Assembly (NCBI GenBank): GCA_011053005.1
Contig: DRHW01000034.1
Coordinates: forward strand, 1-64,000
Length of the DNA: 64,000 nt
Direction: 5' to 3'
Source: Methylophaga sp.
GTDB taxonomy: Bacteria > Pseudomonadota > Gammaproteobacteria > Nitrosococcales > Methylophagaceae
In this document: one piece after another, positions 1-64,000 of the stretch
Layout of the letters: each line of letters opens with the position of its first letter
Numbering within the stretch: the first letter of the stretch is position 1
Made by a program: the position numbers and the translations under genes
The notes under the pieces: model-generated
What the model was told of the DNA's origin: nothing
Database searches by the model: none
What the model saw: the letters and a program-made list of their open reading frames with translations, nothing else

Positions 1-97
1 TCATCATTATTTTCAAATGTTGTAAATATGGATATCGCAGGACAAATCTGCAAATCCAACGTAAAATACTAACATTTATTAACAAGCAGGAATAGTT

Positions 98-1096
98 ATG
101 GCTAATGTGGTTGTGTGTGCCTTATACAAATTTGTCACGCTAGAAGATTACCAACAAGTAAAGACGCCTTTGCTTAGTCTTATGCTTGCTCAAGACCTTC
201 GTGGCACCTTATTATTAGCTCAAGAAGGCATTAATGGCACGGTCGCGGGCTCACGTGAAGCGGTAGATGCTTTGTTAGCTTATTTGAATAATGATGCACG
301 TCTTGCTGGCGTGAGTTATAAAGAATCATTTGTTGATGAAATGCCATTTTTACGGACCCGAGTGAAATTAAAAAAAGAAATAGTCACAATGGGTGTAGAA
401 GGTATCGATCCTAAACGCATCGTTGGCACCTATGTTAAACCTAAAGATTGGAATGCTTTAATCAGTGATCCTGATGTAGTACTTGTTGATACTCGTAATG
501 ATTATGAAGTGCAGGTGGGTACGTTTAAACATGCACTTAATCCTAATACCGAAAATTTTCGCGAGTTTCCACAATATGTAAAAGATAACCTTGATCCTGC
601 TAAAAATAAGAAAGTAGCGATGTTTTGCACCGGTGGTATTCGTTGTGAAAAATCGACAGCATATCTAAAAGAGCAAGGTTTTGAAGAGGTTTACCATTTA
701 GAAGGTGGCATTTTAAAATATTTGGAAGATGTGCCTGAGCAGGAATCGTTGTGGGAAGGCGAGTGTTTTGTATTTGATGAACGTGTCACCGTCACTCATG
801 CATTGGAAAAAGGCAATTATGATCAATGTAATGCTTGTCGCATGCCGATTACTGAACAAGATAAATTAAGCGAAAAGTATCAACACGGCATTAGCTGTCC
901 ACATTGTTTTGACAAATCTACACCAGATCAAAAAGCGCGTTTTCAAGAACGCGAAAAGCAAATGATGTTGGCTGCTGAACGAGGTGAAGTACATATTGGT
1001 GCCGATACGGCCGCAGTTATTGCTGAACATCGCGCTGCAAAGCAACAATTACGTGACAATCAACGCCAAGAATCACTTAAAAAGCAACACCGATAG
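98..1096 (+). CDS. trhO: tRNA uridine(34) hydroxylase TrhO (rhodanese family, YceA)
   Basis: The 332-residue protein matches the TrhO/YceA family over its full length. That family hydroxylates uridine 34 of certain tRNAs on the way to 5-carboxymethoxyuridine, independently of prephenate. An N-terminal ferredoxin-like domain (about residues 1-95, with the EGINGT motif) is followed by a rhodanese domain whose active-site loop [10 protein letters not shown] carries the catalytic cysteine at about residue 177. A Cys-rich segment (CNACRMP, then SCPHCF) lies near residues 248-275, and the lysine-rich tail is probably disordered. E. coli TrhO is about 350 residues, so the gene is full length. The ATG at 98 follows a GCAGGA ribosome-binding site. 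It is convergent with the ferredoxin gene and appears monocistronic. Confidence 0.93.
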
Positions 1097-1153
1097 GTTT
1101 TGTCGAATTACGTTGAAAAGCGGTGTGATGACGTTAAGTTACCAATAAATACG

Positions 1154-1408
<255 letters not shown>

Positions 1409-1460
1409 TTAAAACTCCAACTCAATTTGTTATTGCATGATCTTAGCGTTTATCAGCCAT

Positions 1461-1940
1461 TTAGACTAATTTAGCTTTTAATGCAGTCATGACACATGGA
1501 GCGACAAACTCAGAAACATCGCCGCCTAACGCCGCAATTTCACGCACTAAGCTAGATGAAATATAAGTAAATTGTTCTGCCGGCGTTAAAAATATAGTTT
1601 CAATTTCCGGACGCATTCGTCGATTCATGCCCGCTAGTTGAAATTCATGTTCAAAGTCAGAAACAGCGCGTAATCCCCGAATAATGATTTTGGCTTGTTT
1701 TTGGTTTGCAACATCAATTAATAAACCTTCAAAACCACACACTTCGACATTATCTAATCCAGCTAAGGTTTGTTTAGCTAAATCTACCCGCTCATCTAAG
1801 CTAAAAGCAGGTTTTTTACCAGGATTGATTGCTATCGCAACAATAACTTTGTCAAACAATTTACTGGCGCGTATTACTAAATCAATATGACCATTAGTAA
1901 TAGGATCAAAGGTGCCTGGATAAATAGCTGTTGTGATCAC
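1461..1940 (-). CDS. coaD: phosphopantetheine adenylyltransferase CoaD
   Basis: CoaD transfers AMP from ATP to 4'-phosphopantetheine, giving dephospho-CoA, the penultimate step of coenzyme A synthesis in the cytosol. The 159-residue protein has the nucleotidyltransferase motif [10 protein letters not shown] near the N terminus and the C-terminal ISSSLVRE motif; both are diagnostic, and the length is that of the family. The start is a GTG whose bases overlap the TGA stop of rsmD (GTGA overlap). It is preceded by AGGAGA at good spacing inside the end of rsmD, so the two genes are probably translationally coupled. Confidence 0.96.
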
Positions 1941-2518
1941 GCGATCTCTCCTGAATGATAGCTAAACAAGCAATAACGCACACCGCCAGCTTTTTTATCT
2001 TTTATCAATTGCCATTGTGCAGGAAAAACAGGTACCTCACCTTTACTCGGACACTCGATATAAATAGCGGCATTGTCAGCTAATACTGCCCGTGATATTA
2101 ATTGTTCAGCAATCTCTGACCAAATATTAGCTTTATAAGGTGGATCAATAAAAACGATATCGAACTGTTGAGACGTGCTATTTAAAAATTGTTGAGCAGT
2201 TTTAGGTTCGACACGACAATTATTAGCGATTATTGACTGACAATGGTGTTGCAGTTGTTTACTAGCTAAAGGATTATTTTCAACCATAACCACACTATCA
2301 GCACCGCGAGAAGCAGCCTCAATACCTAAAGCGCCACTGCCTGCAAATAAATCCAAACAGCGAGCGCTACCAACCTTGTCTTGTAACCAATTAAACAGTG
2401 TTTCACGTACTCTATCGGGGGTGGGTCTTAAGCCTTCGACATCGGGAAAGGCTAATTTTCGTCCACGCCATTTACCACCAATAATACGAAGTTGACCGGC
2501 TTGTTGTTGCTTATTCAG
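1937..2518 (-). CDS. rsmD: 16S rRNA (guanine(966)-N(2))-methyltransferase RsmD, CTG start
   Basis: RsmD methylates G966 of 16S rRNA in the assembled 30S subunit using S-adenosylmethionine. The SAM-binding motif [12 protein letters not shown] and the catalytic motif DPPY are present. The first ATG/GTG/TTG in frame (TTG at 2356) would begin inside the SAM motif and delete about 54 conserved residues. Upstream of it the frame encodes the family's N terminus ([12 protein letters not shown], then [16 protein letters not shown]) and stays open back to a TAG. The only plausible initiator in that stretch is the CTG at 2518-2516, five bases after a perfect AGGAGG. This gives 193 residues, against 198 in E. 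coli. The start overlaps the end of the upstream peptidase gene by eight bases. Function is near certain; the CTG start is inferred. Confidence 0.9.
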
Positions 2519-3815
2519 TTTGGCCTCCTACTAAAATGGTGACCATTTTGTCGGGATGGACACGGCGTGCAAAGGCATCTTTAATTTGTTCAATGGTGAC
2601 GGCATTGATCTTCGCATTAAAGTTTTCTAAATAATCCAAAGGCAAACCGTAAAAACCAATCATCGCAGTGTAATCTGCAATTTTATTATTACTATCAACT
2701 CGTAAAGCAAAGCCGCCAGTAATGTTTTGTTTAGCAGCTGTGAGTTCGGCTTCTGATGGACCTTTACTGATAAAGTCATTAAGTGTTTTTTGCATCACAT
2801 CGAGTGCTTCTTTAGCCTGATCATTACGTGTTTGTAAGCCAAATTGATAAGGACCTGATTCACGCATCGGTCTGAAAAAACTATAAACGCTGTACGACAA
2901 ACCACGTTTTTCACGAATTTCATTACTCAATTGTGAAACCAGTCCACTGCCACCTAAAATATGATTGCCAACATACAGGGCAAAGTAATCAGGATCATGG
3001 CGACTGGCGCCAGGTTGACCCATCACAATATGCGTTTGTGATGAAGGATATTGAATAACGATGTTTTGAGCGCTGATCATTTCATCGACATGAGCCACTG
3101 GCGACGCTTTGTTCCCTGCTGGCAAGCCTTTTAAAACCTGCTCAGCAATATCTTTAGCTTGTTGCGTGTTGAGCGCGCCGACTAATACAACCGTGGCATT
3201 TTTTGCTACGTAATACTGTTTATAAAATGCTTTTAATGCAGCAATATTTATCTTTTGAACTGAGGCTTCATCGCCTGATGGCATGCCCGCATAAGGATGT
3301 TTGCCATACAAATTAGTATAAAAAGCACGTGATGCTATTGCCGCAGGTGATTGTTTTTCAGCTTGTAGTCCAATGAGCATTTGTTTTTGCATACGTTCAA
3401 ATGAACTGGCTGGAAAATCAGGTTGTGTTAATACTTTAGTAAAAGTTGCTAATGCAGGTTTTAAAGCAAAATCAGCGGTTAGACTACGCATGCTGAATAC
3501 CGTCATATCGCGTTCAGATGAGTTGCTAAACTGCGCGCCGACATTTTCAAATTCTGCGGCAATTTCATTGGTATTTAAACCCGCAGCACCTTCATTTAAC
3601 ATTGCATTGGTTAATAATGCAGTGCCCGATAAATCGCCATCACGCGCCGAACCTGCATCAAAAACAACTTCGAGATCAACCATTGGCAATTCAGGTGCCG
3701 CTACAAAATAAACATTGGCTCCGTTTGAGGTTTGCCAATGTTCAATTTTAGGACTGGCTTGTAAAGATCCGGCAATAAATAGGCTGATAATGACAGTAAG
3801 AAATTTAGAAGTCAT
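2511..3815 (-). CDS. M16 family peptidase-like protein lacking the zinc motif
   Basis: The 434-residue M16 (pitrilysin/insulinase superfamily) protein starts with a signal peptide (MTSKFLTVIISLFIAGSLQA) and is therefore probably periplasmic. It has both M16 half-domains. Where the catalytic partner has HxxEH, this protein reads GTALLTNAMLNEG, so it should be the non-catalytic subunit, as in two-gene M16 pairs of proteobacteria. The start at 3815 was chosen because it opens directly with the signal peptide and follows GCAGGAG at seven bases; a longer in-frame start at 3896 would bury the signal peptide. It overlaps the end of the catalytic gene by 11 bases, suggesting co-translation and a heterodimer. 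The substrate is unknown. Confidence 0.88.
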   Translation of the reverse strand: MTSKFLTVIISLFIAGSLQASPKIEHWQTSNGANVYFVAAPELPMVDLEVVFDAGSARDGDLSGTALLTNAMLNEGAAGLNTNEIAAEFENVGAQFSNSSERDMTVFSMRSLTADFALKPALATFTKVLTQPDFPASSFERMQKQMLIGLQAEKQSPAAIASRAFYTNLYGKHPYAGMPSGDEASVQKINIAALKAFYKQYYVAKNATVVLVGALNTQQAKDIAEQVLKGLPAGNKASPVAHVDEMISAQNIVIQYPSSQTHIVMGQPGASRHDPDYFALYVGNHILGGSGLVSQLSNEIREKRGLSYSVYSFFRPMRESGPYQFGLQTRNDQAKEALDVMQKTLNDFISKGPSEAELTAAKQNITGGFALRVDSNNKIADYTAMIGFYGLPLDYLENFNAKINAVTIEQIKDAFARRVHPDKMVTILVGGQTE

Positions 3816-5181
3816 GACGTGCTCCTGCTGACATTGCTGGTTTTTTGCCATCCATTGACATAGGAATGAGTTCTGCCACAGTAAGTCCTTTATCAATAAA
3901 ATATTTTTTGGCGACGGCTTGTACTTGCTCGGCAGTCACAGCTTGTACATTTGCAACATAAGCATCGCCTAAGTGCCAATCAAGCCCAATGGTTTCTAAC
4001 ATACCAATTTGCATCGCTTGATAAAACACTGTGTCACGTTCATAAACTGCATTGGCAACGACTTGTGCTTTGATTCGATTAAGTTCTTGTTCACTCACTG
4101 GTTCGGTTTGTAATTGAGTGATTTGTTTCATGATGGATTGCTGTAAATCAGCGATGGTTTTGCCTTTTACCGGCGTACCCGCGACCGTGAAAACATCTGA
4201 TAAACGTGAAAATAAGCCATAACTTGCACCTACGCCAGCAGCAACTTCTTCACCACGCACTAAGTTACGAGAAAAACGTGCGCTATCGCCGCCATCTAAA
4301 ATGCCTGCTAACATTTCTAATGCATACGGTTCCCAAGCTAAGTCTTTATCTATTGTTTTAATAACGGGTACTTTCCAACCCATCATCATATAAGGCAACC
4401 CGGCAGGTGCATTTACTTCAATTGTACGTTTTCCAGTCTGTTCAATTTCGACTTGTGGCTTTAATATCGCCGTTGTTTCTGGTTTAAGTGGACCAAAATA
4501 TTTTTTAGCTAATGCTAAAACCGCTTCTGGTTTCACATCACCAACGACTACTACAGTGGCATTATTAGGTGCATACCATTTTTGATACCACTTACGCAGA
4601 TCTTCCGCTTCGTAGTTGTTAATATCCGTCATCCAACCAATAACGGGGTGATGATAGGGACTGTTTACAAAAGCCGCTGAATTAAACGCTTCGCTGACTA
4701 AAGCTTGTGGATCATCATCGGTACGCATTCTACGCTCTTCAGCTACCACTTGGCGTTCTTTTAATAATTCTTTACCGTCAATAACCAGTTTGCGCATTCG
4801 CTCTGCTTCTAGGCGAAAGCTGACTTCTAATCGATCTTTTTCTAATGTTTGAAAATAAGCCGTGTAGTCACGACCTGTAAACGCATTTTCATCCCCGCCA
4901 TTAGCAGCGATGATTTGTGAAAATTCATTAGGCCCTAGGTTTTCAGTCCCTTTAAACATCATGTGTTCAAGTTGATGCGAAATCCCCGTTGTGCCATTTT
5001 GCTCGTAGCTTGAACCCACCTTGTACCAGATTTGGGAAACGACAACAGGTGCACGGTGATCTTCTTTCACGATCAGTTTTAAGCCATTATCAAGTTGATA
5101 TTCAGTGACATTAGCCATCGTAATGGCGGGAATAGTCACCAATAACCAACAACTTAGTTTAATTTTTTTAAGCATCTGCAT
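3805..5181 (-). CDS. M16 family zinc metallopeptidase, catalytic subunit
   Basis: This 458-residue protein has an N-terminal signal peptide (hydrophobic segment about residues 9-23). Its inverted zinc motif HQLEH is at residues 69-73, where His69 and His73 bind zinc and Glu72 is the general base. The third ligand is probably Glu149, in a conserved AEERRMR context 76 residues downstream. The C-terminal half carries the second M16 domain. With the HxxEH-less gene downstream it forms a typical periplasmic two-subunit M16 peptidase. It is the first gene of a minus-strand operon M16-M16-rsmD-coaD-ferredoxin and is divergent from ftsY across 57 bases. Confidence 0.92.
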   Translation of the reverse strand: MQMLKKIKLSCWLLVTIPAITMANVTEYQLDNGLKLIVKEDHRAPVVVSQIWYKVGSSYEQNGTTGISHQLEHMMFKGTENLGPNEFSQIIAANGGDENAFTGRDYTAYFQTLEKDRLEVSFRLEAERMRKLVIDGKELLKERQVVAEERRMRTDDDPQALVSEAFNSAAFVNSPYHHPVIGWMTDINNYEAEDLRKWYQKWYAPNNATVVVVGDVKPEAVLALAKKYFGPLKPETTAILKPQVEIEQTGKRTIEVNAPAGLPYMMMGWKVPVIKTIDKDLAWEPYALEMLAGILDGGDSARFSRNLVRGEEVAAGVGASYGLFSRLSDVFTVAGTPVKGKTIADLQQSIMKQITQLQTEPVSEQELNRIKAQVVANAVYERDTVFYQAMQIGMLETIGLDWHLGDAYVANVQAVTAEQVQAVAKKYFIDKGLTVAELIPMSMDGKKPAMSAGARHDF

Positions 5182-5238
5182 TTATAATTCCATGGCATGA
5201 TAAAATTAGTGATTGAAGTTTAAAGACAAGTAATAATT

Positions 5239-6303
5239 ATGTTTAGTTTCTTAAGAAAAAAACCAAAAATCGTTGAAGAAGAAGCCATTCAACAGGCCGT
5301 TGAGCAGCAAGCGCCAGTTGAACTATATCAGAATGATACCTTGGACCAGCCTGAAACTGAACTGGTGGATGAAAAAGTCAGTTTATTTGGTCGTTTAAAG
5401 CAGCGTTTGACTCGTACTAGTAATCAATTAACCGAAGGCTTTGCATCATTAGTTCTCGGCAAAAAAACGATTGATGATGATTTATTAGAAGAGCTGGAAA
5501 CCCAGTTATTAACTGCCGATCTGGGTATTGATGCTACTCAAACGATTATTCAGGATCTGACTCAGCGTGTCGCACGTAAGCAATTAAGTGATGCCAATTC
5601 ATTATTTACCGCACTACGTGATGACATGGTTGCTATTTTACAGCCGAGCTGCAAACCGTTGGTGATCCCTGAAAAACAAGGCCCGTTTGTTATATTAATG
5701 GTAGGTATTAATGGTGTTGGCAAAACAACAACCATTGGTAAATTAGCCAAACAATTTCAGCAACAAGGTAAATCAGTGATGTTGGCTGCCGGCGATACGT
5801 TTCGTGCTGCAGCAGTTGAACAGCTTCAAGTTTGGGGCGAACGTAATAAAATTGCAGTTATTTCTCAACACAGCGGGGCAGATTCTGCTTCAGTTATTTA
5901 TGATGCATTAGAAGCGGCTAAAGCACGGAAGGTTGATATTTTAATTGCTGACACCGCAGGCCGATTACACACTCAATCTAACTTAATGGAAGAGTTGAAA
6001 AAAGTTAAACGTGTGATGAGTAAATTAGATGCCACTGCACCGCACGAAATTATGTTGGTGCTTGATGCTGGAACGGGACAGAATGCGTTATCACAAGCGA
6101 TACAATTTAATGAAGCCGTCGGCGTAACGGGATTAACGTTAACTAAATTAGATGGTACAGCTAAAGGCGGTATTATTTTTGCGATTGCTAAGAAAACGGG
6201 CTTACCGATTCGCTATATTGGTGTTGGTGAAACTATTGATGATCTTCGACCGTTTCAGTCAGAAGAATTTGTCGATGCTTTATTAGGTCGTGAAGACGCA
6301 TAA
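5239..6303 (+). CDS. ftsY: signal recognition particle receptor FtsY
   Basis: FtsY is the membrane-associated GTPase that docks SRP-bound ribosomes to the Sec translocon. The 354-residue protein has a short acidic N-terminal A domain (Glu-rich, about residues 12-45), the N domain, and the SRP-type GTPase domain. G1 is GINGVGKTT (around residue 155), the insertion-box region carries GDTFRAAAVEQL, G3 is DTAGRL, and G4 is TKLDGTAKGG. The A domain is shorter than in E. coli (497 residues in total), as in many other bacteria. The TAA stop overlaps the ATG of ftsE by one base. The shared 57-base gap with the M16 operon must hold its promoter; no strong Shine-Dalgarno is visible before the ATG. Confidence 0.97.
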   Translation: MFSFLRKKPKIVEEEAIQQAVEQQAPVELYQNDTLDQPETELVDEKVSLFGRLKQRLTRTSNQLTEGFASLVLGKKTIDDDLLEELETQLLTADLGIDATQTIIQDLTQRVARKQLSDANSLFTALRDDMVAILQPSCKPLVIPEKQGPFVILMVGINGVGKTTTIGKLAKQFQQQGKSVMLAAGDTFRAAAVEQLQVWGERNKIAVISQHSGADSASVIYDALEAAKARKVDILIADTAGRLHTQSNLMEELKKVKRVMSKLDATAPHEIMLVLDAGTGQNALSQAIQFNEAVGVTGLTLTKLDGTAKGGIIFAIAKKTGLPIRYIGVGETIDDLRPFQSEEFVDALLGREDA

Positions 6304-6974
6304 TGATTAAATTTACCGATGTTTATAAACGCTACACCAATCAATATGAAGCTTTATCTGGACTAAGTTTTGAGTTGATGGATGGTGAAATGGCCTTTTT
6401 AACAGGTCATTCTGGTGCCGGTAAAAGTACTCTACTAAAACTTATTGCATTAATTGAACGTGCTTCGCATGGACAAGTTTTAGTCAATAATCAAAATTTG
6501 ACTCGATTACCACCACGTAAAATTCCTTATTATCGGCGTCAAATAGGTTTGGTTTTCCAAGATCATAATTTATTACATGATCGTACGGTGTTTGATAATG
6601 TCGCTTTGCCGTTAGTCATTGCGGGTGAAAATCATCGGGAAATTGGTCGACGTGTTCGGGCGGCTTTAGACAAAGTCGGGCTACTGAATAAAGAACGCAA
6701 TTTACCAATAGCTTTATCTGGTGGCGAACAACAACGGGTTGGTATCGCTCGAGCAGTAGTGAATCGTCCGCCTGTTTTACTTGCAGATGAACCGACCGGT
6801 AATCTTGATCCTGATTTATCACGCGATATCATGCATTTGTTTGAGCAGTTTAATCAGGTTGGGGTCACGGTGTTTATTGCAACGCATGATCTCGATTTAA
6901 TCAAAACGATGCCATATCGCCAAGTTATTTTGCATAAAGGGCGTTTGTCTCAGCAGACTGAGCATTCAATATGA
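6303..6974 (+). CDS. ftsE: cell division ATP-binding protein FtsE
   Basis: FtsE is the cytosolic ATPase of the FtsEX complex, which links the divisome to activation of periplasmic peptidoglycan amidases. The 223-residue ABC domain shows Walker [10 protein letters not shown] (about residues 36-44), a Q-loop in VFQDHN, signature [14 protein letters not shown], and Walker [12 protein letters not shown] followed by the H-loop ATHD. Length and sequence are typical. The gene overlaps ftsY upstream (TAATG) and ftsX downstream (ATGA), so all three are probably translated as a coupled unit. Confidence 0.96.
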
Positions 6975-7900
6975 TTAATCTGAATTTTAAAAATTATCTA
7001 CTTCGCCATCTGCAAGTCATGTTGTTTACGCTGGGACGGATTTGGCGGCAACCGCTTGCTAGTTTGATGACGTTTATGGTGATCGGAATTGCCTTAGCCT
7101 TACCGGCTAGTTTGTATGTATTGCTAAAAAATATCGAACAAGTAAGTACGCAATGGGATGATGTGGCACAAATTTCCTTGTTTTTAAAGCAAGATATCAA
7201 TGATCAAAAAGCCCAAAAACTGGCTACTGAGCTTAAAGCCTGGCCAGAAATTACCAATGTTAGTTATCAATCTGCCAGTAAATCATTAGAAGAATTTCGT
7301 AAGTTATCGGGGTTAGATAGTTTGCTAGATACACTTCCAACTAATCCTTTACCTGCAGTCGTTATTGTGCAACCTGATGGCAAAAACCTACAAGCTGATG
7401 TTATCGGTGACTTAGTCTCGCGTTTAGAAGCCTTACCTGATGTTGAGCTTGCTCAATTAGATATGGAATGGTTGCAGCGATTACGCAGTATTAATGAAAC
7501 AGGCCAACGTGGCATTAGTATTTTAGGATTGTTGCTCTCTTTAAGTGTATTGCTGGTGATTGGTAATACGATTCGTTTGGCAATCCTTAATCAACAAAGT
7601 GAAATACGGGTCATTAAATTAGTCGGTGGTACTAATACGTTTATTCGCCGACCTTTTTTGTACACTGGATTTTGGTATGGAACATTAGGTGGTTTTGTCG
7701 CTTGGATAACCCTGCTTATCACGATGGGGCTTATTAATGGGCCGATCAATGAGCTTGCATCTCAGTATAATAGTCAATTTACGTTAACGTGGTTATCGGG
7801 TTCTATGATGTTGTTTTTACCTTTCACCGGAATGTTATTAGGTGTCATGGGGGCATGGTTAGCTGTAGGCCGTCATTTAAGTGCCATAGAGCCTACTTAA
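6971..7900 (+). CDS. ftsX: cell division protein FtsX (permease-like)
   Basis: FtsX is the integral membrane partner of FtsE. The 309-residue protein has a first membrane segment at about residues 28-52 and a large periplasmic loop (about 53-175, the region that contacts amidase activators such as EnvC). Three more membrane helices follow, at about 180-200, 225-250 and 275-300. This matches the four-helix FtsX topology, with a short cytoplasmic N terminus. It has no ATPase motifs. The ATGA overlap with ftsE supports co-translation; the stop is followed by about 100 bases before rpoH. Confidence 0.95.
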   Translation: MINLNFKNYLLRHLQVMLFTLGRIWRQPLASLMTFMVIGIALALPASLYVLLKNIEQVSTQWDDVAQISLFLKQDINDQKAQKLATELKAWPEITNVSYQSASKSLEEFRKLSGLDSLLDTLPTNPLPAVVIVQPDGKNLQADVIGDLVSRLEALPDVELAQLDMEWLQRLRSINETGQRGISILGLLLSLSVLLVIGNTIRLAILNQQSEIRVIKLVGGTNTFIRRPFLYTGFWYGTLGGFVAWITLLITMGLINGPINELASQYNSQFTLTWLSGSMMLFLPFTGMLLGVMGAWLAVGRHLSAIEPT

Positions 7901-7930
7901 AAACAGTGACCAAAGGAACTTTTTCCTAAA

Positions 7931-7972
7931 TTTACACTCTGAGTTATGATTTCTTAAACTTAATGCTATGAT
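7931..7972 (+). promoter_or_regulatory. candidate rpoH promoter region
   Basis: The 102-base gap between ftsX and rpoH contains promoter-like hexamers. TTTACA (7931-7936) lies 18 bases before TAAACT, and a good -10 element TATGAT sits at 7967-7972 but has only a weak -35 partner. A local rpoH promoter is expected from other gammaproteobacteria. Which of these elements is used cannot be decided by eye. Confidence 0.3.
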
Positions 7973-8002
7973 TAGAAGACTAATTTTTAGAGAGGCCGCT
8001 CA

Positions 8003-8863
8003 ATGACAACATCTGTAGCCCAATACAATTTAGCTTTAGCATCTGTTGGTAATGTAGATTCTTATACGAATCTTGTGCATAGCACGCCAATGTTGACTGC
8101 TGAAGAAGAATACGATTTAGCAACACGTTTGCAAAATAACGGTGACGTTGATGCTGCACAACGCCTTATCCTGTCACACCTTCGCTTTGTAAATCGCATC
8201 GCAAAAGGTTATAGCGGATATGGTTTGCCGGTTGCTGACTTGGTGCAAGAAGGTAATATCGGATTGATGAAGGCTGTAAAACGCTTTGACCCTGATAAAG
8301 GTGTTCGCTTAGTATCCTTTGCGGTGCATTGGATCCGTGCTGAAATACATGAATATGTCATCCGTAACTGGCGCATTGTAAAAATTGCCACTACAAAAGC
8401 ACAGCGTAAATTATTCTTTAATTTACGTAGTGCTAAAAAACGTCTTGGTTGGTTGAATCCAGAAGAAGTTGAAGCGGTTGCAGCCGATCTTGGCGTGACA
8501 CCAGATAACGTTATGGATATGGAACGTCGTTTAGCACAACCTGATACGTCGTTTGATTTGCCTAATGATACTGATGACGATGATTATAGTTTCTCACCTT
8601 CGGCTTATTTAGAAGGACCAGAAAACTCAGATCCTTCGATTGAATTGGAACAAATCAATTATGAGGATGATCAACATCAAAAATTAGTGGAAGCTTTAGA
8701 AACTCTTGATGAGCGTAGCCGAGATATCGTAAGCCAGCGCTGGTTAAATGATGATGGCAAATCAACCTTGCATACTTTAGCTGATCAATATCAGGTATCT
8801 GCTGAACGTATTCGTCAAATTGAAAATAATGCGATGAAGAAGTTAAAACATTTAATGGTGTAA
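8003..8863 (+). CDS. rpoH: RNA polymerase sigma-32 (heat shock) factor RpoH
   Basis: RpoH directs RNA polymerase to heat-shock promoters. The 286-residue protein (284 in E. coli) has sigma region 2 with [23 protein letters not shown]-type core-binding sequence and the -10 recognition stretch around [15 protein letters not shown]. The RpoH box QRKLFFNLR at about residues 133-141 distinguishes it from RpoD and RpoS. Region 4.2 with a helix-turn-helix is at the C terminus ([17 protein letters not shown]). The start is supported by AGAGAGG upstream. It follows ftsX, the usual gammaproteobacterial order, and is closed by a strong terminator. Confidence 0.97.
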
Positions 8864-8890
8864 TCAGTTAAAGATATTAAACTGAGAATC

Positions 8891-8922
8891 AAAAAAGCCC
8901 GCAATAAAATGCGGGCTTTTTT
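8891..8922. terminator. bidirectional intrinsic terminator (rpoH / fdxA)
   Basis: A GCCCGCA/TGCGGGC stem (8897-8903 and 8910-8916) encloses the loop ATAAAA. It has an A-tract on the left and a T-tract on the right, so it can end rpoH on the plus strand and the ferredoxin gene on the minus strand. Confidence 0.92.
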
Positions 8923-8942
8923 ATGAATTCATTTTGAGCTTT

Positions 8943-9266
8943 TTAGCGTTCTAGTAATGGCAACTTACCTGTTTTGCCATCCCATTCTTCAGCATCGTCT
9001 AATTGATCTTTCTTTTCTGAAAGTACAGGCCAAATTCGTGAAAGCTCTTCATTAATTTGTACAAATTCCATTTGTTCATCGGGTAAATCATCTTCTGAAA
9101 AGATAGCTTGCGCTGGACATTCTGGTTCACACAAGGTGCAATCAATACATTCATCCGGATCAATAACCAAAAAGTTAGGACCTTCATGAAAGCAATCGAC
9201 AGGGCAGACATCTACACAATCAGTATATTTACACTTAATACAATTTTCTGTGACAACAAAGGTCAT
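8943..9266 (-). CDS. fdxA: seven-iron ferredoxin FdxA ([3Fe-4S][4Fe-4S])
   Basis: The 107-residue protein matches the Azotobacter FdI/FdxA family. The N-terminal region has [17 protein letters not shown], whose spacing fits a [3Fe-4S] cluster. The second motif [12 protein letters not shown] carries the [4Fe-4S] cluster. A long acidic C-terminal extension ends at the family's usual length (106-107). These proteins move electrons at low potential; the partners here are unknown. The start at 9266 follows a GGAG eight bases upstream; an in-frame extension to 9287 lacks family support. It is convergent with rpoH and shares its terminator. Confidence 0.93.
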
Positions 9267-9416
9267 GATCATTCTCCAAAAACACAATCTGTACAGGATG
9301 AACCTGTTTAATAACCGAGTATTTTACATGATTTATGTCAAAACTGGGCAAGCTTCATTTTTAAGGTATGATCTAGTTATTAGAAATATCTTCAACCACG
9401 CTTTAAGGAATATGCC

Positions 9417-9716
9417 ATGCGTCGAATTATGACGATTATTGTGTTTGTTATTGTACTGATACTGGGTGCGGGATTCTCGGCAATTAATCTAATGCCCGTT
9501 GATATTAATTATTATCTTGGTACGTTGAGCTTGCCATTATCTATCGTTATTATTGCCGCGATTATTTTGGGTACTTTACTTGGTGCTTTGGTTTTGTCGG
9601 CCAGTATTTTGCGATTGAGATATGAAAACCGTCGACTACGTAAAAAATTAACGAACACAGAACAAGAAATTGACCGCTTAAGAATTTTACCTATTACTGA
9701 TGTTAGCAAGGTATAG
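9417..9716 (+). CDS. lapA: LapA (YciS) inner-membrane protein, DUF1049
   Basis: This 99-residue membrane protein has two hydrophobic helices (about residues 5-25 and 42-65) separated by a short loop containing NLMPVDINYYLG. A basic coiled-coil tail (YENRRLRKKLTNTEQEIDRLR) follows. The pattern and the position directly before lapB are those of LapA, a cofactor of LapB in controlling LpxC turnover and lipopolysaccharide assembly. AAGGA precedes the ATG. A -10-like TATGAT at 9367-9372 with TGGGCA at 9345-9350 is a weak promoter candidate for the operon. Confidence 0.9.
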   Translation: MRRIMTIIVFVIVLILGAGFSAINLMPVDINYYLGTLSLPLSIVIIAAIILGTLLGALVLSASILRLRYENRRLRKKLTNTEQEIDRLRILPITDVSKV

Positions 9717-9722
9717 GTTCCG

Positions 9723-10900
9723 ATGATTCAATGGTTATTTTTTCTGTTACCTATCGCCGCCTTATCAGGCTGGTTATTGGCGAAAAAACATTATAAATAT
9801 AACCCTCGTTTACAAACCTCAAATGTCAGCCCTGATTATTTTCAAGGGCTAAATTACTTACTGAATGAACAACCAGACAAAGCGATTGAGGTATTTGTTC
9901 GCTTACTGGAAGTAAATAGTGAAACAGTAGAAACGCACTTAGCATTGGCTAATTTGTTTCGTCGTCGAGGCGAAATTGATCGTGCCATTCGTATTCATCA
10001 AAATCTTATTGCTAGGCCTAATCTACCGGCGGCAAAACGGACACAAGCACTGGTTGAATTAGGTTTAGATTATATGAATGCTGGCGTACTGGATCGCGCA
10101 GAGCAACTTTTTCTCGATTTGATAAGCAAACCTTCGCCGCCTACTGAAGCGTTTAAACAATTATTACGCATTTACCAACAAGAAAAAACATGGCAAAAAG
10201 CCATTGAAATGGCGGAAAAAGTTCAAAGCCAGAGTCGCGATAATATGGGTAGTCTCATTGCTCAATTCTACTGTGAACTAGCGGAACAACAGCTTAAATC
10301 ATCGAATAATAATGTCGCTTCATTGTTGAAACTCGCACACAGCCATGATCATGATTGTGTGCGAGCGACATTGCTTGAAGCGAAGCTTTATATGCAAGCC
10401 AGTAATTTTCGAAAAGCGAGTAAAACATTACTGGCTATTGAGCAACAAGATCATCGCTATTTGCAAGAAGCCTTACCGTTATTATTAGACTGCTATCAGC
10501 AAATGAATAATTTGAACGTATTCGAGCAATGGCTACATGATTTACTGGTTGAGTATCCTAATATGACGAGTGCAAGGCTTATGTTGACGCATGTTATTCA
10601 GTTACAACAAGGCAGTCAGGCTGCACAGGATTACTTATATCCACAATTACGTGAACATCCATCTGTTGAAGGATTACATCGGTTAATTTCGCTTGGAGAG
10701 CAATCGAACCCCATGTTGGTGCCACTAATTAAAGGTATTACCGATACTTTGGTACGACGCGGTAATCGATATACCTGTCAGTCATGCGGTTTTGCTGGCA
10801 AAAGCATGCATTGGCAGTGTCCAGGTTGCAAGCAATGGGGCAGCGTCAAACCAACAGAAATTCATCTTTCTTTTTTAGAATCTTTATTGGACTCTTCCAA

Positions 10901-10904
<4 letters not shown>
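9723..10904 (+). CDS. lapB: lipopolysaccharide assembly protein LapB (YciM)
   Basis: LapB tethers the LpxC-FtsH degradation system to the inner membrane and so balances lipopolysaccharide and phospholipid synthesis. The 393-residue protein (389 in E. coli) has an N-terminal membrane anchor (about residues 4-20) and a run of TPR repeats from about residue 35 to 340. A C-terminal rubredoxin-like metal knuckle shows CQSCGF then CPGCKQW. The four cysteines needed for that knuckle are all present. It starts six bases after lapA and its stop overlaps the next gene (ATGA). Confidence 0.95.
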
Positions 10905-12206
<1,302 letters not shown>

Positions 12207-12227
12207 TGTTTATTTTTGGAGATGGTT

Positions 12228-12449
12228 ATGAGTACTATTCCTGCTTTTCAATCAGCAATAACAGGCATTCAAACGGGCATGCAGAGCCTCAATCAAAATG
12301 CATCTAAAATTGCCAATGCTCAATCTACGGGTGATTTAACAACGCCGCTGGTCAATATGTTGAGTGATAAATTACAAGTACAAGCATCTAGCAAAGTGAT
12401 TGAAACAAGCCGCGATATGATAGGAAGTATCTTAGACATAAAAGTCTAA
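12228..12449 (+). CDS. small flagellar rod/hook-like protein (ends only)
   Basis: The 73-residue protein looks like the two terminal helices of a flagellar axial protein joined together. The first part (AITGIQTGMQSLNQNASKIA, then NAQSTGD) matches the N-terminal rod-domain pattern SaLxGLxaaxxxLxxxAxNIANxxTxG. The second part (PLVNMLSDKLQVQASSKVIE, then TSRDMIGSILDIKV) matches the C-terminal pattern of FlgC/FlgE-type proteins. The whole central domain is absent. GGAG lies six bases before the ATG at 12228; a TTG at 12216 in frame is less likely. No other flagellar gene is in the window. It may be a secreted or regulatory mini-protein, or a relic; function unknown. Confidence 0.7.
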   Translation: MSTIPAFQSAITGIQTGMQSLNQNASKIANAQSTGDLTTPLVNMLSDKLQVQASSKVIETSRDMIGSILDIKV

Positions 12450-12482
12450 TTTTCTTATAAATAATCTACTAATAATACTGTT

Positions 12483-13127
12483 TTAGGAAATCGTAGTGGC
12501 AGGGAACAATGCTGGAAATTCATTAGTCATGTCCCACGGTTGGTATTTATGCATTGTTGTCTGGAACAATTCACTCGCGAGTAAATAATCTAGCCACCGT
12601 CTTGTTTTAGGATAAGGTGCTTGTTTAAACCAATTCGTTTCGACGGAAACAAATTGACGAATAAAAGGAAAAATGGCGATATCGGTGATTGTGATAGTAT
12701 CGCCCGATAAAAAATCAGAATCCGCTAAGGCATGTTCTAGCATCAACAAGGTTTGTTCACCTTGTTGACGATAAAATTGCTGAGTCTGTTCAGGATAACG
12801 ATCAGCATATTTGTATTTATCAAGCCATTGTTTAAATGGGCCATCATTATTTCTAATCAATAGGTAATTGATGTCCTTCAGCCACGCATCAGGATCAGAT
12901 TGCCGCAAGGCCCACAACATAATATCTAAACTTTCCTCAATGACTTCATTATCTGCGCTAAGCAGCACTGGCACAGTTGCTTTTGGTGATATATCGCGTA
13001 ATGATTGTGGTTTGTCACGTAACTGAACTTCACGCAATATTACTTGCATGCCACTACTTACAATTGCCATGCGTGCCCGCATGGCATAAGGGCAGCGTCG
13101 AAAACTATATAAAATTGCTTGATGCAT
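12483..13127 (-). CDS. glutathione S-transferase family protein
   Basis: The 214-residue protein has an N-terminal thioredoxin-like domain with the glutaredoxin-style motif SFRRCPYAMRARMAI at about residues 8-22. The glutathione-binding cis-proline region is TVPVL, followed by EESLDIM. An all-helical C-terminal domain begins at about residue 90. The CPYA cysteine suggests a thiol-transfer (omega/beta-like) GST and not a classical tyrosine GST. The substrate is unknown. It is downstream of and co-directional with the DUF4139 gene (18 bases), and convergent with the flagellar-like gene. Confidence 0.85.
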   Translation of the reverse strand: MHQAILYSFRRCPYAMRARMAIVSSGMQVILREVQLRDKPQSLRDISPKATVPVLLSADNEVIEESLDIMLWALRQSDPDAWLKDINYLLIRNNDGPFKQWLDKYKYADRYPEQTQQFYRQQGEQTLLMLEHALADSDFLSGDTITITDIAIFPFIRQFVSVETNWFKQAPYPKTRRWLDYLLASELFQTTMHKYQPWDMTNEFPALFPATTIS

Positions 13128-13145
13128 TTTTAATAGAGCACTACT

Positions 13146-14588
13146 TTAATATTGAACTAATACGTTATAACTCAGGGTTTCACTGCTTTCTGCTGGAATG
13201 GTGATTTGCCATTGAGCAGTGCCTGATGCAATTTTGGAATGTGGATGGCTTTCTTGTAAGATTTTCCATTCGCCCGGCACGGGTTCACGAACCATAATAG
13301 TGACAGGTACCGTTTTGGCATTTTTTAATACGATTTCATAACTACTTTCATAAGCAACACTATGTGGTGCGAAATTTTTAGCTTTTTTGAAGTCAGTTTG
13401 TTTTTTATCAGCAGTCACATCAAATGCATCGCCGAGTTTCAGGCGAATATTTTCATTTTTAGGTGTGTGATCGATACGATCTTCACCAACAAATTGAGCG
13501 CTACCTTTACTGTCATTTTTATACACACGTACAATCCCTTTAGGAATAGGCATGCCTAAATTTTCTTTTTTAGCATTATTAAATTCAACAAATACAGCGA
13601 TTTTCATTTTTTGGCCTAATTCGCCATAGCTACTGTTGTAATAATAATCATTGCCTTGCAATACAAATTCTTTTTGAACAGGCACTGAGTTCGCTGAAAG
13701 TAAGGTTACTTGTTTTGTTTGTTTATCAGCGAGATCTGTCGGACGATTTAGACTGTAAAGATGATATTCGAATAAGCTTTCTTCAATCACGGCAGTATCC
13801 GCCATACTTTTCATCATGGCTTCACGAGGCACCGAGCCTCTAGCAAACTCAGGCTGAACTTGGTTAACATCACCGGCGACGAGTTGTAGCTTGGCATTGT
13901 TATATGTAGTACCACTGTCGTTAGTTAGTGTGATCCAACCGGTTAAATCTAGTTGTGTTTCATCACTGTTTAATTCAGCGACATAATCAGCTTTCCAGCC
14001 AAGTCCACCGGTTAAATAGCCTAACTCTACGGTTTGTTCTTGGTCGCTAGAGCTAGTTAATTGAGTTACTAATGTCGGTTGGTCACGCAAATTATCGGGC
14101 ACTTGATCAAAGATATAACTACCTTGAGGATTGGTGACGATTTTGTCACCAATTTTTAGCGTAACACCGTCATTAGTGCTAAGTATCGTCGCTACTTGAG
14201 TCGTTTTAATGCCTGTTGCGGGGTTAATGGTGGCGAGTTGTACTTGTTTTCCAGTATATTTTTCCAGCATTTTTTGGGGCGTTAATAAGTCATAATCAAA
14301 ATTTTGTTCTAAGACATGAAGTTGATTATTAGCCGTCAAACTACGAAGTAGAGCCGTTTCTGGCCGAATTAAGGCGCTTACCCCACGAAATGCTAGATTA
14401 TTAAATCCTTTATCTAAGGTAAGTTTGCGTTGGTCTTTCACCAATGCCAGATTGTTATTATAAATAGTGACCGCGACAGATGTTTGGTTGTCTAATGTGG
14501 TTAGTCGCTCGGCATCACTGGCAAATGATGAGGTACTTGCCATCGCTAAACAAATAGAAACGGCAATTAATGACTGCTGTAATTTCAT
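13146..14588 (-). CDS. DUF4139 domain-containing periplasmic protein
   Basis: The 480-residue protein has a clear signal peptide (MKLQQSLIAVSICLAMASTS, cleavage near SFASD). A DUF4139-type N-terminal segment includes AVTIYNNNLALVKDQR. The central beta-rich region contains the family hallmark GGLGWKADYVAEL (about residues 190-205) and ends in a beta-sandwich with a conserved ITIPAESSETLSY near the C terminus. These proteins are exported and of unknown function. A clear hydrophobic C-terminal anchor is absent, so it is probably soluble in the periplasm. It is transcribed toward the GST gene. Confidence 0.85.
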   Translation of the reverse strand: MKLQQSLIAVSICLAMASTSSFASDAERLTTLDNQTSVAVTIYNNNLALVKDQRKLTLDKGFNNLAFRGVSALIRPETALLRSLTANNQLHVLEQNFDYDLLTPQKMLEKYTGKQVQLATINPATGIKTTQVATILSTNDGVTLKIGDKIVTNPQGSYIFDQVPDNLRDQPTLVTQLTSSSDQEQTVELGYLTGGLGWKADYVAELNSDETQLDLTGWITLTNDSGTTYNNAKLQLVAGDVNQVQPEFARGSVPREAMMKSMADTAVIEESLFEYHLYSLNRPTDLADKQTKQVTLLSANSVPVQKEFVLQGNDYYYNSSYGELGQKMKIAVFVEFNNAKKENLGMPIPKGIVRVYKNDSKGSAQFVGEDRIDHTPKNENIRLKLGDAFDVTADKKQTDFKKAKNFAPHSVAYESSYEIVLKNAKTVPVTIMVREPVPGEWKILQESHPHSKIASGTAQWQITIPAESSETLSYNVLVQY

Positions 14589-14702
14589 CCTGATTTCTCC
14601 GGTTATTTCATAATTTTTAACATGATCTGCTAACGAGATAATACTGTCAGCAGTTCACTATATTTAATTTAGTTGAATAATTAATAAGCGATCGATCATA
14701 TT

Positions 14703-14732
14703 GTCAGTATTAATTGTAATGAACATACTGAC
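14703..14732. repeat. 8-bp inverted repeat downstream of the PilZ gene
   Basis: GTCAGTAT at 14703-14710 and ATACTGAC at 14725-14732 form a perfect inverted repeat with a 14-base spacer. It lies between the PilZ stop and the DUF4139 promoter region. It could be a weak terminator for the PilZ gene (no T-tract follows on the minus strand) or an operator for the DUF4139 gene, about 115 bases upstream of its start. Confidence 0.45.
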
Positions 14733-14752
14733 TTTGTTGGGAACCTGCGACC

Positions 14753-15349
14753 TTATTTTTCAGTTGTGCGTAGCATTTCAGCTTGACGTGAAAGAATATG
14801 TTTCACTAAGAAATTACGGTCATATTCACTCATATGGGTGAAAACCAATCTAAGGTAATAAGGGGTATTGGCTGGCGAATCATCATGTTTATCACAGGCA
14901 ACAACATTAGCGATGGTGTGAATGATCGTGCCTGAAGGTTGTAATTCAATACGAAGATCAAGCGTGGCTTTGTGGGCATATTGATGCGCGGTTAAAAACG
15001 CAATGCCACCACCGCTTAAATTAGATTCAACCATCTTTCGTGTATCCATGTTGTTTTGTTGACGCTGAATCGAATTAGAAACAATGCTGATCTTATCATC
15101 GAGCAAGCGTAATGCCCGTGCGACTTGGCGATCAGTGTGGTTGATTTGTTCAATGAGATGAGTGAGTGAAGCTTGAATCGTGCTGAGTTGTTGCTTTTCT
15201 TGACTGTGATTATCATCAGAAGGAGGATTTTTGATTGCGCTTGTTGCCTCTGTCGCATCCTCATGATTCAGTTCAGTGACATCAATATAAACTATGTCAT
15301 TAATTCGAAAAAAATTACGACGATCATTGAATTCTGACATGTTTTCCAT
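14753..15349 (-). CDS. PilZ-domain protein with a coiled-coil insert
   Basis: The 198-residue protein carries both halves of the PilZ cyclic-di-GMP signature, RNFFR (Arg11 and Arg15) and NLSGGG (Asn110, Ser112, Gly115). They are about 95 residues apart instead of the usual 20-30. The insert is a polar linker (about 27-55) and then a long amphipathic helix with heptad spacing of Leu/Ile (about 56-105). This resembles the oligomeric helix-insert PilZ proteins known from Xanthomonas (XCC6012 type). The C-terminal beta strands follow as in PilZ. Whether it binds cyclic di-GMP is open, though the signature residues are retained. An AGGA lies eight bases before the chosen ATG; an ATG three codons later is possible. 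Confidence 0.82.
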   Translation of the reverse strand: MENMSEFNDRRNFFRINDIVYIDVTELNHEDATEATSAIKNPPSDDNHSQEKQQLSTIQASLTHLIEQINHTDRQVARALRLLDDKISIVSNSIQRQQNNMDTRKMVESNLSGGGIAFLTAHQYAHKATLDLRIELQPSGTIIHTIANVVACDKHDDSPANTPYYLRLVFTHMSEYDRNFLVKHILSRQAEMLRTTEK

Positions 15350-15677
15350 TGTGAAAATCCTAAATTAAGCTTGATGCATTATTAATATGTAGCGATTAAA
15401 ACGTAGTCTCATAAAACGGATTACAAAAAATAATGTAAAAAGGTAATAAGCTAACGTGTATTTGTCAGTGATTATGCCAGATTTTTAGCTTTTAGGATTA
15501 TTCAGTCGGCGTTATTTATTGAACTTGAAAGTAAGGCAAGGTTTGATATTTGAGTGAGCGATAATCTCTATTTTATATCCATGCTGAAAATGAATTAGAT
15601 ACATTGAAATATAGCGATGATATCCCCGCGAGAGCGGGAAATATCAACGCTAAACGTTACTTCAATATTCAGTATGA
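15350..15677. other. 328-bp AT-rich intergenic region
   Basis: No credible gene is seen here. The region must hold the promoter of the PilZ gene and the 3' end of the phoH transcript, both on the minus strand. The one visible structure is the imperfect hairpin at 15619-15645. Confidence 0.6.
15619..15645 (-). terminator. GNRA-loop hairpin after phoH (possible terminator)
   Basis: GATAT-C-CCCGC, the tetraloop GAGA, then GCGGG-AA-ATATC form a hairpin with a small internal mismatch, 33 bases past the phoH stop. No T-tract follows on the minus strand, so it may be a transcript-stabilising or Rho-associated 3' end and not a classic intrinsic terminator. Confidence 0.4.
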
Positions 15678-17105
15678 CTATAAGTTCTCATTGGCATAGT
15701 CTGCTAAACGAGAACGTTCCCCTCGTAATAACGTAATGTGGCCGCTATGCTCCCAGTTTTTAAATCTATCTACGACATAGGTTAACCCCGAGGTGGTTTC
15801 GCTTAGGTAAGGTGTGTCGATTTGGGCTATATTACCCAAACACACAATCTTAGTGCCTGGACCGGCACGCGTGATAAGCGTTTTCATTTGTTTAGAAGTT
15901 AAGTTTTGCGCCTCATCGATAATTAGAAAACGATTAAGAAACGTTCGGCCTCGCATAAAATTGAGCGAGCGAATTTTAATACGGCTTTGCAATAAGTCAT
16001 TGGTTGCTTGTTTACCCCATTCACCTGCACTGGCATCTGTTTTATTGAGGACTTCTAAGTTATCCATTAATGCACCCATCCAAGGCGTCATTTTCTCTTC
16101 TTCGGTGCCTGGTAAAAAACCAATATCTTCGCCAACGGGAACTGTCACACGCGTCATAATAATTTCTGCATAACGTTTATGTTCAATCGTCTGTGTTAAG
16201 GCGGCGGCGAGTGTTAATAATGTTTTACCTGTCCCGGCTTGGCCTAACAGACTGACAAAATCAACATCAGGATCCATTAATAGGTTAAGTGCAAAATTTT
16301 GTTCGCGATTTCGTGCCGTAATCCCCCAAACAGAATGATTATCTTTTCGATAATCGTGCAGTAATTTAATATCCGCTACTGAATCATTGATGCTGTGGAC
16401 GACCGCCTCAATCGAATTGCCTTCGCCCGGCGAATAAATAAGTTGATTCGGATACCAATCTTGAACAACATCACCTTCAACTTCATAATAGGTACGACCT
16501 TCTTTGGTCCATGATTCCAGTCGGTTCAGATCATTCCAAAAGTCAGCAACGAGTTCTGTTGAGCCTTTATAGAGTAAATCAACATCATCGAGTACCTTGT
16601 CATTAAAATAGTCTTCGGAATGAATGCCTAAAACGGTGGCTTTTATGCGCAAGTTGATATCTTTCGACACCAAAATAACCGTGGTTTCTGGATATGAATT
16701 TTGCAAGCTGGTAGCGATGCTTAAAATTGCATTATCAGCTAGTTGACCGGGTAAATCTTTCGGGAGATCGTAGGTCATCTGAGTTGTTTGGAAAAACAAG
16801 CGACCTCTAGTTTTGACTGGGGCTTTGTGCGTGTCGCGGTTATCTACAGTGGGTAATTGTATGCCTTTGGCAATAGCATCAGAATTGCCTGCTTGCAGCA
16901 TTAACTCATCAAGAAATCGACTCACTTGACGCACATTACGAGAGACTTCAGATAAGCCTTTTTTGCCGCGATCTAGCTCTTCTAATACCACCATGGGGAG
17001 AAAAATATCATGTTCATCAAAGCGATATAAAGCAGTAGGGTCATGCATTAAAACATTGGTATCAAGTACAAATAGTCGCTTACCATCGATAGCGCGTTTA
17101 ATCAT
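15678..17105 (-). CDS. PIN-PhoH protein (PhoH2-like ATPase/ribonuclease)
   Basis: The 475-residue protein is a two-domain PhoH. An N-terminal PIN domain (about residues 10-150) has acidic residues in LFVLDTNVLMHD, VLEELDRG, ADNAIL and VSKD. A C-terminal PhoH P-loop ATPase follows, with Walker A GQAGTGKTLL (about residue 285) and Walker B FLIIDEAQN. This architecture is that of PhoH2/YlaK proteins, proposed RNA helicase-ribonucleases, and differs from the PIN-less E. coli YbeZ. An in vivo target is not known. The gene is monocistronic, and divergent from metH over 182 bases. Confidence 0.92.
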   Translation of the reverse strand: MIKRAIDGKRLFVLDTNVLMHDPTALYRFDEHDIFLPMVVLEELDRGKKGLSEVSRNVRQVSRFLDELMLQAGNSDAIAKGIQLPTVDNRDTHKAPVKTRGRLFFQTTQMTYDLPKDLPGQLADNAILSIATSLQNSYPETTVILVSKDINLRIKATVLGIHSEDYFNDKVLDDVDLLYKGSTELVADFWNDLNRLESWTKEGRTYYEVEGDVVQDWYPNQLIYSPGEGNSIEAVVHSINDSVADIKLLHDYRKDNHSVWGITARNREQNFALNLLMDPDVDFVSLLGQAGTGKTLLTLAAALTQTIEHKRYAEIIMTRVTVPVGEDIGFLPGTEEEKMTPWMGALMDNLEVLNKTDASAGEWGKQATNDLLQSRIKIRSLNFMRGRTFLNRFLIIDEAQNLTSKQMKTLITRAGPGTKIVCLGNIAQIDTPYLSETTSGLTYVVDRFKNWEHSGHITLLRGERSRLADYANENL

Positions 17106-17235
17106 TGATTATTCCTTAGCTATTAAATTTAAGACTGTCTCTAGTTGGTTTCCGAGTTGATTATGATCTAACTTGCGGCCAGATTGAAAGCGATATTTAT
17201 AACTTTTTTTGTGATGATTTAAGGAGGATTTGTTC

Positions 17236-17244
17236 TGATATAAT
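17236..17244 (+). promoter_or_regulatory. extended -10 promoter of metH
   Basis: TGATATAAT is a perfect extended -10 (TGN-TATAAT), 43 bases before the metH start. No convincing -35 is seen, as is normal for extended -10 promoters. The predicted leader is only about 35 bases, too short for a cobalamin or SAM riboswitch. Confidence 0.6.
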
Positions 17245-17287
17245 GGCCGACTAATTTTAAGATATTCCCTCAAAAGGAACGCTCACT

Positions 17288-20200
17288 TTGACTGCATCAA
17301 CACACCAAATTCATCAGCTTTTACAACAACGTATTCTTATCCTCGATGGCGCTATGGGGACGATGATCCAAAGTTACAAACTCGAAGAAGCTGATTATCG
17401 TGGTGAACGGTTTGTTGATCATCCTTGTGATGTGAAAGGTAATAATGATCTTTTATCACTCACCCAGCCGAAAATTATTAGCGATATTCATCGGGCCTAT
17501 TTTGAAGCTGGCGCAGATATTGTTGAAACAAATACCTTTAATGGCACTTCTATCGCCATGGCTGATTACCAAATGGAACATTTGGTTTATGAGTTAAATA
17601 AAGAATCAGCAACATTAGCACGCAAAATTGCTGATGAATTTACCGCCCAAAATCCTGACAAACCACGTTTTGTTGCTGGCGTTTTAGGCCCAACAAATCG
17701 TACGGCCAGTATCTCACCCGATGTAAATAATCCAGGTTTTCGCAATACAAGCTATGATGAATTAGTCGAATCTTATCTTGAAGCTATATCCGGCCTTATT
17801 GATGGCGGTTCAGATTTATTATTAGTCGAAACGATTTTTGATACGCTCAATGCTAAAGCCGCATTGTTTGCGATTGAAACTTACTATGACCAACATGGCG
17901 TGCATTTTCCGATTATGATTTCGGGCACCATTACCGATGCCAGCGGCCGTACTTTATCAGGCCAGACAACCGAAGCATTTTGGAATTCACTATCTCACGT
18001 ACAACCCCTCAGTATTGGTTTGAACTGTGCGTTAGGTGCCGAGCAATTACGCCAATATATCGAAGAACTGTCACGAGTCGCGACCTGTCCTGTTAGTGCG
18101 CATCCTAATGCGGGTTTGCCAAATGAATTTGGTGAATATGATGAATCACCGGAAGCGATGGCGTTTCATATTAAAGAATGGGCAGAAAGCGGCTTTTTGA
18201 ATATTATCGGTGGTTGTTGTGGTACTTCACCTGCCCATATCAAAGCGCTGGCGGATGCCGTTGCCAATGTTGCACCGCGTATTCCACCTAAAAATAAGCA
18301 TTATTGTCGATTAAGCGGTCTTGAACCGTTCACCATTACGCCTGAAAGTTTGTATGTCAATGTCGGTGAGCGTACTAATGTGACGGGTTCAGCCAGATTT
18401 GCAAGATTGATCAAAGAAGGTGATTACGACACAGCATTGGATGTCGCTCGCCAGCAAGTTGAAAGTGGCGCGCCAATTATTGATATCAACATGGATGAAG
18501 GCATGTTGGATTCGAAAGAAGCGATGGTGACTTTTTTGAACCTTATTGCTTCTGAACCTGATATCAGTCGTGTACCCATCATGATCGATTCATCTAAATG
18601 GGAAGTCATTGAAGCTGGCCTGAAATGTATTCAAGGTAAAGGCATCGTCAACTCGATCAGTATGAAAGAGGGTGAAGAAAAATTCATTGAACAAGCTAAA
18701 TTAGTACGTCGTTATGGTGCGGCAGTGATCGTCATGGCATTTGATGAAGTTGGCCAAGCCGATACACGTGAACGTAAACGCGAAATTTGTACACGTTCTT
18801 ATGAAATTTTGACTAAAGTTGTTGGCTTCCCACCTGAAGATATTATTTTTGATCCGAACATTTTTGCGATTGCGACAGGTATTGAGGAGCACAATAACTA
18901 CGCGGTTGACTTTATTGAAGCGGTTAAAGATATTAAACAATCATTACCACATGCGATGATCAGTGGTGGTGTCTCGAATGTCTCGTTCTCATTTCGTGGT
19001 AATAATCCAATTCGTGAAGCCATTCATGCTGTGTTTTTATATCATGCGATTAAAGCGGGCATGGATATGGGGATTGTTAATGCCGGTCAATTAGCGATTT
19101 ATGATGATTTGCCAGAAGAGTTACGAGAACGTGTAGAAGATGTTGTTTTAAATCGTCGTGAAGATGGGACTGAACGTTTATTAGATATTGCCGAAAAATA
19201 TAAAGGCGATGGCAAAACAGTAGAGAAAGTAGAAGATCTCGAATGGCGTAGTTGGCCTGTAGAAAAACGTCTAGAACATGCATTAGTTAAAGGTATTACC
19301 GACTATATCGAAGAAGATACTGAACTGTCTCGTCAAAATGCCGCAAAACCATTACACGTTATTGAAGGTCCGTTGATGGACGGCATGAACGTGGTGGGCG
19401 ACTTATTTGGCGAAGGTAAAATGTTCTTACCGCAAGTCGTAAAATCAGCCCGTGTAATGAAAAAAGCTGTCGCTTATTTAATGCCTTTTATTGAAGATGA
19501 TAAAGAAGAAGGCGATGAAAGTACCAATAACGGCAAGATCTTAATGGCCACTGTAAAAGGTGACGTGCACGATATCGGTAAAAATATTGTGGGCGTGGTG
19601 TTGCAGTGTAATAACTTTGAAATTATTGATATGGGCGTCATGGTGTCATGCGCTGATATTCTTGAAACCGCTAAACGAGAAAAAGTCGATATTATCGGTT
19701 TATCAGGTCTTATTACGCCATCGCTCGATGAAATGGTACACGTTGCAAAAGAAATGGAACGTCTTGGTTTTAAATTGCCGGTGATGATTGGTGGTGCGAC
19801 CACATCAGCCATACACACCGCGGTTAAAATTGATCAAAACTACCACGGTGCAGTTATTTACGTGAAAGATGCATCGCGTGCAGTGGGCGTGGCTCAAAAT
19901 TTAGTGACTGTCGCTACACGTGATGACTATGTCGCTAAAATTAAAGAAGATTATGCTGATAAACGTGTGCGCCACAAAGGACGTAAAAACACGCGTCGTC
20001 AACTAACTATTACTGATGCACGTATTAATAAAACTAAAATTGATTGGCAAGCTTACCAACCGACGGTACCTAAAAAATTCGGCGTACAAACCTTCGATGA
20101 TTATCCTTTAAGTGACTTGGTTGAACGGATAGATTGGACACCTTTTTTTCAAGCTTGGGAATTGGCGGGGCGATATCCACGAATTTTGACCGATGAAGTT

Positions 20201-20989
20201 GTTGGCGAGCATGCGACGAATTTGTTCCGTGATGCAAAAGCGATGCTAACCAAAATTGTCGATGAAAAATGGTTGAAGGCGCGTGCTGTGTTTGGTTTCT
20301 TCCCTGCAAATAGTGTCAACGATGACGATATCGAGGTGTATACCGATGATAATCGCAACGAAGTATTGATGACATTACGCAGTTTACGTCAACAAACAGA
20401 ACGTCCTCCGGGAAGACCAAATGCGGCACTAGCTGACTTTGTGGCACCGAAAGACAGTGGTGTAAAAGATTATATTGGTTCGTTTGCAGTGACTGCGGGT
20501 ATCGGTATTGATGAACATGTCGCTCGTTTTGAAGATGATCATGATGATTATCAAAGCATTATGATTAAAGCTTTGGCCGATCGTTTAGCTGAAGCGTTTG
20601 CCGAACGTTTACATGAATTAGTGCGTAAAGATTTGTGGGGTTATGTGCCTGATGAAGCCTTAGATAATGAAGCCTTGATTGATGAAAAATATCAAGGAAT
20701 TCGCCCTGCACCTGGTTATCCTGCTTGTCCTGATCACACTGAAAAAGGATTATTGTGGCAGTTACTTGAACCTGAGAAAAATGCCGGTATGACGATAACA
20801 GAAAGTTTTGCTATGTTGCCGACGGCGGCCGTCAGTGGATTCTATTTTGCTCATCCTGAATCACGCTATTTTGGTTTGGGTAAAATTGATCAAGATCAGG
20901 TGGAAGATTATGCAGCACGTAAGGGCTGGCCTATGGATATCGCAGAACGTTGGTTGGGGCCTGCGTTATCTTATGATGGTGATGATTAA
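17288..20989 (+). CDS. metH: cobalamin-dependent methionine synthase MetH
   Basis: MetH transfers a methyl group from methyltetrahydrofolate via cobalamin to homocysteine. The 1233-residue protein (1227 in E. coli) has all modules. The homocysteine/zinc domain (about 1-325) has LNCALGA and [11 protein letters not shown]. The folate domain (about 345-620) contains [11 protein letters not shown]. The B12 cap and Rossmann domains (about 650-880) have the cobalt-ligand motif DVHDIGKNI. The C-terminal reactivation domain binds S-adenosylmethionine (about 910-1230, with [15 protein letters not shown]). The start is a TTG after AAGGAA. An upstream in-frame ATG (17243) hits a stop after three codons, so it is excluded. 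The stop overlaps slyX. Confidence 0.97.
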
Positions 20990-21204
20990 TGAGCACTGTG
21001 AATGATGAGATTGTCGAATTACAAATGAAAGTGTCGTTTCAAGATAGTTTGTTAGAAGATTTAAACCAAGTGATTATCGACCAACAAAAACAAATCTCAC
21101 GCATCGAATTAATGCTTGAAACGATGAAAATTCAAATGAATTCTATGCAAACGAATAGTCAGCAAGAATCGGGATCACAGCATGAGTTGCCACCGCACTA
21201 TTGA
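20989..21204 (+). CDS. slyX: SlyX family coiled-coil protein
   Basis: The 71-residue protein is almost entirely a coiled coil (about residues 5-50) with a polar tail ending in LPPHY. The terminal PPHY is characteristic of SlyX. The family's biochemical role is unknown. The ATG overlaps the metH TAA by one base (TAATG), so the small protein is probably translated in a coupled way from the metH message. Confidence 0.85.
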   Translation: MSTVNDEIVELQMKVSFQDSLLEDLNQVIIDQQKQISRIELMLETMKIQMNSMQTNSQQESGSQHELPPHY

Positions 21205-21285
21205 GTTTAAATTCTGTCCAGTTGTAGTTGTGAACGATGTTATCTAGCATCGATTACCTGTTAAATTATGTATGGTTTGTAAAAC

Positions 21286-23322
21286 GTGGCTAGCTTGAAT
21301 ACGCAACAACGCCAATGCATTATGTTGCAAGGTGATCGCGCTTGGTGTCAGTCTTCAGCACAAGCTTTATTGGCTGGTTTTGATAAAAATAAGATTGTTT
21401 TTTTATCAAATTATACTGACAGTGGTTACAAAACTATTACTCAAAAACAAGCCCAACAACAATTGGGTAAAGAATTTGATGCTGCCATATTTGATGCTTT
21501 AGAGACCTTTAATCCTGATAGCTTTGGTGCCATCGTCGGTACCATAAAGGCGAGCGGTGTATTGATTATCTTCATGCCGCCGGTTTTACCTGACAGTTTG
21601 TGGTTGCAACGTTTTCATCAAATTAGCTTGGCTCATGCACATTCATATTCGTGTGTTCAAGTTATAAAACAAGGTGAGGCATTGCCGTCGCTGCCTTTGC
21701 CTAAACTAAACTCGGAACCGACAAAATACAGCCTAACAGCCGATCAGGAAATTGCACTTAACGGTATTTTAAAAGTGGTTCATGGTCATCGCCGTCGGCC
21801 TTTAGTGTTATCTTCAGATCGAGGCCGCGGTAAGTCAGCGGTGTTAGGTATCGCAGCAGCAGAGCTGCTCAAACAAGGCAAAAAAACAATCATTGTCACC
21901 GCGCCAAGTATAGCAACGGTAGTTACAGTTTTTGACCACGCGGCTCGCTTATTGCCCGATGCCCAAGTGTCAAAAGGTCACCTAATTCTTGATAATGCAG
22001 AAATAAAATTTATGGCACCAGATGCCTTGATTGCATCTGAACAAAAAGCCGATTTATTAATGATTGATGAAGCCGCCGCCATTCCAGCACCGATATTGGA
22101 ACAACTGCTTCATCAGTTTTCACGCATCGTTTTTGCCACTACGTTACATGGATATGAAGGTACGGGGCTTGGTTTTGCGATACGTTTTAAAGAAAGCTTA
22201 AATCAGCACACACCGAACTGGCATAGTTTAAATATGACCACGCCAATTCGTTGGTCTGAAGATGATGTGTTAGAAGCTTTTAGTTTTAAAGCTTTATTAC
22301 TTGATGCGATTCCGGTCGCCGATGAGGTAATTGAGCAATGTCAGTCAACAGCGTGTGTCTTTGAAAAAATAGATCGCAGACAATTGCTTGAAGATGAAAC
22401 TAGCTTAGCCGAATTGTTTGGATTAATGGTGTTGGCACATTATCGAACACGCCCATCTGATTTACAGTGGATGTTAGATCACGATGACGTATCTGTGTAT
22501 GCCATGCGTTATCAAGGTCATATTGTTGCGAGTGCTTGGCTTGTTCAAGAAGGGGGCTTGGATGATGATTTAGCCTCAGCTATTCATGGCGGAACTCGGC
22601 GTTTAAAAGGGCATTTATTACCACAATCATTACTTGCTCATGTCGGCATTACTCATGCGGGTTCATTACATTATCAACGAATCATTCGACTGGCTGTACA
22701 TCCCGCGATACAACATCGCGGAATTGGTCATGCTCTATTAGATAATATTATTGAACAAGCCAAGCATTCAAATATTGACATCATAGGTAGCAGTTTTGCC
22801 GCGACTGTCGATTTACTTAGCTTTTGGTCAACATCGAAATTTACGCCAGTGCGTTTGGGGGTGCAGCAAGATGATGTCAGTGGTGGTCACGCGGTGATGA
22901 TGTTGCATGCAATTAGTAATAATGGCCAAACTGTATTGGCGGCAGCACATCAACAATTTCAACAGCATTGGCCATATTTAGTGCAGCAAGAGTTTCAACA
23001 GATTGAACCAGATCTGATTATTAAATTATCAACATTAATCAAGGTTCCAGCATCAGTACTTTCGACATGGGATACACAGGCTGTTTTAGCATTTTTCCAG
23101 CAACAACGAAGTTATGAGTCGAGTCGAATTGCTCTATTTTTATGGTTATCAGCACAAATCACGCAAGATAAATTTGCACAATTATCGACATCACAACAGC
23201 AACTGACAGTATTGGTTATATTACAACAGCGCGATTGGGCGATGATTGCAAAAAAAACAGGGTTAACAGGAAAAACACAGATCATTGATCATTTACGAGA
23301 GATTGTGGCATTGCTACATTGA
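21286..23322 (+). CDS. tmcA: tRNA(Met) cytidine acetyltransferase TmcA
   Basis: TmcA makes N4-acetylcytidine at the wobble base of elongator tRNA-Met, using acetyl-CoA and ATP. The 678-residue protein has an N-terminal DUF1726-like domain and a helicase-like ATPase with Walker A SSDRGRGKSAVLG (about residue 180) and Walker B DEAAAIP. A GNAT acetyltransferase domain follows with RLAVHPAIQHRGIGHALL (about residue 470), then a C-terminal tRNA-binding tail. The start is GTG at 21286; the only nearby in-frame upstream ATG (21268) runs into a stop. It follows slyX by 81 bases with no terminator seen. Confidence 0.94.
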   Translation: MASLNTQQRQCIMLQGDRAWCQSSAQALLAGFDKNKIVFLSNYTDSGYKTITQKQAQQQLGKEFDAAIFDALETFNPDSFGAIVGTIKASGVLIIFMPPVLPDSLWLQRFHQISLAHAHSYSCVQVIKQGEALPSLPLPKLNSEPTKYSLTADQEIALNGILKVVHGHRRRPLVLSSDRGRGKSAVLGIAAAELLKQGKKTIIVTAPSIATVVTVFDHAARLLPDAQVSKGHLILDNAEIKFMAPDALIASEQKADLLMIDEAAAIPAPILEQLLHQFSRIVFATTLHGYEGTGLGFAIRFKESLNQHTPNWHSLNMTTPIRWSEDDVLEAFSFKALLLDAIPVADEVIEQCQSTACVFEKIDRRQLLEDETSLAELFGLMVLAHYRTRPSDLQWMLDHDDVSVYAMRYQGHIVASAWLVQEGGLDDDLASAIHGGTRRLKGHLLPQSLLAHVGITHAGSLHYQRIIRLAVHPAIQHRGIGHALLDNIIEQAKHSNIDIIGSSFAATVDLLSFWSTSKFTPVRLGVQQDDVSGGHAVMMLHAISNNGQTVLAAAHQQFQQHWPYLVQQEFQQIEPDLIIKLSTLIKVPASVLSTWDTQAVLAFFQQQRSYESSRIALFLWLSAQITQDKFAQLSTSQQQLTVLVILQQRDWAMIAKKTGLTGKTQIIDHLREIVALLH

Positions 23323-23420
23323 ACTAATTAATGATGACGATCGAGATTAAAATCTTATATTAGAGAATAGAACGGTGAGGCTATCTAAGTTAAGCTTATA
23401 CGATAACGCTGAACAGAGAA

Positions 23421-23450
23421 TTGGCTCACCGATTACAACTTAAATATAAT
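23421..23450 (+). promoter_or_regulatory. candidate promoter of gmk-rpoZ-spoT with overlapping inverted repeat
   Basis: TTGGCT (23421-23426) and TATAAT (23445-23450) are separated by 18 bases, about 105 bases before gmk. A CTCACCG at 23425-23431 overlapping the -35 is the inverse of CGGTGAG at 23373-23379. This could be an operator or a leader-independent chance repeat. Confidence 0.45.
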
Positions 23451-23554
23451 GTCTTATTCGCAATACGGCGCTTGATCGATAGCGGCACTGATAGAGTAGC
23501 CAGCAATTCAAATACATTTGTTGATTTTCAGCAATTTTATATAGGTAGAAAATA

Positions 23555-24169
23555 ATGACAAAGGGTAGTCTTTTTATTGTGGCAGCACCATCGGGTGCGG
23601 GCAAAACGAGCTTAGTAAATGCCTTAGTTGCACAGCAAGCTGATATTCGATTATCAGTGTCACATACCACTCGTTTGCCACGTGAAGGTGAAGTGGATGG
23701 ACAAGATTACTTCTTCCTAAGTCAAGATAGCTTTGCGCAGATGCGTGATGCCGGTGCATTTTTAGAATCTGCTACGGTATTTGATAATTCTTATGGTACG
23801 TCGAGTGAAAGCGTATTAGCACAATTGCAGCAAGGTTTTGATGTGATTTTGGAAATTGATTGGCAAGGCGCCGAACAGGTACGCCATAATTTTCCTGATA
23901 GTACGAGTATCTTTATTTTACCGCCCTCTAAAACTGCATTAGAACAACGCTTGCGTGGACGCGGCCAAGATAACGATGACATTATTGCAAGACGAATGCG
24001 TGATGCTGAAAATGAAATATCGCATTATGTTGAATTTGATTATTTGATTGTTAATGATCAATTTGATGTGGCATTGACCAATCTTGTCGCAATTATCATC
24101 GCACGTCGCCATTCGATAGCGGTTCAGAAGCAGGTTAATCTTGAGTTGTTGACGGAACTTCTAGCTTAA
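23555..24169 (+). CDS. gmk: guanylate kinase
   Basis: Gmk phosphorylates GMP to GDP with ATP. The 204-residue protein has P-loop APSGAGKTSLV (residues 9-19), the GMP-binding segment SVSHTTRLPREGEVDGQDYFF, the EIDWQGAEQVR motif, and the lid RLRGRGQD. The length is standard. It heads a gmk-rpoZ-spoT cluster, in which two members (Gmk and SpoT) deal with guanine nucleotides and the third (RpoZ) forms part of the ppGpp site on RNA polymerase. Confidence 0.97.
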   Translation: MTKGSLFIVAAPSGAGKTSLVNALVAQQADIRLSVSHTTRLPREGEVDGQDYFFLSQDSFAQMRDAGAFLESATVFDNSYGTSSESVLAQLQQGFDVILEIDWQGAEQVRHNFPDSTSIFILPPSKTALEQRLRGRGQDNDDIIARRMRDAENEISHYVEFDYLIVNDQFDVALTNLVAIIIARRHSIAVQKQVNLELLTELLA

Positions 24170-24217
24170 TATGCTGATTTTTCGTAAAATTAACGGTTTA
24201 AATCTAGGGGAACGACC

Positions 24218-24478
24218 ATGGCACGTACTACAGTAGAAGATTGTTTAGAAAACGTTGATAACCGTTTTCAATTGGTATTAGTTGCATCTAAACGTGCTCG
24301 TGAAATTGAGCAAGGCGCAGATCCTTTAGTTCCTAGAGAAAACGACAAACCAACCGTTATAGCTTTGCGTGAAATTGCTGCTGGCTTAATTGGCCCTAGC
24401 ATTTTAGATAAAGTAAGTGCACGTGAACATTCAATTGATAGCATTTCGAAAAAAGAAGCGCTATTCGGCGAAGAGTAA
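24218..24478 (+). CDS. rpoZ: RNA polymerase omega subunit RpoZ
   Basis: The 86-residue protein starts [20 protein letters not shown], the canonical omega N terminus. It also has [17 protein letters not shown] and the [13 protein letters not shown] stretch that contacts beta'. The N-terminal residues contribute to the ppGpp-binding site at the omega/beta' interface in E. coli. AGGGGAACGACC precedes the ATG. It sits four bases before spoT. Confidence 0.97.
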
Positions 24479-24481
24479 GTT

Positions 24482-26641
24482 TTGAGCGCAAAACCTACCG
24501 TCGCTTCTGAGTTGGCGCTTGTTCACGACGCTGAACCCCAACTGACCATTGATGATTTATGTTTTGCGACATCAAACTATTTAGAATCTAAGCACGTCGA
24601 TGCGATTCGTCGTGCTTATTTTTTTGCTGAAAATTCACATATAGGTCAAACACGCCGTTCTGGCGAAGCGTATATCACTCATCCTTTAGCCGTCGCTCAT
24701 GTATTAGCGATGATGCATATGGATCATGAGTGCATCATGGCGGGACTTCTGCATGATGTCATTGAAGATACCGAAGTCAGTCGAGAAGCCCTAGCTGAAG
24801 AGTTCGGTGAAGAAGTCGCCTTGCTGGTGGATGGTGTCAGCAAATTAGCAAAAGCTGCATTTGAAACGCAGCAACAGGCTCAGGCAGAAAGCTTAATAAA
24901 AATGCTGTTGGCGATGTCACAAGATATTCGAGTGATCATCGTTAAACTGGCTGATCGCCTTCACAATATGCGTACGTTGGGCCATTTACGCCCTGAAAAA
25001 CGTCGTCGCATTGCCAATGAAACCCTCAGTATTTATGCTCCTATCGCTCAGCGTTTGGGTATGAATTTGATGCGTGGTGAGTTAGAAGAATTAGGCTTTC
25101 ACGTCTTGTATCCACTGCGTTATCGAGTATTAGCCGACGTTGTTCGTAAAGCGCGAGGCAATCGTAAAGAAATTGTAAATCAAATTACCGCTTCAATTTT
25201 GAACCGCATGGAACAAGAAGGTTTATCGGCCGATATACAAGGGCGCGAAAAAAATCTGTATAGCTTGTATCAAAAAATGGTTAAAAAACAATTATCGTTT
25301 TCTGATGTGACCGATGTTTATGCGTTTAGAATTGTCGTCGATGATGTCGATGCTTGTTATCGAATGTTAGGTGTTGTGCATAATTTGTACAAACCAGTGC
25401 AAGGTAAATTTAAGGACTACATAGCCATTCCCAAAATCAATGGTTATCAATCTCTACATACTGTGCTGTTTGGGCCTTATGGCGTACCTATTGAAGTGCA
25501 AATTAGATCACGAGAAATGGACCAAATGGCCGAGGCAGGCGTCGCTGCACATTGGCTTTATAAAACAGGTGAAAGTGAGGGTAGTAGTCTAGCGCATCGT
25601 CGGGCACGCCAATGGTTACAAGGTATTTTAGAGATTCAAAAAGGCTCCGGTGATTCAATTGAATTTTTAGAAAACTTACAAATTGATTTATTTCCTGAAG
25701 AGATTTACATCTTTACGCCTAAAGGTAAAATTATGTCATTACCTCGCGGTGCAACGACCGTAGATTTTGCCTATGCCGTACATTCAGATGTTGGTAACGC
25801 GTGTGTTGCTGCCCGAATTGGTCGTCATTTAGTGCCCTTGAGCACCCAGTTAGAAACGGGACAATCGGTCGAAATTATTACCTCATCGACCTCGCATCCC
25901 AATCCTTCTTGGCTCAACTTCGTATCCACTGCCAAAGCGCGTACTAATATTCGTTATTATTTGAAAGATCTTCGAAATGACGCTGCGGTATTATTAGGAC
26001 GACGATTATTAAATAAATATCTACATGCTTTTTCAACAACAATAGCGGAAGTGGATGAAGCAAGAATTGATCAATTAGTGATTGAATATGAAGTCGATAA
26101 TTTTGATGAAATATTAGGCGATATCGGTTTGGGTAATCGTTCGGTTATGGCGATTGCACAAAAATTAACGCATGATGTGTCATCAACAGAATCAACCTCA
26201 ATACCGCTGATGATTGCGGGTACGGAAGGCATGGTAGTGAGTTTTGGTCGCTGCTGTCATCCTATTCCAGGCGATCCGATTCATGGCTTTGTGAGTACTG
26301 GACGTGGCATTATTGTCCATCAAGCTAATTGTAAAAATACCGTTAAGTTACGTGCTAAAAGCGATAAATGGGTAGATGTTGCTTGGGCAAAAGATATTAG
26401 TCGCGATTTCCCCGTTGATATTATTGTTCATGCAAAAAATCAACGCGGTTCATTAGCGACGATTGCCGCTGTGGTGTCCGAAATGGATTCGAATATTGAC
26501 AATGTTATCGTCGACGAGCGCGAAAGCGGCTTCTCCGACTTACGTTTAACGATTGAAGTGACGGGCAGACAGCATTTAGCACAAATTATTCGTCGTCTGA
26601 GACACATTGAAATAGTTGAACGGATCATGCGAGTTAACTAA
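24482..26641 (+). CDS. spoT: bifunctional (p)ppGpp synthetase/hydrolase SpoT
   Basis: SpoT makes and degrades the stringent-response alarmone (p)ppGpp. The 719-residue protein has an intact HD hydrolase domain (AGLLHDVIEDTEV at about residue 88, and KLADRLHNMRTL). It also has a synthetase domain with the NGYQSLHTVL motif, a TGS domain (EIYIFTPKGKIMSLP, about 408) and a C-terminal ACT domain. The intact HDxxED hydrolase motif distinguishes it from RelA. The start is a TTG at 24482, three bases after the rpoZ stop. The N terminus is about 20 residues longer than E. coli SpoT, and a clear Shine-Dalgarno is lacking, so coupling to rpoZ is likely. Confidence 0.95.
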   Translation: MSAKPTVASELALVHDAEPQLTIDDLCFATSNYLESKHVDAIRRAYFFAENSHIGQTRRSGEAYITHPLAVAHVLAMMHMDHECIMAGLLHDVIEDTEVSREALAEEFGEEVALLVDGVSKLAKAAFETQQQAQAESLIKMLLAMSQDIRVIIVKLADRLHNMRTLGHLRPEKRRRIANETLSIYAPIAQRLGMNLMRGELEELGFHVLYPLRYRVLADVVRKARGNRKEIVNQITASILNRMEQEGLSADIQGREKNLYSLYQKMVKKQLSFSDVTDVYAFRIVVDDVDACYRMLGVVHNLYKPVQGKFKDYIAIPKINGYQSLHTVLFGPYGVPIEVQIRSREMDQMAEAGVAAHWLYKTGESEGSSLAHRRARQWLQGILEIQKGSGDSIEFLENLQIDLFPEEIYIFTPKGKIMSLPRGATTVDFAYAVHSDVGNACVAARIGRHLVPLSTQLETGQSVEIITSSTSHPNPSWLNFVSTAKARTNIRYYLKDLRNDAAVLLGRRLLNKYLHAFSTTIAEVDEARIDQLVIEYEVDNFDEILGDIGLGNRSVMAIAQKLTHDVSSTESTSIPLMIAGTEGMVVSFGRCCHPIPGDPIHGFVSTGRGIIVHQANCKNTVKLRAKSDKWVDVAWAKDISRDFPVDIIVHAKNQRGSLATIAAVVSEMDSNIDNVIVDERESGFSDLRLTIEVTGRQHLAQIIRRLRHIEIVERIMRVN

Positions 26642-26691
26642 TTTTTTAAATTTAATGCCGTTGGTAAATGGCACGACTGGAGAACAACATC

Positions 26692-27078
26692 ATGGCACGT
26701 GAAATTATTCACACAATACATGCACCGCAAGCAATTGGTACTTATTCACAAGCGATCAAAGTGGGCGATACAGTTTATTTATCGGGCCAAATTCCATTAG
26801 TACCTGAAACAATGTTAGTGGTTGAAGGTGACTTTGCAACCCAAGTACGCCGTGTATTTGATAACTTAACGGCTGTGGCTGTGGCTGCGGGTGGCAGTTT
26901 GCAAGATGTCGTTAAATTGAATATTTTCTTAACCGATTTAAGCTATTTTGGCACTGTAAATGAAATTATGGCCGAGTATTTTGTACAACCTTATCCTGCT
27001 CGTGCTGCAATAGGTGTCGCTTCTTTACCGAAAGATGTGCCTGTTGAAATGGATGCCGTTATGCATTTAGGTGCGTAG
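26692..27078 (+). CDS. ridA: RidA/YjgF enamine/imine deaminase
   Basis: RidA hydrolyses reactive enamine/imine intermediates released by PLP enzymes such as threonine dehydratase. The 128-residue trimer-forming protein has the signature region with [20 protein letters not shown], whose arginine (about 105) is the catalytic anchor, and the N-terminal IGTYSQA. The start at 26692 follows CTGGAG; an in-frame extension to 26668 lacks a ribosome-binding site. Placement after spoT is the same as in E. coli-like genomes, where ridA-type genes often follow. Confidence 0.94.
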
Positions 27079-27111
27079 TTTTAGTTGTAAAGCGTAAGGA
27101 ATTTACAGATT

Positions 27112-29199
27112 GTGGTAAAAACGGTCGCCTTATCACAATCTGTCACCCAACTTAAAGGCGTCGGAGCAAAAGTTGCTGAACGCTTAAGCAAGCTCGACAT
27201 TACTGCAGTTCAAGATTTACTTTTCCATTTGCCGTTAAGGTATCAAGATCGTACTCGTTTATTGCCAATGGGTTCATTGCGAGCTCAACAAGAAGTGTTA
27301 GTGGAGGGTACCGTTAGGCTTAGCCAAATTAAAATGGGTCGACGCCGTTCTTTGTTATGTCATATTGACGATGGCACAGGTTCATTAGTGTTACGTTTTT
27401 TTCACTTTTCCAATAGTCAGTTATCACAATTAGCAGAAGGGACACTGATACGTTGTTTTGGCGAAGTACGAAGCGGCCCGTCTTCATTGGAAATGGTACA
27501 TCCTGAGTATCAAGTTCTTTCTGCCGATAAAATCGTTGCGGTTGAAGCAGAATTAACACCTATTTATCCGACCACCGATGGCTTACATCAACTTAGTTTC
27601 CGTAAATTGATCGATCAGGCTTTAGCGTGTTTAGATAATGATAGTTTGCCTGAATTATTATCTGATGCTGTGCGTTTGCATCCTGTCGCTGATTATTCAT
27701 TGGTTGAGGCTTTACGATTTGTTCATCGTCCGCCGCCCGATGTGAATGTTCAGCAATTATTAGAACGACAGCATCCTACTCAACGCCGTTTAGCGTATGA
27801 AGAATTATTAGCACAACAGATTAGCATGCGCCAAGTTCGAGCGACAATGCAGCATCATGCCGCGCCAATATTGAAAGGTGATACTAGCCAGCGCCAAGCA
27901 TTATTAAAGGCATTGCCTTTTCCTTTAACTAAGGCCCAACAACGTGTCGTTAAGGAAATTTTGACCGATATAAGCCAAGACATTCCGATGCAACGTCTAG
28001 TGCAAGGTGATGTAGGTTCAGGTAAAACGGTGGTGGCTGCAATGGCGGTGATTGAAGCGGTTTCCGCCGGATATCAAGCGGTGATGATGGCGCCTACTGA
28101 ATTGTTAGCAGAGCAACATTTACAAACATTTAAGCTTTGGTTAGAACCACTTGGCGTGACGGTCGGTTGGTGTGCAGGCAAGCAAACTGCTAACCAACGC
28201 CGAGAAGTATTAGCGGCGCTGAGTGCAGGTGAGATTCGTGTTGCTGTTGGCACACATGCCTTATTTCAAGATGAAGTCGTTTTTAATAATCTAGGTTTAG
28301 TGGTGATCGATGAACAACATCGCTTTGGTGTTCATCAACGTTTGGCATTGAGGGATAAAGGTCGAGGTGCAAATAGTTATCCTCATCAATTGGTGATGAC
28401 CGCTACGCCGATTCCACGCACCTTGGCAATGACGGCTTATGCGGATTTGAATGTGTCGGTGATTGATGAATTGCCACCAGGCAGAACACCAGTTACGACT
28501 GTAGTTGTACCTGATTCACGTCGTGGCGATATTGTTGAACGTGTCCATCTTGCTTGTCGAGAGAAACGTCAGGTTTATTGGGTGTGTACATTAATCGAAG
28601 AATCAGAACATTTGCAATGTCAGGCGGCCGAAGATGCTGCGACAGAATTACAAGATGCCTTACCTGATTTAAAAGTGGCTTTAGTGCATGGTCGAATGAA
28701 ATCGGCTGAAAAAGAATTAGTGATGCAGAAGTTTAAAGCAGGTGAGATTGATTTGCTGGTGGCGACAACCGTGATCGAAGTGGGCGTAGACGTGCCCAAT
28801 GCCAGTTTAATGATCATTGAAAATGCCGAACGTTTGGGTTTGGCACAATTGCATCAACTACGTGGACGAGTAGGGCGAGGCACCGTGCAAAGTCATTGTG
28901 TATTAATGTATCACTCGCCTTTATCTAAAAATGGTCAGGCACGATTAAGTTGCTTACGAGATACTAATGATGGTTTTGTTATCGCACAACGTGATCTAGA
29001 GTTACGTGGCCCCGGTGAATTATTAGGCACAAGACAAACCGGTTTACCGCAATTTCGGGTCGCTAACTTAGAAACGGATCAAGACTTGTTGGAGGTCATG
29101 TCGGATGCCGCAGATCAATTTCTACACGTAACACCTCATCATGCTGATGCACTTATTCAACGCTGGTTCGGCCAAAAATTAGAACTTGGGCACGTATAA
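27112..29199 (+). CDS. recG: ATP-dependent DNA helicase RecG
   Basis: RecG remodels stalled replication forks and Holliday junctions. The 695-residue protein has the N-terminal wedge/OB domain (about 1-200), then superfamily-2 motifs: Walker A GDVGSGKTVVA (about 300), DEQH in VVIDEQHRFGVHQR, motif III TATPIPRTLAMT, and C-terminal motifs V-VI ATTVIEVGVDVPNAS and QLRGRVGRG. A TRG-like ending DGFVIAQRDLELRGPGELLG supports RecG over PriA or Mfd. The start is GTG at 27112 after AAGGA. The stop overlaps ubiC by one base. Confidence 0.97.
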   Translation: MVKTVALSQSVTQLKGVGAKVAERLSKLDITAVQDLLFHLPLRYQDRTRLLPMGSLRAQQEVLVEGTVRLSQIKMGRRRSLLCHIDDGTGSLVLRFFHFSNSQLSQLAEGTLIRCFGEVRSGPSSLEMVHPEYQVLSADKIVAVEAELTPIYPTTDGLHQLSFRKLIDQALACLDNDSLPELLSDAVRLHPVADYSLVEALRFVHRPPPDVNVQQLLERQHPTQRRLAYEELLAQQISMRQVRATMQHHAAPILKGDTSQRQALLKALPFPLTKAQQRVVKEILTDISQDIPMQRLVQGDVGSGKTVVAAMAVIEAVSAGYQAVMMAPTELLAEQHLQTFKLWLEPLGVTVGWCAGKQTANQRREVLAALSAGEIRVAVGTHALFQDEVVFNNLGLVVIDEQHRFGVHQRLALRDKGRGANSYPHQLVMTATPIPRTLAMTAYADLNVSVIDELPPGRTPVTTVVVPDSRRGDIVERVHLACREKRQVYWVCTLIEESEHLQCQAAEDAATELQDALPDLKVALVHGRMKSAEKELVMQKFKAGEIDLLVATTVIEVGVDVPNASLMIIENAERLGLAQLHQLRGRVGRGTVQSHCVLMYHSPLSKNGQARLSCLRDTNDGFVIAQRDLELRGPGELLGTRQTGLPQFRVANLETDQDLLEVMSDAADQFLHVTPHHADALIQRWFGQKLELGHV

Positions 29200-29735
29200 T
29201 GAAACAGTGGACACGATGGCAGACGCCGCAGCGTCGATTAATGCCGACAGCACTCACATCATGGTTGATTGATTCAGGATCATTAACACAACGTCTACAA
29301 GCTCATAATAAAAATGGTTTTTCTGTACAATTATTAAGTACTTATTGGATGAAACCATTAGCTGATGAATGTTTGTCACTAGGCATTCCGCTAACCGAAA
29401 TGGCCTATCAACGTGAAGTGCGATTGATGGATGGCAATCAAGCAAAAGTGTATGCCAGAACGGTTATTCCTTTAGCGACTTTTCAGGCAAGGCAACAGCG
29501 TTTTGATACTTTAGGTAATCGACCCTTAGGAGATCTATTATTCAACGATCCCTCGGTCAAACGAGGCCCAATTCAAATTGCCTGTTTGAAACCAGGACAA
29601 TGGTTATATGAAATGGCGATATTGGAAGAATCTTATCGCCCTGAACAACTTTGGGGTCGTCGTTCACATTTTTATTTAAGCGGCAAAAAAATACTGGTGA
29701 ATGAGATATTTTTGCCGACTTTAGTTGAGGATTAA
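29199..29735 (+). CDS. ubiC: chorismate--pyruvate lyase UbiC
   Basis: UbiC splits chorismate to 4-hydroxybenzoate and pyruvate, the first committed step of ubiquinone synthesis. The 178-residue protein has the family segments LTSWLIDSGSLTQRL, QREVRLMDGNQAKVYARTVIP and LGDLLF, ending in WGRRSHFYLSGKKILVNEIFLP. Arg and Glu residues known to line the UbiC pocket occur in the REV, ARTVIP and NEIFLP stretches. It lies directly before ubiA and overlaps recG, so quinone synthesis is co-transcribed with repair genes here. Confidence 0.93.
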   Translation: MKQWTRWQTPQRRLMPTALTSWLIDSGSLTQRLQAHNKNGFSVQLLSTYWMKPLADECLSLGIPLTEMAYQREVRLMDGNQAKVYARTVIPLATFQARQQRFDTLGNRPLGDLLFNDPSVKRGPIQIACLKPGQWLYEMAILEESYRPEQLWGRRSHFYLSGKKILVNEIFLPTLVED

Positions 29736-30605
29736 ATGATGGGGATTATCAAAAAAAAAGTGTGGCCTTATATCGAGCTAACCCGTTTAAATAAGCCGAT
29801 TGGTACTTTATTATTATTATGGCCAACCTTATCTGCACTCTGGATCGCGGCTGAAGGTTTACCTGATCTGACCGTGTTATGTGTTTTTGTATTAGGGGTC
29901 ATTATTATGCGTAGTGCGGGTTGTGTGGTGAATGACTACGCTGATCGTAATATCGATGGTAAAGTCGCAAGAACACATCAGCGACCATTAATAACTGGCA
30001 CGATAACCCCCAAACAAGCATTAATCGCATTTTTCAGCTTAAGTTTTTTGGCCTTTATTTTAGTCGTTCAACTCAATCAACTGACTATTTGGCTATCGTT
30101 TGGCGCTTTGTTTTTAGCGGCGCTTTACCCCTTTATGAAGCGTTATACTTACTTGCCGCAAATTGTTTTGGGTATGGCGTTTGGCTGGGCAATTCCGATG
30201 GCATTTGCCGCGCAAACTAATGCAGTGCCTGCCATTGCATGGTTATTATTTATAGCTAATATTTTATGGACAACAGCCTACGATACGTTTTATGCAATGG
30301 CTGATCGAGAAGATGATTTACTGGCAGGGGTCAAATCAACAGCCATCTTATTCGGTGATGATGATCTTGTGATCATTGGGATTCTACAGTTTAGTTTTTT
30401 AATGGTTATGCTACTTATCGGTAGCCAGTTAGAAATGAGTTTTAGTTATTATGTTGGGTTACTGATTGCTGGCGGTTTATCTATCTTTCAACAACGCATA
30501 GCAAAAAATAAAGAACCGGTACGCTGTTTGCATGCGTTTTTGAATAACAACTGGGTGGGTGCCGTCATTTTTGCCGGTATCGTGCTTCATTATGGACTCA
30601 GGTGA
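29736..30605 (+). CDS. ubiA: 4-hydroxybenzoate octaprenyltransferase UbiA
   Basis: UbiA attaches the polyprenyl tail to 4-hydroxybenzoate in the inner membrane. The 289-residue protein has about eight or nine membrane helices and both aspartate-rich Mg-prenyl diphosphate motifs: NDYADRNIDGKVARTHQRP (about residue 67) and DTFYAMADREDDLLAGVKS (about 185). RLNKPIGTLLLLWPT near the N terminus is a strong UbiA signature. It starts immediately after the ubiC stop, so the pair provides two successive steps of ubiquinone synthesis. Confidence 0.96.
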   Translation: MMGIIKKKVWPYIELTRLNKPIGTLLLLWPTLSALWIAAEGLPDLTVLCVFVLGVIIMRSAGCVVNDYADRNIDGKVARTHQRPLITGTITPKQALIAFFSLSFLAFILVVQLNQLTIWLSFGALFLAALYPFMKRYTYLPQIVLGMAFGWAIPMAFAAQTNAVPAIAWLLFIANILWTTAYDTFYAMADREDDLLAGVKSTAILFGDDDLVIIGILQFSFLMVMLLIGSQLEMSFSYYVGLLIAGGLSIFQQRIAKNKEPVRCLHAFLNNNWVGAVIFAGIVLHYGLR

Positions 30606-30631
30606 TAAATCCACTTTAAACGAGGTTGAAT

Positions 30632-31321
30632 GTGAGCGAAAATTTATATCTACGACGAGTGGGCGAAGAATATAACACCATTTATGAGCAATGCGAGCGC
30701 TTAAATATTGAGCTCCAGAAATTAGTGCCGCTGGCAAAACAAATGCATTTATTGTCATCAAATGCAGTAGCAAGTGCTGCCCGAGCCGGTAGTAAAGGCG
30801 ATGCTTTTCGCGTGCTCACGCAAGATATTCAATTACTAGGTGATGATGTTTCAGCCTCTATTCAAGCTACACCCACCGTGATGGCTGAAATAGTGATGCT
30901 GGCCGCAAATTTAGCTCAATTATTTACCCATTATCTGTTGCTCGATGACCTGCACACTCGCGCTGAAAATAATAAAAAAGTAACTTCAGATGGTTTTTTA
31001 AATCATGTTCAACAGCGAATAGTTGAAGATATTAAAGATAATAATCATGAATTAAGTCGCGGCTTAAATAGCTTAAGCAATGAATTATCACCGATTGCTA
31101 TTGTTGTTAAAAAAGGTGAATACTTATCGGTATGCTCATCCGTAGAAGCGGCGAGTGCTGGAGAACATGGTGTGAGTTTTGAAGCGGTTGCTTCAATGCT
31201 CAGAGAGCTCGTGGGGCAACTTGGCAAACAATCGGCGCGACAACGTTCGCTATTACGCGATTTATCTGAGTCGATGGAAAAACAACAACAGACTCATCAA
31301 CATTTGATTTATACACGTTGA
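30632..31321 (+). CDS. small soluble protein with an MCP-signalling-hairpin-like segment
   Basis: This 229-residue protein is mostly alpha-helical and has no membrane segment. Residues about 40-70 (HLLSSNAVASAARAGSKGDA, then FRVLTQDIQLL) resemble the conserved hairpin tip of methyl-accepting chemotaxis proteins (NLLALNAAIEAARAGExGRG, then FAVVAxEVRxL), but the central glutamate is replaced. No methylation helices, HAMP or sensor domain are seen. It could interact with CheW/CheA-like partners or be a structural relic; function unknown. GTG at 30632 is preferred because GAGG lies six bases upstream; TTG at 30626 is too close to it. Confidence 0.6.
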   Translation: MSENLYLRRVGEEYNTIYEQCERLNIELQKLVPLAKQMHLLSSNAVASAARAGSKGDAFRVLTQDIQLLGDDVSASIQATPTVMAEIVMLAANLAQLFTHYLLLDDLHTRAENNKKVTSDGFLNHVQQRIVEDIKDNNHELSRGLNSLSNELSPIAIVVKKGEYLSVCSSVEAASAGEHGVSFEAVASMLRELVGQLGKQSARQRSLLRDLSESMEKQQQTHQHLIYTR

Positions 31322-31553
31322 GCGATGTTGTAAATATAAAAGCGTCAACGCCATCTATTTATTAGTAATAGTACACAGCGTCATTTATAAAAAATATTGG
31401 GCTTAATTTATTAACATTAGCCTATTTTGCTAGTCCTTCAATTTTTGTAGTTGATAAATCCTAATTTTAAAACCTGTATTTAACGCGATTTTTATATCAG
31501 AGCAAGATGCTGATCTAATTTCACGTGCCGCTATTTTATGAGATGAGCTTTTA

Positions 31554-32381
31554 ATGAGATTAATGACACGGATTTTGTTGATAATGAGTTTGCTATTGCA
31601 GACTCATTATTCGGCGGCGGATATTTATCGCCAACAAGATAATAAAGGTCATATTACCTTCTCCGACAAAGTGTCTGCTTCGGCGACGCGTGTTCAACCA
31701 AAAGTATCAACATATCGTTATAAACATGTTGTTGCCAAGGTTTATGACGGCGATACGATAACGCTCAAAAATGGTGAGCGTGTGAGATTATTAGGCATCA
31801 ATACGCCTGAAATAGAAAGTCGTTATCGACAAGACGAAGCAGGTGGCCAAACAGCTAAAAAGTGGTTGCAAAAAAAGCTAAAATCTGGCGAAGTTTATTT
31901 AGAATTTGATAAACAACGGCATGATAAATATAAGCGACTTTTAGCCCATTTGTTTTTAGTCAATGGCGAGCATGTAAACAAAGAATTGGTTGCAGCAGGG
32001 TTAGCGACGCTGAGTATTATTCCACCGAATTTAAGTTATGCTGCTGAACTTGAAAAAGCTGAATTATCTGCACAAAAAAAGGGTTTGGGAATTTGGTCAA
32101 TGGCTGACTATAAACCGATCTCTGTTCAACATTTACCTAAAAAGATAGTGGGTTGGCAGCGATTTTTAGCGACGCCAAAAGAGATAAAACGTAGCAGAAA
32201 GTATGTGCGTTTAATTTTGACTGACAAAGTCGATGTACGAATTTTAGTAGCAAATTTAGCTTTGTTTCCTGATTTAAAACATTACTTAAATAAGCCTTTA
32301 GAAATTAGAGGCTGGGCATCAAGAAAGAAAGATCATTATTCAATATTAGTTCAGCACCCTAGTGCTATTGTAGTGCGTTAA
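31554..32381 (+). CDS. secreted DUF4124-thermonuclease (SNase-like) fusion
   Basis: The 275-residue protein has a signal peptide (hydrophobic residues about 5-22, cleavage near SAADIY). A short DUF4124 segment follows (DIYRQQDNKGHITFSDKV), then a staphylococcal-nuclease-like domain (about 58-185). The nuclease core shows VYDGDTITLKNGERVRLLGI with the metal-binding aspartates, then NTPEIE and the DKQRHDKYKRLLAHLF segment carrying the active-site arginine. A C-terminal OB-like extension of about 80 residues follows and has no clear match. It is probably an exported or envelope nuclease. Confidence 0.85.
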   Translation: MRLMTRILLIMSLLLQTHYSAADIYRQQDNKGHITFSDKVSASATRVQPKVSTYRYKHVVAKVYDGDTITLKNGERVRLLGINTPEIESRYRQDEAGGQTAKKWLQKKLKSGEVYLEFDKQRHDKYKRLLAHLFLVNGEHVNKELVAAGLATLSIIPPNLSYAAELEKAELSAQKKGLGIWSMADYKPISVQHLPKKIVGWQRFLATPKEIKRSRKYVRLILTDKVDVRILVANLALFPDLKHYLNKPLEIRGWASRKKDHYSILVQHPSAIVVR

Positions 32382-32401
32382 TGTCTATTTTAAACGTCAA
32401 A

Positions 32402-33469
32402 CTAAATAGCATGATGGACGCGGTTTCGCCCATTTAGTTTGGCATCATATACCGCTTCATCAGCCGCTTTAATCAGTTGTTGGCTCGTGTTAATCCGTTT
32501 GCTTTCATCTAAGACGGCAATGCCTATGGATAAGGTGATACTTAAGGATTGTGACGATGATATTTTGAAATCATGAGCAGCAATGATTTTACGAATGCGT
32601 TCTGCAATATCATAAGCCGTTTGGAGCGGGGTATTCGTCAGTAAAATAACAAATTCTTCACCACCATACCTAGCCAAAATATCACTTGTACGCATGATGT
32701 CAGTAAAGATTTTTGCCGCTTGTTTTAATACATTGTCACCCGCTTGATGGCCGTATTGATCATTGATTGATTTGAAATGGTCGAGATCGATAAACAAGCA
32801 TGATAAGGGCGTGTTATTGCGTTGTGCTAACGAGGTTTCTTCGATAACACGTTGATCAAAAAAACGACGGTTATTGATCGCGGTTAAGGGATCAAGTAGA
32901 CCGAGCTGTTTAATACTTTCTTGTAAGCGGGCATTTTCTAGGCACGCCGAAATAACAGCGGTTAGATGTTGCAAAAATTGGGTACCGATTCCGGACTGAA
33001 ATCTATCAACTTGGCGGCTACCTAAGTTTAAACTGCCAATTATTTTATGTTGACGAATCAGCGGCAAAATAGCGACGGAGCGAAGCGTATTATTATTGGA
33101 AAATAAGGCTTGATGTTGCTGTGGAATATATTCAGATAATCGAGGGCGATAAGGTATTTTGTAGTCTTGATGTAAGGCTTGTTCGCTGTCGGCAAATAAC
33201 AAGCGGTTTTGCCATGCATTAGGGATCTCATATGAATCTAATAATCGCTGAAATTCGTATTCAGGATCCAGTAATACCAGGGCGACTTCTGTAAGTTGAA
33301 ACTGGACTTGATGGCTTTCTAACAAAATAGAAAGTAGCTCGAATAATCCCGAACTATTTAATAAACTCAATTCATATTCTTGAAAATGTGTTTGTTTTTG
33401 CTCGTTATGATTTGCAATAGTGAGTAATGCATCTAATTTATTTTGTAAAAATTCAGCTCTTGATGACAT
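32402..33469 (-). CDS. diguanylate cyclase with N-terminal DUF484/GAF-like sensor
   Basis: The 355-residue protein has an N-terminal helical/DUF484-like stretch (FLQNKLDALLTIANHNEQKQ). A GAF-like sensor domain follows (about 60-190, with SVAILPLIRQHKIIGSLNLG). The C-terminal GGDEF domain has the active-site motif GGEEF at about residue 275 and the Mg-binding DLDHFKSIND. The signature is intact, so it should make cyclic di-GMP. No clear RxxD inhibitory motif is obvious. The start at 33469 follows AAGG at about eight bases; a longer frame to 33544 overlaps comF and is not needed for either domain. Confidence 0.9.
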   Translation of the reverse strand: MSSRAEFLQNKLDALLTIANHNEQKQTHFQEYELSLLNSSGLFELLSILLESHQVQFQLTEVALVLLDPEYEFQRLLDSYEIPNAWQNRLLFADSEQALHQDYKIPYRPRLSEYIPQQHQALFSNNNTLRSVAILPLIRQHKIIGSLNLGSRQVDRFQSGIGTQFLQHLTAVISACLENARLQESIKQLGLLDPLTAINNRRFFDQRVIEETSLAQRNNTPLSCLFIDLDHFKSINDQYGHQAGDNVLKQAAKIFTDIMRTSDILARYGGEEFVILLTNTPLQTAYDIAERIRKIIAAHDFKISSSQSLSITLSIGIAVLDESKRINTSQQLIKAADEAVYDAKLNGRNRVHHAI

Positions 33470-33476
33470 GAAAATG

Positions 33477-33488
33477 CCTTGCGCAAGG
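33477..33488. promoter_or_regulatory. 12-bp perfect palindrome over the diguanylate cyclase ribosome-binding site
   Basis: CCTTGCGCAAGG is a perfect palindrome whose minus-strand AAGG is the presumed ribosome-binding site of the GGDEF gene. Folding CCTT against AAGG would hide it, or a dimeric protein could bind it. It could be chance. Confidence 0.35.
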
Positions 33489-33510
33489 TGTGGTATGTCG
33501 AGAAGGTTGC

Positions 33511-34227
33511 TTAATAATGTCTTATTGCACGCGCTATTGTCCATATTTCTATTGTGGTTGCACCTATTTTGCGTAATTGTTTAGCCGCGGCATTCGCGGT
33601 ATGGCCTGTGGTAAGTACATCATCAATAATCGCGATGTGAGCTGGGACTTGATTTTGAATACACTTGAAGGCGTGTTGAATATTTTTTTTGCGGGCTTTA
33701 AAGGGAATGGCTGCCTGCGATTGAGTGTCGATAATTCTAATTAAATAATCATTACTGCTTGGAATGCCTAAACGTGTCGACAAGGCTTTAGCTAATTCGA
33801 AAGATTGATTATAACCGCGTTGCCGTATCCGATTAGGGTGTAAGGGAATAGGAATGAGCAGAGAAGGGAGTGGCCGGTGTTTTAGTTTTTCCACCATTAA
33901 ATCTGCAAAAAATGCACTGAGGAAAATTTTGTCATAATATTTTAAATCGGCAATTAAGCATTTAATAGGATCGAGATAAGGCAATAAACTAAAACTTAAA
34001 TCTTGTTCGGGTGGCAGAGTAAGGCAGTGACCACATAAATGAGCACCCGTTACAGGCGAGGCACAACGCGGACAAACATCGCCTAATGAAGGAAAATTAT
34101 CAAGACAAGCCTGACAGATTGCTTGCTTTTGAGTCATCGCGCCACAAAGCCTGCACGGTATTGGCATCAGTTTGCTGTATAATTGCCAAAATCGATGTGG
34201 CAATAGCGATAAAATTTCCTTTGTCAT
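33511..34227 (-). CDS. comF: ComF family phosphoribosyltransferase-like protein
   Basis: The 238-residue protein has two N-terminal CxxC knuckles (CRLCGAM then CQAC; CPRC then CGHC). A type I phosphoribosyltransferase domain follows with the PRPP-binding loop IIDDVLTTGHTANAA (about 196-210). ComF proteins assist DNA uptake in competent bacteria, possibly with DprA and PriA. In many gammaproteobacteria the gene lies next to bioB or bioH, as here. It is divergent from bioB over only 37 bases. Confidence 0.9.
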   Translation of the reverse strand: MTKEILSLLPHRFWQLYSKLMPIPCRLCGAMTQKQAICQACLDNFPSLGDVCPRCASPVTGAHLCGHCLTLPPEQDLSFSLLPYLDPIKCLIADLKYYDKIFLSAFFADLMVEKLKHRPLPSLLIPIPLHPNRIRQRGYNQSFELAKALSTRLGIPSSNDYLIRIIDTQSQAAIPFKARKKNIQHAFKCIQNQVPAHIAIIDDVLTTGHTANAAAKQLRKIGATTIEIWTIARAIRHY

Positions 34228-34264
34228 CCAGACCTAATCCCTTTAAATCTAATGAAATAATATT

Positions 34265-35275
34265 ATGCCTGAAAATAGCTTAAATACTGATCAATCATTA
34301 CGCCATGACTGGCAAGCCGAAGAAGTCGAAGCACTGTATGACTTACCTTTTTCTGATCTTATGTATCAGGCTCAAACGCTTCACCGTGAACATTTTGATC
34401 CTAACTCGGTGCAAGTCAGCACTTTGTTAAGTATTAAAACAGGTGGTTGTGCTGAAGATTGTGGTTATTGTCCACAAAGTGCGCATCATGAATCAGCCGT
34501 AAAAGCTGAACCATTAATGCCGCTTGATAAAGTATTAGAAAATGCAGCAGCAGCCAAAGCAACCGGCGCAAGTCGTTTTTGTATGGGCGCTGCATGGCGT
34601 AATTTGAAAGACCGCGATCTTGAACGTGTGGCTGATATGGTCAGTGGCGTTAAAGATTTAGGTTTGGAAACGTGCGTAACCTTAGGCATGTTAGAAGAGC
34701 ATCAAGCGGTGCGTTTAAAAGAAGCGGGTTTAGATTATTACAATCATAATCTTGATACATCACCTGAATTCTATGGCGACATTATCAGTACCCGTACTTA
34801 TCAAGATCGTTTAGATACGTTGAATTATGTGCGTAATGCCGATATTCACGTATGCAGTGGTGGTATTGTTGGTCTAGGCGAAAGCCGCCGTGATCGCGCT
34901 GGTTTATTACTGAGTTTGGCTAATTTGCCAAGCCATCCTGAAAGTGTCCCTATCAATTTATTGGTTAAAGTTGAAGGTACGCCTTTAGCGAATCATGATG
35001 ATATCGACCAATTAGAATTTGTACGTACGATAGCGGTTGCACGTTTAATGATGCCTAAATCTTATGTACGTTTATCAGCTGGACGTGAAAGCATGAGTGA
35101 CGAGTTGCAAGCTATGTGTTTCCTTGCTGGCGCGAACTCAATTTTCTATGGTGATAAATTATTGACGACAGATAATCCAAATACTGTTCATGATCAGCAA
35201 TTGTTCAATCGTTTAGGCATTACCACGTTGGCAGGTCAACATAGCGCACCTGCTCAGGATGCCTGCAGTCACTAA
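34265..35275 (+). CDS. bioB: biotin synthase BioB
   Basis: BioB inserts sulfur into dethiobiotin, the last step of biotin synthesis, using radical SAM chemistry. The 336-residue protein has the radical-SAM motif [12 protein letters not shown] (Cys62, Cys66, Cys69). It also has the cysteine and arginine ligands expected for the auxiliary [2Fe-2S] cluster ([19 protein letters not shown], and [12 protein letters not shown]). It begins the operon bioB-bioF-bioH-bioC-bioD. The 37-base gap to comF contains no palindrome of BirA-operator type. Confidence 0.97.
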
Positions 35276-36451
35276 ATGGCAAGTGTGCCTTGGTCAACAC
35301 AGCTAGCGAATAATTTAGCTGAACGCAAAGCAGCGGGAAGATATCGAAAACCACGGATTCGCCTTGGCGAACAAGGCGTTGATGTGGTGGTTGATGGTAA
35401 AAAATACCTCTCATTTTGCAGTAATGATTACCTCGGTTTAGCCGAGCATCCTGCCTTAAAAAAAGCCTTTATTGATGGTGTAGAACAAGAAGGTGTCGGT
35501 TCTGGTGCAGCTCATTTACTGACCGGACATAGTCGCTATCATCAACAATTAGAAGAAGCATTAGCTGATTTTACTGGTCAGCAACGCGTGTTACTTTTTT
35601 CATCAGGTTATCAAGCCAATATGGGCATTATTGATGGTTTGATGGCGCGTGGCGACCTGATCATTCAAGATAAACTCAATCACGCTTCATTATTAGATGG
35701 TGGACGATTATCTGCGGCGAATCAGTTGCGCTATCGACATGCTGATATAACAGCTTTGGCAATGCGATTACAGCAATCTGAACAAGCTAATAATCGTCTT
35801 GTTGTCAGTGATGGCGTGTTTAGCATGGATGGTGATTTAGCGCCTTTGCCTGAGATTATGTCGTTAGCAAAAACATATAATACGGCGGTATTGATTGATG
35901 ATGCGCATGGATTTGGCGTATTAGGTGTAAAGGGCCGAGGTAGTGCTGAACATTTCCAGATTAAACAAACAAATTTACCCATAGAGATGGGTACATTTGG
36001 CAAGGCTTTTGGTACGGCAGGCGCCTTTGTGGCTGCCGATGAAGTTGTCATCGAAACCTTGATTCAACAAGCTCGAACTTATGTTTATACAACCGCACAA
36101 CCACCTGCGATTGCTGCTGCCACGTTAGCGAGTTTGAAATTAGTGCAAGATGAAAACTGGCGACGTGAAAAATTAACGGCGTTAATTCAGCAATTTAGAA
36201 CGGGCGCTAAGGATTTAGGTTTAGCCCTAATGCCTTCAATGACGGCGATTCAGCCAATAGTCATTGGTGATGAAAAGCAGGCGATTAAAATCGGACAGGC
36301 TTTAGAAGATAAAGGATTGTTAGTGGGCGTTATTAGACCGCCAACAGTGCCTGAAGGCTCCGCTCGACTACGCATTACTTTATCTGCCAATCATAATGAG
36401 CAACAAGTGACGCAGCTATTAAATGCTTTGGCAGTCGTTTGTGTCGCTTGA
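35276..36451 (+). CDS. bioF: 8-amino-7-oxononanoate synthase BioF
   Basis: BioF condenses pimeloyl-ACP with L-alanine with loss of CO2. The 391-residue fold type I PLP enzyme has FCSNDYLGLA near the N terminus, HASLLDGGRLS, DDAHGFGVLG and the Schiff-base lysine in GTFGKAFGTAGA (Lys243). The ATG follows the bioB stop with no gap, so coupling is tight. Length and sequence are typical. Confidence 0.97.
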   Translation: MASVPWSTQLANNLAERKAAGRYRKPRIRLGEQGVDVVVDGKKYLSFCSNDYLGLAEHPALKKAFIDGVEQEGVGSGAAHLLTGHSRYHQQLEEALADFTGQQRVLLFSSGYQANMGIIDGLMARGDLIIQDKLNHASLLDGGRLSAANQLRYRHADITALAMRLQQSEQANNRLVVSDGVFSMDGDLAPLPEIMSLAKTYNTAVLIDDAHGFGVLGVKGRGSAEHFQIKQTNLPIEMGTFGKAFGTAGAFVAADEVVIETLIQQARTYVYTTAQPPAIAAATLASLKLVQDENWRREKLTALIQQFRTGAKDLGLALMPSMTAIQPIVIGDEKQAIKIGQALEDKGLLVGVIRPPTVPEGSARLRITLSANHNEQQVTQLLNALAVVCVA

Positions 36452-36504
36452 TAAACTGATTTTTTCAACTGTTATGCAAAATCTATTGAGCCAATTGAGT
36501 AACT

Positions 36505-37266
36505 ATGCACATTAAAAAAATGGGAAACGGTCCTGACTTAGTAATGTTGCATGGTTGGAGTATGCACAGCGCCGTGTGGCATGATCTAGCTGAATTACTG
36601 GCTAAAAATTTCACCTTACATTTAGTTGATTTGCCTGGACATGGTCAAAGTGAATGGCATGAACATGCCTTAGATCATGATGTATTACTGGCCGATCTTG
36701 CTAGCGAATTACCTCAATCAGCGCATTGGTTAGGCTGGTCATTAGGCGGACTTATCAGCATTGCTTTTGCTAAGCTGTTTCCAGAACGCGTCAACAAATT
36801 AGTCTTATTCGCGACCACGCCCTGTTTTGTAAAACAAGCAGATTGGCCTTGTGCGATGGAGCCTGAGGTATTTCAAACCTTTGCTGATAATTTAAAGACT
36901 AATCAAGCCGAGACTTTGCAGCGTTTTTTATTGCTACAAGCCCGCGGTTCTAATTATAGTCGAGATACGGTACGTCAATTAACGACACAGTTGGCGATTG
37001 AAAATCCACCGGTAAAAGAAGCATTGGAAGCTGGCCTTGATTTGCTGATCGGAATGGATGTTCGCTCTCAATTAGCGATGCTGACATGTCCAATACTAAT
37101 GATATTAGGTGACCGCGATACCTTAATTCCCAGCGAGATGTTAGAGGTCGTGGAACAAATGACCTGCAATGTAGAAGCTATCTTATTAAAAGGCGCGGGC
37201 CACGCACCTTTTATTTCACAAACAACAGAATGCTTGCAAGCGATAGAACTTTTTCTTGATGAATAA
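36505..37266 (+). CDS. bioH: pimeloyl-ACP methyl ester carboxylesterase BioH
   Basis: BioH removes the methyl group from pimeloyl-ACP methyl ester, closing the BioC-BioH pathway to pimeloyl-ACP. The 253-residue alpha/beta hydrolase has oxyanion segment MLHGWSMHS, nucleophile elbow GWSLGG (Ser79), the acid in LGDRDTLIP (about Asp203), and the base in GAGHAPF (about His232). It sits 53 bases after bioF, and its end overlaps bioC, which supplies the methyl ester it cleaves. Confidence 0.94.
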   Translation: MHIKKMGNGPDLVMLHGWSMHSAVWHDLAELLAKNFTLHLVDLPGHGQSEWHEHALDHDVLLADLASELPQSAHWLGWSLGGLISIAFAKLFPERVNKLVLFATTPCFVKQADWPCAMEPEVFQTFADNLKTNQAETLQRFLLLQARGSNYSRDTVRQLTTQLAIENPPVKEALEAGLDLLIGMDVRSQLAMLTCPILMILGDRDTLIPSEMLEVVEQMTCNVEAILLKGAGHAPFISQTTECLQAIELFLDE

Positions 37267-38155
37267 TGAACTTCCTAATAAACATCTCGTTGCACGTTCA
37301 TTTGGCAACGCAGCGGCACAATATGACGATGTCGCCGTATTACAGCGTCAAACGGGTGATGAGTTATTAGAGCGTTTGTCTTTAGTTACCCTAAAACCCA
37401 AACGAGTCTTAGATTTGGGCGTAGGAACGGGTAGAAATTTAAGTTTATTGGCTAAACATTATCCCGAAGCACAATTATTAGCGCTGGATATTGCACCTGC
37501 GATGCTTAAACAAGCACGGCAAAGTTATCAGAAATCATCAGGTCTTAAACGTTGGTTACCTTATGCTAAAACACCTCATTATTTAGCTGGTGATGCAGAG
37601 CATTTGCCCTTAGCTGATAATAGCGTCGACTTAGTATTTGCTAACTTGTCGTTGCAATGGTGTGATCCTAGAACCAGCTTTGCTGAAATTCAACGAGTAT
37701 TGCGACCAGACGGTTTATTAATGTTTACCTCGTTGGGGCCTGATACGTTGCGTGAGTTGCGCCAAGCTTGGGCGGAGGTCGATGACTATCCACACGTAAA
37801 TATGTTTTATGATATGCACGATGTCGGTGAGGCGATGATGGCGGCTGGGCTCGCTGAACCCGTGTTAGATACCGATCGCTACACCTTAACTTATGATTCT
37901 GCGATGGCATTGATGAAAGATTTAAAAATTCTCGGTGCGCGTAATTTGAATGCTGGTCGACGTAAAGGTTTAACCGGTAAAAATACGATTAAACAGGTTG
38001 GTGATGCTTATGAGCAATTTCGACGTGATGATTTATTGCCAGCAACCTATGAAGTTGTCTACGGTCATGCGTGGGGCGGTCAACTTAAGCAACAAAAAGT
38101 GGATGGCGAAGTACGAATTCCTCTGAATCAATTACAAGGCAGGAAGGCAGTATGA
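37259..38155 (+). CDS. bioC: malonyl-ACP O-methyltransferase BioC
   Basis: BioC methylates malonyl-ACP so that fatty acid synthase can build the pimeloyl chain. The 298-residue class I methyltransferase has motif I LDLGVGTGRNL (about residues 57-67), the acidic end of strand 2 in ALDIAPAML, and the motif VFANLSLQWC. The family-typical YEVVYGHAWGG is at the C terminus. The ATG at 37259 overlaps the last codons of bioH; a TTG directly before it is less likely. It also overlaps bioD (ATGA). Confidence 0.95.
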   Translation: MNNELPNKHLVARSFGNAAAQYDDVAVLQRQTGDELLERLSLVTLKPKRVLDLGVGTGRNLSLLAKHYPEAQLLALDIAPAMLKQARQSYQKSSGLKRWLPYAKTPHYLAGDAEHLPLADNSVDLVFANLSLQWCDPRTSFAEIQRVLRPDGLLMFTSLGPDTLRELRQAWAEVDDYPHVNMFYDMHDVGEAMMAAGLAEPVLDTDRYTLTYDSAMALMKDLKILGARNLNAGRRKGLTGKNTIKQVGDAYEQFRRDDLLPATYEVVYGHAWGGQLKQQKVDGEVRIPLNQLQGRKAV

Positions 38156-38808
38156 ACAGTGTTTTTGTAACGGGTACTGATACCGATGTTGGCAAAACAC
38201 GGATCAGTGTGGCGCTAATTGAATTGTTACAACGACAACATCAACGTGTTGCAGCGATGAAGCCCATTGCCAGTGGCTGTGAGATGACGAATGTCGGTTT
38301 ACGAAATGATGATGCGCTGAAACTGGCCGAGCAAGCGAATGTTGATTTAGCTTATGACGTAATCAATCCTTATGCTTTTGCACCTGCTATTGCGCCGCAT
38401 ATTGCGGCTGACCAAGTTGATGTTGCAGTTGAATTGACTGTTATAAAACAGCGTTTTGATGTTATCCAGCAACAGGCTGATGTCGTAGTTGTTGAAGGTG
38501 CTGGCGGTTGGTTGGTACCGATTAATTCAACTGAAACGATAGAAAGTTTAGCGGTAGCGTTAAATTTGCCAGTGATTTTAGTAGTAGATATACGTTTAGG
38601 CTGTATTAATCATGCTTTGTTGACGGTTAAAGCCATAGAGTCGACTGGGTTAAAGTTGCAAGGCTGGGTGGCTAATAACTTTGGACGCAACGCTGAATCA
38701 ATCGAAATTGCCGAAACGTTAACGCAGCGTATTTGGGCACCGTGTTTAGGTTATGTGCCAATACTTGAAGCAAATGAGTCGGCGGCAGATTATTTAGTTT
38801 TAAAGTAA
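38152..38808 (+). CDS. bioD: dethiobiotin synthetase BioD
   Basis: BioD closes the ureido ring of 7,8-diaminononanoate with CO2 and ATP. The 218-residue P-loop protein has GTDTDVGKTRISVAL (residues 7-21), the KPIASGCE segment, and VEGAGGWLVPI. BioA, the aminotransferase acting just before it, is not in the window and must be encoded elsewhere. It ends the bio operon, which is closed by a strong terminator about 60 bases on. Confidence 0.95.
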   Translation: MNSVFVTGTDTDVGKTRISVALIELLQRQHQRVAAMKPIASGCEMTNVGLRNDDALKLAEQANVDLAYDVINPYAFAPAIAPHIAADQVDVAVELTVIKQRFDVIQQQADVVVVEGAGGWLVPINSTETIESLAVALNLPVILVVDIRLGCINHALLTVKAIESTGLKLQGWVANNFGRNAESIEIAETLTQRIWAPCLGYVPILEANESAADYLVLK

Positions 38809-38865
38809 CCGTTTGATAATTTGGGTTTATTCGACAAAAATAGTTATTTTATAAATGCCAGACGT

Positions 38866-38896
38866 AAAAAAGCCGGAATATTATTCCGGCTTTTTT
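38866..38896. terminator. bidirectional intrinsic terminator (bioD / zwf)
   Basis: GCCGGAA and TTCCGGC form the stem around a TATTA loop, flanked by an A-tract and a T-tract. The symmetric A/T runs let it stop bioD on the plus strand and zwf on the minus strand. Confidence 0.93.
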
Positions 38897-38917
38897 GTGA
38901 TCAATTATGAAGTTGGT

Positions 38918-40387
38918 TTAAACGTTATTGCGCCATTGATGGCATGAGTCATCGAAGATTTTGCTTACTTCTTCTGGTCCCCAAGTGCCTGCTTCATATT
39001 GATGAACAAAATCTTTTTGTTTAGCCCATTTTTCAATGATGGGATCAACCGCTTTCCATGCTAAATTAACTTCATCAGAACGTAAGAATAATGACCGTTC
39101 GCCCAACACCGCATTGAGAAGCATTGCTTCATAAGCATCTAGTTTATGTTTATCGTCTTCAATTTCAACGGTTTCTAAACCAACAGTATGTGCAGCGATT
39201 TCTAGGCCAGGTTGTTTAGCTTGCAACTCAATACGTAAGGTATTATCAGGCTGCAAACCCATCGTGATCCAATTGGCGTGGCTATTACCAATCTCAGTAT
39301 CTTTAAATAATTCTAGTGGTGGTTTTTTGAATCGAATCGCAATCATTGCTTTGGATTCAGGCATACATTTACCTGTGCGAAGGTAAAATGGCACATCGCG
39401 CCAGCGCCAGTTATCAATGTACAGCTTCATGGCGGCATAGGTTTCTGTCACGCTATTATCAGGTGCATCTTCTTCTTCAAGGTAGCCTTTAATTTTCTCG
39501 CCATTTACGATACCTGCAGAGTATTGACCGCGGCAAGCATGACTATCAACCATATCTTCTGTAATAGGACGAAGCGCTTTTAATACTTTAACTTTTTCAT
39601 CGCGTAATGATTCATCATTCATATCCGCTGGTGGTTCCATTGCGATCAATGTCATTACTTGTAATAAATGACTTTGAATCATGTCACGCATAGCGCCTGA
39701 ACCGTCATAATAACCGGCACGACCGCCAACACCTTGTTCTTCGGCATGGGTTATTTGCACGTGATCTATGTAGTTACGGTTCCATAACGGTTCTAATAAT
39801 AAGTTCGCGAAACGGAATACAAAGATATTTTGAACGGTGCTTTTACCAAGGTAATGATCAATACGATAAGTTTGTTGTTCAGAGAAATTTTTACGCAAGA
39901 TAGTTTCAAGTTCAGCCGCACTTTTTTGGTCATAACCAAACGGTTTTTCAACGACCAGATGACGCCAACCTTTATCTTCTTTATTTAAACCTACTTTAGC
40001 AAGTTGATCGCCTACTACGCCAAATAATGATGGGCTGATAGATAAGTAAAAGACGATATTTGGAGAAAAGTTCCCAGCAGGGTTATCTAATATTTTTTGT
40101 AAGTCTTGGTAAGAGGCTGCATCATTAATATCATTTTGGAAGTAGCTGATTCTAGAAAGGAAACTCTCTAAAGCATCTGCTTTAACACCGCCACGTGCTT
40201 TTGCAGAAACATATTCGCTAACCAGCGTTTTCCACTCATCTTGAGCCATTTCTTGGCGGCCCATGCAGATGATTTTAGTGTCAGCGGTTAAGCGATTTTC
40301 AAGATTTAAATGGTATAAAGCTGGTAATAGTTTCTTTTTAGATAAATCGCCAGTGGCGCCAAAAATGATGATTGTACAAGGTTTCAT
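38918..40387 (-). CDS. zwf: glucose-6-phosphate 1-dehydrogenase Zwf
   Basis: Zwf oxidises glucose 6-phosphate to 6-phosphogluconolactone with NADP. The 489-residue protein has the dinucleotide motif [16 protein letters not shown] at residues 8-23, the substrate motif RIDHYLGKS (catalytic His in this stretch, about 178-186) and the downstream [19 protein letters not shown]. The start at 40387 follows GGGAG at six bases; an in-frame upstream extension to 40501 overlaps glgA and lacks support. The gene is divergent from glgA across 78 bases. Its relatives in methylotrophs feed a ribulose-monophosphate cycle, but that is not shown here. Confidence 0.96.
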
Positions 40388-40440
40388 GTAATCTCCCGTT
40401 GCAGGCTGTACTGACGCCCAAGACCGTATATAATCTGATA

Positions 40441-40450
40441 ATTGTACAAT
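40441..40450. promoter_or_regulatory. ATTGTACAAT palindrome in the zwf-glgA divergent promoter region
   Basis: A 10-base perfect palindrome lies just downstream of a TATAAT (40429-40434) that could serve as the glgA -10 with CTGTAC at 40406-40411. On this reading it would cover the start of transcription, where a repressor could act. Its regulator is unknown. Confidence 0.35.
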
Positions 40451-40465
40451 TTTTAGGAGCGCTGT

Positions 40466-41920
40466 GTGCGAAAAATTCTTTTTTCGAGTAGTGAAGTTCA
40501 CCCCCTTATTAAGACCGGCGGCTTAGCAGATGTATCAGGTAGTTTACCCACAGCACTTCATCTGCAAGGACATGATATTCGTATCATTATGCCGGCTTAT
40601 CGTAAGTGTCTGGAACAACTCGAAAAAATTCACCCGATTGCAACGCTTAAGCTGGACGGCTTTCATTTACCTATAGAGATCTTCCAATCAACTTTACCCG
40701 GCACTAATGTGCCATTATTGCTTGTACATTCGCCACAACATTTTGATCGTGAAGGCGGACCTTATAGCTCGCCAACGGGTGAAGATTGGCAAGATAATGC
40801 CGCGCGTTTCACTTTGTTTTCGCGTGCCGTTGCAGCTTTGGCAATGAATCAAGCAGGTTTAAACTGGCAGCCCGATGTATTGCATTGCAGTGATTGGCAA
40901 ACGGCGCTAACTCCTGCATTAATTGCTGATTTACCGAATCGTCCAGTAACGGTGTTCACTATTCACAATCTTGCTTATCAGGGGCTATTTTCACGTGAGA
41001 TTTTCGATGCTTTAGATTTACCAGAAAAACTTTGGCACAGTGATGGCTTAGAATTTTATGGCTTATTGTCATTAATCAAAGGTGGTTTAATTTATGCCGA
41101 TCACATTACGACGGTCAGTCCGACTTATGCCAAAGAGATCTGCAATTACGAATTTGGTTACGGATTAGAAGGTTTATTATCACTACGTGCCAAACAAGGC
41201 CGTTTATCGGGCATTCTTAACGGTATTGATAATACTGAGTGGAATCCCAAAAAAGACAGATATCTAACAAAAACTTATTCCATCAAAAATCTTCGAAATA
41301 AAACCATTAACAAAGCAAGTCTGCAACAGTATTTTGGTTTACCTGAAAAGGAAGATGTATTGTTGATGGGTATTATCAGCCGCTTAGTGCCACAAAAAGG
41401 TATTGATCTGACATTAGAGGCGGTCACTAAATTACTTGAATCTGGCGCTAATATTCAACTCGTTTGTTTGGGTAGTGGTGAGCCGAGTTATGAACAAGAC
41501 TTGCGCATTTTACGTGCACGTTATCCGGATAAGGTGGGTGTTGATATCGGTTATAACGAAGCGTTGGCACATCAAATAGAAGCTGGGTCAGACGTCTTTT
41601 TAATGCCTTCACGTTTCGAACCCTGTGGGTTGAATCAGCTTTATAGTTTACGTTACGGTACGTTGCCTATTGTGCGTAATACTGGCGGCTTAGCGGATAC
41701 CGTTGTCGATGCCACGGAAAATAACCGTAAAAACGGCACTGCAACCGGTTTTAAGTTTGATCAAAGTAATGCTGGCGAATTAGAAAAAACGATTTCTCGT
41801 GCGCTCGATTTATTTCAACGGCCACGCATTTGGCGAAAAATGATGATAACGGCAATGGAGCAGAATTACAGCTGGCAACAGAGCGCCGAAACTTATGTTC
41901 AACTCTATGAAAGTCTTTAG
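40466..41920 (+). CDS. glgA: glycogen synthase GlgA
   Basis: GlgA extends alpha-1,4-glucan from ADP-glucose. The 484-residue GT5 enzyme has [13 protein letters not shown] at residues 16-28 (ADP-glucose binding), HNLAYQGLF, and the C-terminal retaining-glycosyltransferase E-x7-E region in [20 protein letters not shown]. The start is GTG after AGGAG at six bases. It is divergent from zwf. No other glycogen genes are in the window. Confidence 0.95.
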
Positions 41921-41977
41921 CGCTTTAACAGGTTCCTTAATGTTAAACTACTCTGATTATATACAACGGAGAGCCCC

Positions 41978-42343
41978 ATGCAGGCTAAAGAATTAAAATT
42001 ACTAGTGGTTGACGCCCTAGAAGATATTAAAGCAGAAGACATTCAAATATTGGATGTAACTGCCATGACAGATTTCACAGATTTTATGATCATTGCAACA
42101 GGTAAATCGACGCGCCAAGTAAAAGCACTGGCTAATGAAGTCAATGTTCAAGCGAAAGCTGCGGGTGTTACACCATTAGGTACTGAAGGTGAAGATGTCG
42201 GTGAATGGGCATTAGTGGATTTAGGTGATGTCATTGTTCATATCATGACCCCAGAAACTCGCGCGACGTATACTTTGGAAAAATTGTGGAGCGTGCCAGC
42301 TAAACCAGCTGTTGAAGCTCAGGTGACGGCAGAAGATAAATGA
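41978..42343 (+). CDS. rsfS: ribosomal silencing factor RsfS
   Basis: RsfS binds ribosomal protein L14 and blocks subunit joining in slow growth. The 121-residue protein has DVTAMTDFTDFMIIATGKST and GEDVGEWALVDLGDVIVHIM, both strong family signatures. ACGGAGAG precedes the ATG. Its TGA overlaps rlmH (ATGA), the standard RsfS-RlmH pair. Confidence 0.96.
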   Translation: MQAKELKLLVVDALEDIKAEDIQILDVTAMTDFTDFMIIATGKSTRQVKALANEVNVQAKAAGVTPLGTEGEDVGEWALVDLGDVIVHIMTPETRATYTLEKLWSVPAKPAVEAQVTAEDK

Positions 42344-42810
42344 AGTTAAACCTGCTGGCAGTAGGCACAAAAATGCCAGCATGGGTGAATGACGGTTATC
42401 AAGAATATGCCAAACGTATGCCGCGGGAATGCAGTTTACAACTACATGAAATAACACCGGCAAAACGTGGGAAAAGCGGCAGTTCACAACAGTGGATGCG
42501 TGAAGAAGGCGATCGGATCTTAGCCGCTATTCCTGAGAATCATCATGTTGTAGCCTTAGATGTTCTAGGTAAATCATGGCGAACAGAACAGTTAGCTGAA
42601 CAACTTAAAGGCTGGATGGCTGACGGTCGAGATGTGTCATTGATTGTCGGTGGGCCAGATGGCTTAACGAACGAATGTTTAAAACGTGCTAATCAACACT
42701 GGTCATTATCAGCACTAACTTTACCGCATCCCTTAGTGCGTATTGTCTTATCTGAGCAGTTATATCGGGCTTGGACTGTGCTACAAAATCATCCGTATCA
42801 CCGAGCATGA
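42340..42810 (+). CDS. rlmH: 23S rRNA (pseudouridine(1915)-N(3))-methyltransferase RlmH
   Basis: RlmH methylates pseudouridine 1915 in helix 69 of 23S rRNA on the 70S ribosome. The 156-residue SPOUT protein has the SAM knot with VALDVLGKSW, IVGGPDGL and LPHPLVRIVLSEQLYRAW. The C terminus NHPYHRA matches the family's catalytic tail. It overlaps rsfS and maf at both ends by four bases. Confidence 0.96.
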   Translation: MKLNLLAVGTKMPAWVNDGYQEYAKRMPRECSLQLHEITPAKRGKSGSSQQWMREEGDRILAAIPENHHVVALDVLGKSWRTEQLAEQLKGWMADGRDVSLIVGGPDGLTNECLKRANQHWSLSALTLPHPLVRIVLSEQLYRAWTVLQNHPYHRA

Positions 42811-43391
42811 TCTTCCCTCAAATTTATCTTGCCTCAAATTCACCTCGGCGTCGCGAACTATTGACTCAAATTGGGGTCGATTTCTCAGTGTTAAGCGTCG
42901 ATGTTGATGAAAGCCGCTTGGCTGATGAAGCGCCTATAGATTATGTGAAACGAGTTGCGATTGCTAAAGCGCAAGCAGGGTGGAATACCTTAGATAAATT
43001 AGATAAGCGACCTGTATTAGGTTCAGATACGTCAGTAGTATTAGCGGATATCATTTTGGGTAAGCCCGCCAATGATAATGAAGCGCGAGCAATGTTACAG
43101 CAGCTTTCTGGTCGAACTCATCAAGTGATGACGGCTGTGGCCATCGTCACGGCAACAGATATAAGATGCGAATTAAATATTAGTCAGGTAACGTTTAGTG
43201 CGATGACGGAGTCTGATATTGAATGGTATATTGCAACACAAGAAGGAATTGATAAGGCCGGATCTTATGCTGTACAAGGTTTAGCCGCTTTATTTATTGA
43301 CGAAATACAAGGCAGCTATTCGGCGATTATGGGCCTACCGTTACGTGAAACGGGGCTATTACTACAACAATTAACTGGGCAAGTGGAATGA
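42807..43391 (+). CDS. maf: Maf family nucleoside triphosphate pyrophosphatase
   Basis: Maf proteins hydrolyse non-canonical or dTTP/UTP nucleotides to monophosphates. The 194-residue protein starts with IYLASNSPRRRELLTQIG, and has the catalytic aspartate region VLGSDTSVVL, a KPANDNEA segment and SYAVQGLAALFI. The AGSYAVQG context fits the YhdE-type (dTTP/UTP) subgroup more than YceF. The start at 42807 overlaps rlmH (ATGA); a longer in-frame start at 42771 lies inside rlmH. Confidence 0.92.
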   Translation: MIFPQIYLASNSPRRRELLTQIGVDFSVLSVDVDESRLADEAPIDYVKRVAIAKAQAGWNTLDKLDKRPVLGSDTSVVLADIILGKPANDNEARAMLQQLSGRTHQVMTAVAIVTATDIRCELNISQVTFSAMTESDIEWYIATQEGIDKAGSYAVQGLAALFIDEIQGSYSAIMGLPLRETGLLLQQLTGQVE

Positions 43392-44854
43392 GCAGCGAGA
43401 TATTAATCAATGTCACACCCAGTGAAACACGTGTTGCCGTAGTCGATAATGGTGTGTTGCAAGAAGTTTTTATCGAGCGCACTGAAAGCCGAGGTTTAGT
43501 CGGTAATATCTATAAAGGCAAAGTGTGCCGTGTTTTACCCGGCATGCAGGCAGCGTTTGTTGAAATCGGTTTTTCGCGAGCAGCATTTTTGCATGCGTCT
43601 GATATTTCGATTCCCAAAGGTCAAACTGGCGATTTACAAGAAACGGTGGTGCCGCCGATAACCTCATTATTACGTGAAGGCCAAGAAGTTTTAGTGCAAG
43701 TTATCAAAGATCCTATGGGCACTAAAGGCGCACGATTAACCACCCAATTATCTGTTTCCTCACGTTATCTCGTTTACATGCCCGAAGCGCAAGGCATTGG
43801 CGTTTCACTGAAAATTGAAGGTGAAGAAGAACGATCACGTTTGAAGTCTTGTCTTGTTCCGAAACTAGAACAAAGCACCGGCGGCTATATTTTACGAACT
43901 GCTGCCGAAGGGGTGACTGAAACTGAACTATTAGCCGATTTAGATTTTCTGCATCGTTTGTGGGCTAAGTTAGGCGAACGTAAGTCAAAAATAAAATGTG
44001 GCGAACCTTTACATGAAGATTTGCCACTCGCATTGCGGGCATTGCGTGACCTCTTCTCACCGGATATTGAACGGATCAGAATTGATTCAGGCGAAGCTTA
44101 TGATAAAGCACTTAGGTTTTCTGAAGGTTTTATGCCGGAATGCGCTTCACGTTTAGAGCGTTATAAAGGCGAGCGACCTTTATTTGATTTGTTTAGTGTG
44201 GAAGAAGAGATTAATAAAGCTTTAGAACGTAAAGTTCCTCTTAAATCAGGTGGTTACCTTATTTTTGACCAAACGGAAGCAATGACCACAGTAGATGTTA
44301 ATACTGGTGGTTTTGTTGGTCATAAAAACTTAGAAGAAACGATTTTTAAAACTAATTTAGAAGCGGCTCATGCCATTGCTCGTCAATTACGAGTACGTAA
44401 CCTTGGTGGCATTATTATTCTTGATTTTATTGATATGGAAGAACAAGAGCATCGCGAGCAAGTATTACGTGCTTTAGAAAAAGCGATGGCTCCTGATCGG
44501 GCTCGACATAATATTTGTGGGGTGTCTGAGCTAGGTTTAGTCGAAATGACACGTAAACGTACCCGTGAAAGTTTGGGCCATATCTTATGTGAGCCTTGCC
44601 CTTGCTGTGCAGGCAAAGGTTATGCAAAAAGTGCTGAATCAATTTGTTATGAAATTTTCCGTGAAATTATTCGTGAAGCAAAACAGTATGAGATGACGCA
44701 GTTTTTAGTGCTGGCATCGCAAGATGTGATTGATCGTCTTAACGATGAAGATTCAACTTATGTTGCTGAGTTAGAACAATTTATCGGCAAACCGATTTTG
44801 TTTCAGTGTGAAGCACAATATGGCCGTGAACAATTCAATGTCGTGTTGATGTAG
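43388..44854 (+). CDS. rng: ribonuclease G
   Basis: RNase G is the RNase E paralogue that matures the 16S rRNA 5' end. The 488-residue protein has an N-terminal S1 domain (GNIYKGKVCRVLPGMQAAFV), the 5' sensor region, and the catalytic metal site with DVNTGGFVG (about residue 305) and ILDFIDMEEQEHR. The zinc-link CEPCPCCAGKG is at about residue 400. There is no C-terminal degradosome scaffold, so it is G and not E. The maf-rng-yhdP order is conserved in gammaproteobacteria. Confidence 0.96.
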   Translation: MSSEILINVTPSETRVAVVDNGVLQEVFIERTESRGLVGNIYKGKVCRVLPGMQAAFVEIGFSRAAFLHASDISIPKGQTGDLQETVVPPITSLLREGQEVLVQVIKDPMGTKGARLTTQLSVSSRYLVYMPEAQGIGVSLKIEGEEERSRLKSCLVPKLEQSTGGYILRTAAEGVTETELLADLDFLHRLWAKLGERKSKIKCGEPLHEDLPLALRALRDLFSPDIERIRIDSGEAYDKALRFSEGFMPECASRLERYKGERPLFDLFSVEEEINKALERKVPLKSGGYLIFDQTEAMTTVDVNTGGFVGHKNLEETIFKTNLEAAHAIARQLRVRNLGGIIILDFIDMEEQEHREQVLRALEKAMAPDRARHNICGVSELGLVEMTRKRTRESLGHILCEPCPCCAGKGYAKSAESICYEIFREIIREAKQYEMTQFLVLASQDVIDRLNDEDSTYVAELEQFIGKPILFQCEAQYGREQFNVVLM

Positions 44855-44859
44855 ACGCT

Positions 44860-47800
44860 ATGTCGGTTTTACTGCGCGGCTTACATATCGCAAGTAAACA
44901 AATTGTTTATTTGCTGATTATCCTCATTACAGTATTAATTTTGCTGATTGCTGCGGGTTATTGGTTAACTGACGCTGTCGATAAACGCCAAGACGAAATT
45001 GCTGTTTGGGTTGGTGATAAAGTAGGTTATCCAGTTGAAATTGTGAAGGCAGGTTTAAGCTGGGTTGATTTGATGCCTAAATTACAAGTCGATGGGGTGA
45101 CGGTATTTAGACAAGATGACAAGACTGAGCTCTTAAGTGTCCAATCACTTTATGTTGGTTTAGACATGATTGCGAGCTTGCGTCGTGGCGAACCCGTGTT
45201 AAATGACTTGTCGTTAACTGGCTTAAATACCACCATCGTTCGAGATACCGCTGGAAAATTCCAACTACAAGGACTTGATTTAACCGATCAATCCTCTGCC
45301 GAGGACATAGATTGGTCAAGTTGGGTCAATATACTCAATCGCTTCCAATTAACGGATGTGACGATTAATTATATTGATGAGCTTCACACTGCTTTATCTG
45401 GACAATATCAAGTTACGCAAGCCGAGTTAAGCCATCATTTTAAAAAGTGGGTTACAGCTGGATCGATACGTTTACCTGCAACACTAGGGGCTAATGTTGA
45501 GTTTTCAGGCAGCAGTTTATTGAATTGGGATGATTTATCAACAAGTTCTTGGCAGGCACAAGCTCAAATTAATGAGTTGATGTTGGCACCTTTTTCACAA
45601 CTGGCTATATGGCAAGATGTCGCGGTCAAAAATGGACAGCTAACAGCAAATATCTCGGCGAGTGGTATAGGGAAAAAGATAGATGAGGCTCAAACAAATA
45701 TAAATTTGGTACAAGCTACGTTAGTTTCAAAACAAGAAAATTTAGCCCATCCTCCTGTTGATGTTGAATATTTTAAGGGAAAAATAGATTGGCAGCAGCA
45801 AGCACAATCATGGCATTTAGCAGGTCATGATATTCAGATTAAGATGAATGGTGACGCATGGCCAGCAACCAATTTTAACATTCAAAAACAAAATCAAAAT
45901 GATTGGCTAATCAGCAGTGATTATTTGCGATTAAGTGATCTTACCGCTCTGGCTTCTTTAACCGCTTTATCGCCTGAAATGATCAGGGTCCAGCAACCTG
46001 CTGGTGATCTTGATAATTTAACGTTGCAGTATTCTGCGCAACAAGGTCTAACACAATTGGCCTTTAATCTTCGTGATGGTGCGGCCTTGCCGTGGCAAGA
46101 TTATCCAGGAGTAACAGGATTAACTGGGGCTATTAATTGGCAAGAAGGGATGGCAAAGCTCAAGCTCGATAGCCACCAAGTTACTTTTTATCCTGAAACA
46201 TGGTTAGACAGTGCTGTATTTTTTGATTCGGTTACCGGTGAATTGGATTTACAACAGCAAGACAAGTCTTGGGTTTTACAGAGCAATGCCTTGCACTTGT
46301 GGAATGATGATTTAAATATTCAGCTAGATGGCAGCGTGCAACACGCGAGTGATAGCAAAGTGACCAATGATCTGAAAATTACCCTGCAAGATGTCGTTGT
46401 TAACCGTTGGCAGGCTTATGTGCCACAGAGAATATTAAGTCGTAGCTTTAAAAAATGGTCAAAAAATGCTTTTGTGGCTGGCAATATCATCGATGGCATT
46501 ATTGAATTACAAGGTGATTTAGCGGCATTTCCTTATGAAGATGAACCTGATAAAGGTCACTTTAAAATGAATCTGCAAGCTGAGAATGTACAGTTACATT
46601 ATGCGCCGGGTTGGCCTGATTTATTTGATGTGACAGGCCTAGTGACTGGTTTAGCGAATGACCTTACGATTCAAGCTAAATCAGGCAAAATTGCAGGATT
46701 TAAATTTGCTGATGTAACGACAACAATTAGTAAACTAGTCCATGATGAGCCGATATTACGTGTTGAAGGGAATTTAACGGGCACCACAGCTGATGCTTTA
46801 TTATTCTTACAAAATAGCCCATTAAAACAACGTTTTGGCAAAGTCGCTCAACTTGCTGATGCAAAAGGGAATAGTAATATTCAACTGAATTTGATGGTGC
46901 CATTAGCTGATGAAGACAAAACTCAAGTAGCTGGCAATGTCAGTTTTGTTGATAGTCAGTTACAAAGTAAATCGCTTCCAGAATTGACGATGTCACAAAT
47001 TAATGGAAAATTAAATTTTACTAATAATGGCGTCACAGCAAAAAATATTAAAGCAGTGCTACTTGCAGCGCCGGTTAATATCAATGTGTCACCTAGAGAT
47101 GATGCGACAATTGTTTCAGCAAGTAGCCAGCTTTCATTACAACAAGTGGCTAACCTTTGGCCTAATGTTGTACCTAAATTTGTATCGGGAGAAACGACTT
47201 ATCAGGCTGAAGTGGCGATTTCAGAACAGGCTATAGGCGAATTTGATGTTGATACTTCTATTCAATCTGATTTACAGGGGATTAAAGTTGACTTGCCTGA
47301 GCCCTTTTTTAAAAATCATGAAGACATGATAAATTTTCGAGCATCGGTCAAACAAAAAGACAATACACCGATTTATGCTGTTGAATATGGAAAATTAATA
47401 AATGTGTTGCTGGCTCAAGACACTCAACAATGGCGGGGCGAACTCAGTATAGGTGCAGGAAAAGCAGTATTACCTGCTCATGGTGTAAAAGTACGAGGCC
47501 AATTATCGACATTATCTTTAGACACATGGAATGATTGGTCTAAGCAATATAATGATAAGACTCAAAGTAATAATTCATTTATTGCCAGTATGTCTGATGC
47601 GGTTGTTAAAGTAGATAAATTGACCGGATTTAATCAAGAATTTACTAATGTCACTCTTTCGGCAAAAAAACAAGGCGAAGGTTGGCGTGCTGATATTGAT
47701 AGTGCTGAATCTAAAGGCATGATCTATTGGCCTGATGATTTTGATAGTAATACAGTATTAAAGCTTAATTTCGATAAACTGACGCTGACTTTGCCAAAAC

Positions 47801-48684
47801 TAGATGATACTCAGAAAGTAACAGATGAGCAGACGAAATTTTTATGGCCCAGTATGGAGCTGGCGGTTGGTTCATTGGTTATCAATGATATGCAATTAGG
47901 TGAATTAGAGTGGCGCGGCCATAGAGAAATAGATGCATGGTTATTAGATAATGGTTCTTTAAAGTCGAAAGAATTCACGGCGTTAATGTCTGTAGGAGAA
48001 TGGCGATATACAGCAAGCGGCGATCAATCACATTTTAAAGTTCAGGCGAATAGCAATAATTTAGCGAAATTATTAGCGAGTTTTGGTTACCAACAAGCGA
48101 TTGATGCTAAAGATGTTAGTTTGTCAGCAGATTTATCATGGCCGGCTAGTCCGCTGGCCGTCAGTACTAAAATATTAACCGGTTCACTTAAATTAGGTTT
48201 AGGTAAAGGCAGACTTAAGGATGTAGAGCCTGGTGCTGCGGGTCGAATATTTGGTTTGATGAGTATCGCTGCTTTACCTAGGCGCTTGTCGTTGGATTTT
48301 AATGATTTATTTTCTAAAGGCTTTTATTTTGATTCGATAAAAGGCTCATTCAAATTTGAAAATGGCCAAGCAACAACCAATGATTTTGTGTTGAAAGGTA
48401 CGCCCGCGACGATCAAAATGGTCGGTCCAGTGGATTTAATTCATCAGCAATATGATCAGGTTGTCACCATTACGCCTAATGTTTCTTCTACATTACCACT
48501 TGCCGGTGCAGTTGCTGGTGGTCCGTTAGGATTGGGGGTGGGAACCGCTATTTTGTTAGTCGATAAATTGGCTGGTGCATTATTTGATAAAAATATCGTT
48601 AATTTGGTCAGTTATACTTATTACTTAACTGGACCGTGGGATGAACCTGAGTTAACAACTGATAAACCATTAGCAACGAAATAA
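44860..48684 (+). CDS. yhdP: YhdP family AsmA-like envelope lipid transport protein
   Basis: YhdP-type proteins are giant inner-membrane-anchored proteins that span the periplasm and help carry phospholipid to the outer membrane with TamB and YdbH. The 1274-residue protein has one N-terminal membrane helix (about residues 12-35). A very long beta-rich region follows, and the family-defining C terminus comes after AGRIFGLMSIAALPRRLSLD and LPLAGAVAGGPLGLGVGTAI. E. coli YhdP is 1266 residues, so it is complete. It follows rng by five bases and is closed by a terminator. Confidence 0.92.
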   Translation: MSVLLRGLHIASKQIVYLLIILITVLILLIAAGYWLTDAVDKRQDEIAVWVGDKVGYPVEIVKAGLSWVDLMPKLQVDGVTVFRQDDKTELLSVQSLYVGLDMIASLRRGEPVLNDLSLTGLNTTIVRDTAGKFQLQGLDLTDQSSAEDIDWSSWVNILNRFQLTDVTINYIDELHTALSGQYQVTQAELSHHFKKWVTAGSIRLPATLGANVEFSGSSLLNWDDLSTSSWQAQAQINELMLAPFSQLAIWQDVAVKNGQLTANISASGIGKKIDEAQTNINLVQATLVSKQENLAHPPVDVEYFKGKIDWQQQAQSWHLAGHDIQIKMNGDAWPATNFNIQKQNQNDWLISSDYLRLSDLTALASLTALSPEMIRVQQPAGDLDNLTLQYSAQQGLTQLAFNLRDGAALPWQDYPGVTGLTGAINWQEGMAKLKLDSHQVTFYPETWLDSAVFFDSVTGELDLQQQDKSWVLQSNALHLWNDDLNIQLDGSVQHASDSKVTNDLKITLQDVVVNRWQAYVPQRILSRSFKKWSKNAFVAGNIIDGIIELQGDLAAFPYEDEPDKGHFKMNLQAENVQLHYAPGWPDLFDVTGLVTGLANDLTIQAKSGKIAGFKFADVTTTISKLVHDEPILRVEGNLTGTTADALLFLQNSPLKQRFGKVAQLADAKGNSNIQLNLMVPLADEDKTQVAGNVSFVDSQLQSKSLPELTMSQINGKLNFTNNGVTAKNIKAVLLAAPVNINVSPRDDATIVSASSQLSLQQVANLWPNVVPKFVSGETTYQAEVAISEQAIGEFDVDTSIQSDLQGIKVDLPEPFFKNHEDMINFRASVKQKDNTPIYAVEYGKLINVLLAQDTQQWRGELSIGAGKAVLPAHGVKVRGQLSTLSLDTWNDWSKQYNDKTQSNNSFIASMSDAVVKVDKLTGFNQEFTNVTLSAKKQGEGWRADIDSAESKGMIYWPDDFDSNTVLKLNFDKLTLTLPKLDDTQKVTDEQTKFLWPSMELAVGSLVINDMQLGELEWRGHREIDAWLLDNGSLKSKEFTALMSVGEWRYTASGDQSHFKVQANSNNLAKLLASFGYQQAIDAKDVSLSADLSWPASPLAVSTKILTGSLKLGLGKGRLKDVEPGAAGRIFGLMSIAALPRRLSLDFNDLFSKGFYFDSIKGSFKFENGQATTNDFVLKGTPATIKMVGPVDLIHQQYDQVVTITPNVSSTLPLAGAVAGGPLGLGVGTAILLVDKLAGALFDKNIVNLVSYTYYLTGPWDEPELTTDKPLATK

Positions 48685-48724
48685 AGCACTCATCTCACAT
48701 GATTGGTGATTAATATATCATGGC

Positions 48725-48762
48725 AAAAAAAAGGCCACTTAAATAATTAAGCGGCCTTTTTT
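48725..48762. terminator. bidirectional intrinsic terminator (yhdP / glnN)
   Basis: AAGGCC-A-CTTAA, an ATAA loop, and TTAAG-C-GGCCTT form a stem with one mismatch, with A- and T-tracts on either side. It is placed to end yhdP on the plus strand and glnN on the minus strand. Confidence 0.9.
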
Positions 48763-48779
48763 AATGTTGGCTGTTTAGT

Positions 48780-50954
48780 TTATTTGATAAACAACATTTC
48801 TTGATATTTAGGTAGTGGCCACAATTCGTCCGCTACTTCCATTTCTAAGATATCTGCATGTGCACGCACTTCAAGCATTAAAGGAAGAATAACTTTGGCA
48901 CAAAAATGCATGTGTTCTTCTGTCGTTGCAAAATCATGTTTTGTTATTGCTTCGCTCAATTTTGTTACTTCAGCGAGCATTGCATTTGATTCCAATGCTA
49001 CTTTTTTAGCAATTGAGCTATCAAGTTCAATACCCATTTCAGCCATGCTTGAGTTGGTGATTGATAATTCGGCAAGATAAGATATCGCTGCTGGATAAAT
49101 CAATGTTTTTGCCATGTCTATAACAAGTTTAGCTTCCACTTCAATAGATAAAATGTATTGTTCTGCGTAAACAGCAAAACGGCTTTCAAGTTCTACCTTA
49201 GACAATACACCCGTACTTTCAAACAAGGCTCTAACAGGTTCTTCAAGCAGCGCAGGCAAAGCATCAGCAGCGGTAGGAAGGTTTAGTAAACCACGCTCAG
49301 AAACCGCTTTTTCATGCCATTCTGATGAGTAACCATCACCACCAAATACTGCATTGCCATGTTGTTCCATTAATGTTTTTAATACAGCTACAACGGCATC
49401 TGTTTGTGGCGTGCCATTTTTCAATTCGGCTTCAAGTTTTTCCGCAATCCAGTTAAGCGAATCAGCAAGCATCGTATTCATTGCTACTAATGGACCAGAT
49501 ACTGATTGTGATGAACCTACTGCACGGAATTCAAAACGGTTGCCGGTGAATGCAAACGGTGATGTACGGTTACGATCGCCAGGATCACGTTCAAAATTAA
49601 GAATTTGTGACAAACCAAGGTCCATGGTGCCACCTGATTCCGAGCTAGTGATTTTACCGTCTTTAATATCTTGGAAGACTTTTTCAAGTTGGTCGCCAAG
49701 ATAGACAGATAAAATAGCTGGTGGCGCTTCATTAGCACCCAAACGATGATCATTTGCCGCTGAAGCAATAACAGCGCGTAATAATGGTCCAAATTTATGC
49801 ACCCCACGAATGACCGCACCACAGAATAATAAGAAATTTAAGTTATCATGCGGTGTTTTTCCGGGATCAAGTAAGTTACCTTGAGTCGCGTTACCAACTG
49901 ACCAATTTACGTGCTTTCCTGAACCATTAATGCCGGCAAATGGTTTTTCATGAAGTAAGCAAAGGAAACCATGTTTTTTCGCAGTTGCTTTCATTAATGT
50001 CATCATTAATTGTTGATGATCGGCTGCGATATTGGCTGCTTCGAAATAAGGTGCAATTTCAAACTGACCTGGCGCTACTTCATTATGATGGGTTTTTGCA
50101 GGAATACCTAAACGGTATAACTGATCTTCAAAGTCTTGCATAAAGACTTGAACGCGTGCAGGAATGGCACCGAAATAGTGATCATCAAATTGCTGACCTT
50201 TAGCTGGAGAGGCGCCAAATAATGTGCGGCCAGCTAATAATAAATCTGGGCGGCTATTAGCAAAGTTGCTATCAACAAGGAAATATTCTTGCTCGGCACC
50301 ACAGCTTGAGTTTAGTGGTGCGATATCGGTTTCGCCCATCAATGATAATACTTTGTTACCCGCTTTATTCATTGCATTGATAGAGCGAAGTAATGGGATT
50401 TTTTTATCAAGCGCTTCACCCGTCCATGACATGAAGACACTTGGGATCATTAATGTAGATCCGTTGTCTGTGTGCATGATATAGACAGGACTAGTTGGAT
50501 CCCATGCAGTGTAACCACGGGCTGCATTCGTCATACGAATACTACCGTTAGGGAATGAAGAACCATCTGGTTCGCCTTTGATTAATAGGCTGCCAGAAAA
50601 TTCGGTAATCGCTCGACCTTCTGAATCGCTGATGATGAAACCATCATGTTTTTCAGCGGTGATATTAGTCATTGGGTAGAAAATATGAGAAAAGAATTTC
50701 ACGCCTTTAGATTGCGCCCATTCTTTCATTGCAGCGGCAACGACTTCAGCTGTCGCACCATCAAGTGGAGCACCTGTTTGCACTGTATTTTTCATCGCTT
50801 TGAAGGCTGTTTTAGATAAAGCCTCTTCCATTTTAGCTAAGTTAAATACATCTGTTGCCCAGATTTTATCTAAAGATTTAGGTGTTTTAACGACCATGGT
50901 TTCACGGTTTGTTATTTGATGAATTGCTTGAACGCGTGATTCATTTCCACTCAT
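48780..50954 (-). CDS. glnN: glutamine synthetase type III (GlnN)
   Basis: The 724-residue enzyme matches the type III glutamine synthetase family, which makes glutamine from glutamate, ammonia and ATP as a double-ring dodecamer. Family marks are an N-terminal region including WATDVFNLAKMEEAL, the glutamate-binding NSSCGAEQEYFLVD, HHNEVAPGQFEIAPYFE, NGSGKHVNWSVG, and the nucleotide segment RNRTSPFAFTGNRFEFRAVG. It lacks the adenylylation tyrosine of type I enzymes. Type III is usual in Bacteroidetes and cyanobacteria and patchier in proteobacteria. GAGG precedes the ATG. An NtrC site and a sigma-54 promoter upstream point to nitrogen control. Confidence 0.95.
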   Translation of the reverse strand: MSGNESRVQAIHQITNRETMVVKTPKSLDKIWATDVFNLAKMEEALSKTAFKAMKNTVQTGAPLDGATAEVVAAAMKEWAQSKGVKFFSHIFYPMTNITAEKHDGFIISDSEGRAITEFSGSLLIKGEPDGSSFPNGSIRMTNAARGYTAWDPTSPVYIMHTDNGSTLMIPSVFMSWTGEALDKKIPLLRSINAMNKAGNKVLSLMGETDIAPLNSSCGAEQEYFLVDSNFANSRPDLLLAGRTLFGASPAKGQQFDDHYFGAIPARVQVFMQDFEDQLYRLGIPAKTHHNEVAPGQFEIAPYFEAANIAADHQQLMMTLMKATAKKHGFLCLLHEKPFAGINGSGKHVNWSVGNATQGNLLDPGKTPHDNLNFLLFCGAVIRGVHKFGPLLRAVIASAANDHRLGANEAPPAILSVYLGDQLEKVFQDIKDGKITSSESGGTMDLGLSQILNFERDPGDRNRTSPFAFTGNRFEFRAVGSSQSVSGPLVAMNTMLADSLNWIAEKLEAELKNGTPQTDAVVAVLKTLMEQHGNAVFGGDGYSSEWHEKAVSERGLLNLPTAADALPALLEEPVRALFESTGVLSKVELESRFAVYAEQYILSIEVEAKLVIDMAKTLIYPAAISYLAELSITNSSMAEMGIELDSSIAKKVALESNAMLAEVTKLSEAITKHDFATTEEHMHFCAKVILPLMLEVRAHADILEMEVADELWPLPKYQEMLFIK

Positions 50955-51169
50955 TGTTTCTTTCCTCGACTATATGCTAAGTGTGTAGTGTTAATTAAAT
51001 TTGGGAATATCAGTGTTAATAATTTTGATAATAACGTTTGTGTAATAGTCAATGATGTATCGTTTAAGCTGCTTAAATTGTTTGAAAGCAATTTTACTTA
51101 TTTAAAGTCATCAGGCTTCATAATTTTGGGCAAGCTATATCTCAACAAAATGTTCTTCGGTAATGATAA

Positions 51170-51184
51170 GCAATAACTAGACCA
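51170..51184 (-). promoter_or_regulatory. sigma-54 promoter of glnN
   Basis: On the minus strand the sequence reads TGG-TCTAGTTA-TTGCT, with GG and GC exactly 10 bases apart, matching the -24/-12 consensus spacing. Transcription would start near 51158, giving a leader of about 200 bases before glnN. Confidence 0.75.
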
Positions 51185-51257
51185 TCAATTTTCGTGGGCT
51201 ATCTTAGCTCATTAAGTGAAAGAAAATTATTTTAAAAGGTCTTTTTTTGCTCTAGTT

Positions 51258-51284
51258 TGGTGCGTTTGGCACCATTTTGGTGCG
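51258..51284. promoter_or_regulatory. NtrC-binding enhancer of glnN
   Basis: GCACCATTTTGGTGC at 51269-51283 is a perfect match to the GCAC-N7-GTGC NtrC palindrome. A further half-site GGTGC at 51259 puts three half-sites exactly 10 bases apart. It is centred about 118 bases upstream of the predicted sigma-54 start, the usual distance for NtrC enhancers. Confidence 0.82.
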
Positions 51285-51396
51285 CCCTCTATCGTCGAGT
51301 TAATTCATTCTTTTAATGATATTTTTGAAGCTGGTTTTTGTGCATTCTGCTTGCTCAAAAGAGTATTTTTTAAAGTCTCAATAAAGTCGCAGGGTA

Positions 51397-51416
51397 ATAG
51401 ATCTGGTATGATCTAT
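51397..51416 (+). promoter_or_regulatory. tldD promoter with overlapping palindrome
   Basis: TGG-TATGAT (51404-51412) is an extended -10 element. It lies inside ATAGATC-N6-GATCTAT, a perfect seven-base inverted repeat that could be an operator, about 30 bases before the tldD start. Confidence 0.45.
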
Positions 51417-51443
51417 AACCTTGTAACGTAAAGCAACTAATTC

Positions 51444-52886
51444 ATGACATATTCTATTATCGAACAAGTTAGCCAACAATTATTATTGCCTGCAGGCTTG
51501 AGTGAAGCCAACTTAGAGCAGACTCTCGCTTTAACCATGGGGCGCGGCGTTGATTATGCTGATCTGTATTTTCAACAATCGCGTCAAGAAAATTGGCTAT
51601 TAGAAGATGGCATTATCAAGGATGGTGGCTATCACATTGAGCAAGGCGTGGGTGTTAGAGCTTGTAGCGGCGAAAAAACAGGTTTTGCTTATTCCGATGA
51701 TTTAATTTTACCAGCATTACAAGATGCGGCAAAAGCAGCACGGGCTATTTCTCGCCAAGGTGCTGATGGCCGTGTACAAGCGTGGAAACGCACAGCAGCA
51801 CCTAAATTCTATGCGGAAACAGATCCTCTAGCAGTATTAAGTGTTGAGCAAAAACTTGCGTTATTACACCAAGCAGATGCGGCTGCGCGGGCTGCTGACC
51901 CAAGAGTGACTCAAGTTAGTGTAAGTCTAGCAGGTGGTTTAGACACCGTTCTAGTCGCCGCGAGTGATGGTACATTTGCTGCTGATATTAGGCCTCTAAT
52001 AAGAATGAATGTCTCTGTTATTGTTGAATCGAAAGGGCGGCGTGAACGAGGGAGTGCTGGCGGTGGTCGACGTTTGGATTATCGTTATTTTCAAGATAAT
52101 GATTTACCGACAAGTTATGCAAAAGAAGCGGTTCGCCAAGCTTTAGTGAATTTAGAAGCTGTCGATGCACCAGCGGGTAATATGACCGTGGTACTTGCAT
52201 CTGGTTGGCCGGGCGTATTGTTGCATGAAGCGGTTGGACATGGTTTAGAAGGTGACTTTAATCGTCGTGAAAGTTCTGCATTTTCTGGAAAAATCGGCGA
52301 AATGGTTGCATCACCACTCTGCACGATTGTAGATGATGGCACGTTACAGGACCGGCGAGGTTCTTTATCTATTGATGATGAAGGCGTACCAACAGAAAAA
52401 ACAACACTGATTGAAAATGGTAGATTAACCGGATATATGCAAGATAAACACAACGCACGTTTGATGGGTAGTCGAAGCACAGGCAATGGTCGCCGTGAAT
52501 CTTATGCTCATTTACCGATGCCTCGTATGACCAATACTTATATGTTGCCAGGCGAGCATGAGCCAGAAGAAGTGATTGCCTCAGTCAAAAAAGGAATTTA
52601 CGCGGTTAACTTTGGTGGCGGCCAAGTGGATATAACATCCGGTAAATTCGTGTTTTCGACTAGTGAAGTGTATTTGATTGAAAACGGCAAAATTACTCAA
52701 CCCGTAAAAGGCGCGACCTTAATTGGTAATGGCCCTGAAGTGATGAGTCGAATCAGCATGGTGGCTAATGATTTAGAGTTAGATAGTGGTGTTGGTAATT
52801 GTGGTAAAGAAGGCCAAAGCGTACCCGTAGGTGTTGGTCAGCCGACATTAAAAATAGATGGTTTAACAGTAGGTGGAACAGCGTGA
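51444..52886 (+). CDS. tldD: metalloprotease TldD
   Basis: TldD pairs with TldE/PmbA to form a zinc protease that degrades unfolded peptides and matures microcin B17 and CcdA. The 480-residue protein has the metal motif [11 protein letters not shown] (HExxxH, about residues 260-270), and the C-terminal [27 protein letters not shown]-type region of the family. The E. coli protein is 481 residues. TldE is not in the window. It overlaps the downstream PP-loop gene by four bases. Confidence 0.96.
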
Positions 52887-53935
52887 CAACAAAACATAAG
52901 GCTATAGCCTTAATTTCAGGTGGTTTAGATTCGCTTTTAGCGGTACGTGTAATGCAAGAGCAAGGCATTGAAGTGGAAGGGATTAACTTTTACACAGGTT
53001 TTTGTGTGGAAGGTCATACCCATGCGATTCGTAACAGCGATAAAGACAAACAAAAACGTAATAATGCCCTATGGGCAGCAGAACAGTTAGGGATTAAGCT
53101 GCACATTGTTGATGTTATTGAAGAATATAAAGATGTGTTGCTGAATCCAAAACACGGCTACGGCGCCAATATGAATCCTTGTTTAGATTGCAAAATATTC
53201 ATGGTGGGTAAGGCAGTACAGTGGATACAAGAAAATCGTAAAGATGGTTTTGACTTTATTATTACGGGTGAAGTAATCGGTCAACGTCCGATGTCACAAC
53301 GTAAACAAACCATGCCGATTGTTGCTAAGGAATCAGGCGCTGAAGATATTTTAGTTCGCCCTTTATGTGCTAAAAATTTACCAGCGACCAAGCCTGAACT
53401 TGAAGGTTGGATAGATCGTGAAAAAATGTATGACTTTAGTGGCCGTACCCGTAAACCTCAGATGGCATTAGCAGAGAAATATGGTTTTAAAGATTATGCC
53501 TCTCCTGCTGGTGGATGTTGTTTCCTAACTGATAAAAATTACTCTGATAAATTGGTTGATTTATGGGATGCACGCGGCACGCGAGAATATGAAATGGATG
53601 ACATTATGCTGTTAAAAGTCGGCCGCCATATTCGTCCTAAACCAGAGTTTAAGTTGATTATTGCTCGTGATGCAGGCGAGAGTAAGTATCTGGAAGGCTA
53701 TCGGAAACAATTTGTTACCATTCAAATCGTCAGTCATAACGGTCCCTTGACGATGGTTGATGGCGATATCAAACCTGAAGATTTTGAATTGGCGGCTGGC
53801 GTTGTTGCACGTTACGGACAAGGACGTGAAGCAGAGCAAGTTGAAGTACATATCTCCGTCCCCGGTCAAGATGTTAAGATAATGAACATTAAACCGCTGA
53901 CGGTAGAGCAAGTAAATGAGGAATGGCACGTATGA
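52883..53935 (+). CDS. PP-loop thiouridylase-like protein with C-terminal NFACT-R-like domain
   Basis: The 350-residue protein has an N-terminal ATP-pyrophosphatase (PP-loop) domain with [10 protein letters not shown] at residues 12-21. Two likely active-site cysteines lie in [10 protein letters not shown] (about residues 98-107) and SPAGGCCFL, as in MnmA/ThiI-type tRNA thiolases. The C-terminal part ([20 protein letters not shown], then [16 protein letters not shown]) resembles the RNA-binding NFACT-R domain. It differs from both MnmA and ThiI in length and ending. It overlaps tldD (ATGA) and the TusA-like gene (ATGA). I infer an RNA thiolation enzyme fed by that sulfur carrier; the exact nucleotide is unknown. 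Confidence 0.72.
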
Positions 53936-54159
53936 GCCAGCATGAATTAGACGCGAGACGCATGTTGTGTCCAATGCCTGTTATAAAGACACAAAATAAA
54001 GTTAAAGAATTAGTTGTTGGTGATATATTGAATGTTATTTGTACCGACCCAGGTGCATTAAGTGACATTCCCGCATGGGCAAGAATTAATGGCCACACGA
54101 TTTTGGGACATCAGAGTAATGATGATGAGCTCACGATTACCGTACAAGTCGGTGGTTAA
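53932..54159 (+). CDS. TusA-family sulfur carrier protein
   Basis: The 75-residue protein has the family start LDARRMLCPMPVIKTQNKV with the persulfide-bearing cysteine in the CPMP motif (Cys13). It matches TusA/SirA-like sulfur carriers. The start at 53932 overlaps the upstream stop and has GAGG ten bases before it; the ATG at 53923 is only two bases from it and so less likely. Its tight coupling to the PP-loop protein suggests the two act together in sulfur transfer. It is not safe to call it the housekeeping tusA. Confidence 0.85.
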   Translation: MSQHELDARRMLCPMPVIKTQNKVKELVVGDILNVICTDPGALSDIPAWARINGHTILGHQSNDDELTITVQVGG

Positions 54160-54234
54160 TCTTAGTTTCAAAGCGTATTTTGTAGTAACTAACTTAAGTA
54201 TTAAGCATAGTAATTTAAAATTGGAGAATAATTA

Positions 54235-55644
54235 ATGTCAGTCGAAAACGTGCTTCAAATGATAAAAGATGAGGAAGTCCTTTTTGTGGATTTTCGTTTT
54301 ACAGATACACGTGGTAAAGAGCAACACGTTACTTTTCCTGCACACAGTATTGACGAAGATACTTTTACCGAAGGTAATATGTTTGATGGCTCATCAGTGG
54401 CCGGTTGGAAAGGTATTAACGAATCAGACATGATTTTAATGCCAGATCCTGAAACGGCAGTATTAGATCCATTTATGGATGATACAACCTTAATTATCAG
54501 CTGCGATATTATTGAACCGGCAACAATGCAAGGTTATGAACGTGATCCACGTAGCGTTGCTCACCGCGCTGAAGCCTATATGCAATCAACAGGTTTGGCT
54601 GATACCGCTTATTTTGGTCCAGAAAATGAGTTTTTCATTTTTGATGATATTCGTTGGGGCAGTGATATATCGGGTGCGTTCTTTAAAATCGATTCTGATG
54701 AATCTTCATGGAACACTGAAAAAGTCTATGCAGATGGTAACAAAGGTCATCGTCCAGGTGTAAAAGGGGGGTATTTCCCTGTACCTCCAGTCGATTCATT
54801 GCAAGATATTCGTAGTGCAATGTGTTTGACACTGGAAGAAATGGGACAAGTAACAGAAGTTCATCACCATGAAGTAGCGACAGCTGGTCAGTGTGAAATT
54901 GGTGTTAGATTTAATACGTTAGTGAAAAAAGCGGATGAAGTTCAACAGCTTAAATACGTTATTCACAATGTTGCCCACGCTTACGGTAAAACAGCGACCT
55001 TTATGCCTAAACCTTTAGTGGGTGATAACGGTAGTGGTATGCACGTTCACATGTCTTTAGCTAAAGATGGTGAAAATTTGTTTGCTGGTAATAAATATGG
55101 TGGTTTGTCAGAAACGGCTCTTTATTATATTGGTGGTGTTATCAAGCATGCGAGAGCATTAAACGCATTTACTAATGCCAGCACCAACAGCTACAAACGT
55201 TTAGTGCCAGGTTTTGAAGCACCGATTATGTTGGCTTATTCTGCACGTAACCGTAGCGCATCAATTCGGATTCCTTTTGTTAATAATCCAAAAGGTCGTC
55301 GTATCGAAGTTCGCTTCCCTGATTCAACGGCTAACCCATACTTGTCATTTGCAGCTTTATTAATGGCGGGTCTTGATGGTATTAAAAACAAAATCCACCC
55401 TGGTGATGCGATGGATAAAGACTTGTATGATTTGCCTGCTGAAGAAGCGGCACAAATTCCACAAGTTTGTTATGGCTTAGATCAAGCGTTAGATGCATTG
55501 AACGAAGATCGTGCTTTCTTAACAGAAGGTGGTGTGTTCACTGATGATATGATCGATGCTTATATTGAGTTGAAAATGGGTGAAGTGACTCGTCTGCGTA
55601 TGGAAACTCATCCTGCAGAGTTTGATATGTATTACAGCGTTTAA
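54235..55644 (+). CDS. glnA: glutamine synthetase type I (GlnA)
   Basis: GlnA is the main ammonia-assimilating enzyme. The 469-residue dodecamer-forming type I protein has [17 protein letters not shown], the metal-binding [12 protein letters not shown], the glutamate loop [11 protein letters not shown], and NRSASIRIP. The adenylylation tyrosine sits in [10 protein letters not shown] (Tyr398), so GlnE-type control is likely. TTGGAGAA precedes the ATG. No NtrC site or sigma-54 promoter is seen in the 75-base upstream gap; a weak sigma-70 candidate ends in TAAAAT. A strong terminator follows, so it is not normally one transcript with ntrBC. Confidence 0.97.
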
Positions 55645-55672
55645 TTTTATTTTTAATTAAATGGCACTTAAG

Positions 55673-55714
55673 AAACGCCCCCGTCTTTATTCATTAAAAC
55701 GGGGGCGTTTTTTT
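55673..55714 (+). terminator. intrinsic terminator of glnA
   Basis: AAACGCCCCCGT and ACGGGGGCGTTT form a perfect 12-bp stem around a 14-base loop, followed by seven T bases. Very strong. Confidence 0.95.
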
Positions 55715-55749
55715 ATGGCTGATTGTTGCAGTTATTATCTTGTAGGGCT

Positions 55750-56277
55750 ATGATTTATATTATGAAATATTATACTTTATTGTTATTCCTTCTCAGTTTT
55801 ACTGTGAACGCGGATGTTTATCGTTCAGTTAATAAACAAGGTAATGTGAGTTTTTCAGATACCGCTAGCGATAATGCTGAAAAAGTAGAACTACAGCCAT
55901 CTTATACTTACAATCCTCCTGTTATTCCTGACTTAGCTGATGATGAGTCTGCATCTGAACCTGTTGAAATGGCCATACCAGATTACGCATTAGTCATTAT
56001 ATCGCCTGGTCAGAATGAAGCACTCCGTGAAAATGCAGGAAATATAACGATTAATAGCAGCATTACGCCCGAACTGAATATTGATCGAGAAGATAAATTA
56101 GTCTTTTCATTAGATGGTCAATTAAAAAGCGAAGCACAAATTGCCACGAACTATACGTTTACAAATGTTGATCGAGGGAGTCACATCGCCGTTGTTTCTG
56201 TAGTTGATAAAACGGGAAAAATTATTAAATCAAGTAAATCACGACTATTTCATGTGTTACGTGCAAATGTAAATTAA
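55750..56277 (+). CDS. DUF4124-domain periplasmic protein
   Basis: The 175-residue protein has a signal peptide (KYYTLLLFLLSFTVNA) then the DUF4124 motif DVYRSVNKQGNVSFSDTA. The remainder is a probable beta-sandwich (about 80-175, including SPGQNEALRENAGNITINS). A homologous DUF4124 segment occurs in the nuclease fusion at 31554. Function is unknown. The position between glnA and ntrB recalls other gammaproteobacteria that carry a small exported DUF4124 protein here. ATGs at 55750 and 55762 are both possible; neither has a good ribosome-binding site. Confidence 0.75.
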   Translation: MIYIMKYYTLLLFLLSFTVNADVYRSVNKQGNVSFSDTASDNAEKVELQPSYTYNPPVIPDLADDESASEPVEMAIPDYALVIISPGQNEALRENAGNITINSSITPELNIDREDKLVFSLDGQLKSEAQIATNYTFTNVDRGSHIAVVSVVDKTGKIIKSSKSRLFHVLRANVN

Positions 56278-56292
56278 CATCGTTAGTTTTTC

Positions 56293-56309
56293 CGCACCAA
56301 TGTGGTGCG
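56293..56309. promoter_or_regulatory. NtrC-binding site upstream of ntrB
   Basis: CGCACCAATGTGGTGCG is a perfect palindrome with seven-base arms and fits GCAC-N7-GTGC. It starts 15 bases past the stop of the DUF4124 gene, and is centred about 163 bases before the predicted sigma-54 start of ntrB. Confidence 0.85.
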
Positions 56310-56437
56310 CATAAGGGGTGACGCTCCTTTATTTCACACCATAAATCATTTTTCCAACTAAAAATTATCATACATATTAATATTAAATATAATTAATTCA
56401 AATAGATAAACCGCATTTTATACTATATCTATAAAAC

Positions 56438-56453
56438 TGGATCATTCCTTGCT
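56438..56453 (+). promoter_or_regulatory. sigma-54 promoter of ntrBC
   Basis: CTGG-ATCATTCC-TTGCT has GG and GC exactly 10 bases apart, plus the TTGCT of the -12 element. Transcription should start near 56464, 30 bases before ntrB. With the NtrC site upstream it implies autoregulation. Confidence 0.78.
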
Positions 56454-56493
56454 CTATTGAATTCATGATTAATATTTTGATTAAATGTAGACA

Positions 56494-57549
56494 ATGACAA
56501 CTTTACTATCTTGCCAAGATATTATGGAAAACCTCACTACAGCGATTGTAGTGATGGATCATTCTCTTCGTATTTGTAAGCTCAATTCAGCTGCCGAAAT
56601 AATGTTTGGCATGAGTCAGCGTCAGGCTGAAGATATACCAATTAATGCATTACTGTTGGGTGAAGGAGACTTGTTAACTAGCTTGGAGCGTGTTCAGAAA
56701 ACAGGACAGCAGTTAATTGAACGTGAAGTTAAGTTATATATTCCTAGTGCTGGCGATATAGTGGTTGATTGTGCAATTAAATTGGTTGAAACCGAAGGTG
56801 GGGAAGATCACTATATAATGTTAGAGCTGGCGCAGTTAGATTTCCAACAACGAATCAGTCGCGATGAAAGCTTGCATACACAACAACAAGTATTGCGTGG
56901 CCTTGCCCATGAAATCAAAAATCCACTCGGTGGTTTAAGAGGCGCAGCGCAGCTATTAGAACGCCAGCTTGATTCACCTGAATTAAAAGAATACACCGCG
57001 ATCATTATTAGCGAAGCCGATCGCCTACAAAACTTGATGACCAAGATGCTAGGGTCACATCAACAAGCAGAACATGCATCGGTGAATATTCATGAGGTCT
57101 TACAACGCGTGAGACAGCTGGTATTTGCTGAAGTTGATCATCGTTTGATTTTTAAAGGCGATTATGATCCGAGTATTCCAGATTTATTTGTTGATTTTGA
57201 TCAACTCGTTCAAATATTCCTCAATATTATACAAAACGCGGTTCAGGCATTGCACGGTGCAGGAAAAATTGTGCTCAGAACAAGGGCGGTTCGTAACATC
57301 AGTATTGATCAAAAGCGTTATCGTTTAGGTGTTTGTATTGATATTGAAGATGACGGACCAGGTATTCCAAAACTGCTACAAGAAAGTATGTTCTTTCCGC
57401 TGGTGACAGGACGAGCAGAAGGGACGGGATTAGGACTATATCTTGTGCAAAACTTGGTGCAGCGTAATAACGGAATGATTTTATGCAATAGCCAACCTGG
57501 TCGTACCATTTTTTCTGTTATTTTCCCACTGGAGCAAACGAGTGAGTAA
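56494..57549 (+). CDS. ntrB: nitrogen regulation sensor histidine kinase NtrB (GlnL)
   Basis: NtrB phosphorylates NtrC in nitrogen limitation and dephosphorylates it when PII is bound. The 351-residue soluble protein has an N-terminal PAS domain (about 10-120) and the phospho-acceptor GLAHEIKNPLGGLRGAAQLL with His139, the same number as in E. coli. The ATPase N box is FLNIIQNAVQAL, followed by the G boxes DDGPGIP and GTGLGLYLV. It has no membrane segment. It overlaps ntrC by eight bases. Confidence 0.97.
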   Translation: MTTLLSCQDIMENLTTAIVVMDHSLRICKLNSAAEIMFGMSQRQAEDIPINALLLGEGDLLTSLERVQKTGQQLIEREVKLYIPSAGDIVVDCAIKLVETEGGEDHYIMLELAQLDFQQRISRDESLHTQQQVLRGLAHEIKNPLGGLRGAAQLLERQLDSPELKEYTAIIISEADRLQNLMTKMLGSHQQAEHASVNIHEVLQRVRQLVFAEVDHRLIFKGDYDPSIPDLFVDFDQLVQIFLNIIQNAVQALHGAGKIVLRTRAVRNISIDQKRYRLGVCIDIEDDGPGIPKLLQESMFFPLVTGRAEGTGLGLYLVQNLVQRNNGMILCNSQPGRTIFSVIFPLEQTSE

Positions 57550-58936
57550 AAAATCAAATGTGTGGGTAGTGGATGATGATCGTTCAATCCGTTGGGTATT
57601 ACAAAAAGCGCTTGAGTCAGTTGATATGAATGTCCGCGTGTTTGAGAATGCTGCCGATGTGCTCAATGAATTGAAGAATGATACACCAGATGTTCTAATC
57701 AGCGATATTCGAATGCCTGGTATGGATGGTTTGCAATTACTTCGTGATATTAAACAAAATATTCCAGATCTTCCCGTGATTATTATGACGGCTTATTCTG
57801 ATTTAGATAGTGCAGTATCCGTTTATGAAGGTGGTGCATTTGAATATTTACCAAAACCTTTCGATGTTGATGAAGCCGTTGATTTAGTAAGACGAGCGAT
57901 TGTTCATCGTGAAGAACAATTACAGCAAACAACGGATAAACCTATCGTCCTCGCGACGGAGATTATTGGTGAAGCACCTGCGATGCAAGAAGTATTTAGA
58001 TCGATAGGTCGTTTGGCTCGTTCAAATATTAATGTTTTAATTAATGGTGAATCTGGAACGGGTAAGGAACTGGTGGCAAATGCTTTGCATAAACACAGTC
58101 CACGTAGAAATGCACCGTTTATCGCACTTAATATGGCGGCTATTCCCAAGGAGTTAATGGAATCAGAATTATTCGGTCATGAAAAAGGTGCCTTTACAGG
58201 TGCCCATGCCTTACGCAAAGGAAGATTCGAACAAGCAGATGGTGGAACATTATTCTTAGATGAAATTGGCGATATGCCAATAGATTTACAAACGCGACTT
58301 TTGCGTGTTTTGTCTGATGGTGAATTTTTTAGAGTTGGCGGTCATAGTGTTGTTAAGGCTGATGTTCGAATTGTCGCCGCTACACATCAAAATCTTGAAC
58401 AGCGAGTAGAGCAAGGTGAATTTAGAGAAGATTTATTTCACCGTTTGAATGTTATTCGAATACAAATTCCAGCGTTAAGAGAACGCAGAGAAGATGTCCC
58501 TGCATTGGCAAACTACTTTTTAAATAAGGCAGCTTCTGAATTAGCCGTTTCCGCTAAAACATTATCGGTTGAGGTTGAAAGCTATTTAAGCCAATTAGCT
58601 TGGCCAGGAAATGTGCGACAGCTTGAAAATACCTGTCGATGGCTGACCGTTATGTCGCCTGCCAAAGTAGTACAGGTAGATGATCTTCCAAGTGAATTGA
58701 TGAATGAGGTTTCAGTTGAACAACTTGGAGCTGGTAATTGGCAAGTGTTATTCAAACAGTGGGCTGCAACGAAAGCATTGACGGGTCAAGAGGGTGCTTT
58801 GGCGGATATCGTGCCGTTAGTTGAGCATTTATTAATGGAAGTAGCATTAGAGAAAACCATTGGTAAACGTCAAGATGCAGCAAAGTTATTGGGGTGGGGT
58901 AGGAACACCCTAACAAGGAAGTTAAAAGATAGTTGA
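57542..58936 (+). CDS. ntrC: nitrogen regulation response regulator NtrC (GlnG)
   Basis: NtrC is the sigma-54 activator of nitrogen-starvation genes. The 464-residue protein has a receiver domain with the phospho-acceptor in SDIRMPGMDG (Asp55). A central AAA+ domain shows Walker A GESGTGKELVANALH, the sigma-54-contacting GAFTGA loop (about residue 218), and Walker B GGTLFLDEIGDM. A C-terminal Fis-type helix-turn-helix comes after KRQDAAKLLGWGRNTLTRKL. The start is GTG, overlapping the end of ntrB. It is the likely regulator of glnN and of its own operon. Confidence 0.97.
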   Translation: MSKKSNVWVVDDDRSIRWVLQKALESVDMNVRVFENAADVLNELKNDTPDVLISDIRMPGMDGLQLLRDIKQNIPDLPVIIMTAYSDLDSAVSVYEGGAFEYLPKPFDVDEAVDLVRRAIVHREEQLQQTTDKPIVLATEIIGEAPAMQEVFRSIGRLARSNINVLINGESGTGKELVANALHKHSPRRNAPFIALNMAAIPKELMESELFGHEKGAFTGAHALRKGRFEQADGGTLFLDEIGDMPIDLQTRLLRVLSDGEFFRVGGHSVVKADVRIVAATHQNLEQRVEQGEFREDLFHRLNVIRIQIPALRERREDVPALANYFLNKAASELAVSAKTLSVEVESYLSQLAWPGNVRQLENTCRWLTVMSPAKVVQVDDLPSELMNEVSVEQLGAGNWQVLFKQWAATKALTGQEGALADIVPLVEHLLMEVALEKTIGKRQDAAKLLGWGRNTLTRKLKDS

Positions 58937-58944
58937 GAATATAC

Positions 58945-58973
58945 TTGCAAGATAAAGTTAAGAGCCGTATAAT
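58945..58973 (+). promoter_or_regulatory. strong sigma-70 promoter of the initiator tRNA
   Basis: TTGCAA and TATAAT are separated by exactly 17 bases, with the start predicted about 10 bases before the tRNA. This is the best consensus sigma-70 promoter in the window. It starts nine bases after the ntrC stop. Confidence 0.85.
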
Positions 58974-58989
58974 TCATCGCTTAATCAGG

Positions 58990-59066
<77 letters not shown>

Positions 59067-59078
59067 GTAATATTACAG

Positions 59079-59107
59079 AACCCCTATAATGGGGTTTTTG
59101 TTTTTTT
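59079..59107 (+). terminator. terminator 1 between the initiator tRNA and rimP
   Basis: AACCCC-TATAAT-GGGGTT is a six-base stem with a six-base loop, followed by a T-rich run of about 11. It closes the tRNA transcript. Confidence 0.85.
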
Positions 59108-59121
59108 GGAGATATGAAATC

Positions 59122-59143
59122 GGGCCTTTGGCCCTTTTTTTTT
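59122..59143 (+). terminator. terminator 2 immediately before rimP
   Basis: GGGCC-TTT-GGCCC is followed by nine T bases, ending seven bases before the rimP ATG at 59150. It sits inside the frame that opens at an upstream ATG (59114). Expression of rimP-nusA-infB from the tRNA promoter would therefore need read-through of two terminators. Confidence 0.85.
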
Positions 59144-59149
59144 ACGCGT

Positions 59150-59596
59150 ATGGCAATTAGTGATCAAATAGAACTGTTAGTTGAGGCGCCAATCGAATCG
59201 CTTGGCTATGAACTTGTGGGTGTTGAATATATACAGAATGGAGCCAATACGGTCTTACGTCTTTATATCGATTCCGATCAAGGCATAGGCATCGAAGATT
59301 GTGAACGCGTGAGTCATCAAGTTAGCGGCATATTGGAAGTTGAAGATCCAATTAGTTCTGCCTATGCTCTCGAGGTTTCATCTCCTGGCTTTGATCGACC
59401 TTTGTTTAAAGAGCGAGACTTTGTCCGTTTCACTGGCATCGAAGCTAAAATATCTATGAAACTTCCGGTCCAAGGCCGTCGAAACTTTAGAGGTGTTTTG
59501 CAAGGGTTTAGCGATGGCGATATTTTGATTGAAGTGGATGGCGAAGTCTATGAACTCCCATTATCAAAATTGTCTAAAGCAAAAATTGTTGCTTAA
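59150..59596 (+). CDS. rimP: ribosome maturation factor RimP
   Basis: RimP assists maturation of the 30S subunit. The 148-residue protein (150 in E. coli) has GYELVGVEYIQNG, LRLYIDSDQGIGIEDCERVS and the strong signature YALEVSSPGFDRPLF. The ATG at 59150 gives the normal N terminus but has no visible Shine-Dalgarno and directly follows a T-tract. An in-frame ATG at 59114 would add 12 residues encoded by a terminator stem (so LWPFFF), and has GGAG only two bases before it. The first member of the rimP-nusA-infB operon. Confidence 0.93.
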   Translation: MAISDQIELLVEAPIESLGYELVGVEYIQNGANTVLRLYIDSDQGIGIEDCERVSHQVSGILEVEDPISSAYALEVSSPGFDRPLFKERDFVRFTGIEAKISMKLPVQGRRNFRGVLQGFSDGDILIEVDGEVYELPLSKLSKAKIVA

Positions 59597-59644
59597 AAAG
59601 CGTATTATTATCGGTTAATATGAAAGTTTAAGTCAGGTTTAAGA

Positions 59645-59664
59645 AGTGGTTGAACCACTGGGGG
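59645..59664 (+). promoter_or_regulatory. hairpin abutting the nusA ribosome-binding site
   Basis: AGTGGTTGAACCACT folds as a perfect inverted repeat directly against GGGGG, the presumed ribosome-binding site, four bases before the nusA ATG. It could tune nusA translation or bind a regulator. No test is possible here. Confidence 0.4.
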
Positions 59665-59668
59665 CATA

Positions 59669-61183
59669 ATGAATAATAAAGAAATTTTACTGGTTGCAGA
59701 TGCTGTTTCTAATGAAAAAGGTGTTTCTAAAGAAGTTATTTTTCAGGCTATAGAAGCTGCTTTAGCAATGGCAACGCGCAAAGCAAGTGATAACGAGATT
59801 GATGCCCGTGTTGTGATAGACCGTGAAACAGGTGATTATGAAACTTTCCGCCAATGGAAAGTGGTTAATGATGACGACGATGAATTTGAATCACCTGACC
59901 TCCAAATTAAATTAACCTACGCATTATTAAAGCAACCAGAAATTAAGTTGGGTGATTACATCACTGAGCCAATGGAATCAGTTGCATTTGGTAGAATTGC
60001 GGCGCAAACAGCAAAACAAGTTATTGTGCAAAAAGTACGCGAAGCTGAACGTGCTCAAGTTGTTGACCAATACCAAGAAAAATTAGGCCAAATGATTCTA
60101 GGAACAGTGAAACGTGTTGAACGTGGTAGCGTGATCTTAGACTTAGGCGGTAATGCTGAAGCGTTTATCGATCGTGCTGACATGATCCCTCGTGAGAACT
60201 TCCGTACAGGTGATCGTGTTCGTGCTTACTTAAAAGAAATTAAAGCCGAAGGTCGCGGTCCACAATTGATCGCTAGCCGTGTTGCTCCTGAATTATTGAT
60301 TGAGCTATTTAAGCTTGAAGTGCCTGAAATCGGTGATGGCATGATCGATGTCAAAGGTGCGGCACGTGATCCTGGTTTGAGAGCAAAAATTGCCGTAGTC
60401 GCAACTGAATCACGTATTGATCCTATTGGTGCGTGTGTTGGTATGCGTGGTTCACGGGTACAAGTTGTGACAAACGAATTAGGTGGCGAACGCGTTGATA
60501 TTATCCTGTGGGATGAAGATCCAGCACGCTTTGCGATTAACGCGATGGCACCTGCTGAAGCACTATCAATTGTTGTTGATGAAGATGCTCACAGCATGGA
60601 TATCGCCGTAGCGGATGATCAGCTTTCACAAGCTATCGGCCGTGGCGGTCAAAATGTTCGTCTTGCTAGCCAATTAACGGGCTGGGTATTAAATGTAATG
60701 TCAGCAGCTGATGCAGATCAAAAAGCGGAGTCTGAAACCAGCGAACAAGTTGAATTGTTCATGAAGGATTTAGATGTTGATGAAGACGTAGCATTGATTC
60801 TTGCTCAGGAAGGCTTCACTAGTTTAGAAGAAATTGCCTATGTTCCTGAACAAGAAATGTTAGAAATTGATGAATTTGATGCAGATATCGTTGCTGAATT
60901 GCGTTCACGTGCTCGTGACGTTTTATTAACTAGAGCGATTGTCAGCGAAGAAAAATTAGAGTCTGCAGAGCCTGCCCAAGATTTGCTCGATATGGAAGGC
61001 ATGACGAAAGATTTAGCATTAACACTAGCAAGCAAAGGTGTTATTACACTGGATGATTTGGCGGATCAATCTGTTGATGAGTTAGCAGAGATTGAAGGTG
61101 TTGATGCAGAGCAAGCCGCCGTACTGATCATGAAAGCAAGAGAATCATGGTTTGCCGATGAACAAATAGATGCGGGAGAATAA
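59669..61183 (+). CDS. nusA: transcription termination/antitermination protein NusA
   Basis: NusA binds RNA polymerase and modulates pausing, termination and antitermination. The 504-residue protein has the N-terminal polymerase-binding domain (about 1-135), an S1 domain with [19 protein letters not shown] (about 145), and two KH domains with [15 protein letters not shown] and [14 protein letters not shown]. Two C-terminal acidic repeats follow (each with a [17 protein letters not shown]- or [17 protein letters not shown]-type helix), as in E. coli (495 residues). It is followed two bases later by infB. Confidence 0.97.
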
Positions 61184-61185
61184 CC

Positions 61186-64000
61186 ATGAGTGATATGAAG
61201 GTTAAAGATCTAGCGGGTACAATAGGTATCAGCGAAGCACGATTAGTTGAACAGTTAAACGAAGCCGGTATTAAAGTAGCTAATGCTGATGATTCGATTA
61301 CGGAAGATCAAAAGCAATCGCTATTAAGTTTCTTACAGCAACGTCATGGTAAAGATGGTGACGCCGGCGCTGTTGAGCCTAGAAAAATTACGTTAAAGCG
61401 CAAATCTGTCAGTGAGATAAAAATCGGTGGCGCAGCGAGAAATGGCGGTAAAAGTGTCAGCGTTGAAGTACGTAAAAAACGTACATATGTGAAATTATCG
61501 CCAGCTGAAGAAGCTGAAGCTGCAGCGGAATTAATTCGCCAGAAAGAAGCTGAAGAACAAGCGATTAAAGATGCTGTTTTAGCTGAACAACAGCTAAAAG
61601 AAGCTGCGGAACGAAAGTTAGCAGAAGAAGAAGCGCTTAAAGAAAAACAAGAAGCCGATTTAGCTGCACGTGAGGCAGAAGCAATTAATGCCGCTGTAGA
61701 AGCTGAGAAACAAGCTGATGAAGAAGCTCGTCTTGCTGCTGAAGAAGAAAAACAAGCTTTGGCAGATGAAGAAAAAGTGCAAAAAGATGCAAAAGTAGCG
61801 GCTGAAAACAAAAAAACTAAAACGGAGACGGTTGCTAAAGCAACGGCAGTGTCTACTAATAAGCCTGCATTAACCGCGTCACAAATAGCACATAAAAAAC
61901 TTGAAGAAGCCGATGCTAAAAGACGCGCGGCTAATTTAGCTCGTGTTGAAGCTGAACAAGCTTTAATTGCTAGAAAACAAGCAAGAATTGAAGATGCCCA
62001 ATTAGAAAAAGAACAAGCCGCAGCAAAAGTTGTTGCAGAGCAATTAGCTAAAGAACAAAAAGCGGCACGTGCTAAAGCGAAAGCTGAAGAAAAACCAGCT
62101 GAAGCAAAAGCGGCTCCAGAATCGAAAGATGCTGCCGGTCGTAAAGGTGGTCGTTTCACCAAAGGTGTAGCAACAGAACGCAAAGAATTACACGTTTCAG
62201 ATGGCAAAGGTCGCCGCAAGAAGAAAAAAGGCGCAGCAGCTGTACAGCAAAAATCTACACTTATGGAAGGTTCTGATGAACATGGCTTCTCAATGCCAAC
62301 AGCACCAACCGTACATGAAATCGATGTGCCAGAAACAATCAGCGTATCTGACTTAGCTTTACGTATGCATGTTAAGGCGGCCGAAGTAATTAAAGCATTG
62401 ATGGGCTTAGGTACGATGGCCACTATCAATCAAGTTTTAGATCAAGATACCGCCGTTATTCTTGTCGAAGAAATGGGCCATATTGCAAAACCTGTCCAAG
62501 ATAATGAAGTTGAATTAGCCTTATTAGGCGCTGATACTGATACTGGTGAGTCTGAAGTGCGCGCCCCTGTTGTGACCGTAATGGGACATGTTGATCATGG
62601 TAAAACATCACTACTAGATTACATTCGTCGTACAAAAGTAACGACGGGCGAAGCGGGTGGAATAACACAACATATCGGTGCTTATAAAGTTGAAACTAGC
62701 CGTGGTGAGATCACTTTCTTGGATACGCCTGGCCATGCTGCATTTACCGAAATGCGCTTACGTGGTGCACAAGTAACGGATGTCGTCGTTATCGTTGTCG
62801 CTGCAGATGATGGTGTTATGCCACAAACCCTTGAAGCAGTAAAACATGCTAAATCAGCGAATTCTTTATTGATTGTTGCCGTTAATAAAATGGATAAGCA
62901 AGACGCTAATCCAGACCGCGTTAAACAAGAATTAGCCAATCATGACGTATTACCTGAGGATTGGGGCGGTGATGTTCCGTTCATTCCTGTATCAGCATTG
63001 ACCGGTGACGGTATTGATAATTTATTAGATGCGATTTCACTACAAGCCGAAATGCTTGAACTGAAAGCACCAGTTACAGGTGCAGCTTCTGGTGTTGTTA
63101 TCGAGGCGCGTTTAGATAAAGGCCGCGGTACGATTGCGACGGTATTAGTACAAAAAGGTACGTTGAAAAAAGGTGATATCGTCATCGTTGGTCAAGAATA
63201 CGGTCGTGTTCGTGCGATGTTCAATGAGCAAGGTGAAGCAATGTCTTCTGCTGGTCCATCGACACCTGTTGAGTTATTAGGTTTATCTGGAACACCTGCT
63301 TCAGGTGATGAATTGCAAGTTGCACCTGATGAGCGTAAAGCGCGTGAAGTGGCGACATACCGTAAAACGAAAGCACGTGAATTGAAAATGGCTCAACAAC
63401 AATCTGCTAAGTTGGACAATATGTTCAATGAAATGGAATCGGGCGATGTGAAAACATTGAACGTTGTTGTTAAAGCGGACGTACATGGTAGTGCTGAAGC
63501 GGTTAGCCAAGGTTTGCTGAAATTATCGACAGATCTAGTTAGAGTAAATATTGTTTCTTCTGGTGTCGGTGGTATTAACGAAACAGATGCACAATTAGCT
63601 GCTGCATCTAACGCTATTTTGATTGGTTTTAATGTTCGTGCTGATAATACTGCTCGAAAAGTAATTGCTGAGAAAGGCTTAGATGTTCAATACTTCAGTA
63701 TCATTTACGACTTACTTGATCTTGTAACTCAAGCTATGACAGGCATGCTAGAACCCGTTTATAAAGATGAAATTATTGGTTTGGCACGTGTTGATGATGT
63801 CTTCAGCTCGCCTAAGTTTGGTGATATCGCGGGTTGTTTGGTAACTGAAGGCACAATCAGACTATCAAGCCCAATTCGTGTATTACGTAATAATGTTGTT
63901 ATTTACGAAGGTGAACTTGAGTCTTTACGTCGCTTCAAAGATGATGTTAAAGAGGTTCAATCTGGTGTCGAATGTGGTATCGGTGTTAAGAACTACAAAG
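61186..64000 (+). CDS. infB: translation initiation factor IF-2 (partial, 3' end beyond window)
   Basis: IF-2 is the GTPase that delivers fMet-tRNA to the 30S subunit. The frame opens at ATG 61186, two bases after the nusA stop, and stays open for 938 codons to the window end without a stop. The N-terminal IF2 domain ([26 protein letters not shown]) is followed by a long charged Ala/Glu/Lys helix region (about 105-310). A second IF2_N-like module comes at about 382-430. The GTPase has G1 GHVDHGKT (about residue 467), G3 DTPGH, and G4 NKMD, followed by domains with GTLKKGDIV and the C1/C2 region ending at [10 protein letters not shown]. About 20 residues probably lie beyond the window. Confidence 0.96.

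Follow-up and report, generated by a model that had tools for sequence, protein, structure and literature searches.

The promoter module which most of the Methylophagaceae carry before glnA, consisting of one or more NtrC sites and a sigma-54 (-24/-12) element, is missing from this gene in one clade of the family. The three genomes concerned (the Methylophaga genome studied here, G000, and its sisters G001 and G006) are those with glnN, the gene of a type III glutamine synthetase, beside glnA, and in them the module is found on glnN and on ntrBC. We put at roughly 0.8 the probability of the explanation as a whole, in which glnN would be under NtrC/sigma-54 control, glnA would have lost its module and GlnN would be the nitrogen-controlled enzyme.

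The glnN gene and its enzyme class

The window is the whole stretch of DNA that was analysed, 64,000 nucleotides of contig C34 from a genome of 2.89 Mb (44 contigs, 99.96% complete). The glnN gene occupies positions 48780–50954 on the minus strand, and the sequence-only reading, which had seen in it a GlnN-type enzyme of 724 residues, is borne out by the length of the ORF, by the GSIII_N domain (PF12437, 223 bits against a cut-off of 25), which Pfam places together with Gln-synt_C and Gln-synt_C-ter (PF00120 and PF18318), and by a match of residues 7–724 to the solved GSIII structure PDB 3O6X (E 1.4e-188). On these matches GlnN is a genuine type III enzyme, with catalysis and double-hexamer assembly predicted. 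Passages of a review give Bacteroides fragilis as the source of 3O6X and cyanobacteria, Bacteroides and protozoa as organisms from which type III enzymes are known (PMC9397018); GlnN belongs to the same family as the B. fragilis enzyme over nearly its whole length, although the phylum differs. That a gammaproteobacterium should have a type III enzyme is in itself unremarkable, as many of them do. A different sense of "type III", that of TIGR03105 (type III glutamate-ammonia ligase, gamma-glutamylmethylamide synthetase), was excluded for GlnN, which reaches 52 bits against a cut-off of 470; the catalytic fold is common to both, but TIGR03105 spans only about 435–450 aa.

Besides glnN, two members of the synthetase family are encoded in the window genome, namely glnA, which lies in the window, and a gene on contig C15 (L002). 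The C15 gene, whose downstream neighbour begins like a glutamine amidotransferase, was read by eye as a candidate gamma-glutamylmethylamide synthetase, and the gene order around it, judged in the same way, suggests methylamine use via the N-methylglutamate route.

Predicted promoter and NtrC sites upstream of glnN

The predicted sigma-54 promoter of glnN, ATGGTCTAGTTATTGCT, lies on the minus strand at 51185–51169, where a TGG-N8-TTGCT element had been claimed from the letters; its GG-N10-GC spacing is exact and it is conserved in relatives. From the usual spacing between a -24/-12 element and the start, transcription is predicted to begin at about 51158, which would give a leader of about 204 nt. 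Two NtrC enhancer sites, neither assigned to a strand, are predicted further upstream. Site 1 (51269–51283) is a GCACC-N5-GGTGC palindrome with no mismatch, as the earlier GCAC-N7-GTGC description had it, whilst the extra half-site reported alongside is present as part of site 2 (51249–51263), which has two mismatches and lies 20 bp from site 1. The 118 bases once given as the distance between palindrome and promoter hold from the centre of the palindrome to the predicted start, but the promoter element itself is 83 bp from the palindrome edge and 99 bp away centre to centre. The features of an NtrC-activated sigma-54 promoter, namely a GG-N10-GC element, two palindromes upstream of it and genome-encoded NtrC and RpoN, are all found, and transcription that depends on ntrC and rpoN when nitrogen is limiting is predicted from them.

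When the 489-bp gap upstream of glnN was shuffled 20,000 times under a first-order Markov model, a perfect palindrome never appeared, and an NtrC and sigma-54 pair arose once at one mismatch or fewer and nine times at up to two mismatches. Perfect palindromes are found at two places in the window, upstream of glnN and before ntrB, and at three in the genome, the third being on contig C8. With up to two mismatches, 17 NtrC sites are seen across the window against 14.4 expected, which is chance level, so that site 2 depends on its conserved 20-bp spacing. Genome-wide, the 25 NtrC-like places with at most one mismatch compare with 19 for a reversed-pattern control, and only perfect or conserved NtrC sites are therefore counted. 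The glnN -24/-12 element fits TGG and TTGCT and departs from the usual consensus at all four CACG positions, and it was missed by a window scan at three mismatches, in which the total was 100 against 101.3 by chance. As the general scans run at chance, the case stands on the perfect site, its pairing and its conservation. A matrix trained on glnA promoters picked a poor sigma-54 site at -179 (score 0.6) in the window's own glnN upstream and not the proposed element, the high matrix total of this region stemming from the NtrC site. No riboswitch or leader RNA reached the Rfam gathering threshold over 48600–56600, and a sigma-70 scan over 50800–54300 gave matches at the chance rate (8 against 9.5 in shuffles).

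Conservation among glnN relatives

Of 63 genomes searched in the order (57 from the Methylophagaceae and six from a second family, f2), 17 have glnN at E<=1e-60, as do 11 of 369 drawn from the class, the window's own among them. At least 551 stretches of a named collection encode a GlnN relative, and the best 80 loci were kept, which is not a census. The 103 glnN upstreams were reduced to 99 distinct ones by merging out the near-identical L048, L052, L071 and L120. Left out were L069, L082 and L143 (same genomes as L005, L011 and L040), L007 (a contig-end copy of the gene of L053) and the fragments L039 and L012; the partial or distant L042 and L043 were kept, as was L123 despite doubt over its start codon. 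L105 is an intact glnN to which a match further downstream had been joined. In G024 glnN lies on two contigs (L007 and L053) with equal score, either as a duplicate or as an assembly effect. Upstreams of other genes from the same named loci, 329 in number, served as controls.

A -24/-12 element is present within 280 bp in 82 of the 99 distinct glnN upstreams against 62 of the 329 controls (Fisher p 2e-31), and a pair of NtrC site and sigma-54 element, 50–200 bp apart, in 46 against 15 (Fisher p 2e-21). Neither element nor pair occurs in any of the eight upstreams of an actinobacterial/myxobacterial branch (L119, L122, L127, L132, L133, L142, L144 and L145). These rows nest within the gammaproteobacterial glnN tree, from which the Psychromonas rows L107 and L108 were excluded; the glnN of this branch was apparently transferred across phyla without its promoter. 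A comparison of the upstream regions of orthologues had been proposed by the sequence-only reading, and both elements prove to be conserved: they are kept in the sisters and, outside the actinobacterial/myxobacterial branch, the -24/-12 element is present in 82 of 91 upstreams and the pair in 46 of 91. Nine rows outside the branch have no -24/-12 element; three of these represent five Methylophagaceae, and the other six are L035, L043, L092, L115, L124 and L129. The glnN upstreams of L008, L045, L048, L049 and L052 have no NtrC site and a best -24/-12 score of 10.2. When a matrix trained only on glnA promoters was applied, 59 of the 99 glnN upstreams scored above the 99th percentile of shuffles (with two rows misplaced).

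In the sisters, the -24/-12 element upstream of glnN is identical in G006 (L006) and has one change in G001 (L005), and both retain the two NtrC sites with their 20-bp spacing despite an 8% divergence in GlnN, that of G001 being 92% identical to the window's; the 20-bp pairing is also found in G021 and G004 (L009 and L010). The spacing between NtrC site and promoter shows phasing, with a best period of 10.5 bp for 61 sites in a scan of 6–20 bp (R 0.43, nominal p 1e-5) and of 10.4 bp for the 49 sites left at one per locus (R 0.43, nominal p 1e-4), these p values being too small because the rows are related.

In the two Psychromonas loci (L107 and L108), glnN lies directly 3' of glnA in tandem and has a -24/-12 element of its own, with no NtrC site in range. 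A 1-kb insertion in the glnN of these loci was rejected, as the match had extended into the glnA just upstream.

The glnA promoter and the Ntr circuit

The type I glutamine synthetase gene glnA (NF007006) lies at 54235–55644 on the plus strand, with tusA (PF01206, 53932–54159, plus strand) directly 5' of it, and the gap of 75 bp between them (54160–54234) contains no NtrC or -24/-12 element. In the family, NtrC site(s) and a -24/-12 element, mostly of the form TTGGC-N8-TGCT, are found in the 500 bp upstream of 45 of 50 glnA loci, and in 35 of these 45 there are two NtrC sites 29–31 bp apart. The exceptions are G029, G032 and the three genomes of the window clade. Within 500 bp of glnA neither an NtrC site nor a -24/-12 element is found in G000 and G006, and in G001 there is no -24/-12 element and a single two-mismatch NtrC site, which is inside tusA; glnA of the window genome does not have the upstream elements of an NtrC/sigma-54-controlled glnA as in the core NtrC regulon. 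G032 has a -24/-12 element and no NtrC site at up to two mismatches, and in G029, a genome of 1.1 Mb, neither a glnN nor a pair at glnA was found. The six genomes of family f2 also have no NtrC and sigma-54 pair at glnA. Over the last 250 bp before glnA, the three clade genomes reach matrix scores of at best -0.7 to 1.2 for NtrC and -5.3 to -1.2 for sigma-54, against medians over all 56 glnA loci of 20.8 and 24.7.

The tusA-glnA gap of 75 bp in the window compares with one of 150 bp in the sisters and of 166–182 bp in G020, G021, G024 and G033, in which both elements are present. In the family loci inspected, the gene order is tusA, glnA, a small secreted-protein-like gene and ntrB; for G034, no tusA-length frame is listed before glnA. 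A possible decayed relic of the -24/-12 element, AAAGCGTATTTTGTAGT (54170–54186, plus strand), is identical to the element of G017 at 12 of 17 positions but is not significant here. It was equalled by 21 of 200 shuffles over 75 bp in the window genome and by 2 and 3 of 200 in the sisters, and a decayed promoter before glnA is suggestive only, since shuffles match it too often for it to count as evidence.

The three genomes of the window clade are the only ones, out of the 17 of the order with glnN, in which this gene lies between yhdP and tldD, and in the window it is about 3.3 kb from glnA. The pair precedes glnA in 13 of 13 glnN-bearing genomes outside the clade in which glnA was found, and in none of the three within it. 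Eight of those 13 have the pair on both genes, and five (G034, G425, G426, G410 and G411) show the opposite state to that of the window, with the pair on glnA and a glnN which has no NtrC site and at best a weak -24/-12 element (10.2). In G031 (L011, C37) the pair is on glnN and no other synthetase-family gene was seen, an absence which may be a gap as this genome is 97% complete in 80 contigs. The module is thus found on at least one synthetase gene in all 17.

Downstream of glnA, the sensor kinase gene ntrB (56494–57549, plus strand; NF008293, 328 bits, cut-off 240) and the sigma-54 activator gene ntrC (57542–58936, plus strand; TIGR01818, 739 bits, cut-off 559) are preceded by a perfect predicted NtrC site (56294–56308, no strand) and a predicted sigma-54 promoter, CTGGATCATTCCTTGCT (56437–56453, plus strand). 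The pair at ntrBC is present in 28 of 30 family loci, the window included, the exceptions being G004, for which glnA was not located, and G027, with none. As ntrBC have this predicted NtrC/sigma-54 promoter of their own, they need not rely on readthrough from glnA.

The genome also encodes one rpoN (PF04552, 232 bits), two PII genes and GlnE. A scan for pairs covered ten stretches, containing 11 of the 25 NtrC-like places, and two PII loci; six of the ten stretches gave no pair. Other pairs precede an MFS transporter gene read as NarK (C36), an ammonium transporter gene (C4), a gene ahead of glnK-amtB (C5) and a gene on C8. Pairs were also seen within the C15 synthetase gene (L002), in the stretch on C37 and at the second PII locus, but these lie within coding sequence and look like chance. 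The C8 gene, which follows a perfect NtrC palindrome and a -24/-12 element (L149, 1993–1907), resembles by eye that of an EAL-domain (cyclic-di-GMP) protein, and beside the NarK-like gene of C36 there is an ORF (L150, 3–2219) which resembles, again by eye, an ammonium transporter fused to GGDEF-EAL signalling domains.

Discussion

We propose that sigma-54 RNA polymerase would transcribe glnN from the -24/-12 element at 51185–51169, and that phosphorylated NtrC, bound to the two sites 20 bp apart (51249–51263 and 51269–51283), would activate it at a spacing which fits the helical phasing of the relatives, and that NtrB and NtrC would likewise be expressed from an NtrC/sigma-54 promoter. The glnA gene would have lost its own NtrC/sigma-54 promoter in the ancestor of the three-species clade; nitrogen control of glutamine synthetase synthesis would now lie on the type III enzyme, and GlnA would be made from a presumed sigma-70 promoter and then controlled post-translationally by GlnE. 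A regulatory hand-off of this kind, with the module lost from glnA in one clade and kept on the linked glnN, making GlnN the nitrogen-responsive enzyme, is the history that we favour with moderate confidence. On this view G031 may depend on glnN as its sole synthetase gene. The loss at glnA was probably one event, which gives n=1 for any correlation. The suggestion that GlnN is the enzyme of nitrogen starvation and glnA the more constitutive gene gains comparative support from the lack of the module at this glnA when 45 of 50 family loci have it, but "constitutive" perhaps goes too far: with GlnE encoded, adenylylation of GlnA may well persist, and readthrough could still bring glnA under nitrogen control. 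The sequence-only reading was right on the sequence and is probably right on the biology.

The possibility of readthrough leads to an alternative without any hand-off, in which both synthetases stay under Ntr control, glnA being reached by readthrough or from an undetected promoter in the stretch tldD-tusA-glnA. The divergent neighbour of glnN, tldD (51444–52886, plus strand), is co-directional with the NFACT-R_2 gene, tusA and glnA, with short gaps, the enhancer pair sits between glnN and tldD, and NtrC is able to act in both directions. However, no -24/-12 element pointing to tldD scores 9 or more in the window genome, so that a divergent sigma-54 promoter was rejected; the sisters have one weak element each in this direction (10.7 and 10.9), not common to both, and between tldD and glnA in the window there is no NtrC site at one mismatch or fewer and one -24/-12 element of score 12, inside tldD. 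We regard dual control as unlikely. A similarly low probability is given to the proposal that the -24/-12 element of glnN is real but that many relatives use a different sigma-54 activator with it, NtrC acting in only part of the group. This would account for the 36 of 82 upstreams with a -24/-12 element which have no NtrC site at up to two mismatches in range, but the matrix does detect NtrC-like sites of a more degenerate kind in some of the 36 (e.g., L038 and L074) and the palindrome of the window is perfect.

That the motifs arose by chance and an ordinary sigma-70 promoter reads glnN is very improbable: five relatives do lack the motifs, scans of the window with general consensus motifs do not exceed chance and sigma-70-like matches exist, yet these too come at the chance rate, and the conservation, the control upstreams and the phasing all speak against it. 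NtrC can repress where its site overlaps a start, and glnN might be repressed rather than activated in the way known for the ntrBC promoter of E. coli; we give this hardly any credence, as the sites lie some 100–130 bp ahead of the predicted start and next to a -24/-12 element with which such sites are phased among relatives.

The proposed arrangement has in common with enterobacterial glnAp2, the promoter of the glnA-ntrBC operon at which NtrC sites lie upstream of the -24/-12 promoter of a glutamine synthetase gene, that NtrC sites and a -24/-12 element precede the synthetase gene; it differs in that the synthetase is of type III, that glnA is without the module and that ntrBC have a predicted NtrC/sigma-54 promoter of their own. 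The glnT product of Sinorhizobium meliloti, despite its name GSIII, is presumably a different and shorter enzyme than GlnN. Its gene is up under nitrogen limitation, with glnA unchanged, according to part of one report (PMC5596199), and it is affected in GlnD/GlnBK mutants according to part of another (PMC3596328); the division of labour would be similar to that proposed here, and the passages concerned do not show direct action of NtrC on glnT. The cyanobacterial glnN is a closer counterpart as regards the enzyme, a type III second synthetase in both cases: in Synechocystis it stands beside glnA and is induced by nitrogen starvation through NtcA, as described in passages of PMC6316151 (it is also mentioned in PMC3646685), whereas the activator predicted here is NtrC with sigma-54. 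In Proteobacteria glnA is described as a core member of the NtrC regulon in a study with no occurrence of the word glnN in its main text (PMC5343134), and a search of the open-licence literature, supplements apart, gave no account of an enzyme of the glnN type being regulated by NtrC.

A clade which carries the nitrogen switch on a very distantly related synthetase would be a natural experiment in the rewiring of an essential circuit with its function kept, and its relatives supply both-wired and oppositely wired states for comparison. The type III enzyme, which has been studied mainly in Bacteroides and cyanobacteria, would thereby gain a predicted role and a predicted regulator across many Gammaproteobacteria.
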